Shown in pieces: positions 1 through 34,781 of a stretch of 34,781 bases of DNA. The first letter of the stretch is position 1; each line of letters begins with the position of its first letter. The notes beneath the pieces were generated by a model. That model was not told the origin of the DNA. It was given only the letters and a program-made list of their open reading frames with translations, and ran no database searches. The position numbers and the translations under genes were made by a program. This DNA is from a virus: the IMG/VR virus record IMGVR_UViG_3300042907_000860, positions 1-34,781 of that record; one strand, written 5' to 3'.

Positions 1-236
1 GCGAAGGCCGTCAGGGTCGTCAGGGCCGCCGCGGATGCGCCGGTGTAGTAGGCCAGCCTGTCGGCTGCAGGCGTCAGGCCGGCGACAGTTGACACGGCGG
101 CCGTCGAGGTCAGCCTGGCGGCCACGGCCGTGTCGATCTTGTTCATGTTCTCATTGAGGATCGGCGCCCAGCTATCCTCTTCTTCGAACGGGTTCGGCTT
201 GATCAGGTTCAGGTTCGGTGTGGATGTAGTGCCCAT
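1..236 (-). CDS. Short tail-fibre-like protein, cut by the window edge
   Basis: The reading frame begins at ATG 236-234, overlapping the adaptor stop as ATGA, and runs off position 1. The visible N-terminus has the pattern found at the start of many phage fibres (NLNLIKP, then W, then LNENMNKID), so a virion-bound fibre or collar role is likely. The end (YYTGASAAALTTLTAF) also resembles fibre proteins. If the window is circular, the frame continues through 34781 to a TAA at 34768-34766 and gives an 83-residue protein; that TAA overlaps the Shine-Dalgarno sequence of the gene starting at 34755. If it is not circular, the gene is simply partial. The fibre motif is seen; the function is inferred. 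Confidence 0.7.
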   Translation of the reverse strand, partial: MGTTSTPNLNLIKPNPFEEEDSWAPILNENMNKIDTAVAARLTSTAAVSTVAGLTPAADRLAYYTGASAAALTTLTAF

Positions 237-847
237 CAGGCGCTCCTCACGAAGCGGCGAAGGGGCGTCGAGCCCATCTTCACCTTCTTGGGTTGCTGGT
301 TGCTCTGCTCGAGGGCAGTCCGGTACTTCGCCTCGAAGATGGCGCCGCGCTCATCCTCGACGATGAAAATTGAGCCCTCGACCAGGCTGGCCCAGAGCAT
401 CACGTCGGCGTAATTTGTCGTGAAGAGGTTGGTCGGCACAGAGGCGGAGATTTCCGGCACCTTCACGTAGTAGTCGATCGTCACCATGGTGCCGTCGATG
501 ACGTTCGGGTAAAGCTGGATGGCGCCCGCGTCGATGGCAAAGAGCCGCCGGCTTTCGTCTCTTTTGGCCGTCAGGTTGGCGATCTCGCCCTTGGTCGAGG
601 CGTCGTATGTGCCGACCCCGGCGACCGACACCTGGCGAATGCGGCTGAAGTCGTCTGGAAGGCTCAAGATGTTCAGGAATGAAGCAACATCCTCGGTCGC
701 CTCCATTTCCCAGGCGTTAAGCTCACGATCGAGACGGGCCTGGGCGAGGCCAAGGAAGGCGCCAATCTGCGCGTCGGTCAGGTGGTCGGCATCGAGCCAA
801 TCCTTAACTCCCGCGATCCAGGCTGCATAGTTGCTGTACAGGGCCAT
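236..847 (-). CDS. Head-tail adaptor (SU10-type phage adaptor protein)
   Basis: A 203-residue protein with the layout of the podovirus adaptor that docks under the portal: a helical N-terminal half (short helices, DHLTDAQIGAFLGLAQARLDR) followed by LPDDF and a beta-rich stretch ending in TIDYYVKVPEIS, then helices around LWASLVEGSIFIVEDE. Adaptors of this family form a dodecameric ring between the portal and the tail nozzle. It is coupled to the amidase upstream (ATGA at 847) and to the fibre-like gene downstream (ATGA at 236). Assignment rests on family resemblance; no catalytic residues are expected. I did not find a convincing nozzle gene next to it. Confidence 0.7.
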   Translation of the reverse strand: MALYSNYAAWIAGVKDWLDADHLTDAQIGAFLGLAQARLDRELNAWEMEATEDVASFLNILSLPDDFSRIRQVSVAGVGTYDASTKGEIANLTAKRDESRRLFAIDAGAIQLYPNVIDGTMVTIDYYVKVPEISASVPTNLFTTNYADVMLWASLVEGSIFIVEDERGAIFEAKYRTALEQSNQQPKKVKMGSTPLRRFVRSA

Positions 848-1317
848 CAGATCAGGCTCCTTATGTAGTCACCGCAGGCTCGAGCAGTCCTGAGCTCGGG
901 CTTGCCGGGGATGCCGAACGAGATGTCGACCTTTCCGTTCTGCTTGATGCCGAGCGTCGTCTGCACCTCGGCGTGGGAAAGCACGGTGCTTTGGGTCACT
1001 GGGATTCGGTACTGCTTGACGAGCTTCCGAACGAGCTCGATGCAGGCGTCGAACTGGACCTTGGTCAGCGGGTACTTGCCGAGCCTGCCTGGGCCTTCTG
1101 CGCCCATCATGCCGGCCATTGCCACGCCGATTGCGCCGGCGTTGCAGCCGCGCGTGTGGGCGGCGTAGATGCCGTCCGATGTCGCAAGGTTGTCCTCGAT
1201 CGGGTGGTCGCCCTTCACGACCGTGCCGTCACCGGCGACGACGCGGTGATAGTGCTCGCGGTCAATGTCCGAGACATTGTGCGATCCAGCCGACCAGTGG
1301 AGGATGACGCGCTTCAT
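847..1317 (-). CDS. N-acetylmuramoyl-L-alanine amidase endolysin
   Basis: A 156-residue single-domain enzyme that cuts the bond between muramic acid and L-alanine in peptidoglycan, needed for lysis. The start at 1317 puts the conserved strand (MKRVILHWSAG) at the N-terminus, as in the Amidase_2/PGRP fold; the longer open frame upstream is low-complexity and overlaps the preceding gene. Probable zinc ligands are His7, His115 (LSHAEV) and Asp131 (KVDISF). There is no signal peptide or separate wall-binding domain, so a holin or another export route is needed. It lies inside the late operon between the 163-residue unknown and the adaptor. No holin gene is adjacent. Confidence 0.88.
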   Translation of the reverse strand: MKRVILHWSAGSHNVSDIDREHYHRVVAGDGTVVKGDHPIEDNLATSDGIYAAHTRGCNAGAIGVAMAGMMGAEGPGRLGKYPLTKVQFDACIELVRKLVKQYRIPVTQSTVLSHAEVQTTLGIKQNGKVDISFGIPGKPELRTARACGDYIRSLI

Positions 1318-1321
1318 GCCG

Positions 1322-1813
1322 TTACTCAGCCTCCACAATAGGCTCGGGCTCGAGCTCGAGCTCAGGAGCGGGTTCGGGGGCTGGCGGCGCCGGCGGGTTG
1401 CGGAGGGCGTACAGGTCAATCACTGCCTGCGACGCGCCATCCACGACGGCCTGAGCTTCCGCACGCTCTGCGGCGTCCTGGGCCTTCTCCTCGTCGGTTG
1501 CGTCCTCGGGGGGGAGCGGCTGGGCGAGACGCTTCATGGCTGTCTCGTAGGCCATGGTGTCGAGAAGGAGCGCCATGTCGGCGCGGGCGGCAACACCGGC
1601 AGCTTGGGCAGCGTCAACGACCACTTTGAAGCGGGCCATCTCGGCCAGGTCGGCGTCCGTCGGGGTGTACTGGTTCAACGAGATCCCAGCGACCTTGCGG
1701 TTGAGGATGGTCTCGGCTTCGAGCGAGAACTCGGTGCGGACCATGGCTTCTGTGCGCCGAGTGATGTCTGCATCGGGCCAGATGTCGTTAGCCATCAGGT
1801 TGATGAAGCTCAT
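1322..1813 (-). CDS. Hypothetical virion-operon protein with acidic Pro/Glu tail
   Basis: A 163-residue protein I do not recognise. The N-terminal 80 residues look like a mixed helical domain; residues from about 100 form an acidic Ala/Glu helix (DEEKAQDAAERAEAQ), and the last 25 are a Pro/Glu repeat (PAPPAPEPAPELELEPEP). It starts with ATGA overlapping the tail-fibre stop and is followed 4 bases later by the amidase start. Position directly downstream of a giant fibre suggests a fibre-assembly or attachment role, but this is inference from position only. No membrane segment is visible, so it does not look like a holin. Confidence 0.7.
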   Translation of the reverse strand: MSFINLMANDIWPDADITRRTEAMVRTEFSLEAETILNRKVAGISLNQYTPTDADLAEMARFKVVVDAAQAAGVAARADMALLLDTMAYETAMKRLAQPLPPEDATDEEKAQDAAERAEAQAVVDGASQAVIDLYALRNPPAPPAPEPAPELELEPEPIVEAE

Positions 1814-4800
1814 GATGCGATCCTCTGTGCCTGAATTTGGACCCAGGCCGTGACGCCGGGGGCGGCGGCGAAGCGGATGGTTTCGAGGAAGCCGTCATAG
1901 AGGCGGGTGTAGTCCTTGGTGCTGCCCTCCTGCTTGACTGCACCCGCAGACATCACGGTCTTGGCCTCCATGCCTGCCGGGAGAATGAAGTCGAAGAAGG
2001 AGATCGACAGCGTGGACGTCGTTGCGGTTGCAGCGGCGGAGATGTAGATCGTGGTGCCAGACACCGCGACGATGGTTGCGTTTGTCGGGATGCCGGTGCC
2101 AGAGATGCGGGCACCGATGTAGCTGGTCGGGTAGGTCAGGCCAGCGACACTGGCGATGGTGGTCGAGCCAGTGGTGATGTTTCCCGTGAAACCGCCCACG
2201 TAGTCGTAGGTTGCCAGTTCCTTCCCAAGGCGGGAAGCTGCCTCGGAGCGGCGAACGAGTTCCTCGCGGAGCCCGTAGGCCGGGATCGAGACATCGACGC
2301 CGGGGTTGGTGGTGATGCGGGAGTTGAGTTCAACGCCAGAGTTAGCGACGACCCTGGTGTAGGTGCCAGCCGGGACCGCAACGACGTTGTTACGTACTAA
2401 TCCAGTCCAGTAGCTCTCGTTGGTGCCAGACACCGCGACCCAGCGGTCGGTAGCGTCATCGTAAGCCATGTCGAGAATGGAGCCGCTGTCAGGAAGCACG
2501 CTCTGTGCGCCAGCGCGGAAGAGCTGCTTCTCCTGCTCGTACATGAACTGCGCCTGCTCCGTGGTCGGAACCGTTGCGCCCAACTTGAGGAGCGCGATGG
2601 AGCCGGGGAACGGAGCGTCGAGGGCGTAGGAGTTGCCGATGGTGAGAGGGGCAACATTGGTCGCCGCGTAGGCGGTCGCTGTCGAACCAGTCTCAACCTG
2701 AGCGCCCCACACAAGAACGTCAGCGGTGTTGTCGTTGGTCGGGGTCTGGCCGCCACGGAGGCCGATAGCGTAGCTGAGGTTTGAACCGGGTCCAGTTCCA
2801 GTCACTTCAAACCGCTGCCATGATCCAGTGACCGCAATCGCTGTCGTAGCGCCAGTAGGGCCAACGATGTGCATGCTATAGGTGGAGGTGCCATCGTAGG
2901 ACTTCACGTAGATACTGAAGACATGCGCAGTGGCCGGTGTGTTGACGGCCTGAATGCGGCGCGTAAAGTCAGCGGCAACTGTACCGCCGCCAAGATTGAA
3001 CTGGATGCGATCTGCGGCGGGGTTGCCGTTCGGGTCGTTGCCAGCATTTGAAGTGACTACGCAAGCGACACCAGTGCCACCGGCGGAGTTATTCCACGGA
3101 GCGAGATCAAAACTCTCACTCTGGCTAATCATGTTCTTGCCCAGCGTCATGCTGGCAAGCGGCGTACCGCGCGTAACCGCCACCTCGCGCCCGTTGACTG
3201 TAATCGCCAAGGAGCCGTCGGTGGTGTAGCGCACGCGGGCCTTCAGCCATGTTGCGGTGTTGTATGCGGCGGTCGTGGTGACCGTGCGCGTGGTTGTGCC
3301 GTCGAAGGCTTCGGCGGTGAGGTAGCCGACCGCAGTTACTCCCAGTCGGATGCGCGGGCCAGAGGAGAACTCACGGGCTGCGATGATGGCGGGGCCGACT
3401 TCACGGACGGAGACGTTATCAATCGCGGCAGTCTGACCAACACTACCTGTCGCAAGAAAAGCGACGGTCGTTGATGTCGCTGTAGCCACAAAGATAAAAT
3501 CTCGCGTCCAAGAACCTGAAAGCGTAATCTCGGCTACGATTTGACCACTCGACGAGCCAGTAGAGTTCGTAGTGACGCGGTATCCAGATGTATCCGCCGT
3601 GATTGATCTACCACTCATTTTGACCCGATAGCTCCGGCCCACCACAGTGGAAAAGACCTGATAAGGCCTTACTCCGCCAGTTCCTATCGAAAGCAAAGCC
3701 TCACCTGACGCCCAAGTTAAGCTTGCACCCCCAAGAAGCGCCTCACTCCACCCACTCACATCGGCATCAAACGTGCCATTCGTGACTAACTCAGAACCAA
3801 CATTGGGGAAGCTGCTCACCGGCAGCGTAGCCGGAATATTCACCCACGCGGTCGCGGTGAACTCGCCAGTGCCGAAGTCCAAGTCGGCGCTGTAGGGTTC
3901 GCGGAGGTAGTTACTTGCGGAGTAACCGGAGTAGCCGACGAGCGATGTGCCGCTGGCGAGTTGGGCTTTTGTTATGGTGCCGGTGATGTTTGCGAGCGCG
4001 GCTTTGTAGGAACGATCCGGTTCAGCAATGTTAGTCACCACCACATTGTCTATAAAGATCGTGGCAGGACGAGAGGGTATGGCACAAGTAAATCGGATCG
4101 AAGTTAAGGAAGATATTGCTGTAAACGAGTATGTCAGCGTTCCATCGGCGGTAAGCGCCGTACCTACACCCAACCCAGTACCGCTACCGCCACCGCCGTC
4201 TCGGGCTTCATTGTATACACTTGTCACACCAGTGCCGAAGCGAATGCCAGAGGTCACTGTGTAACGGTAGCCGGGACGTGTCTGGAGGATCAGATAGGGG
4301 TAAGTTGATCCGCCACCAGCCGCAAACGTTACTTGCAGTTCGCCAGAAACAATAGCGAGAGAGACGTTGCCGTCTTGAATACTCCACGGAGCCGCTTCAC
4401 TGGTGCTAAAATCGCCGTTGACCAACAATCCGCTTTGGGGGGCGGTGCCAGCAGAGCTATCGCTCAGGTACGCGCGGCGAATGTCGCCGGTCATCCAGCC
4501 GGTGTTGAAGGTCGGATGAACTTCGCAGGTTAAGGCACGGACCATCGTGCCTTCGTTTTGCTTCAGCATGTTCACGCGAGTACCAGAACGACGAATGTAT
4601 TCTCCACGGGTTTTTCGCTTGAAACTGGACCCACCAAGAACACCGAAGCTGGGGCCAGCGGTGCCTGACAGCGATGTGAGCGTAAACGATGCGCCAAGAT
4701 TTCCCGGCGACAGCGCGTAGAACCAAGTACTGGAAGAGGTGTTGGATACAGCCAGAACGTACGGGTCGATGGTAATATCGTTTTGCGCCGTAGTGCTGCT

Positions 4801-7479
4801 GCTATTCACCACCGTGCCATTGTGCTTGATCACAGACACGCCGCCGCCAGTTGCCACCGCAATCGTCGGCACGCGTAGGCCAGTGGCGGGGTCGATGGGT
4901 GCGTCGGGGAGGACGGTCATGGCGACGGCGTTGATGGACGTTCCAGAAATCGTGCTAAACCCACCAACGACGTTAAAGCCAAGTGCCTCGTTCCGGCGCG
5001 CAATGTCGCCACGGAACGACCCTGAAACACCGTTGGTGAGATATGGCACGCTGTCAGCGGGGAAGTTGATTAGCGAGCCTTGGTATCCGCTGTTAGCGGT
5101 GGCTCCGGTAGCCAAAATACCGTTCAATGCGGCGATAGCAGCTTGGGTGTTGGCACCAAGAAGAGCGCGCGTTGTCGTAGTATTGTTTGCCGCGCTCGAA
5201 AGGAACCGCATCCACATGGGACGCCCAGGTTCGGTCAGGTCGTAGATGTTGACGCTGGTTGCTTCCGCCACAATAGCCGCGAGCTTCGGGAACTCGGCCT
5301 TGTTGCCACGGAAGATTTCGGAGGTGGTGCCTTCGGAGCCCTTGGGTTCGTAGGTTGTTGCAGTGGAGCCGTATTCGAGCTGAACTTTTGCATCCAAAAA
5401 TTCGGTTCCCGCCCATACCAGCGACGGGCGGTCAGGCGTGTAAGCCGCACCTGCGAGCGCCACATTCAGGCCGATTGATCCGCTTGGCCTACTGTATGAG
5501 ATTGTACAAGCGACAGAACCGTCATTTAAGGTTGCCGCACGTGCCGTTACGGATGTGGAATTTCCGATCACCGAAACAGCATCCAAATCAAAAGTAGCAG
5601 ATGAGATAGGCGAAGTCCCTCGATCACCAATCCAAATGTAACGATGACGCCCCGGCGTGTTAGGGAAAATTACCGTTAGAGAGTAACTACCGCCAGGTTG
5701 AAGCGACAGGGCGCGATCCAAATAGGCCGCAAAAGTCCCGGAACCTGCCGTTACCCTCATCCCAGACGCAGTAACGTTAGACTTCACCCACGCTACATTA
5801 TCAAACTCAGCAGAGCGTGAAAGTAAGTTCTTCCACAGCCGGTAGAACTTCCCGTCCGTGGTGAGCTGGAAGTAGTCGTTCGATGCGGTGGTGAGCGCGG
5901 TGACTTCGCGGACGGAGACGTTGTCGACTTCCCAATATTCGCCCGCAATAGCAGTAATATTTCGAATTGCAATCCAACCTGTAGTGGCCGTTGCAGTAAA
6001 GTAGAAGGAGATTGTTCCCGGTCCATTTGCAAGACTGGATGAACCCATTTGGTTCGACCCTGAAGTCGTCCCCATATACAAGGTCAAAGACCCAGTAATC
6101 GCGTCCAGAGTAACTCGCACTGACGCTAAATATGTTTTTCCGATTTCCAGCGTGACACTTCGGTATGCGTATCCAGTAGCGCCATCACTGTCAGTAATCC
6201 TCATGGCGTTGCCGGATTTGCTTACAGTACATCCGGCAGTTAGCCACCCACTAACGTCTGTATCGAAAGTGCCATTGGTGACTAATTCAGTGGCAGAAAT
6301 AGTTGAGCCAGCATTCCGCGCCTGAAACTCTGTGTCCTGCGGCCCCAGCCACTTCCCCGCCAGTGTTTCGTTGAACCAGCTCGTCTGCTGGCAACGCTTG
6401 GTCCACGCGCCGCCGTCGCTGTCCTTGGACGTGTCGTAGATCGTCATCGCCGTGATGGCGTTGGGGCTGCGGTGGAGCGCCTGGGCGGTGACGCCAGACA
6501 GATCCTGCTGCACAACGCTCGATGCGCTGGCAGCGTAGCCCTGCGCCAGGGATGCTGCGGCCTGTGCGTTCTGGGCCAGGGCGGCGACGGATGCCGCGTT
6601 GCCGAAGGTTGCCTGAATAGTTGCGGCAGAGCCAGCGGCTTCGGATGCCTTGGCGGTCGAGGTGGCGGCACCGGCAGCGGCGCCTGATGCCGACACTGCA
6701 GCGGCGGACTGGCTGGCAGCGGCAGCGGTTGCCGACGCAATAGCCGAGTTTGCCTGCGTAGAGGCCGTCGTGGCCGCATTCTGTGCCAAAGTCGCCGAGT
6801 TGGCGGCGTCGTTGGCCTTGGTTGTCGCCGTTGTCGCCGAGGTGCTGGCGTTTGTGGCTTGGGTTGTGGCCGTCGCCGCGGCGCTGGTGGCCGTCGACTG
6901 AGAGTTGGCCGCATTGGTCGCCTGAGTGCTGGCAGTCGAGGCCGACGTGCTGGCGCTCGAGGCAGATCCCACAGCCGCAGTCGCCGAGGCGTCAGCTTCA
7001 GCGGCCTTGGTCGTCGCAATGGTGGCTTGGGCAGTCGCCGTGCTTGCGCTGCCGGCGGCACTGCTTGCCGAGTTCGTGGCGTTGGTTGCCTGTGTCGTCG
7101 CGGTCGAGGCCGAGGATGACGCAGTGCTCGCACTCGCGGCCGCATTGGTGGCGCTTGTGCTGGCCTCGGAGGCCTTGGTCGTTGCCGTCGTGGCCTGGTT
7201 CGTGGCGATCGTGGCCTGAGACGTGGCCGTCGACGCCGACCCAGAAGCCGAGGAAGCCTGCGTCGTGGCCGTCGTGGCCGAGGTGCTGGCGCTCGAGGCG
7301 CTGCCGGCTGCAGCCGCGGCGCTTGCAGCGGCCGCATCCCGAAGCGTGATCATCTCCGGGTTTACATCGCCCACGTCACCCTTGACGCCTTGGGGGCCTT
7401 GCGGACCCTGCGGGCCGACGCTGACGATCTCGACGGTGTTGGTGGCCGGATTCGTTACTACGGTAACAGTGTCGGTCAA
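1810..7479 (-). CDS. Giant tail fibre / receptor-binding protein with inserted binding modules
   Basis: An 1889-residue fibre. It starts at TTG 7479, supported by GGAGG seven bases upstream and a TTGA overlap with the preceding stop. Order of parts: virion-anchoring N-terminus; a collagen-like GPQGPQGPQG at residue 22; about 300 residues of Ala/Ser/Thr heptad-like repeat (roughly 47-345), probably a trimeric coiled rod; a backbone segment with the fibre motif AMTIYDTSKDSDGGAW; then backbone beta domains, including a LamG-like part near 1195. These are interrupted by five binding modules: VTNGTFD-type at about 397-526, 1015-1153 and 1229-1361, and NLLSRSAEFD-type at 551-713 and 1448-1608. The C-terminus (about 1780-1889) is beta-rich. 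Host surface glycan binding is the likely role. The modules have lower GC than the backbone. Confidence 0.88.
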   Translation of the reverse strand: MTDTVTVVTNPATNTVEIVSVGPQGPQGPQGVKGDVGDVNPEMITLRDAAAASAAAAAGSASSASTSATTATTQASSASGSASTATSQATIATNQATTATTKASEASTSATNAAASASTASSSASTATTQATNATNSASSAAGSASTATAQATIATTKAAEADASATAAVGSASSASTSASTASTQATNAANSQSTATSAAATATTQATNASTSATTATTKANDAANSATLAQNAATTASTQANSAIASATAAAASQSAAAVSASGAAAGAATSTAKASEAAGSAATIQATFGNAASVAALAQNAQAAASLAQGYAASASSVVQQDLSGVTAQALHRSPNAITAMTIYDTSKDSDGGAWTKRCQQTSWFNETLAGKWLGPQDTEFQARNAGSTISATELVTNGTFDTDVSGWLTAGCTVSKSGNAMRITDSDGATGYAYRSVTLEIGKTYLASVRVTLDAITGSLTLYMGTTSGSNQMGSSSLANGPGTISFYFTATATTGWIAIRNITAIAGEYWEVDNVSVREVTALTTASNDYFQLTTDGKFYRLWKNLLSRSAEFDNVAWVKSNVTASGMRVTAGSGTFAAYLDRALSLQPGGSYSLTVIFPNTPGRHRYIWIGDRGTSPISSATFDLDAVSVIGNSTSVTARAATLNDGSVACTISYSRPSGSIGLNVALAGAAYTPDRPSLVWAGTEFLDAKVQLEYGSTATTYEPKGSEGTTSEIFRGNKAEFPKLAAIVAEATSVNIYDLTEPGRPMWMRFLSSAANNTTTTRALLGANTQAAIAALNGILATGATANSGYQGSLINFPADSVPYLTNGVSGSFRGDIARRNEALGFNVVGGFSTISGTSINAVAMTVLPDAPIDPATGLRVPTIAVATGGGVSVIKHNGTVVNSSSTTAQNDITIDPYVLAVSNTSSSTWFYALSPGNLGASFTLTSLSGTAGPSFGVLGGSSFKRKTRGEYIRRSGTRVNMLKQNEGTMVRALTCEVHPTFNTGWMTGDIRRAYLSDSSAGTAPQSGLLVNGDFSTSEAAPWSIQDGNVSLAIVSGELQVTFAAGGGSTYPYLILQTRPGYRYTVTSGIRFGTGVTSVYNEARDGGGGSGTGLGVGTALTADGTLTYSFTAISSLTSIRFTCAIPSRPATIFIDNVVVTNIAEPDRSYKAALANITGTITKAQLASGTSLVGYSGYSASNYLREPYSADLDFGTGEFTATAWVNIPATLPVSSFPNVGSELVTNGTFDADVSGWSEALLGGASLTWASGEALLSIGTGGVRPYQVFSTVVGRSYRVKMSGRSITADTSGYRVTTNSTGSSSGQIVAEITLSGSWTRDFIFVATATSTTVAFLATGSVGQTAAIDNVSVREVGPAIIAAREFSSGPRIRLGVTAVGYLTAEAFDGTTTRTVTTTAAYNTATWLKARVRYTTDGSLAITVNGREVAVTRGTPLASMTLGKNMISQSESFDLAPWNNSAGGTGVACVVTSNAGNDPNGNPAADRIQFNLGGGTVAADFTRRIQAVNTPATAHVFSIYVKSYDGTSTYSMHIVGPTGATTAIAVTGSWQRFEVTGTGPGSNLSYAIGLRGGQTPTNDNTADVLVWGAQVETGSTATAYAATNVAPLTIGNSYALDAPFPGSIALLKLGATVPTTEQAQFMYEQEKQLFRAGAQSVLPDSGSILDMAYDDATDRWVAVSGTNESYWTGLVRNNVVAVPAGTYTRVVANSGVELNSRITTNPGVDVSIPAYGLREELVRRSEAASRLGKELATYDYVGGFTGNITTGSTTIASVAGLTYPTSYIGARISGTGIPTNATIVAVSGTTIYISAAATATTSTLSISFFDFILPAGMEAKTVMSAGAVKQEGSTKDYTRLYDGFLETIRFAAAPGVTAWVQIQAQRIAS
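6440..7340 (-). repeat. Degenerate Ala/Ser/Thr coding repeat of the fibre rod
   Basis: On the minus strand this stretch encodes about 300 residues of near-periodic units such as ATTQATN, ASTSATT and ATTKAND, with spacing close to seven residues. The DNA is correspondingly repetitive (GCC/GTC/GTG-rich), which produces long meaningless open frames on the opposite strand. It may allow copy-number change by recombination. Confidence 0.75.
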
Positions 7480-7826
7480 CGGGTTACCTCCGGCTTGATT
7501 GTTACCTTGCCCTCGACCAGGCGGGTCACCACTCCAGAGGCAGACACGAGCTCGAGGTCGTAGACCCCCTTCACCGCAGCAATGTCGTCAGTCTTCGTGG
7601 CATCGCCCACCACCTCGATGGTTCCGGCGGCGCCCCCAAGCGTGATGCCGCCATTCTCGGTGGTGAGGCTCAATTGCGTCGACGTGTCGGGGTAGCTTCT
7701 CCGCACCTGCATGCGGGCGGTGTAGCCCGTCAGGTTGACAGGTGCGCCGGCGCCGTCCTTCCAGACGAGGCTCAGGCGAAACGTGGCGCCCTGCTCGATC
7801 GTGATGTTGTAGAGCCCGGCTGTCAT
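7476..7826 (-). CDS. BppU-like N-terminal-domain protein, fibre-associated
   Basis: A 116-residue all-beta protein beginning with GLYNITIEQGATFRLSLVWKD, then VNLTGYTARMQVR and a C-terminal VYDLELVSASGVVTRLVEGKVTI. This pattern resembles the small immunoglobulin-like domain at the start of baseplate upper proteins (BppU), which also occurs as a free-standing protein before fibre genes in podoviruses and prophages. It is likely a tail or fibre attachment component. Its TGA overlaps the TTG start of the giant fibre, so the two are translationally coupled. The upstream Shine-Dalgarno is weak. Family assignment is moderate, from motif resemblance. Confidence 0.65.
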   Translation of the reverse strand: MTAGLYNITIEQGATFRLSLVWKDGAGAPVNLTGYTARMQVRRSYPDTSTQLSLTTENGGITLGGAAGTIEVVGDATKTDDIAAVKGVYDLELVSASGVVTRLVEGKVTIKPEVTR

Positions 7827-7967
7827 GCGACCGCCGCGGAGCTCGGAAACTTATGGGAAAGCGACGACATAATGGGCTTCTCCAAGGGTCTTTGATTGGG
7901 GAGATGCCCTGTTCCGCAGCTTGGGAACGTCGGTCATCTGGAAGCATGCCCTATTCGGGCGCTGAAA

Positions 7968-8072
7968 TCAATAACCTTTGCGGCTTCCGCCCGAAGGTTT
8001 CATGCCCATTGGCTTGCCCTTGCCAGAAGGCTTCGAGGATTTACCGAACATCGGCTTGGATGACTTCTTCAT
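7968..8072 (-). CDS. Tiny Lys/Ser/Gly-rich basic protein (34 residues)
   Basis: A 34-residue open frame starting at ATG 8072 with a strong AGGAG eight to nine bases upstream and ending at TGA 7970-7968. It is composed almost entirely of Lys, Ser, Gly, Pro and Met (starts MKKSSKPMFGKSSKPSGKGK) and carries a strong positive charge. It sits in the head gene cluster, 10 bases after the 105-residue head protein. Small basic peptides in this position occur in other podovirus head operons; DNA neutralisation inside the capsid is a guess. The strong ribosome site and position make it credible despite its size. The next 141 bases down to 7826 hold no convincing gene. Confidence 0.55.
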   Translation of the reverse strand: MKKSSKPMFGKSSKPSGKGKPMGMKPSGGSRKGY

Positions 8073-8082
8073 GTGCCTTCTC

Positions 8083-8400
8083 CTAGAACTTGGTTGAGAA
8101 CTTGGGGTTGTCGCGGAAGTACTTTTTGACCCGCTTCATGGTCTCCGGCGTGTTCTGCATGAGGTTCACCCCCTCCTCGCGGAGGATGCGCTCCACCTCG
8201 AGGTTCGGGATTGAGCCCATGAAGCGAAAATTCTTGCCCGTGGACCAGCCATTGCGGCCAGTGCTGCGGATTTCGTGCATGTCGTCGAGAAGGGGCTCCA
8301 CGTCCGCAGTCTTGCGGATGCGGAGGGTCTTGGTTTCCCAGTCCCACAGCTCCTCAATGACCTGGCCGGTCTCGTGGTCGAAGTAGCGGTGATCAGGCAT
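8083..8400 (-). CDS. Hypothetical head-cluster protein (105 residues)
   Basis: A 105-residue protein downstream of the capsid gene. Its central part (KNFRFMGSIPNLEVERILREEGVNL) and its end (YFRDNPKFSTKF) follow a pattern I associate with small conserved proteins encoded just after the capsid protein in podoviruses, where the tail reads like LNDPDYRKFRT. Function unknown; a head completion or decoration role is plausible from position. It overlaps the preceding gene by eight bases (8393-8400), indicating translational coupling. Soluble, without membrane segments. Confidence 0.7.
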   Translation of the reverse strand: MPDHRYFDHETGQVIEELWDWETKTLRIRKTADVEPLLDDMHEIRSTGRNGWSTGKNFRFMGSIPNLEVERILREEGVNLMQNTPETMKRVKKYFRDNPKFSTKF

Positions 8401-8659
8401 CGTCTTTGGAGGACTTCTTTGTTGCCCTGGCGACGGCTGTCACGATCGAGGCTGCTGCCTTCTCCATGGCGTCGGCCTCGAGAGAGCGGCGCTCCGGGCC
8501 CTTCTCGGGGATCGGCGACAAGGCCTCGTCCTTGCCAGCCTCGACGGCATCGCCAATGCCGACCACGTAAGCGGCGAAATTCTTCTCGGCCTCGATGACC
8601 GAGCCAACTTCCCAGAAGTGGTCGTTGTGGGTCATGGACTTCTTGAACTTGATCTTCAT
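8393..8659 (-). CDS. Small conserved head-cluster protein (88 residues)
   Basis: An 88-residue protein starting MKIKFKKSMTHNDHFWEVGSVIEAEKNFAAYVVGIGDAVE, a fold signature (two beta strands, a GSV/IE turn, then a helix ending in GxA) seen in many tiny phage proteins found beside capsid genes. The second half is charged and helical. AGGAG lies six bases before the ATG. A stable hairpin separates it from the capsid gene upstream. Function not established; possibly head-tail joining or decoration. Confidence 0.7.
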   Translation of the reverse strand: MKIKFKKSMTHNDHFWEVGSVIEAEKNFAAYVVGIGDAVEAGKDEALSPIPEKGPERRSLEADAMEKAAASIVTAVARATKKSSKDDA

Positions 8660-8686
8660 TTTGTGCTCCTTGTCCTATTCGGAAGT

Positions 8687-8712
8687 GGGCACCGAGCCGA
8701 AGCACGGTGCCC
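8687..8712 (-). terminator. Strong stem-loop after the major capsid gene
   Basis: A perfect 8-bp outer stem (GGGCACCG with CGGTGCCC) encloses a short inner GC stem capped by TTCG on the minus strand. It lies in the 67-base gap right after the capsid stop. No T tract follows, so it is more likely an RNA-stabilising element or partial terminator than a full intrinsic terminator. Confidence 0.6.
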
Positions 8713-8726
8713 TGTCGTGGTTTGGA

Positions 8727-9698
8727 TCAGACTGTCGCCGTCACGATTCCGTGACCCTTCTGGTTGCTCACCTCGAGGGTCATCTCGCTCTGGATCAGGC
8801 GGTTCTCGGTGTGGCCGGTGCGCGCCAGTTCGATCTGGCGGGTCGGCTGCAGCTCGCAGATCGACACGTGCTCAGGATCGATCAGGAGAACCGAGGCCGG
8901 GTTGCTAAAGCGATCAGCCACGATCTCGATCGTCCCGAAGTCGCTCTCATAGTAATCAATCGCCGAGATGATCTTCTTGTCATCCTGGTCCTTGAACTTG
9001 GTCGCGGTGCCGTTGAAGGTCTTCGAGATCAGACGCTTGTTGGCCGGGCCGACGATCGCATACTTCACGTTGCCACCCTGCTGCCACACGGACTGCATGA
9101 CAGTGTTCAGGATGTCCTCGGTAAGGGCGCGGGTCGTGCCCGGAGTGTGGGCGGCGTTCGGGTAGCCATCAGTCGTGCCAGACAGCGTCGGAGCAGCGCC
9201 AGTGGCACCGCGCGAGGCGTTGGTGATGATGAAGGCCTCGAAGCCAGCCATCTTGCGGGTCGTGGCACCCACGCCGGCGCCAGGAACGGCGGCAGCGTTG
9301 GCGAGGAGGATCGTCTCCTTGTCGCGCTTCAGCTCCTTCAGCTTGTAGCTGATCTGTTTGGCGAGCTTCTCGACCTTGGCAGCACCATCAACGCGCTGGC
9401 TGGTGTCCGAGACCTTCACCACCTTGTCGAGGATCTGCGTATAGTTCTGCATCCGCAGAGCCACCACAGCAGCGTCGATCGCCGGAGCGTCTTCGCCTTC
9501 GGGCACCGCATTGTTCGGGTCCACGGCGCCGAGTTCAACGACGGGCCACTCATACTTGGTGTTAGAGCATGAGCTCTTCTTTGCGATGCTCGAGAGAAAG
9601 GGCGTTTCGGTCGGAGAAATCATATTCTCCGCGTCTGCCAATTCCTCACGGATGGTCTTGGAATCATAGGTTTCAAGTGCGGCTGAAGAAACGGCCAT
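8727..9698 (-). CDS. Major capsid protein, SU10 type
   Basis: A 323-residue protein matching the SU10-like major head protein family (HK97 fold). Seen: an N-terminal arm with the opening pattern of that family (ENMISPTETPFLSSI), the Ala-rich stretch ALRMQNYTQILDKVVKVSDTSQRV, the KRDKETILLAN helix, and the C-terminal IDYYESDFGTIEIVADRF ... LLIDPEHVSICELQPTR. It follows the scaffold gene after 11 bases and has AAGGA upstream of the ATG. It forms the icosahedral shell. No separate maturation protease is seen nearby, in line with other scaffold-using podoviruses. Confidence 0.92.
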   Translation of the reverse strand: MAVSSAALETYDSKTIREELADAENMISPTETPFLSSIAKKSSCSNTKYEWPVVELGAVDPNNAVPEGEDAPAIDAAVVALRMQNYTQILDKVVKVSDTSQRVDGAAKVEKLAKQISYKLKELKRDKETILLANAAAVPGAGVGATTRKMAGFEAFIITNASRGATGAAPTLSGTTDGYPNAAHTPGTTRALTEDILNTVMQSVWQQGGNVKYAIVGPANKRLISKTFNGTATKFKDQDDKKIISAIDYYESDFGTIEIVADRFSNPASVLLIDPEHVSICELQPTRQIELARTGHTENRLIQSEMTLEVSNQKGHGIVTATV

Positions 9699-9709
9699 GT
9701 TCGTATTCC

Positions 9710-10804
9710 TTATCGTTTGCGAGCGACGAGGAGAGTGGCGGCGACATCGTCGGGCTTGCCAGATTTCCTCGCGCGGGTGAGAAGTTGCGCCTCGAGCTTT
9801 TTTGAGGAGCTCTGCGCGGGTTTCGCAGTACCGGGCCGGAGGAGCGTCTTCGGCCTCGGCTGGTCGCCGGTCGGCCGTTTCATGCGTGCTTCCACGCCCG
9901 CCATCTGGTCACGTAGCCAAGCAAGCTCGGCGAGAACCATCAGCGGGACGTGGCCGTCGAGGGCATTGAGCTCCTCGTCTGACACGCCATAGCTCTGTGC
10001 CACCTCGCGGATCTTCCCCATGACGACAGGCGCCTTCTGGGGGTCGGCGAGGGCCGGCAGCTTTTGCAGAAGTATGCGGGTTTCATCCTCGACGCGCTGC
10101 GCTTTAGCGTGGGCGATTATCTCTGCCTGCTGCGACTGCTTGTTCTGGATTTCCTGCTGTATCTTCTGCACCTTCTCCTGAGACTCTAATTGCGCCACCC
10201 GCTTCAGCGCGTACGCTTGCGGGTTCTGGTGCCTGAGAGCCTCGAGGTTTTCTTGAGGGGGGGTAAGCTTGCTCACCACTTCCTCGATCGCTTTGAGGTG
10301 ATCCACCTGCTGCTGGAGCACCGCGTAAGTGCGGTAGACGGCGGCATCGGCTGCAGCATTGCTTGTCTTGCGATACTCGACCGCCTCATGAATATTTTTC
10401 TCGGAGTACTTTGCGGCGGACCAGTTACGCTTCAGCTCGCCAAGGGTGACGTCTTCCTTGCGGCCATCGACGGCGACCTCGACGGTGTACTCGTCGAGGT
10501 TCTTCGGGGCCTCCTCTTCAGGCTGCTCCTCGCCTTCGGCCTCGGCTTCTTCCTCTTCCCCTTCGGCTTTATCGTCAGCCGGCTGATCATCTGCAGGCTC
10601 TTCCCCCTCGAGGATTGCGTCGGTGACATCGTCGTCGCCGGCGTCAGCCTCGGCGGGCTCATTGGAAGCGAAGCGGCCGTCCGCCGCCCGAGACGGAGCA
10701 TCTGCAGGCTTTGTCGCCGCTTCGCCCCCAGCCTCCGAAGCCTTCGCAGGCGTACTCGGGGCCAGGATAGCGTTGAGAACTTCAGTGCTTTCGGCGTCAG
10801 CCAT
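9710..10804 (-). CDS. Capsid scaffolding protein
   Basis: A 364-residue protein whose composition and position mark it as the assembly scaffold: a disordered Ala/Pro-rich start, a very acidic stretch at about residues 50-100 (runs of EEE and AEGEE), then long charged helices rich in Gln and Glu (QEKVQKIQQEIQNKQSQQ), and a basic C-terminal tail (KKLEAQLLTRARKSG) of the kind that contacts the capsid protein. It lies between the portal-side coiled-coil gene and the capsid gene, the usual scaffold place. No protease motif is apparent. Function is inferred from layout; sequence conservation of scaffolds is low. Confidence 0.78.
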   Translation of the reverse strand: MADAESTEVLNAILAPSTPAKASEAGGEAATKPADAPSRAADGRFASNEPAEADAGDDDVTDAILEGEEPADDQPADDKAEGEEEEAEAEGEEQPEEEAPKNLDEYTVEVAVDGRKEDVTLGELKRNWSAAKYSEKNIHEAVEYRKTSNAAADAAVYRTYAVLQQQVDHLKAIEEVVSKLTPPQENLEALRHQNPQAYALKRVAQLESQEKVQKIQQEIQNKQSQQAEIIAHAKAQRVEDETRILLQKLPALADPQKAPVVMGKIREVAQSYGVSDEELNALDGHVPLMVLAELAWLRDQMAGVEARMKRPTGDQPRPKTLLRPGTAKPAQSSSKKLEAQLLTRARKSGKPDDVAATLLVARKR

Positions 10805-11048
10805 GGGTCTTCTGCTCCGTCTTGCGTTCGACGACCATGAGGTCGTTCAGGTAACCCTCGAGGCGGCCGCGAAGCCTCTCGAGAGCAAATCTTTCAGCCT
10901 TCAGCGCGCCGATCCTCTCGGCCGGGCCAATGCAGTCGGCCATCTCGTCGGCGATCTCGCGCTTGAGCTCGGCCACGGCCTGGTCGAAGAAGGGCTGGTC
11001 GAGGGCCTCGCGCAGCGCCTTGAGGCGCCTGAACCTGAGCTCGTCCAT
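10797..11048 (-). CDS. Small coiled-coil protein between portal and scaffold
   Basis: An 83-residue, almost wholly helical protein with two charged helices (LRFRRLKALREAL and ERFALERLRGRLEGYLNDLMVVERK). It overlaps the scaffold start by eight bases and begins one base after the portal stop. Short helical proteins at this exact place are common in podoviruses, but their role is not known to me; portal or scaffold cofactor is a guess. Real coding is supported by tight coupling on both sides. Confidence 0.68.
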   Translation of the reverse strand: MDELRFRRLKALREALDQPFFDQAVAELKREIADEMADCIGPAERIGALKAERFALERLRGRLEGYLNDLMVVERKTEQKTHG

Positions 11049-11049
11049 G

Positions 11050-13287
11050 TCACATCAATCCCGGCGGCATAGGCCCGCCCTGCGGCTGGGGAGGCGCTGC
11101 AGCGGGTTGCTGGGCCTGACCCTGTCCAGGCATGGGCCTGGCGCGGGCCTGCTCCAGCGCCACGGCTGCGCGCTGGGCGGCGTCTAGCTGGGCCTTCTGT
11201 GCCTCGACGGCGAACTGGCCGGCGGCGATGTCGCGGGCGCGGTCGTCGTCCATGCGGGCTTTCATCATGTCGCTGGCGAGCTCGGTCTGGAGCTTCGCCT
11301 GCTCGATCTGGCCGCGCTGCTGGATCTCGGCAGACTTGATCTGCATCTGAACCTGGCCCTTGACCTTCTCGGCCTCGACGAGGCCCGCGGTCGGGTCTGG
11401 CTGCTTGCCCTGCTGGGCTTGAGCCTGCTGCATCTGCTGGGTGAGCTGCTTGAGCACCGGCTCGGCGACGCGCGGCAGGTAGTCCTGCGTGTTGCGGATG
11501 CCGGCGAGCTTGGCCTTGTCGACCATGGTCTTGCGGAACTGCTCCCAGCCGGCGAGCGGGTTGTCGAGACCCAGCATCTGCATCACCTGCTGCTGCATCT
11601 GCCCGATCTCGGACAGCACGATCGCCTTCTCGCCGACCCGGCCATTGCCGAGGCCGACGTTGACGTTGACCGCCACCTGATCGTGCCAGAGGTCCGGGCG
11701 CACCTCGGTGTACCCGGTGAGCGTCTGGACGGACTGCGGCCCCTTCATCTCGTACATGGCGGTGCGGAGGATGCAGAGGAACAGGTCCTTGACGCCGGTC
11801 TCGGCCAGGTTGCGCGCCATCATCTCGATGCGGGCGTCGGAGCCCTGCACCATGGCGCCGGCGGCTTCCTTGGCCGTCGACTGGAGGATGTCGGCCGAGA
11901 TGCCCTGGCTCATCTTGGTGACGCCAGAGCGGGCCTCTGCGATGGATTCCATGTACTGCAGCACGGCCAGCGTCTGGCCGCCCACGAATGGCGTGGTGAG
12001 CTCCTCGATCTGGCCTGGCTGCTTGGTGCGGACGATCGCGCCGATGGCCGGGTTCGTCAGGTCCTCGAGGTTGACCTGCGCCTCGACGGCGGCGGTGCGA
12101 GGCGTGTTCACCTGCGCGGCGTTGTCGATGATCGAGCGCAGCAGAGCGGTCTGCCCGTCCTGATCCTGCTCGAGATCCTCGGCCATGCAAATGGGGAAAA
12201 ATGCGTGCGGCTGAAGCTCGGCCTTGAACACGGAGAGCGGCACGAAGTTGGTGGGCTCGTCTGAAATGATCTTGTAGCCGGTGCCGACCGTGATGATGTG
12301 GCGAAGCTCGGGGATGCCGTCGCCGTCCTCGTCGAGCCTCATCCAGGCTTCGCAGACGAGGACCTCCTTCGACAGCGGATCGTTGCCGTCCTCTTCCGGC
12401 GTCGGGTCCGAGCCGGTGCGGGCCATGGCCTCGTCGTCAAGCTCGGGGTCGCGGTCGGCGCCAACGAGATCCTCCTCGGAGATGCCGAGGACCTGCATGG
12501 CCTCCCACACCTCGAGGTTCTGGGCGATGCCGATCACGCGCGCGTCATCGACGCAGGTCGCGCCGCGGCTGATGAAAAAGCACTCGGGCGGCACCGGGTC
12601 GAGGTGCCACTTGTTGCGGAAGCTCTGCTTGGTGAGCACGACGCCATAGACGACGTTGTCGGGGTCCTGCTCCGGCTGCTGCTGCATCTGGCTCGGGTCC
12701 ATGCCCGGCTGCGGCTGCTGCTGCATCGCCATCGTGGCCTCGTCGACGGGCGCCGGCATGGGCGGCGTCATCTCGGTGATCTGCTGCGTCTCGTCGGACT
12801 GCAACAGCCTGAGCTCGTCGGGCGTGACGAAGTCCTCGAAGGTGTGCGTGGCGACCTGGGCCTGCTCGAGGGTGACCTTCACGACGCCGACCTTCGCCTT
12901 GAGCGCGTCTGTCGAGCCTTGGATAAGCGCCGAGTAGCCGCCGAACTTGTGGAAGACCTGGTTCACAAAGAGCGTCTGCTCCTTGCAGGTCTTCTCGTCG
13001 GCCTCGAGCTCGCTCGAGAACTCGGCGATGGTGTCGGACTGGGTGAACACGCGGGCCAGGCTCGGGATCACGCTCTTCACAGCATCACGCACGCGGGTGA
13101 CGACGATCTTCGAGCGGCCCTCCTCGGACTTCACCGCGGTGAAGCCCTGGTAATACTGATCAGCGAGGCGGCGCTGCGGCGCCACGTCTACCTCGATGTA
13201 TTCGCGCGCGTTCTCGATGGCGCGGGCGACGATGCGCTGCGTGCGGTCCTGCTCGAGTGGCGCGAGGTTTTTCTTCTTGCCGAACAT
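11050..13287 (-). CDS. Portal protein
   Basis: A 745-residue portal, the dodecameric ring through which DNA enters and leaves the head. The start at 13287 (MFGKKKNLAPLEQDRTQRI) overlaps the terminase stop as ATGA; the long upstream open frame is the terminase gene read out of frame. Features: an N-terminal clip region with VTRVRDAVKSVIPSLARVF, FTQSDTIAEFSSELEADEKTCKEQTLFVNQVFH, a wing with a Gln/Pro insert (residues about 170-200), a long stem/crown helix, and a Gln-rich coiled barrel near the end (QQAQAQQG, KSAEIQQRGQIEQAKLQTELASDMMKAR). Size and layout fit the P22/SU10-like portals with a long C-terminal barrel. Confidence 0.9.
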   Translation of the reverse strand: MFGKKKNLAPLEQDRTQRIVARAIENAREYIEVDVAPQRRLADQYYQGFTAVKSEEGRSKIVVTRVRDAVKSVIPSLARVFTQSDTIAEFSSELEADEKTCKEQTLFVNQVFHKFGGYSALIQGSTDALKAKVGVVKVTLEQAQVATHTFEDFVTPDELRLLQSDETQQITEMTPPMPAPVDEATMAMQQQPQPGMDPSQMQQQPEQDPDNVVYGVVLTKQSFRNKWHLDPVPPECFFISRGATCVDDARVIGIAQNLEVWEAMQVLGISEEDLVGADRDPELDDEAMARTGSDPTPEEDGNDPLSKEVLVCEAWMRLDEDGDGIPELRHIITVGTGYKIISDEPTNFVPLSVFKAELQPHAFFPICMAEDLEQDQDGQTALLRSIIDNAAQVNTPRTAAVEAQVNLEDLTNPAIGAIVRTKQPGQIEELTTPFVGGQTLAVLQYMESIAEARSGVTKMSQGISADILQSTAKEAAGAMVQGSDARIEMMARNLAETGVKDLFLCILRTAMYEMKGPQSVQTLTGYTEVRPDLWHDQVAVNVNVGLGNGRVGEKAIVLSEIGQMQQQVMQMLGLDNPLAGWEQFRKTMVDKAKLAGIRNTQDYLPRVAEPVLKQLTQQMQQAQAQQGKQPDPTAGLVEAEKVKGQVQMQIKSAEIQQRGQIEQAKLQTELASDMMKARMDDDRARDIAAGQFAVEAQKAQLDAAQRAAVALEQARARPMPGQGQAQQPAAAPPQPQGGPMPPGLM

Positions 13288-14585
13288 CAGGCGACTCCCC
13301 CGGCAGCGCGCGACAAGGGCTTCGACCAGTCGGACTGCGTGATCATGTGGTTCTCGTTGATGCCCATCACGCCGATCCGCATGGCGTCGGCGCCGTGGCT
13401 GTACTCGTCGTGGCGCGGCTGCGATTTGATGGTGTTGAGCTTCTGGTCGAACTCGGTGCGGTAGTTGCGGATGCACTCGACGCCACGCTCGCAATTGGTC
13501 TCGTCGATCCAGAAGCGGTTGAAGGCGATGCGGACGGCCTCGATGCCGTCGTCGACGCGGTGATTGGGCACGACGCGAACCTTGAGCCCGCGCTCCTCGA
13601 GGAACTGCTTGCGGCTCTTGCCGGTCTGGAGCTCGCGCGCCTCTGCGTCGTGCGGCAGCAGGTGCTCGGTGATTGCGTACGGCAGGCGGGCGATGAGGTC
13701 GACATAATCGCCAAGCGGGCGCGACGTGCCCTCGATGTAGTGCAGCCAATGCCATTCCTTGCCGATGATCTGAAACGTCCAGATCGCCATGGCGTCGCCG
13801 ATGCCGAGATCCCAGCACGAGTAGACGTTGGAGGCGCGGTCATGCGGCACGCGCGTGATGCGGTTTTCGTTTTCGGCCTGGACAACGTCGCGGCCGTAGT
13901 AGGCGCCCTCGGCGATCTGCTCGTAGCCGCCGCCCCAGATGTGCTGCGCCTTCACGGGATCGCGGATGTAGTCGAGGTTCTTCTCCTGCAGGAGCTCGTT
14001 GGGCAGGAACGGGTTGTCGTTCCAATTCATCTCGACGCAGATCGCGTCGGGGTTCTTGATCGGTCCACGGAAAAAAACGTCGACCGGGTCGCGCTTGTTG
14101 CGCGGGTTCCAACTAAACCAGAGCTCGGAGCCTGGCTTACGGATGGTCGGGCGCAGGACGTCGAGCGAGCGTTGGCTCAAGCTCTGGCTTTCCTCGCACC
14201 ACGCGATGTCGAAACCCTCGAGGCTTTGAATGCCGATCGCGTTCATGTCCTTCATGCCGCGAAAGATAATCAGCGAGCCGTTCTTGCCGCGGATCTCGCT
14301 TTCGAGGATGTCGAACATATCGCCGACGCCCATGCTTGCGATCTTGTCGACGAGCAACTGGCGCACGGAATCGCGGATGGTGTTCTGCACTTCGCGAATG
14401 CAGACGATGCGCGCGGCCTTCGATACGCAGGCGATGATGGCGAGCGTTGCGAAGTTGTGGCTCTTCGATGAGCCGCGGCCGCCGTAGCAGGCCTTGTAAC
14501 GCTTAGGCTGGAACAGCGGCTCAAACTTGGCCGGGACTGCCGCCTCGATCTTCCGCACACTGTCGAATGTGGCGGGCGCATTCAT
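13287..14585 (-). CDS. terL: Terminase large subunit (packaging ATPase-nuclease)
   Basis: A 432-residue motor that pumps DNA into the procapsid and cuts it. Walker A is GGRGSSKS at residues 35-42, Walker B with catalytic Glu is IAWCEE at 127-132, and the coupling region contains SWNPRNKRDPV at about 158-168. The nuclease domain begins with the Asp of CWDLG (residue 259) and ends with the Asp-containing motif SHGADAMRIG. This is the PBSX/Terminase_3-like type. The start at 14585 is preferred: it overlaps the small-subunit stop, and longer frames upstream merely read that gene. The protein is complete. Confidence 0.95.
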   Translation of the reverse strand: MNAPATFDSVRKIEAAVPAKFEPLFQPKRYKACYGGRGSSKSHNFATLAIIACVSKAARIVCIREVQNTIRDSVRQLLVDKIASMGVGDMFDILESEIRGKNGSLIIFRGMKDMNAIGIQSLEGFDIAWCEESQSLSQRSLDVLRPTIRKPGSELWFSWNPRNKRDPVDVFFRGPIKNPDAICVEMNWNDNPFLPNELLQEKNLDYIRDPVKAQHIWGGGYEQIAEGAYYGRDVVQAENENRITRVPHDRASNVYSCWDLGIGDAMAIWTFQIIGKEWHWLHYIEGTSRPLGDYVDLIARLPYAITEHLLPHDAEARELQTGKSRKQFLEERGLKVRVVPNHRVDDGIEAVRIAFNRFWIDETNCERGVECIRNYRTEFDQKLNTIKSQPRHDEYSHGADAMRIGVMGINENHMITQSDWSKPLSRAAGGVA

Positions 14586-15007
14586 ACGATGTCGTCCCTG
14601 GGCGACACCGGCACGAGGCTGATGGAGAACTCGATCTTGGTTGAGATCGGGCCGCCATTCGGGCCCTGCAGCGTCTGCTCGACCTTGTCGCCGTAGACCT
14701 TCGGCTTGAGCTTCGAGGCCCGCCACTGGTAGGCGCCGATCTTCACGCGGTCGGCCATTGCGGTGTCGGGCCTGCAGTTGTCGGCCGTCTCGAGGATCAG
14801 GTCGTCCATGACGTCGGCCTGAGACTCGCGCGCCTGCGCGTACTTGGCAGCGAAATCTGCGCGATCCAGCAACCAGCGATGAACCGTGTTGCGATCTGGG
14901 AACTCGTCGGCCTCGCAAATCTGGCGAAGGCTTCGCCCTGACGCGATCTCGAGGCAGACGCGCTCGGCGAGTTGTTCGCTGTATTTGCTGGGTCGGCCTG
15001 CTGGCAT
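14582..15007 (-). CDS. terS: Terminase small subunit
   Basis: A 141-residue DNA-recognition subunit. The N-terminal helix-turn-helix is visible (GRPSKYSEQLAERVCLEIASGRSLRQICEADEFPDRNTVHRWLL), followed by an oligomerisation helix and DRVKIGAYQWRASKLKPKVYGDKV, a pattern typical of Sf6-like small terminases. It binds the pac or cos site and presents DNA to the large subunit, whose start overlaps its stop. GAGG lies five to six bases before the ATG. It is the first gene of the late operon, downstream of three operator-like repeats. Confidence 0.92.
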   Translation of the reverse strand: MPAGRPSKYSEQLAERVCLEIASGRSLRQICEADEFPDRNTVHRWLLDRADFAAKYAQARESQADVMDDLILETADNCRPDTAMADRVKIGAYQWRASKLKPKVYGDKVEQTLQGPNGGPISTKIEFSISLVPVSPRDDIV

Positions 15008-15100
15008 TCGGTCCTCGAGTTTGTCAGCGAGCCGTGCCCATCACCCCTGCGTCGTGGACCAATCGCTAGGTGTTCGACCTCGGCTCGCTTCGAGGATCAG

Positions 15101-15168
15101 TAACATATCCGTGTGTCACTGAAAAGGGAAAACCATTACACATCAATGTGTTACACATTCATGTGTTG
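15101..15168. promoter_or_regulatory. Three operator-like inverted repeats upstream of the late operon
   Basis: In the 162-base gap before the terminase genes lie three copies of an 18-bp inverted repeat close to TAACACA-N4-TGTGTTA: 15101-15118 (6/7 and 6/7 in the half-sites), 15136-15153 (6/7, 7/7) and 15151-15168 (6/7, 6/7). The last two overlap as a 15-bp tandem repeat. The same motif occurs at the repressor/cro gap and the right early promoter. This suggests that the late promoter is directly controlled by the repressor or Cro. I could not place the promoter itself with confidence. Confidence 0.65.
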
Positions 15169-15169
15169 G

Positions 15170-15730
15170 TCAGCCAGAGGCGAATGCCCTGAACGCTTCC
15201 GGCAGGTCGTCGCCCTTCGACCAGTCGATCTTGGGCAGCGTCGAGACGGGATCGACGCGGGCGGGCACGACCTTGGCGCCAGGCCAGACGCGCTTGGCCT
15301 CGTTCACCATCTCGAACTGCCAGACGACGCGGGCGAACTCCTCGACGGTCCAGACGGCGGCCAGGCGGTTGTCGGCCACGGCCTGCCGGGCGCTGTCGTC
15401 GTCAGCGCAGATGACCGCCAGGCGGCCGTCAGGCAGCAGGGCCTCCATGGTGCGCCGATCTACGGGAAGGGCTCCAGCGGCCTCCGCTGTGGCACCCAGC
15501 ACCCGCCAGGCGTTGACCATGCGGCCGGCCTCGTACTCGACGTTGGCGATGGAGCCGCCAGTCGCCTCCTCGGTGATGGCGAGGTCGAGCTTGTCCTTCT
15601 GCCGCCAGTATGCCTCGGCCATGTCGTTGGGCACGAGGGTCGGCAACCGACCGACCCCCCACCAGAGCTCTGCCCGATGCGCCACCTCGTCGAGTGCCTC
15701 GAGGGCGATCTGTGATCTGGACTTCGCCAT
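15170..15730 (-). CDS. Hypothetical protein at end of the left early operon
   Basis: A 186-residue soluble, mainly helical protein that I do not recognise (MAKSRSQIALEALDEVAHRAELWWGV at the start, IDWSKGDDLPEAFRAFA at the end). GGAG sits about ten bases before the ATG. It is encoded between the iteron array and the late-operon operators, so it could act in replication or in the early-to-late switch; that is inference from position only. Its stop is two bases from the nearest operator repeat. Confidence 0.65.
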   Translation of the reverse strand: MAKSRSQIALEALDEVAHRAELWWGVGRLPTLVPNDMAEAYWRQKDKLDLAITEEATGGSIANVEYEAGRMVNAWRVLGATAEAAGALPVDRRTMEALLPDGRLAVICADDDSARQAVADNRLAAVWTVEEFARVVWQFEMVNEAKRVWPGAKVVPARVDPVSTLPKIDWSKGDDLPEAFRAFASG

Positions 15731-15782
15731 TTTGATTATTCTCCACGCGCCTGCATTTGAACTTTTGGTTTTTAGTCGCCAG

Positions 15783-15837
15783 CCCCCTCGCAGGGGGGCC
15801 CGCAGCCCAGCGGAGGGGCCCCCTACGTAGTAGGGGG
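15783..15837. repeat. Two adjacent GC-rich hairpins next to the iterons
   Basis: Hairpin 1: CCCCCT at 15783-15788 pairs with AGGGGG at 15792-15797 around a CGC loop. Hairpin 2: CCCCCTAC at 15819-15826 pairs with GTAGGGGG at 15830-15837 around a GTA loop. Neither is followed by a T tract on either strand, so they are poor intrinsic terminators; they could be structured origin elements. Confidence 0.55.
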
Positions 15838-15840
15838 GTG

Positions 15841-15984
15841 ACTTCCGCCACCCAACCTCCGCTTTGTTTTCAACGACTTAGACATACGACTTCCGAACTT
15901 CCGCCAGACTTCCGCCATCAATGTTTTCAAGCACTTAATCGGTGACTCCCGCCAACTTCCGCCAACTTCCGCCAACTTCCGCAG
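15841..15984. other. Iteron array, candidate replication origin
   Basis: About eight copies of the 10-mer ACTTCCGCCA or close variants occur at 15841, 15889, 15897, 15908, 15945, 15955, 15965 and 15975; the last four are in perfect 10-bp tandem. Two AT-richer 16-mers, TGTTTTCAAnnACTTA, lie between the clusters at 15865-15880 and 15922-15937. The array is in the 256-base gap directly after the primase-helicase gene. Tandem iterons spaced one helical turn apart plus AT-rich boxes are the usual form of an initiator-bound origin. Confidence 0.65.
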
Positions 15985-15986
15985 GT

Positions 15987-18155
15987 TTAGTTAATCGCCG
16001 AATTGATCGACCCGATGACCTTCAGTCCCTTCATCTTTGACTTGGCGTCCACAACCTCTACGGTTACGATTTTATTCATCATCCACTGCTCGACGAGGTC
16101 CTCGACAGCCGCCGCATCGACCCCGTACTTGATGACCATGTAGCGCCCGACGTGGCGCCCCTCGGCCCGCGTCTGGGGCGCGCTCGAGAGTGGCTTGCCA
16201 GCGTTCCAGGCGGCCCGGATCTCGTCGAGGATTTGCTGGGCCAGAGACGGCTTGATCCCAGACATGGAGGTGTCCACGACGTCGAAGGTGCCCCGGTCGT
16301 TGAGGGAGATGGTGACGGGCTCCGGGCTCTCGCCATTGCGGCACTCGAAGAACACCCGGCGCTCAGGCCCCTCCTCCGACTTGCGGAAGATCACGATGCC
16401 GGTGTCGTAGTAGCCGCGGAGCGCGCCCGAGCCGCGGATCGCCACGAAGGGGTCCCGGTTCATGTCGTCGACGTTCTTCTTCGAGGAGTGGTGAACCATG
16501 AGGATCGCCGCCGTGGGGTTGACCATGCGGCGCAGCGCGTCGACGCGCTGGGTCAGGAAGGCCATGACCTCGGGCGCCTTGTCCTCGCTCTCGCCGTCGA
16601 ACAGGTTGGCGAGCGGGTCGATGGCGATGATGTCGGGGCCGTCTGGAAAGCGTTCCCTGATGATCTCGGCCGCCATGGCGACGCCGGCCTCGTCCAAAAG
16701 CATGTGGAAGCGTTCGGTCACGATCATGTTCTGACCCAGCAATGACCGCTGCTCTGGCGTCAGGAAGGTCCGCATCTTGAACCGCTTCTTAAGCAGCTTC
16801 CTGCCCATCTCGGCCTGCAGGTAGAAGACCTTCAGGGGCTTCGGGACGGTGAAGGCGCCGCCCAGGAACGAGCCCCCGGTGGCGCAGGCCACCAGCATCT
16901 CGGTCAGCAGGAATGACTTCTGGGACTTCGGCGGGCCGGCTATGAGGCCGAAGTTGCCGGGCCCGAGGAAGTTGGGCTCGATGTACTCGGGCGGATCTGG
17001 CTCGTTGTCGTCGAGGAGCTCGAGGAAGCTGGCGGTCTTGATCTTGTAGGCCGGCATGCCGCTACCGCCGGCCGCGGAAAAATCCGACGTCGCATGAGCC
17101 TGCTTTGCCTTTGCCTTGGCCTGGAAGGCGTCGACGACGCTGTCGAGGGTTGCGTAAACCGTTCCACGTGTGTCACGCAGGCGCCCTGCCTCGAAGCGTC
17201 TGATGATGTAGGCGCACTTCCGGAGGCACTCGTCGGGGCCGCGGGTGTTCTTGCCCGGCACCGACACGACGACGCCCCTCTCGTACTGGGGCCACGCGGC
17301 GTCGAAGAGCTCCTGCACTGTGGGCATGGCCCCGGTCGTGCCCACGAGCTCGAAGAACACCGCCATCACTGTGCGGTGCATGTAGGCCTCGCGCCCGTCC
17401 TCGATCTTGCCGGTGTCGAGGCCGAGGCTATTCTTTGAGCCGACCCGGTCGATGGGGTCATTCTTGTGGCTGGGGTCGAAGTCGTGGACCTTTTGCTGGT
17501 TCGGGTATGCCTTTGCGATCGCCTCCGCGGCGTAGCGCCGATTGGGGTCCTTCACCGGCAGGAGAGACGTCATCTCCGGCACGCGGTCCTTCTTCGTCGG
17601 CCACGCGACAGATCCCGCCAGGCGCATGATGCGGCCGGGATTTGTTATGCTGCGGTCGCCGTCGAGCATGTCTGCGAGGCCGCCGAAGAGTTGCCGGTGC
17701 TGCTCAGGGTCCGTGACGGGCTCGTCGAGCAGCCAGAAAAGCTGCAGTCGCGTGTGCGGATCGTTGCCGGTGCAGACGACGAACGTCGGCGGCAGGTGAA
17801 GCGTGCGCTCTGGCGCCGCGGCCGACGCGGCCTTCGTGTCGAGGTCGCCACCCACGGCGGTCGTGGCGTAGTGGTCGGAATCCGAGGCGCGGCCGAATGG
17901 TGGCGTGTCTGGATCGCGCAGCGCCACGCCCACGTAGGCGTTCCGGCCGGCGGCATTCTGCTGCGCGGCGTAGGCGACGGCCTCACCGATCTCATCGACG
18001 CCGAAGAGCTGCCCTAGCCAGCCATGTCCGGTGTTGATGGCGATCTCGATGAGGCCGTCGTCGTATTCGCGCGCGTGGCCGAACAGGAGCTCGAGGTGTC
18101 GCCGCATGTCTTGCGTGTTGGGGGCGAGGTGCCCGGCGGCTTCGGCCATGGTCAT
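15987..18155 (-). CDS. Primase-helicase fusion replication protein
   Basis: A 722-residue replication protein. The N-terminal third resembles the RepB-like/archaeo-eukaryotic primase domain: NAYVGVALRD, VGGDLDTK at about 101-108 (likely catalytic acidic pair) and PPTFVVCTGNDPHTRLQLFWLLDEP at 122-146. The C-terminal part is a RecA-fold helicase of the RepA/AAA_25 type: Walker A GPPKSQKS at 407-414, Walker B IIAIDPLANL at 509-518, and sensor HHSSKK at 555-560. It probably primes and unwinds at the nearby iterons. GGAG lies five bases before the chosen ATG; a second in-frame ATG is two codons on. It is expressed in the left early operon from the cro promoter. Confidence 0.85.
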   Translation of the reverse strand: MTMAEAAGHLAPNTQDMRRHLELLFGHAREYDDGLIEIAINTGHGWLGQLFGVDEIGEAVAYAAQQNAAGRNAYVGVALRDPDTPPFGRASDSDHYATTAVGGDLDTKAASAAAPERTLHLPPTFVVCTGNDPHTRLQLFWLLDEPVTDPEQHRQLFGGLADMLDGDRSITNPGRIMRLAGSVAWPTKKDRVPEMTSLLPVKDPNRRYAAEAIAKAYPNQQKVHDFDPSHKNDPIDRVGSKNSLGLDTGKIEDGREAYMHRTVMAVFFELVGTTGAMPTVQELFDAAWPQYERGVVVSVPGKNTRGPDECLRKCAYIIRRFEAGRLRDTRGTVYATLDSVVDAFQAKAKAKQAHATSDFSAAGGSGMPAYKIKTASFLELLDDNEPDPPEYIEPNFLGPGNFGLIAGPPKSQKSFLLTEMLVACATGGSFLGGAFTVPKPLKVFYLQAEMGRKLLKKRFKMRTFLTPEQRSLLGQNMIVTERFHMLLDEAGVAMAAEIIRERFPDGPDIIAIDPLANLFDGESEDKAPEVMAFLTQRVDALRRMVNPTAAILMVHHSSKKNVDDMNRDPFVAIRGSGALRGYYDTGIVIFRKSEEGPERRVFFECRNGESPEPVTISLNDRGTFDVVDTSMSGIKPSLAQQILDEIRAAWNAGKPLSSAPQTRAEGRHVGRYMVIKYGVDAAAVEDLVEQWMMNKIVTVEVVDAKSKMKGLKVIGSINSAIN

Positions 18156-18173
18156 GGTAGCTCCGTCGTCAGT

Positions 18174-18485
18174 TTAGTTGTGGAGTTTAATTTCGTTCAG
18201 GCGGCGCTCGGCCAGCATCCGCTCTCGCTGCCTCTGGTAGAGCTCCTCGTAGGCGGCGCGCAGCGCGTCGAGGGTCGAGGCCCGCACGTCAGAAAGTTCG
18301 CCTGGCTTGTATTTGAGACGCTGCAAGGTGTGCGGCGGAAGGTGCCAGCGACGCTCCGCCTTCTCGATCGACAGCGCCATATTCAAGCCGTCAGAGCGCC
18401 TCTCGTACTCGATGAGGAAGCGTGCGAGGCGTGCGGCTTCCTCGACACATTGTTTCGCAGTTAGGGGTTGAATTTTCCGGTCCAC
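18174..18485 (-). CDS. Hypothetical helical early protein (103 residues)
   Basis: A 103-residue charged helical protein with a GTG start at 18485 (GGAG seven bases before). The middle (ERRWHLPPHTLQRLKYKPGELSDVRASTLDALRAAYEELYQRQRERM) could hold a helix-turn-helix, so DNA binding is possible. It lies between the Cro-like gene and the primase-helicase, where lambda-type phages place delayed early regulators. I do not recognise a family with certainty. Confidence 0.65.
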   Translation of the reverse strand: MDRKIQPLTAKQCVEEAARLARFLIEYERRSDGLNMALSIEKAERRWHLPPHTLQRLKYKPGELSDVRASTLDALRAAYEELYQRQRERMLAERRLNEIKLHN

Positions 18486-18500
18486 GGAAAGTCTCCAATG

Positions 18501-18530
18501 TTAAAGAAGGGCCGACCCGAGAGCCGGCCC
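18501..18530 (-). terminator. Probable intrinsic terminator/attenuator after cro
   Basis: On the minus strand a GGGCCG stem (18525-18530) pairs with CGGCCC (18509-18514) and is followed by TTCTTTAA. It lies between the Cro-like gene and the next early gene, a place where it could limit read-through into the replication genes. Confidence 0.55.
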
Positions 18531-18551
18531 AGTTTGGGGAGGTGCGTCGGA

Positions 18552-18770
18552 TTACCCGCCGACGCGCGGGGTATCGAACAGGTCCGGGCGCAGTGACCAC
18601 TTGGCGACTGCGCCTTCCGTGAAGCGGTGGATGGCGACAGCCATCGCCGCGGACGGGCGCCCCTTCTGACGGGCGTGCCAAACAGCGTTCTGCGAGTACC
18701 CGATTGCTCGCGCTAACCGGGTCTCGCTACCGGCGATGGAGATCGCCTGCCTAAACAGTTCTTGGGTCAT
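18552..18770 (-). CDS. Cro-like regulator (YdaS/Cro helix-turn-helix family)
   Basis: A 72-residue DNA-binding protein with one helix-turn-helix (SETRLARAIGYSQNAVWHARQKGRPSAAMAVAIHRFTEG) and the ending LRPDLFD that is characteristic of YdaS/Cro-type phage regulators. It is transcribed divergently from the repressor, the classic cro position, and probably turns down repressor synthesis to favour lytic growth. One operator-like repeat ends only 10 bases before its ATG, so it overlaps the ribosome-binding and promoter zone. The Shine-Dalgarno is poor. Confidence 0.85.
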   Translation of the reverse strand: MTQELFRQAISIAGSETRLARAIGYSQNAVWHARQKGRPSAAMAVAIHRFTEGAVAKWSLRPDLFDTPRVGG

Positions 18771-18780
18771 TCGACCCGAC

Positions 18781-18841
18781 TAACACACAAACGGGTTAGA
18801 AACAAGATGCGGCTCGGCATAGCCAACACACAATTGTGTGG
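18781..18841. promoter_or_regulatory. Operator region between cro and repressor
   Basis: Two 18-bp inverted repeats of the TAACACA-N4-TGTGTTA type lie in the 85-base divergent gap: 18781-18798 (7/7 and 5/7) and 18824-18841 (6/7 and 5/7). The second contains the perfect 14-bp palindrome CACACAATTGTGTG at 18827-18840. They flank the gap, one at each gene start, as expected for a switch that controls both divergent promoters. Promoter boxes are not clear by eye. Confidence 0.75.
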
Positions 18842-18855
18842 TTAGGAGTTACGGC

Positions 18856-19401
18856 ATGGGAATCGGCAGCAAGATCAAGGACGCGCGCCTCGCTCGTGGG
18901 TGGAGCACCTACGACCTGGCCCGCGCGTCTGGCGTATTCCAGTCGGCCATCCACAGGATAGAGTCGAAAGATTTATCAGTTTCTAAGCACATTCCCGCGC
19001 TTCTTTCGGCCTTAAGCATAGAAGAGCAGGCTCTACGTGTAATTGCTCTTGTGGGAGTGGTGGGTGCGGGCGCAACAATCTTACCGATGGATACCTTAGG
19101 ATACGTGGAGGCGCCTCCGGGCGTTGCAGGCCCTGAAACCGTTGCAGTTCTCATTAAAGGCGACAGCATGCTGCCAGTCTACCGCGACGGTGACATCATC
19201 TACTATGACAAGCACGAGGACCCTGCCGACCTCATCGGGCGTGACGTCGTCGCCGAGCTCGAGGACGGGCGCTGCATGCTGAAGCAGATCATGCCTGGAA
19301 CCAGGCCCGGCGTCTGGACGCTTCTGTCTCATAACGCGGGGCCAATAGTTGACGTGCCAGTAAATTGGGCAGCTCGGGTCAGATGGGTCCAGAAAAACTG
19401 A
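18856..19401 (+). CDS. Prophage repressor, LexA/CI-like with S24 peptidase domain
   Basis: A 181-residue repressor that keeps the prophage silent. The N-terminal helix-turn-helix spans about residues 3-38 (IKDARLARGWSTYDLARASGVFQSAIHRIES). A self-cleavage site Ala71-Gly72 lies in VVGAGATI, the catalytic Ser is 104 (GDSMLPVY) and the catalytic Lys is 143 (MLKQI). With all three present, RecA-stimulated self-cleavage, and hence SOS induction, is expected. The start at ATG 18856 has AGGAG seven bases before it; a GTG frame extension upstream would run into the operator palindrome. A weak CCCGA/TCGGG hairpin follows the stop. Confidence 0.92.
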   Translation: MGIGSKIKDARLARGWSTYDLARASGVFQSAIHRIESKDLSVSKHIPALLSALSIEEQALRVIALVGVVGAGATILPMDTLGYVEAPPGVAGPETVAVLIKGDSMLPVYRDGDIIYYDKHEDPADLIGRDVVAELEDGRCMLKQIMPGTRPGVWTLLSHNAGPIVDVPVNWAARVRWVQKN

Positions 19402-19424
19402 CCCCGAAAAAAATTTATCGGGAC

Positions 19425-19469
19425 TAACCTGTCCGTGTGTTGACACGTTATAACCCATCGGTGTATCAC
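19425..19469 (+). promoter_or_regulatory. Right early promoter with two overlapping operators
   Basis: A consensus -35 TTGACA at 19440-19445 and a -10-like TATCAC at 19464-19469 (18-bp spacer) face the early genes. Operator-like repeats lie at 19425-19442 (4/7, 6/7), covering the -35, and 19451-19468 (6/7, 5/7), covering the spacer and -10. A protein on these sites would block RNA polymerase, as with lambda PR. Confidence 0.72.
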
Positions 19470-19496
19470 TGCTCTCATCAACAGAGGGCACCACCC

Positions 19497-19790
19497 ATGA
19501 AACTCACTTCTCCCCAAGCTAAGTTTCTCAACTCTGCCGACCAGAATGGCGTTATCCGCATCTCGCGCCAGACGTACAGCGGCCGCTCGCTGGGCGGCAA
19601 GGCCATCGAGATGGCCTACCGCCTGAAGGACATGGGTGCTCTGACGCTGGAAAGCGTCGAGTTCCGCAACACTGCCAAGTGCGCTGCCAAGGATCACACG
19701 TTCGTCATCACCGACGCCGGTCGCTCCGCTTTGGTCGAGCGCACCCGCCTTAGCGCCCTCATCGAAGACCTCATTAATGAGGTGGCGTGA
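19497..19790 (+). CDS. Hypothetical first gene of the right early operon
   Basis: A 97-residue protein with the look of a small winged-helix domain: helix LTSPQAKFLNSADQ, helix GKAIEMAYRLKDMGALTLESVEF, then HTFVITDAGRSALVER, where FxITDAGR is common at the end of winged-helix or MarR-like phage proteins. As the first gene behind the regulated promoter it could be an early regulator or antirepressor; this is inference. The ATG at 19497 follows AGAGG by about nine bases; an upstream frame extension would start inside the promoter. Confidence 0.68.
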   Translation: MKLTSPQAKFLNSADQNGVIRISRQTYSGRSLGGKAIEMAYRLKDMGALTLESVEFRNTAKCAAKDHTFVITDAGRSALVERTRLSALIEDLINEVA

Positions 19791-20014
19791 TGAAAACCCT
19801 CACCAAGAAAAGACCCAAGGGACTAAAGCGCAGCGCCGACCTGTCGCGTCATTTCAGCATTGACGAGCACAACGATCTTTATACCTACCTCCGCGACCTC
19901 GGCTTCACGTCTGGATCAGGCCAGTGGACGTGGCAGCGTGGCGAGGACCGCGCCTACATCGTCAACCCGGAGATGGGCCTCCTGTTCGTTGACGTTTTTG
20001 TGGAGGCCGCGTGA
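19790..20014 (+). CDS. Hypothetical early protein (74 residues)
   Basis: A 74-residue protein (MKTLTKKRPKGLKRSADLSR ...) with a basic N-terminus and a compact aromatic-rich rest (YLRDLGFTSGSGQWTWQRGEDRAYIVNPEMG). I do not recognise it. The ATG overlaps the previous stop (TGATG), which is preferred to the GTG one codon earlier. The next gene starts in its own stop codon in the same way, so the group is translated as a coupled chain. Confidence 0.62.
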   Translation: MKTLTKKRPKGLKRSADLSRHFSIDEHNDLYTYLRDLGFTSGSGQWTWQRGEDRAYIVNPEMGLLFVDVFVEAA

Positions 20015-20169
20015 TGACCCGCACCCAACTCATTGACCGCCTGCGTCGCGCAGAGGCCCGCATGGACCGCTGCGAAACCGACGCCGAATACGAGGCCGCG
20101 CGCCAGCTTTACGTCGTCGCCCGCTTCGACCTCGAACAGCACGACTGGAAGCTCGGGAGGGCAGCATGA
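20014..20169 (+). CDS. Small hypothetical helical protein (51 residues)
   Basis: A 51-residue charged helical protein (MTRTQLIDRLRRAEARMDRC at the start, ending DWKLGRAA). It starts in the preceding stop (TGATG) and ends overlapping the next start (ATGA). Codon third positions are GC-rich like the neighbours, supporting coding. No function can be given. Confidence 0.55.
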   Translation: MTRTQLIDRLRRAEARMDRCETDAEYEAARQLYVVARFDLEQHDWKLGRAA

Positions 20170-20255
20170 ACCGCATCCTCCTCTCGGTCGGCGTCGCCGC
20201 CTACACCTTCTCCATGGCGTGCCTGTGGGCCGCCTACACCCCGGTGCCGCAATGA
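20166..20255 (+). CDS. Tiny single-pass membrane peptide (29 residues)
   Basis: A 29-residue open frame coupled by ATGA at both ends. Nearly all of it is one hydrophobic helix (ILLSVGVAAYTFSMACLWAAY) with a Pro-containing tail. Such mini-membrane proteins are frequent in early phage operons; a role in membrane targeting, superinfection exclusion or lysis cannot be told from sequence. Confidence 0.45.
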   Translation: MNRILLSVGVAAYTFSMACLWAAYTPVPQ

Positions 20256-20614
20256 GCTCGCGCATCATCGTCACCGGCAAGAACAGCACTTTCTCCGTCT
20301 TTGGAATGCCCGCTCATTTGGGTGGTGCCAGAGGGCGGGCAGAGGGGAGCTCTGCGCCCTCCCGGCAGGAGCTCCCCGCACATTCCGGCGCCAAGCCGGA
20401 TTCCGAAGCGACGGCGGAACCGTCGTGTTCTTTCCTCCCCAAGCCAGAGGCGGCCCCCGCCGTCTCTGGCACCCGCCTCGCCGTCTGCCCGGACTGCATG
20501 GGCGCCGGCTACGACTACAATTTCTACAACTGCCCGCTCGAGCACATCACCAAGAAGGAGAAGGTGCCCTGCGGATACTGCCACGGCGAATGCGCCGTCG
20601 AGGTGCCGCTGTGA
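20252..20614 (+). CDS. Zinc-ribbon-like hypothetical protein
   Basis: A 120-residue protein. Residues 1-75 are a low-complexity Pro/Ser/Ala-rich region; the C-terminal 45 residues hold two CxxC knuckles (CPDCMGAGYDY and CGYCHGEC) around NCPLEHITKKEK, resembling the zinc-binding CxxCxGxG module of DnaJ-type proteins. A nucleic-acid or protein-binding role near the nuclease gene is possible. The start at 20252 overlaps the previous stop; its own stop overlaps the GTG of the nuclease. Confidence 0.6.
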   Translation: MSSRIIVTGKNSTFSVFGMPAHLGGARGRAEGSSAPSRQELPAHSGAKPDSEATAEPSCSFLPKPEAAPAVSGTRLAVCPDCMGAGYDYNFYNCPLEHITKKEKVPCGYCHGECAVEVPL

Positions 20615-21366
20615 CATCAGCATGTGAGCGTCACGGGCTTCCGCACCTGTCGGTTTCCACCCTCAACCTGTTCCAGAATGCGACGGGCCTCTTCATCATC
20701 GAGAAGCTCTTGGGCAAGCGTCAGCCTGTCGGCTGCGCCGCCCACCGCGGCAACGCAGTCGAGGCCGGCATCGTCATGGGGCTGAACAATCCAGACGCCA
20801 GCCTCGACGACTGCATCGAGCATGCGCTGAAGGAGTTCGATCGGCTCTCCGCACTCTGCGTCGACCACAACCGCGACAAGGAACGCAAGGGCATCGCCGG
20901 CATGGTCACCCACGGCATTGGCGAGCTTGGCCCCTACGGCAAGCCCTCGCACTGCCAGCGCGAGGTCCTGTGGACGCATCCAGACATCCCGCTTCCGGTG
21001 AAGGGGTTCATCGACCTTCAGTGGGAAGACAAGGGGATCATCACCGACATTAAGACGACCTTCCGCGTGCCATCCGAGATCAGCCTCACGCACGCCCGCC
21101 AGGTCGCCAGTTACGGCTTTGCTGTCGGCAGCAACGTCGACCTGCGCCTGTCCTACATCTCGGACAAGAAGGCGGTGACATACCGCCTCGAGAACCGTGA
21201 GCAGCACCTCGCCGCCCTGGTGAAGGTTGCCCAGTCTCTCGAGAAGTTCCTCTCAATCAGCGACGACCCGCGCGAGCTCGCGCAGTACGTGGCTGTCGAT
21301 TTCAGCAGCTTCTACTGGAGCGACCCAGCCGCAAGGCAGGCCGGCTTCGAGGTGTGGGGTTACTAA
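20611..21366 (+). CDS. RecB-family PD-(D/E)XK exonuclease
   Basis: A 251-residue nuclease of the PDDEXK_1/RecB type. The full motif set is visible: HRGnavE (His45, Glu51), GFID (Asp135), TDIKTT (Asp146, Lys148) and QVASY (Gln164, Tyr168). Such phage enzymes resect double-stranded ends for recombination with a partner ssDNA-binding or annealing protein, and one is encoded next. The start is GTG 20611, overlapping the stop before it (GTGA); a longer frame to 20425 only reads the zinc-ribbon gene out of frame. No Fe-S cysteine cluster is evident. Confidence 0.87.
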   Translation: MTSACERHGLPHLSVSTLNLFQNATGLFIIEKLLGKRQPVGCAAHRGNAVEAGIVMGLNNPDASLDDCIEHALKEFDRLSALCVDHNRDKERKGIAGMVTHGIGELGPYGKPSHCQREVLWTHPDIPLPVKGFIDLQWEDKGIITDIKTTFRVPSEISLTHARQVASYGFAVGSNVDLRLSYISDKKAVTYRLENREQHLAALVKVAQSLEKFLSISDDPRELAQYVAVDFSSFYWSDPAARQAGFEVWGY

Positions 21367-21373
21367 ACGCAAC

Positions 21374-21393
21374 GCCGCCGGCGTCATGGCGGC
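21374..21393 (+). other. Hairpin before the ssDNA-binding protein gene
   Basis: GCCGCC at 21374-21379 pairs with GGCGGC at 21388-21393 around an 8-base loop in the gap between the nuclease and the next gene. There is no T tract. It may be an RNA-processing or stability element for the downstream message. Confidence 0.4.
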
Positions 21394-21415
21394 ATTCGGT
21401 AAAAGGAAAACGTAA

Positions 21416-22060
21416 ATGGCACTTGGTCTCTCGATGGGTGACGGCAACTTCACCCCCTACGCAAAGTATGACGCCCGCGCCGGCCGCTGGTTCACGAAGG
21501 GCGCAGACGGCGACATCGACATCACGGACGGCTTCACCGCCGTCTTCGATCTCGAGACGGTCGAGGTGGGCTGGATGATTTTCGCATCTGGCGTCGCCCC
21601 GGTCTATGTCGTGCAGGACATTGCCCTCGGCGTCCCGCCGAAGCCGCCAGGCGACATGAAGCAGGGCTTCAAGATGAACATCGCACTGCCGAGCGCCATC
21701 GCTGGCGGCGGCGTGCGCGAGGTCTCCTCGACTGCGAAGTCGATGATCGGCGTCATTGACCGTCTGCACACGGAGTACAGCAGCGCGCCCGAGAAGTCCC
21801 AAGGCAAGCTGCCCGTCGTCAAGATGAACGGCACGACCGTCGTCGAGACGAAGGGTCCGAGCGGCATGACCCGCAACTACGCGCCGAACCTGCAGATCGT
21901 CTCGTGGGTTGCACGCCCCGATTCGATGCCGAAAAAGCAGCCCGCCGCGCAGATGTTTGCTGCCGCGCCGACCTACGCCGCTCCGCCGTCCACCGGCTCC
22001 ACGCAGGTGCCGCCTCCGGTGCAGCAGGCAGCACCCGCCGCCGCCATGGACTTCGGCTGA
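21416..22060 (+). CDS. Probable single-stranded-DNA-binding/recombination protein
   Basis: A 214-residue protein. The first 150 residues look like an OB-type beta barrel (GDGNFTPYAKYDARAGRWFTKG ... VFDLETVEVGWMIFA ... GFKMNIAL), and the last 45 are a flexible Ala/Pro/Gln tail ending in MDFG, reminiscent of the acidic-aromatic tip through which SSB proteins recruit partners. Its place between a RecB-type nuclease and a RusA resolvase supports a recombination role. I know similar proteins mostly as hypothetical, so the SSB assignment is inferred. AAAAGG precedes the ATG. Hairpins lie both before (21374) and after (22070) the gene. Confidence 0.6.
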   Translation: MALGLSMGDGNFTPYAKYDARAGRWFTKGADGDIDITDGFTAVFDLETVEVGWMIFASGVAPVYVVQDIALGVPPKPPGDMKQGFKMNIALPSAIAGGGVREVSSTAKSMIGVIDRLHTEYSSAPEKSQGKLPVVKMNGTTVVETKGPSGMTRNYAPNLQIVSWVARPDSMPKKQPAAQMFAAAPTYAAPPSTGSTQVPPPVQQAAPAAAMDFG

Positions 22061-22069
22061 CAACAATGG

Positions 22070-22087
22070 GGCGGGCTCAGGCCCGCC
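22070..22087 (+). terminator. Perfect hairpin after the SSB-like gene
   Basis: GGCGGGC at 22070-22076 and GCCCGCC at 22081-22087 form a 7-bp stem with a TCAG tetraloop, followed by TCACTTTCC. The T run is weak, so this may be a partial terminator or 3'-end stabiliser that raises the level of the upstream message. Confidence 0.5.
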
Positions 22088-22109
22088 TCACTTTCCAGCA
22101 GGGGAACGC

Positions 22110-22511
22110 ATGACCATCAATATCATTATACCCGGCAAGCCATGCGCCTGGCAGCGCGCCAGGTCGAACGGCAAGGTCCGGTTCGACAGCGCGACGCAAA
22201 AACAGAACAAGGCGAACCTTGCATATTTTGCCGGCGAGGCCATGGGCAACACGCCTCCGCTCGAGGCGCCGCTCACTGTCCGCATCGTCGCCATCTGGCC
22301 GTGGCCAAAGAGCCTCACACCAAAGAAGCGACTGTCGCATCACGGCTTCTTCACTGGCCGCCCTGACGGCGACAACGTGATGAAGCTGGTCGGCGACGCC
22401 CTGAACGACATCGTCTGGCGCGACGACAGCCAGATCGTCGAGCACCACGTCACGAAGGTCTACGGCGACAAGCCCAGAACTATCATCAGCATTGTCGAGG
22501 TGCTGTCGTGA
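22110..22511 (+). CDS. rusA: RusA-family Holliday junction resolvase
   Basis: A 133-residue endodeoxyribonuclease that cuts four-way junctions during recombination or before packaging. The RusA signature is present: RPDGDN (Asp86, Asp88), Lys92, GDALND and WRDDSQIV (Asp105/106), which match the metal-binding acids and lysine of E. coli RusA. The N-terminus IIIPGKPCAWQRAR is also typical. The start at 22110 has GGGGA before it; the longer upstream frame reads the SSB-like gene out of frame. It belongs to the recombination set with the nuclease and SSB-like genes. Confidence 0.92.
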   Translation: MTINIIIPGKPCAWQRARSNGKVRFDSATQKQNKANLAYFAGEAMGNTPPLEAPLTVRIVAIWPWPKSLTPKKRLSHHGFFTGRPDGDNVMKLVGDALNDIVWRDDSQIVEHHVTKVYGDKPRTIISIVEVLS

Positions 22512-22822
22512 GACATTGGACCGAGGCAATGATCAGCGAATGCCTCGACGGCACATGGACCCGCGTCACCTACGATGGCAAGGTCGTCACCGAGCCTGTG
22601 GATGATGGCTGCGCGCCGGCGAAGAAGTCAGGCGGGCGCTACAGGGGATACAAGGCCGCGAGGCCGCAAATCGCGTGGCTCCCGGCCGAGGATGAGATCC
22701 TCTGCGCCATGAGGCTCCGCAATCGCCCATTCGCCGAGATCGCGTGGCTGGTGAGCCGCAGCGAGGAGAGCACCAAGAAGAGATACAGGGTTCTGCGCGT
22801 GAAGGGCGCCGTGATGATGTGA
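22508..22822 (+). CDS. Helix-turn-helix early protein
   Basis: A 104-residue protein with a GTG start overlapping the rusA stop (GTGA). The C-terminal half (WLPAEDEILCAMRLRNRPFAEIAWLVSRSEESTKKRYRVLR) looks like a homeodomain- or GcrA-like helix-turn-helix: an acidic first helix with a tryptophan, then RPFAEIAWLV and a recognition helix with basic residues. The N-terminal part is a small beta segment. It could be a late-gene activator or another transcription regulator; neither is proven. Confidence 0.6.
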   Translation: MRHWTEAMISECLDGTWTRVTYDGKVVTEPVDDGCAPAKKSGGRYRGYKAARPQIAWLPAEDEILCAMRLRNRPFAEIAWLVSRSEESTKKRYRVLRVKGAVMM

Positions 22823-23040
22823 GCGACTTCGATTTCATAAAGATGGGTGCGACGCACCGGCAGCTTCAAGACATTGTCCTGAGCCGCCTGGCAGAGCGCG
22901 AGGCCGCGGTTGATCACCGCGAGACCGAGGCAATCATTCTTCTGTGCGCCGAGCTTGCCTCGATAGCATTCAGCCAGAACCGCCGGCCGCAGTGGGGCGC
23001 CATCGCCTACCTCGCCAGCAGGATGAAGGACGCTTCGTAA
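22819..23040 (+). CDS. Small hypothetical helical protein (73 residues)
   Basis: A 73-residue helical protein starting at GTG 22819 (GTGA overlap with the preceding stop) and ending where the next gene begins (TAATG). The frame extends further upstream, but that part only overlaps the HTH gene. The sequence (VSDFDFIKMGATHRQLQDIV ... FSQNRRPQWGAIAYLASRM) matches no family I know. Confidence 0.58.
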   Translation: MSDFDFIKMGATHRQLQDIVLSRLAEREAAVDHRETEAIILLCAELASIAFSQNRRPQWGAIAYLASRMKDAS

Positions 23041-23126
23041 TGGAATTTGTCCTTGCCTTCTTGATTGTCGGTTGCGCCGTGTTCGCCCTCGTCATCGCAT
23101 TCCTGGTCGTGGGAGGCAGGGGATGA
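23040..23126 (+). CDS. Tiny membrane peptide (28 residues)
   Basis: A 28-residue open frame made of a single hydrophobic helix (FVLAFLIVGCAVFALVIAFL), ending in GGRG. It begins in the previous stop (TAATG) and overlaps the next membrane-protein start (ATGA). Two consecutive membrane genes here could act together. Confidence 0.45.
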   Translation: MEFVLAFLIVGCAVFALVIAFLVVGGRG

Positions 23127-23305
23127 ACGCATTTTTTGGTGGCATTGTCTTCGGCGCCATTTTGGCCGGCAGCGTCTTCGTCATCTTCATCACGAGCAGG
23201 CGCCGGCCGCGGCGAGAGCCGGTCGAGTGGGTGCCGGAGTTCCACGAACCCCAGCCACACGTCACCACACGCATTCTCGTTAATCGCAGGAGCATCGAAC
23301 TATGA
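23123..23305 (+). CDS. Small membrane protein (60 residues)
   Basis: A 60-residue protein with one N-terminal transmembrane helix (FFGGIVFGAILAGSVFVIFI) followed by an Arg-rich juxtamembrane stretch (TSRRRPRREP) and a soluble tail. The positive-inside rule puts the C-terminus in the cytoplasm. It is coupled to the 28-residue membrane peptide before it. No holin, spanin or exclusion family can be recognised; early expression argues against a lysis role. Confidence 0.55.
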   Translation: MNAFFGGIVFGAILAGSVFVIFITSRRRPRREPVEWVPEFHEPQPHVTTRILVNRRSIEL

Positions 23306-23595
23306 GCGTCGCCGCAGTCGCCGAGGCTATCGACAACTTTGCCACCAATGATGAAACGCTCCGCGACACTTTGCTCGGGCAGTTCGACACCGAGCTGGGC
23401 GAGGTCGAAGCAGAGCGTTCCAAAGACAACGCCGCTCTTGACGCTGAGATCAGGGAGATCGAAGCCCGCCGCGCCAGAATGAATGCCAAACACGATGCTC
23501 GCCGCGAAAAGATCGCCGACCGCAAAGTGGCGATCAATAACGAGTTTGAGCAGCGCGCCATCGACCTCATGGCGATCCTCAACGGTAAAGCGTGA
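23302..23595 (+). CDS. Coiled-coil hypothetical protein (97 residues)
   Basis: A 97-residue, nearly uninterrupted charged helix (GEVEAERSKDNAALDAEIREIEARRARMNAKHDARREKIADRK), predicted to be a coiled coil. ATGA overlap with the membrane protein before it. Function unknown. Confidence 0.6.
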   Translation: MSVAAVAEAIDNFATNDETLRDTLLGQFDTELGEVEAERSKDNAALDAEIREIEARRARMNAKHDARREKIADRKVAINNEFEQRAIDLMAILNGKA

Positions 23596-23855
23596 TGGCA
23601 CACGACATTCACATCCCACCCGCTGCGCTGGAGGCGGGGGCGAGGGCATTTATAGAACGGCGCGTGGATGCCTGCGTGTGGGTCCACTTGTCGGATGAAA
23701 GCAAGCGCGGCTATCAGGAGGAAATGCGCGCGGCTTTCCTCGCCATGCTGGAGGCGTGGCCTAATGCCAAAACGCTACGCGACGATGGGCGGCGTCAAAC
23801 CTACATTGTTCCTGCACTTATCCTCCCCCTGCCGCAGGAGGCGCGTGATGAGTGA
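23595..23855 (+). CDS. Hypothetical early protein (86 residues)
   Basis: An 86-residue protein (MAHDIHIPPAALEAGARAFIERRVDACVWVHLSDESKRGYQEEMRAAFLAMLEAWP). The pattern PPAALEAGARAxxE...AxxAFLAMLEAWP is common in small proteins carried by phages of alphaproteobacteria; their function is not known. ATG 23595 overlaps the preceding stop (TGATG), preferred to a GTG one codon before. Confidence 0.6.
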   Translation: MAHDIHIPPAALEAGARAFIERRVDACVWVHLSDESKRGYQEEMRAAFLAMLEAWPNAKTLRDDGRRQTYIVPALILPLPQEARDE

Positions 23856-24096
23856 GTGGACCTACATCAAAAAGGGAGACCGCCGCCCTGAAGACCGGGT
23901 GCTGGTTGCATACGTGGATGAGAGCGACCGGGAGTTTCTGAAGGTTGTTTTTGGTGAAGCCGTGCCGCGTGCATATGTCACCATTGCACATTGGAACAAG
24001 AGTAAGTCGGCTTGGCTAACGGACAGCTTTTATGTTCGTGGCGTCTATGCGTGGATGCCCCTTCCCGTCCCGCCTGCGGAGGCCAGCGATGAGTGA
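23848..24096 (+). CDS. DUF551-like protein
   Basis: An 82-residue protein with the layout of the DUF551 family: W near the start (MSEWTYIKKGDRRPEDRVLVAYVDE), a central VVFGEAVPRAYVTIAHW, and the ending VYAWMPLPVPPAE, where WMPLPxPP is the family hallmark. The family is common in phage early regions and has no assigned function. It overlaps the genes on both sides by eight bases. Confidence 0.72.
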   Translation: MSEWTYIKKGDRRPEDRVLVAYVDESDREFLKVVFGEAVPRAYVTIAHWNKSKSAWLTDSFYVRGVYAWMPLPVPPAEASDE

Positions 24097-24331
24097 CGCT
24101 GAAAAGGCATACCAAGCAACGCCAGCATCTACGTTGGAAGAGCAGATCATGAACCCCTGTATCGCAAAGAATGAGCGTGAGTGGTGGGCCGCCGCCGAGA
24201 TCGAGCGGTTGCGGGCGGCGCTGGACGTTGTGCGAGCAAGCGGATTGTTGATCGGCTCAACCACCCTTCATGACAAGGTGCGCGCTGTTGTTCACGCAGC
24301 ACTCGCAGAGGAGAATAAGGATGACCGCTGA
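24089..24331 (+). CDS. Small hypothetical protein (80 residues)
   Basis: An 80-residue helical protein (MSDAEKAYQATPASTLEEQIMNP ... EREWWAAAEIERLRAALDVV) of a kind often seen among the short early genes of phages. The chosen ATG 24089 overlaps the DUF551-like stop by eight bases; the frame extension upstream is overlap with that gene. No function recognised. Confidence 0.58.
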   Translation: MSDAEKAYQATPASTLEEQIMNPCIAKNEREWWAAAEIERLRAALDVVRASGLLIGSTTLHDKVRAVVHAALAEENKDDR

Positions 24332-24548
24332 CCGCCGCGCCGCGCTGGCGAAGGCAGTTTGTGACGCCATGCACGAAGCCGATCCATTTTATGTCAGCTA
24401 CGACCATGCAATCGCCGCCATCGACCTCATCCGCGCTGAGGTGCTGGAGGAAGCGGCGAGGGTGGCTGACCGTTACGAAATCCCGCTCTGCGAAACGTCT
24501 GCGAGCCATATCGCCGCCGCCATCCGCGCGTTGAAGGACGCGCCATGA
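24321..24548 (+). CDS. Small hypothetical protein (75 residues)
   Basis: A 75-residue helical protein (MTADRRAALAKAVCDAMHEADPF ... IDLIRAEVLEEAARVADRYE). The AIDLIRAEVLEEAARVAD segment resembles a helix found in many small phage proteins. Start at ATG 24321 after GGAG/AAGG; overlaps the previous gene by 11 bases and the next by four. Function unknown. Confidence 0.58.
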   Translation: MTADRRAALAKAVCDAMHEADPFYVSYDHAIAAIDLIRAEVLEEAARVADRYEIPLCETSASHIAAAIRALKDAP

Positions 24549-24721
24549 GTGACCTCGAAAAAGCCTGCCGGGACGCCGTCCAGCGTCACCGATCCCGGCG
24601 CCTCGGCCTCTACCTCGAGGCCATCCTCGCCGACTACATCCAGCACCACGGCGTCGACGAGACCCGGCGCGTGCTGCAGTGGTGGGATGACCACCTGAAG
24701 GAGTTTGACGCCAGTGAGTAA
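24545..24721 (+). CDS. Small hypothetical protein (58 residues)
   Basis: A 58-residue helical protein (MSDLEKACRDAVQRHRSRRL ... VLQWWDDHLKEFDASE), starting in the preceding stop (ATGA) and ending inside the next GTG start region. Conserved tryptophans and GC-rich third positions support coding. Function unknown. Confidence 0.55.
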   Translation: MSDLEKACRDAVQRHRSRRLGLYLEAILADYIQHHGVDETRRVLQWWDDHLKEFDASE

Positions 24722-24881
24722 GAGGCCAGCCCGTTTCACGGAGGCCGAGGTGGCCCGCGTGCTGCGGGCGGCCAAGGCGTCAGGCATGACCATCGAGATC
24801 ACCCCCGACGCGATCCGGGTGGTGCCGCTCCCGTTGCAATCCACAGCCCAGGTTGACAAACGGCCGCTGCCGGTGCCCTGA
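24714..24881 (+). CDS. Small protein before the integrase, possible Xis-like factor
   Basis: A 55-residue protein starting at GTG 24714 (MSKRPARFTEAEVARVLRAA, then SGMTIEITPDAIRVVP). The pattern is familiar to me from short open frames directly upstream of integrases in alphaproteobacterial prophages. The size, basic N-terminal helix and position would suit an excisionase or directionality factor, but no typical winged-helix Xis motif is obvious. It overlaps the 58-residue gene by eight bases. Confidence 0.55.
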   Translation: MSKRPARFTEAEVARVLRAAKASGMTIEITPDAIRVVPLPLQSTAQVDKRPLPVP

Positions 24882-24888
24882 TGCCGGC

Positions 24889-25950
24889 GTGGACCGAAAA
24901 AAGAGACCCCCTTACCTCGAGACCTACAAGTCTCGTCATGGCCGGCGCATGTGGTTTTTTATGGCTACGCGCAAGGGCCAGCGCATCCGCCTGCCCGATC
25001 CCTACGGCTCGGAAGAGTTCCACGAGGCCTACCGCAAGCTCCTCGCGCAGCACCTGTCTGGCGAGCTCCAGAGCGGCCGCACGCTCGGCTGGCTGATTGA
25101 TCAGTGGCTGGCGAGCCCGCAGTGGGGCCAGACCGCCAAGGAGACGCGGAAGCAATACACCTACCAACTCAAGGAGATGCGGCGACGGGCCGGCACCGCG
25201 CCGATCGAGGACTTCACCACCGAGTCGATCGTGGCCGGCCGTGACACCCGAGCTCACAAGCCCAGCGACGCCAACAAGTACCTGCGCTGCTCCGTGGCGC
25301 TTTGGAAGTTCGCCGTCGAGCGCCAGTGGGTCAAGGAGAACCCGGCGAAGGGCGTGGAGCCGGTGCGGGTAAAGACCAAGGGGTTCCACCCCTGGACAGA
25401 GGACGAGGCTCAGGACTTCGAGGAGTGCTGGCCTGTAGGCACCCGCGAGCGGCTCGCTTTCGACCTACTCGTATTCACCGGCGTGCGCCGCTCAGACGTC
25501 GTCAGGCTGGGCCGGCAAAACACGCGCGACGACCAGATCACGATCACCACCGAGAAGAGCCGGAACAGCGGCAAGCCGGTCGAGGTCACCATCTCGATCC
25601 TGCCGCCGCTGGCGACCTCGATCGCCGCAACGCCGGTAGGTGAAAAGACTTACCTCGTGACATCCTTCGGCAAGCCATTCGTGAAGGAGGGCTTCGGCAA
25701 CTGGTTCAAGCGGGCCTGCGTGAAGGCAAAGGTGCCCGGCTCGTCCCACGGGCTCAGGAAACTGGCTGCAAAGCGCATGGCCGAGAACGGCGCCACGGAG
25801 GCCGAGCTCAATGCCGTTTTCGGCTGGGCACATGGTTCGACGGAAGCTGCCACCTACATCCGCTCGGCCAGCCGGAAGAAGCTGTCGCTGGGCAGCGTCA
25901 CCAAGATGCTGCCCCTAACCCTGCCCCTAACCGGCCCTGAAAAGGCTTAA
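24889..25950 (+). CDS. int: Tyrosine integrase
   Basis: A 353-residue site-specific recombinase that integrates and excises the phage. Parts: a short N-terminal arm-binding region (about 1-55), an SAM-like core-binding domain (about 60-160), and the catalytic domain with Arg200 (TGVRRSD), likely Lys223 (TTEKSR), His287 and Arg290 (SHGLRK), His315 (WAHGS) and Tyr323 (ATYIRS). The start is uncertain: GTG 24889 gives a natural N-terminus (MDRKKRPPYLETY), and a TTG 36 bases earlier is possible; neither has a good Shine-Dalgarno. The odd C-terminus LPLTLPLTG is encoded by two arm-type repeats. The attP core lies 24 bases after the stop. Confidence 0.93.
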   Translation: MDRKKRPPYLETYKSRHGRRMWFFMATRKGQRIRLPDPYGSEEFHEAYRKLLAQHLSGELQSGRTLGWLIDQWLASPQWGQTAKETRKQYTYQLKEMRRRAGTAPIEDFTTESIVAGRDTRAHKPSDANKYLRCSVALWKFAVERQWVKENPAKGVEPVRVKTKGFHPWTEDEAQDFEECWPVGTRERLAFDLLVFTGVRRSDVVRLGRQNTRDDQITITTEKSRNSGKPVEVTISILPPLATSIAATPVGEKTYLVTSFGKPFVKEGFGNWFKRACVKAKVPGSSHGLRKLAAKRMAENGATEAELNAVFGWAHGSTEAATYIRSASRKKLSLGSVTKMLPLTLPLTGPEKA

Positions 25951-26094
25951 AAATAAGGGGTTTTTGAAGGTAATGGTGGGCGATGAGAGACTGGCATTTT
26001 GTGCTGATTCCTAAGAGTTAGAGGGTTTTCTGCCCCTAACCTGCCACTCTCGGGCCATTGAAATCCCTCGCCGAATATTTTTTTGCCCCTAACC
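25911..26094. repeat. Four arm-type direct repeats of attP
   Basis: The 10-mer GCCCCTAACC occurs exactly at 25911-25920, 25923-25932, 26032-26041 and 26085-26094: two copies on each side of the tRNA-like core at 25974-25992. This is the arrangement of arm-type integrase binding sites around the crossover site of tyrosine-integrase phages. The left pair lies inside the integrase reading frame. Confidence 0.7.
25974..25992 (-). other. attP core identical to a tRNA 3' end
   Basis: On the minus strand these 19 bases read AGTCTCTCATCGCCCACCA: T-loop end A58-G59-T60, T-stem strand CTCTC, acceptor strand ATCGCCC, discriminator A and CCA. Upstream bases no longer form a tRNA, so this is a fragment. 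It implies integration into the 3' end of a host tRNA whose acceptor begins GGGCGAT. Confidence 0.72.
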
Positions 26095-26106
26095 TTTTTG
26101 ACCCCA

Positions 26107-26137
26107 TTGACTATGCTCACATGTGAGCATATATGAT
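26107..26137 (+). promoter_or_regulatory. Promoter of the accessory operon with a 20-bp palindromic operator
   Basis: A -35-like TTGACT (26107-26112) and a -10-like TATATG (26130-26135, spacer 17) frame the perfect 20-bp palindrome TATGCTCACATGTGAGCATA at 26112-26131. The palindrome fills the spacer, so a bound dimer would exclude RNA polymerase. It differs from the 18-bp operators of the lysogeny switch, pointing to a separate regulator. Confidence 0.7.
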
Positions 26138-26162
26138 GGTGCATCAACAAGGAGAGACGCAG

Positions 26163-26423
26163 ATGACCAACTTCACTCCCGCCCACATCCGCATCGGACG
26201 CCGCAAGTCCAAGTTTACCACCGCAGAGGCAGCTTCAGCCGCCTATCGTGCCATCATCGACGAGCAAGACTTTGGGGCCTCGGAGTCTCCCAACTGCGAT
26301 TTGCTCGACAAGAATGGCTCCCGCATTGGCTACGTCAGTTATAACGGCAGGGTGTGGTCCGGAGATTGGGATGCCGGAACGTCTGTTTGCATTTTCAACC
26401 CTTACGAAAAGCAGACGGCCTAA
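26163..26423 (+). CDS. Unknown first protein of the accessory operon
   Basis: An 86-residue protein (MTNFTPAHIRIGRRKSKFTT ... NCDLLDKNGSRIGYVSYNGRVWSGDWDAG) with a basic first third and a beta-rich second half. I do not recognise it. The start at 26163 has AAGGAG eight bases before it; an earlier ATG at 26133 lies within the -10 region and is rejected. Gene position, directly behind the palindromic operator and upstream of a methyltransferase-like gene, makes it a candidate anti-defence or host-takeover factor. This is inference only. Confidence 0.65.
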   Translation: MTNFTPAHIRIGRRKSKFTTAEAASAAYRAIIDEQDFGASESPNCDLLDKNGSRIGYVSYNGRVWSGDWDAGTSVCIFNPYEKQTA

Positions 26424-26974
26424 TGCGAATCCTTATCGCCTGTGAATATTCCGGCACCGTCCGGGACGCCTTTGCTGCACTCGGGCATGACGCATGGTCA
26501 TGTGATCTGCTTCCGACAGAACGCCCCGGTCAGCACATCCAAGACAATGTATTGAGCCACCTCCAAAATGGCTGGGACTTGATGATTGCCCACCCGCCTT
26601 GCACGCATCTCGCAGTATCGGGGGCACGCTGGTTCAAGGACAAATTACCCGAACAGGCCGAGGCACTGTCTTTTGTTAGACGCTTGTTAGACGCCCCGAT
26701 CCCGCGTATTGCCCTCGAAAACCCCATCTCGATCATCTCCAGTCGCATCCGCAAGCCACACCAGATCATCCAGCCATGGCAGTTCGGCCATGGAGAAACC
26801 AAGGCGACATGCCTATGGCTGAAGAACCTCCCCAAGCTAACGCCCACAAACATCGTCGAGGGCAGGGAAGCCCGCGTCCACAAAATGCCCCCCGGACCAG
26901 ACCGCTGGAAAGAGCGTTCGCGCACATTCACCGGCATCGCAACCGCAATGGCAACCCAATGGAGCACCCCATGA
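26423..26974 (+). CDS. Cytosine-C5 methyltransferase-like protein
   Basis: A 183-residue Rossmann-type protein. Residues 1-30 resemble the SAM-binding start of DNA cytosine methyltransferases (MRILIACEYSGTVRDAF, then GHDAWSCDLLP), and residues 58-65 hold the PPCTHLAVS motif whose Cys60 would be the catalytic nucleophile. It is much shorter than typical C5 enzymes and shows no large target-recognition domain. Such proteins are common in phages and usually annotated as DNA methyltransferases, but activity is rarely shown. It could protect phage DNA from restriction. Start ATG 26423 overlaps the preceding stop (TAATG). Confidence 0.75.
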   Translation: MRILIACEYSGTVRDAFAALGHDAWSCDLLPTERPGQHIQDNVLSHLQNGWDLMIAHPPCTHLAVSGARWFKDKLPEQAEALSFVRRLLDAPIPRIALENPISIISSRIRKPHQIIQPWQFGHGETKATCLWLKNLPKLTPTNIVEGREARVHKMPPGPDRWKERSRTFTGIATAMATQWSTP

Positions 26975-27219
26975 TCCGCGCCCTCCCCCTCCTCGCCCTG
27001 CTGGCCCTCACCGGGCCGGCAGCGGCAGGCTGCGTCGGCAGTGCCTGCGTCGACAGCGCCGGAAACGTCTTCACCGTCTCGCCGCAAGGCAACATCCTCG
27101 GGATTGACGGCCAGACCGGGCAGCAGTTCACCGGCACCCAGTTCGGCAATGGCGTGACCATCATCACGCCGACGCCGCAGGGGCTGCCGTCGCTGCCGCT
27201 GATTGGAGTAAACAAGTGA
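26971..27219 (+). CDS. Exported small protein
   Basis: An 82-residue protein with a clear signal peptide: MIRALPLLALLALTGPAAAG, then CVGSACVDSAG. Cleavage after AAA is likely; the Cys at 21 could also be a lipidation site, although the -3 position is not a typical lipobox residue. The mature part is Gly/Thr-rich with repeated GNxxG turns (GNVFTVSPQGNILGIDGQTG). Periplasmic or outer-membrane location during lysogeny would suit surface modification or exclusion. ATGA overlap with the methyltransferase-like gene. Confidence 0.65.
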   Translation: MIRALPLLALLALTGPAAAGCVGSACVDSAGNVFTVSPQGNILGIDGQTGQQFTGTQFGNGVTIITPTPQGLPSLPLIGVNK

Positions 27220-27638
27220 CCAAGAGTAAACTTGATGAAAATTCTGCTCCTTCAGACTTCCCAGATGTAATTTGGAATGTGTCTGATGAGTACATTCAAG
27301 AAAACGATTTCGAGGACTGTTTGCGCTACCTCGTTCGCAAGACCAATAAAACAATTCGGGCGCGGGCAAACAAGGACGCGTACCTTTCAATAAGAAATCA
27401 TCTAACGAGTTCAAATCTCCACCTTAAGCCGTCTATCGTGTCTGGTGTTCCGACAATCGTAGCCCACCTAAAAGTTATCAGTGACACAGGTCTCGGAGAG
27501 ACATTTAATTTTGAGCACTGCATTGGAGAGCCAGATGAGCGCGGTCCAGACGATTGGGCTGTGATGGCACAAGCTCTGATTAGAGCGGCACGAATTTGCT
27601 ATGGGAATATTGAGAAGAGCAAAGAAGTAAGCAAATGA
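27216..27638 (+). CDS. Hypothetical protein of foreign base composition
   Basis: A 140-residue soluble protein I do not recognise (MTKSKLDENSAPSDFPDVIW ... PDDWAVMAQALIRAARICYG). It starts at GTG 27216, overlapping the stop before. Its DNA is clearly AT-richer than the neighbours: 24 of 60 bases are G or C in 27241-27300 by hand count. This and its place in the accessory operon suggest recent acquisition. No enzymatic motif is seen. Confidence 0.65.
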   Translation: MTKSKLDENSAPSDFPDVIWNVSDEYIQENDFEDCLRYLVRKTNKTIRARANKDAYLSIRNHLTSSNLHLKPSIVSGVPTIVAHLKVISDTGLGETFNFEHCIGEPDERGPDDWAVMAQALIRAARICYGNIEKSKEVSK

Positions 27639-27820
27639 CCCCAAAGCAGTTTCAGACATATCTCGACAAGAACGGCCTGTCGCAGAAAAAGGCGGCCGAA
27701 CACCTCGGCGTCTCGCGCAACACCGTCGCCTATTACCTGTCGGGCAAGTGGCCGATCCCGACCGTCTTCGAGTTTGCCCTCGACGAGCTCGCGCGCAGGC
27801 TCGGCGAGGGCGATCTTTAG
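27635..27820 (+). CDS. Small XRE-type HTH regulator closing the accessory operon
   Basis: A 61-residue helix-turn-helix protein (LSQKKAAEHLGVSRNTVAYYLSGKWPIPT at residues 15-43 covers both helices), hardly longer than the DNA-binding domain. It is the last gene of the operon, coupled by ATGA. It is a good candidate for the protein that binds the palindrome at 26112-26131 and autoregulates the operon, as aca regulators do in anti-CRISPR operons. Its TAG overlaps the TAA of the convergent late gene. Confidence 0.8.
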   Translation: MTPKQFQTYLDKNGLSQKKAAEHLGVSRNTVAYYLSGKWPIPTVFEFALDELARRLGEGDL

Positions 27821-29505
27821 CGGCCCTTGATTTTCACGCCGGGAGCGAGGCCCCTGTAGGTCATGGGGCCACTTCCGGTGTTGACCGGCTTCTGGTTGAA
27901 CCAATCCGGCACCTTGAAACCGCCGGAGAGCTCGACAATCTTCCGGCGGGCGTCGTCAGCCGTGATGGCGCCCTGCTCGGCAAGTTTCCAGATGTTGTCT
28001 ACGAGCTTCATGTTGCCCTTCGTCTTGAAGGTGTCGGGGAAAACCGACCGGCCGACCTCCCACGCAATGGATTGCACCTTGCGGGGCTTCAGGCCGCGCT
28101 GCTCGCCCACTCGGCGATATGGCTCGGAGTTGAGCGCGTAGGTGCCAGACAGGCCGTCCTTGCTGGAGCTCTTCGCGGCCTTGAAACCATCAGCCCCCCA
28201 GAACTTCTTGTCGAGGGCGTTGCCGAAGTTCTGCGCCACCTCGGGCGTGTTGCCAGAGAGCGGCCGCATCTGGTTTGCTGCAACCGCGTGGGTGTCGGCC
28301 GTGACGTGCCCATAGTCACTGTCGGGCTCGACGATATTGTTGTCGAAGCTCCGCACCTTATGCTTCTCGCCCATTAGCTTCGAGATCGTGTTAATATCTC
28401 CACCCGACTCGTAAGAGCCGATTGCCTTGTTGACCTCCGGCAGAGACCCCCACGCCACGCGACCTTCTGATCCGTCCTTGTTCGTGACAAAATTGCCGAA
28501 GTCACCTTCTGGCAAAACGCTGCGATAGCTACGGTCAAAGTTGGCCTCGTCAAACATGCGGACCCACAGGGCACGCTCGAGAGGGTCTTCGATGTCCGTC
28601 AGTTTCTTGTCCTTCATGCTCAGGATCAAGTCCTCAAACTTTGGCGAGCGGAGGTTTTCTGGCAGACGGTTGATCATGTCCATGTTCATGGGCACGTTAT
28701 CGTACTGGTGCAGAACATCGCCTACCCGCTCCGCAAGAGACGCATTCTGGAACCAGTCTTTCTGCGGAGACAAACCCGCCGCCGCTCCGGCAGAGCTTTG
28801 CACCGGCACACTGTACTTCTCGCCAAGGTTCGTTGCGATCTTGTTCGCGCCATCATACCACATGCCCATGCGGTCACGCACTTCGGCACTGGGCAAGTCC
28901 ACGAGGAAATTAAGGTTGTCGGTGGCGTGATCCATGTAGGCATTGGCATGGTCGCGCCAGTCGGTGCTGTCGATCTTCAGGCCGGGGATGTCAGCCGCCA
29001 GCCTCGAGTTGTGGTCCGCGATGCTCGACTTTTCGAAGGCTTTCCAGTCAGCCAGCAGCATGTCGTTGAGCGGGTCCTCGGTCGCCTTAACAGCCGTAGG
29101 CAGGCGGGTCGAGATTTCCCGCATTACCTTGTCGGTGAGTTTTTTGCCAGCCTGTCCAGCCTTGGAGGCGCCCGGCACCATTGCCATGGCAAGCTCGCGG
29201 CCGACACCGCCCGCGTTGCCCTTGCCGGCCTCCTCGCCGACGAGCTGGCCGCTGCCGAAGGCCAAGCCGGGGGGCGACCAATCGACCGGCGTCTCGGCAA
29301 AGCGGGCCGGGCTGTAGGCCATGGGACCGCCGCCGAAGAAGGCGTCGTTGAGCCACGACGAAGCCTTCTCACCAAGGCTCGTCGCTCTCGACGAGACCGA
29401 AGCTGGTCTCGATTTAGGCGAGCCCAGCTTGTTGCCCATAGCCGCGGCCATGGCGTTGTAGCCCTGATCGCGCTTGACGATGTCCTCGAGTGTCAGCTTC
29501 GCCAT
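27817..29505 (-). CDS. Large virion/ejection-type protein with polyvalent-protein-like domain
   Basis: A 562-residue protein at the end of the late operon. Residues about 205-265 (DRMGMWYDGANKIATNLGEKY ... SSAGAAAGLSPQKDWFQNASLAERV) resemble the GA-ANKIA...AAGxxAALSPQxDWxxNVxLAERV block found in large phage 'polyvalent' proteins and in DUF7178-like domains. The rest is helical with a low-complexity N-terminal part. Encoded among ejection proteins and a virion lysozyme, it probably enters the host with the DNA. No catalytic centre is identified. Its stop overlaps that of the convergent HTH gene. Confidence 0.68.
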   Translation of the reverse strand: MAKLTLEDIVKRDQGYNAMAAAMGNKLGSPKSRPASVSSRATSLGEKASSWLNDAFFGGGPMAYSPARFAETPVDWSPPGLAFGSGQLVGEEAGKGNAGGVGRELAMAMVPGASKAGQAGKKLTDKVMREISTRLPTAVKATEDPLNDMLLADWKAFEKSSIADHNSRLAADIPGLKIDSTDWRDHANAYMDHATDNLNFLVDLPSAEVRDRMGMWYDGANKIATNLGEKYSVPVQSSAGAAAGLSPQKDWFQNASLAERVGDVLHQYDNVPMNMDMINRLPENLRSPKFEDLILSMKDKKLTDIEDPLERALWVRMFDEANFDRSYRSVLPEGDFGNFVTNKDGSEGRVAWGSLPEVNKAIGSYESGGDINTISKLMGEKHKVRSFDNNIVEPDSDYGHVTADTHAVAANQMRPLSGNTPEVAQNFGNALDKKFWGADGFKAAKSSSKDGLSGTYALNSEPYRRVGEQRGLKPRKVQSIAWEVGRSVFPDTFKTKGNMKLVDNIWKLAEQGAITADDARRKIVELSGGFKVPDWFNQKPVNTGSGPMTYRGLAPGVKIKGR

Positions 29506-29517
29506 CTCAGTTTCTCC

Positions 29518-30150
29518 TTACCAGCCGCCGCCGTTACCGCCACCGCGGCCGCCGCCCGAGCTTCCCAGTCCCATCGACCCGGCGCCGGGGTTGCCCCAGT
29601 TCTGGCCGCTCACGAACGGGTGATCTCCCGGCAGGCGGGAAGTGTTCTTGATGTTGCCGGGGCCGCCAGGCATCGGTGAGTTCTGGAACTGCGGGTAGTC
29701 CTGCATCGTCGGCGCACGGGGCCTCATCGACGCGAGCGGATTGTAGGACGCCGGAGACGTTGCCGGGTCGTAGGGTTGCTGTGTCGGGTTGTTTATCCAC
29801 ATTGAGGGATGAAGCCCTGACATCGCAGGAGTGATGGCCTGCGGGGGCATCGCGCCAGTAGGCTGCGCCCGACCCTGCAGCCTGCCCATGATGCCCTGCA
29901 TGGCCGCCTGGCGGGCTTGGGCGGGGTTCTGGCCGTAGCCCTGCGCCATGCCGCCGGGGCGGCCGAAGGCGCTCGGCATCGTCTGGGTGCCGGTCGTCAC
30001 ACCCATGCGAGACCCGATGCCGCCATTGTACCCAGCGCCGCCGCCGCGCATGCCGCCACCCATGCCGCCACCGACGCCGCCGTTCCCGAGGGAGCCGCCC
30101 ATGCCGCCAGGGGTTCCGGCCCTGCTTCCAAAGTCATCACGTCCTGGCAT
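29518..30150 (-). CDS. Gly/Met/Pro-rich low-complexity virion protein
   Basis: A 210-residue protein of extreme composition: an N-terminal run of Gly/Met (GGVGGGMGGGMRGGGAG), a Pro/Gln/Met middle and a Gly-rich end (GSSGGGRGGGNGGGW). It is likely disordered. It lies between the lysozyme-domain protein and the 562-residue protein, so a role in packing or threading of ejection proteins is possible. Conservation cannot be judged by eye; coding is supported by tight spacing (12 and 9 bases) to neighbours. Confidence 0.62.
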   Translation of the reverse strand: MPGRDDFGSRAGTPGGMGGSLGNGGVGGGMGGGMRGGGAGYNGGIGSRMGVTTGTQTMPSAFGRPGGMAQGYGQNPAQARQAAMQGIMGRLQGRAQPTGAMPPQAITPAMSGLHPSMWINNPTQQPYDPATSPASYNPLASMRPRAPTMQDYPQFQNSPMPGGPGNIKNTSRLPGDHPFVSGQNWGNPGAGSMGLGSSGGGRGGGNGGGW

Positions 30151-30159
30151 TGTCGTCTC

Positions 30160-31140
30160 CTATTTGAAGAGGTTGAAGAGCTTGCCCAGAATGCCGCCAT
30201 CGAGGCCGCTCTGGAGGTTCTGGGGGATGGCTGCGAGCTTGGCGTCGAGGCCCGGCCCGTTGTTATTGGCGGCGCCTGCCTTGAGCTTGTCGAGGATGCC
30301 CCCCAGAGAGCTCTCAGAGGTGCCTCTGGGGCTCACGCGGGTCTTGCCGGTAGGATCGAGCCCGGCGGCCTGCAGGAGCCTCGCACGCTGGCTCTGGTCG
30401 CCCTCCATGGCCTGCCGGGCGGCGTTGCGCTGGAAATTGGTCGGGCGGAAGTCGCCGGTGCCGGAGATCGCGGCATTCTGGATGTTGGGGTTGCGGGCCG
30501 CCACCTGCGACATGCCGCCGGAGAAGCCGCCGAGGCTGGCACCGACACCCTGCCCCTGATTGCCGGACAGCATGGGCGAGCGGTCGTCGTAGAAGGTCTT
30601 CTCAACGCCGGGCACGTACTCGCCGCCGGAATAGGTGCCGGGCGTCCTGTAGCCTGCCATGGAGCCTCGGCCGGGGCCGGCACTGTAGGCGGGGGCGACG
30701 TTGCCGAGGAGAGCCTGCGCCTTCGCTTGGTGGCCGGCCATTTGCGTGCGGACCTTGTCGGCCACGGTTCCGGGTGCGCCGCCGTTGTGCGCGTCCGTCG
30801 CCCCATATTTGCCGACGCTGCCCGCATTCACGGCAGAGTAGATGTCCATGAGGCCCATGCCCGGCTTGACGCCTGCACCCTTAAGGTAACGCGCAATGGC
30901 CCCGTCAGGCCCCAATTGCGAGCCGACCGGGTTTGACCAGTCAACGCCATTGGCCTTGGCCTGCGGCTCACCAAACTGGATGAGCCCGCGGTGCTGCCCC
31001 CACTGGGTGGTGGGGCCAGCCTGCGTGGGATCAAATGTCCCACCCGTCTCGTAAGAGATGATGGTGGCAAGGTCCGCTGGGGCAATTCCGAGGGCTCTTG
31101 CCGTCTGGATGATCCCGTCCCTGATGTCAGCCTGTGCCAT
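30160..31140 (-). CDS. Virion-associated lysozyme/transglycosylase
   Basis: A 326-residue protein. The first 130 residues carry a lysozyme-like domain: IISYETGGTFDPTQAG with probable catalytic Glu31, then GLIQFG and DGAIARYLKGAGVKPGMGLMDIYSAVNAG, the usual order in phage muralytic domains. The remaining 200 residues are Gly/Ser/Ala-rich and flexible. It should open a small hole in peptidoglycan for DNA delivery. Start ATG 31140, with GAGG close before it; the longer frame upstream is not supported. It lies among ejection-type genes. Confidence 0.8.
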   Translation of the reverse strand: MAQADIRDGIIQTARALGIAPADLATIISYETGGTFDPTQAGPTTQWGQHRGLIQFGEPQAKANGVDWSNPVGSQLGPDGAIARYLKGAGVKPGMGLMDIYSAVNAGSVGKYGATDAHNGGAPGTVADKVRTQMAGHQAKAQALLGNVAPAYSAGPGRGSMAGYRTPGTYSGGEYVPGVEKTFYDDRSPMLSGNQGQGVGASLGGFSGGMSQVAARNPNIQNAAISGTGDFRPTNFQRNAARQAMEGDQSQRARLLQAAGLDPTGKTRVSPRGTSESSLGGILDKLKAGAANNNGPGLDAKLAAIPQNLQSGLDGGILGKLFNLFK

Positions 31141-31194
31141 CGTCCTCAATCCTTTTTCCTGAAACCGGAAACCGTGTCGTGGTAGAAACTGGGC

Positions 31195-31371
31195 ATGCGA
31201 ACGGTTGAAGGCATCATTGTCGCCGCCATCACTTTTGCCGTGATGGCCGCATTCGCCATGGGTCTGCAGTGGATCAACGCCCGCTGGAGCATCTGGGGAA
31301 CTTTCCCGATTGGCATCACAATTGGCATCGCTATCTACCTGCACCACCGACATCTAAAGCGGCAGAAGTAG
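31195..31371 (+). CDS. Two-helix membrane protein on the strand opposite the late operon
   Basis: A 58-residue frame (starts MRTVEGIIVAAITFAVMAAF) with two hydrophobic segments joined by QWINARWSIW and a basic C-terminus (HHRHLKRQK). It lies in the only 190-base gap of this part of the late operon and overlaps the 3' end of the downstream minus gene by 41 bases. Third codon positions are GC-rich. The Shine-Dalgarno is weak, and no clear promoter is seen. Holin-like topology or a lysogenic membrane protein are possible. Confidence 0.5.
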   Translation: MRTVEGIIVAAITFAVMAAFAMGLQWINARWSIWGTFPIGITIGIAIYLHHRHLKRQK

Positions 31372-33457
31372 GCACGGCCGCGCTCTTCAAGAGTTGCTGC
31401 ACGCCCGAGGCGATCAGCTTGGCCTCCCTCTCGGCAACGCCCCGAGCCTTCAGCACGGCGGCAATGGTATCAACCGACTGCAGTGCCTCTGGCCCCATTG
31501 TCGAGAGCAGGTCGCCGGCCTTGGCGATCACCTTCGGGTTCACGCCGGTGACCTTCTGAAGGAGCTTTCTGAAGCCGGCCGCACCCACCTGAGCGCCGAC
31601 CGACGCGACCGCGCCCGGAACGCCGCCAGCCGCGCCAGCAGTCGCCGCCTGCCCAGTCGCCTCGACGACGTTCGGCAGGATGCCTTTGCCGCCCCAGCGA
31701 TTGTTGCCGGCGGCCGTCACCGGCGCCGTCTTCGAGCCGCGAGTGGCGTCGACGAGGTCGAATGTGGCGCGGAAGTCCTGCTGGGTGTCTAGGCCATCTG
31801 CAATCTTGTCGTAGGCTCCGGACTTGCTCTCGTCCAACATGCGGCGAAGTTTCACGTCGTTCATGTTCTGCGAGAGCTTGCGGTCGGCTTTCAGGCTGGC
31901 GTTCGGCGCACCAGAGATCGACATCTCGATGTCGGCGCGCGAGCCTTGCATAGTCGCCGCCTTCTCTGGGTCGGACATCTTTGTCCACTTCTTCTCAAAC
32001 TGGCCGGGGAAGGTTCTCGAGGTCATCACCTCGCCCTGCCCGTAGTCGAATGCCTCCTGCACTTTCTGCGCGCCGCTCCACGTCTTGTCAGCCTCTTTGA
32101 AACCGGGGATTTGCCCCTTCAAAACCTCGTCGAGCTTATCGCGCACTGCCTTGAATGGGGCGGAGTTCGGTAAGTTGCCGCGCTTCAGGGCCGCGTCAAT
32201 TTCCTGACGCACTCCGTGAACGATGTTACCCTGCTCGATGAGGTTGCCCTTCTCATCGACAAGTTGGGAAAGATACTTCTGCAGTTCCTTGCCGGTGTCT
32301 GAGTTTTGTCCGTAAGTCTTCATGGACTTGTGGATTTCAGCGACAGGAACCCTGCTGTCGACCTTATAAAGCTCGGCTGTATTGTATCCGGGTCCGGTCG
32401 TCTTTTTCGTCGCTATGACCTCGTCGGCAATCGTCTGTGGGTCCTTGAACTGGCCGAAGCCTTCGTCGAGGATGTCCTTCACGCGCCCCTTCGTCCCGAC
32501 ATCTCGCTTGCCAAAACGCTCGACCATTTTGGTCTGCGCCTCAGGGTTCTTGATCGCCGTGCCTGCCGCCTCGACCCGCATGCCGGGCGAAATGTCAGCC
32601 AGAGAGGCGTCGCCACCCATCTTCTGGATCAGCTTGCGCGCGTCGTCGAGGGTCAGGCCGTTATCCTGCAGCATCTGCCAGACGCTGTTGCTGGCCTTGC
32701 GGACGGTCGAGTTGTTCATCAGTGCCTCGCGGCCGGTGCGATAAATCGAACCGACAGCGCGGCCGGCGTAGGGAGCCGCTGCGCCAATCGTGGCGCCGAT
32801 GCCTGCCTGCTCGAGCGCCTTCCACAGGCGATCGGAAGCACCTTCGCCTGAGCCAAAGCCATAGAGGCCGCCCTGCATTGCACCTTCGGTCGCACCGACC
32901 GCTGCCATGCCGGGAAGGGTTGTCGCGGCAGGAGCCGCAAGAAGGGCCTGCGCTGTGAGTGGAACTGCGCCACCGATCTCACCTGCCATGTAACTATTCG
33001 GGTTGGTGTCGCGGAGTTCCGCCTGCTGCTGGCGGCGGTTGTTCAAAGCCTGGTCATAGGTGCCGCGGCCCAGAAGACTGTCGAGGGCTGCTGCGCCCTC
33101 GTCCCACAAGCCGTAGTTGCCCACGTCGGCGAAGCCTGCGAGTGCCGAGCTGCCCTTGGAGACTGCGCTTACTTCACCCTTGCCGATGCGCTTGTCGCGC
33201 TGGTCTGCCGTCTCGCCCGGCATCTGCTGCTCGAGCTTCTTACCGAGGAAGTCGCCCCAAGGGTCGCCAGGCCGCGTCTTTCGGTAGGCGTCGACAAGAT
33301 CCGCATGCGACATCTTCGAGGCCTGCTCGTCCATCTGGCGCTGCGGGCTCTTGGCCCACTTCTCGGCCATCACGCGGTTGATGGTGTCAACGTCGGTGCC
33401 TTTCGGGAACTTCTCCGACAGGCCAAAGGGTCCCTTTACAGTGATTGTCTCGGCCAT
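31331..33457 (-). CDS. Large internal virion/DNA-ejection protein
   Basis: A 708-residue protein. The N-terminus MAETITVKGPFGLSEKFPKGTDVDTINRVMAEKW is a small beta-helix motif (xVxxPxGxxxxFPxGTxxxxI) that begins many large phage virion proteins. A Gly/Ala-rich amphipathic stretch at about residues 140-230 (AGEIGGAVPLTAQALLAAPAATT) could enter membranes, and long charged helices follow. It likely forms part of the ejected channel. ATG 33457 overlaps the previous stop (TAATG); a 9-codon longer frame is possible. Specific function not identifiable. Confidence 0.75.
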   Translation of the reverse strand: MAETITVKGPFGLSEKFPKGTDVDTINRVMAEKWAKSPQRQMDEQASKMSHADLVDAYRKTRPGDPWGDFLGKKLEQQMPGETADQRDKRIGKGEVSAVSKGSSALAGFADVGNYGLWDEGAAALDSLLGRGTYDQALNNRRQQQAELRDTNPNSYMAGEIGGAVPLTAQALLAAPAATTLPGMAAVGATEGAMQGGLYGFGSGEGASDRLWKALEQAGIGATIGAAAPYAGRAVGSIYRTGREALMNNSTVRKASNSVWQMLQDNGLTLDDARKLIQKMGGDASLADISPGMRVEAAGTAIKNPEAQTKMVERFGKRDVGTKGRVKDILDEGFGQFKDPQTIADEVIATKKTTGPGYNTAELYKVDSRVPVAEIHKSMKTYGQNSDTGKELQKYLSQLVDEKGNLIEQGNIVHGVRQEIDAALKRGNLPNSAPFKAVRDKLDEVLKGQIPGFKEADKTWSGAQKVQEAFDYGQGEVMTSRTFPGQFEKKWTKMSDPEKAATMQGSRADIEMSISGAPNASLKADRKLSQNMNDVKLRRMLDESKSGAYDKIADGLDTQQDFRATFDLVDATRGSKTAPVTAAGNNRWGGKGILPNVVEATGQAATAGAAGGVPGAVASVGAQVGAAGFRKLLQKVTGVNPKVIAKAGDLLSTMGPEALQSVDTIAAVLKARGVAEREAKLIASGVQQLLKSAAVPTSAALDVGGAGR

Positions 33458-34755
33458 TACTGAGCACCTCCGCTCGGGGTCCATTCCATATCAGCTTCGC
33501 CACTACCTGCGTCAGTCTGCGCGCCTCCAGACCTCGGGCCGGGCGTGAAGCGCGGCGTGTAGCCGCTCATGTCGACGTCGTCCTGCAGGCCACCGAAGAT
33601 GGCGCCCTCGGCCTTGTCTTCGGGTATACCCATTGCCTTCGCGCGGGAGATCGTCTTCTTGCGAGCCTTGAAGTCGGCCTTTGATGCGGTCTCTCCCATC
33701 TCGAGAATGAGGCGCTTCATTTCGAGCGCCGCCGCCTTCGGGATTTCGCTGCCAGACACGCCACTGTACTGCGAGAACAGTTGCTCGAGGCGCGCGTAGG
33801 GGCCAGAAGCACTCTGTGCCAGAGCGGCATCGCTTTCGCGCACAGCACCCAGAGGGTCGAGGGCGCGCATGTACTTGTACATGGTCATCACGCGCTCGAA
33901 GCCGTTCGGGTCGTCAGGCACCGAAGACATGCTGTCGGCTGCGTTCATGATTTCTTGATATTTCGAACCGACGCGCCAGTAGTCATCCTGCAGCTTGAAC
34001 GCATTCTCGTTCTGCTTCTGCGTGAGATCGAAACCCTGTGACTGCTGCGTCTCGTACCTCTTGCGGATCGTTTCTGCCACCGATCTGGCATTATCTTCGC
34101 CACCCATCAGGGCGGCATCCCTGAGCGCCATGACGTCATCAACAGTCGCATTCTCCGGCAGGCCGAAGGACCGGGCCAGCATCTTCATCTGCGGCGTCAG
34201 AGCGCCGCCGGTGGAAGGCATGTCAGGCGCCTCAGAGCTCGAGGGCGGAGGCGCACCAGATTCAGCCTGAGCACCCGGAACGGGACTCGGAGCCGGAGGC
34301 TGGCCGGCACTCGGGTCGATGCTTCTCAGCAGCGCCTTGAACGGATCATCTGGCCCGTCGAAGAACATCGAAGGTTTGCTGTTCGGGTCTCCCTGATCGT
34401 AGCGATAAACGTCACCTTGCGATTCAAACGTCTTCCAGTCTGGCGGCTGAAACTGCGTCTCGAGGTACTTGCTGATCAGGCTCTCGCCCACGCCAGGAGG
34501 CGCGTTCTCCAGTATGGCGGCAAGGCGCGGGTTCTTGTCTGCCATCGAGGCGGCCTGGTTCTGCAGCCACTTCTGGCTCTTGGCCTGATCCATGTACTTG
34601 CGGCGCTGCGCGTTGAGGGCGGCAATAGAGGGGCCGATGTTCGCCACCTGCCCTTGGTCCATAGCCATGAGCGCCTGACTGGCGAGTGCAAGGCGTGCGC
34701 CGAAGTCCGAGGACCCCTCGTCATCCATGCCAAACATATTTCCGAGGATGCCCAT
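33457..34755 (-). CDS. Probable internal virion/DNA-transfer protein
   Basis: A 432-residue, mainly helical protein. The N-terminus (MGILGNMFGMDDEGSSDFGARLALASQALMAM) resembles the Gly/Met-rich starts of podovirus DNA-transfer proteins; a Pro/Ser-rich linker spans about 150-185, followed by charged helices (SVAETIRKRYETQQSQGFDLTQKQNENAFKLQDDYWRVGSKY). It is the first of three large genes around the virion lysozyme. GGAG lies six bases before ATG 34755. Ejection role is inferred from position and composition. Confidence 0.7.
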   Translation of the reverse strand: MGILGNMFGMDDEGSSDFGARLALASQALMAMDQGQVANIGPSIAALNAQRRKYMDQAKSQKWLQNQAASMADKNPRLAAILENAPPGVGESLISKYLETQFQPPDWKTFESQGDVYRYDQGDPNSKPSMFFDGPDDPFKALLRSIDPSAGQPPAPSPVPGAQAESGAPPPSSSEAPDMPSTGGALTPQMKMLARSFGLPENATVDDVMALRDAALMGGEDNARSVAETIRKRYETQQSQGFDLTQKQNENAFKLQDDYWRVGSKYQEIMNAADSMSSVPDDPNGFERVMTMYKYMRALDPLGAVRESDAALAQSASGPYARLEQLFSQYSGVSGSEIPKAAALEMKRLILEMGETASKADFKARKKTISRAKAMGIPEDKAEGAIFGGLQDDVDMSGYTPRFTPGPRSGGAQTDAGSGEADMEWTPSGGAQ

Positions 34756-34781
34756 TTGCCGCTCCTTACATAAATGCGCCG

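Follow-up and report, generated by a model that had tools for sequence, protein, structure and literature searches.

The operon beside the integrase gene of this phage raises the question of whether it belongs to the anti-CRISPR/aca type, in which a small HTH protein, encoded after the cargo of its own operon, represses that operon through an inverted repeat within the core promoter, as a first-pass annotation had proposed. The window, by which we mean the whole stretch of DNA analysed, is an entire IMG/VR virus entry (34,781 bases, 62% GC overall) carrying portal, terminase, major head protein, endolysin and primase/helicase genes. It is the genome of a temperate tailed phage, and its structural genes show only distant similarity to database phages. 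The left end of the genome is largely taken up by an open frame of 1889 aa on the minus strand (1810-7479). In addition, a palindrome, CACACAATTGTGTG (18827-18840), separates the divergent Cro-like and CI-like genes and is probably the operator of the lysogeny switch.

Five co-directional genes, designated A to E, occupy positions 26163-27820 and overlap successively by 1-4 nt (Table 1), which agrees with the tight coupling reported before. The operon had been said to follow attP; it does lie after the integrase gene and after four direct CCCCTAACC repeats (25912-26094, against 0.09 expected) situated at the end of that gene and just after it, but attP itself is putative. The repeats, conserved in number and with near-identical spacing in three related contigs (L003, L004 and L005), are probable integrase arm-type sites around attP. 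Likewise, the HTH gene closes the operon here and in one relative, but not in L004 and L005, in which a further small gene lies directly downstream and overlaps the stop codon of E.

Table 1. Coordinates of the operon, its promoter elements and the lysogeny-related genes of the window
Feature	Position	Strand	Description
Divergent CI-like (S24 peptidase) and Cro-like gene pair	18552-19401		
Integrase gene	24853-25950		
-35-like hexamer TTGACT	26107-26112	+	Sequence reading; conservation in relatives
Perfect 20-bp palindrome TATGCTCACATGTGAGCATA	26112-26131	.	Proposed operator of E
-10-like region	26130-26137	+	TATATG 26130-26135 (17-nt spacer) or TATGAT 26132-26137 (19-nt spacer)
Leader with ribosome-binding site TCAACAAGGAG	26144-26154	+	Common to relatives and L042
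Gene A	26163-26423	+	86 aa; relatives in Xanthomonas phages and L042
Gene B	26423-26974	+	183 aa; phrog_757 DNA methyltransferase family, E 8e-71
Gene C	26971-27219	+	82 aa; probable exported protein; constant in 4/4 phages
Gene D	27216-27638	+	140 aa; GTG start; AT-rich orphan inserted at the C/E junction
Gene E	27635-27820	+	61 aa; Aca1-like HTH (HTH_31/HTH_3); proposed autorepressor

The promoter spacer had been described as a perfect palindrome. Specifically, TATGCTCACATGTGAGCATA is perfect over 20 bp, overlies the promoter-like core and is the longest perfect palindrome in the window, but the -10 hexamer is weak: TATATG is a poor -10 at the canonical spacing of 17 nt, TATGAT is better but stands at 19 nt, and a consensus scan with 16-18-nt spacers did not call the -10-like region. 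In the relatives, the -35 element is conserved as TTGAC (L003, L004) or reads TTGAA (L005), the -10-like hexamer is TATATC, and the four phages share an identical 18-bp core of the palindrome (26113-26130). No second copy of TATGCTCACATGTGAGCATA was found in the window, with up to 3 mismatches allowed. Of 300 simulated windows, 17 (~6%) contained a perfect palindrome of this length at some position, but of 20,000 simulated 200-bp promoter regions only 1 did. A chance palindrome is disfavoured by its promoter position, its conservation and its co-occurrence with E.

A tblastn search of E against 50,697 phage records found the best match in Pseudomonas Mu-like phages, in a gene with 43% identity over 51 residues (E 4e-5). 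In phage JBD30 this gene is gp36, that is, Aca1, and it adjoins the anti-CRISPR AcrF1. Aca1 also ranked first in the PDB, both with E alone (2e-5) and with a four-sequence profile (2.4e-7, the next protein following at 2.3e-5). The AlphaFold model of E (pLDDT 86) has four helices, and a Foldseek search with it placed Aca2, Aca1 and NE0471 on top, with weak E-values (0.016-0.025).

The profile of E matched 32 of 385 alphaproteobacterial genomes, drawn from the class of the genome that holds the distant E-like gene L015, a Hyphomicrobiales MAG. Most of the 32 carry one HTH family scoring up to 24.6 bits to Aca1, versus 28 bits for E, two values that are only roughly comparable since the target sets differ. 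These chromosomal proteins (for example L054, L055 and L059) share the HTH core of E and score nearly equally to Aca1, but they are mostly longer, no such operon was noted for them, and the motif after the recognition helix reads YYEKGERDG...IP..VRLACYAL, in contrast to YYLSGKWPIP..FAL..LA in E. A tree of 17 such HTH sequences of 60 residues leaves the position of E unplaced. The best PDB and phage match is Aca1, yet chromosomal HTH proteins score close to it, and E is better described as resembling an Aca in its feature set than as an established member of the Aca1 family. To this feature set belong the position of a small HTH gene after the cargo of the same operon and the inverted repeat within the core promoter, conserved in 4/4 phages.

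Other occurrences of E-like sequences were also inspected. Plasmid matches fell within DUF1870/DUF1456 proteins in other contexts. Near the more distant E-like genes (L015, L019-L024), no known acr gene was recognised when open reading frames and palindromes were read by eye. In L019-L022, a 37%-identical HTH gene closes a variable cluster of small genes, flanked by a large 571-aa terminase-like gene and by head protease- and capsid-looking genes, a position comparable to that of the JBD30 acr locus; the cluster of L022 contains extra small genes and that of L021 a transposase-like gene. A role of E as the main lysogeny repressor is rejected in view of the separate CI/Cro pair.

The acr promoter of JBD30, read from its record, carries TTAGGCACAATGTGCCTAA between the -35 and -10 elements, the same stretch as the reported Aca1 site (PMC9410881). 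The acrIF1-aca1 locus of JBD30 and the operon described here share a gene order in which a small HTH gene comes after the small gene(s), Aca1 being the best relative of E, and a palindrome between -35 and -10 with a common CACA...TGTG centre (PMC9410881). In JBD30, however, a single acr gene and two inverted repeats are located between head genes, whereas the present operon has five genes, one palindrome and a place beside the integrase, without an acr homologue. In addition, the operator sequences differ outside the CACA...TGTG centre, and E lacks the N-terminal 17 residues of Aca1. A second comparison is offered by acrIC7-acrIC6-aca10 of Pseudomonas citronellolis, in which a 65-aa HTH repressor follows the cargo, a single functional palindrome of 21 bp (AATACGCTCATTGAGCGTATT) overlaps -35 and -10, and the repressor has Aca2, NE0471 and Aca1 as structural neighbours, as E does (PMC9410881); unlike Aca1, Aca10 did not turn up in the sequence searches with E, and its cargo genes are Acrs by designation. 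Taken together, Aca1 as best match, a conserved operator, the JBD30 geometry and a separate CI/Cro pair make Aca-style autorepression of this accessory operon, through predicted binding of E to the palindrome, well supported.

Among the matches listed in a scan of viral contigs with E, the close relatives are L003, L004 and L005 (77-90% identity). An independent scan of 2.9 million contigs with the 16-bp core of the palindrome returned, in the matches listed, 7 contigs, including all three of these relatives. No E was found in the other four, where the core is probably due to chance or to another regulator. The 16-bp core stands immediately upstream of a gene that begins ATGAACGCTCCGTTC in L006 (at 984), L010 (at 2107) and L012 (at 5417), unrelated viral contigs that are near-identical to each other and in which no E-like gene was found.

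In L003-L005, the palindrome is placed identically relative to the -35, the -10 and the leader, which reads CATCAACAAGGAG or CATCAACAGGGAG, while the genes behind it are different. The first gene encodes 107 aa, is unrelated to A and replaces both A and B; L004 has an additional 82-aa gene among its cargo, and D is absent from all three. C, on the other hand, is 90-91% conserved across the four phages and always lies directly before E, or before the inserted D, and purifying selection acts on E (dN 0.08-0.16, dS about 0.5). This constant frame of promoter, operator, C and E rests on four closely related phages among the matches listed, and their integrase regions are 82-99% identical in nucleotides, and shared descent accounts for part of the conservation. 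In two relatives, the promoter block is identical at 27-28 of 30 positions and the 67 bases upstream of it at 26-27 only, because there ~150 bp separate the last CCCCTAACC repeat from the promoter. This extra DNA beside a fixed promoter block ties the palindrome to the promoter and not to the presumed attP.

The cargo was also found apart from the frame. On L033, a contig fragment from a related phage that gave no match to E, the 107-aa gene of the relatives occurs elsewhere in the genome at 89% identity, behind a different promoter without the palindrome. In L042, A (88% identity; 84% in nucleotides) is followed by an extra small gene and by the start of B (91% of nucleotides identical in the visible part, the locus ending within B with no regulator in view), again behind a different promoter, which has an inverted repeat of its own, TTGCAGATTTCTGCAA. 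The leader TCAACAAGGAG is the probable seam at which cargo is exchanged. Since the palindrome is kept with E and C while the cargo is swapped, and since the promoters of L033 and L042 differ, these comparisons indicate that the operator tracks E (and C) rather than the cargo, which moves independently.

With respect to the cargo itself, B had been called a small cytosine-methyltransferase-like protein. It matches phrog_757, annotated as DNA methyltransferase, over its full length (residues 1-181), but has no match in Pfam, NCBIfam or the PDB. Members of phrog_757 are also present in Pf, Burkholderia and Rhizobium phages; B differs in sitting inside an operon proposed to be controlled by E. Its membership of an annotated methyltransferase family makes anti-restriction by self-methylation a plausible function. 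A is a member of a small phage family also represented in Xanthomonas phages, in one of which the A-like sequence is the N-terminal part of a 294-aa protein, and its profile matched none of the 385 alphaproteobacterial genomes. In that Xanthomonas phage gene (L014:2492-3376), the A domain is fused to a part resembling, by eye, a 166-aa gene of the L019-L022 cluster, which suggests that small accessory genes may be exchanged as domains. The first gene of L003 has weak matches to Vibrio and enterobacterial phage genes of unknown function.

C is probably exported, as had been proposed, judging by eye from its signal-peptide-like N-terminus. Among the matches listed it was found only in the four phages, and searches of phage records, Pfam, NCBIfam and PHROG-type profiles gave no known relatives outside them. 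D is AT-richer, as described (GC 45%; GC3 0.43, versus 0.66-0.87 in the neighbouring genes), its predicted structure is poor (pLDDT 40), and no relatives were found in phages, plasmids or viral contigs. Its sole weak genome match lies in a stop-interrupted frame and is attributed to chance. D occupies exactly the C/E junction of the relatives, with the overlap unchanged, and together with its orphan status and AT-rich composition this makes it look like a recent insertion. A, B and D are accessory genes, not the conserved core phage genes considered as a counter-case by the first-pass annotation. PADLOC returned nothing for A, C and D, and A to D matched no known Acr family in Pfam or NCBIfam, two collections that do not hold every Acr. 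The proposed aca-type reading is supported in its regulatory half, through the Aca1 match, the operator geometry and the conservation with E. For its anti-defence half, the signs are the methyltransferase-like B and the accessory behaviour of the cargo, and no known acr neighbour was found among A to D.

We consider it reasonably likely that this temperate phage carries an accessory operon under Aca-type autorepression, with exchangeable cargo directed most likely against host defences or rival phages; the autorepression alone is, on these sequence comparisons, held with more confidence than the whole. Upon infection, the promoter would fire freely and the cargo would be made at once. E, made last, would dimerise and bind the palindrome over the -35/-10 core and, lying across the core promoter, would shut the operon down to a low level. 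Into the constant frame, cargo genes are exchanged, A-B and D in this phage and other genes in the relatives. Such cargo would most likely aid the phage in countering host defences or phage competitors, B possibly by methylating DNA (anti-restriction), C at the cell envelope, and A and D by means that the model does not specify.

A more specific form of this explanation is a true acr-aca operon, in which A and/or D and the genes replaced in the relatives would be anti-CRISPRs and E a new Aca family. We regard it as rather unlikely. The Aca1-like regulator and operator geometry and the small uncharacterised cargo speak for it, and so does the pairing of cargo with different promoters, as reported for acr and aca genes, which combine with different promoters and partners (PMC9410906). 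However, the profile databases gave no Acr match, and only 386 of 2,599 Aca-like homologues (15%) have a known or predicted Acr as neighbour (PMC9410906), which means that gene layout by itself is no proof of an acr locus. We likewise advance only tentatively that E might be the first member of a new Aca family, in phages whose hosts are probably Alphaproteobacteria, with A, D and the genes of L003-L005 as new anti-CRISPR or anti-defence proteins.

Improbable in our judgement is an operon for superinfection exclusion or lysogenic conversion, with exported C as the main product, kept low by E, and the other genes as passengers. C is the only cargo constant in the four phages, next to E or D, and its start is signal-peptide-like, but its lack of known relatives makes that function a guess, and the methyltransferase-like B and the first-position cargo would be left unexplained. 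Finally, E as a lysogeny regulator or excision factor, with the palindrome in an attP/excision complex, is very improbable: the palindrome does lie ~160 bp past the integrase gene and 17 bp past a probable arm-type repeat, but a CI and Cro-like pair exists elsewhere, the window has a single copy of the site, and in L003 and L005 the palindrome is ~170 bp from the repeat, so that its distance to the arm-type repeats varies, but its placement with respect to the -35, the -10 and the ribosome-binding site is constant.

In conclusion, Aca-type regulators are a proven handle for the discovery of anti-CRISPRs by guilt by association. As an Aca1-like putative repressor ends this operon, its uncharacterised genes are good candidates for action against bacterial defences, and the conserved operator with swapped cargo yields a short list of small anti-defence candidates: A, D, the 107-aa gene of L003-L005, the 82-aa gene of L004 and the small gene between A and B in L042. 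The locus, probably a new example of an accessory locus under Aca-like control with candidate anti-defence genes, is useful as a source of such candidates and provides a clear comparison, with operator and proposed repressor travelling together, apart from the cargo.
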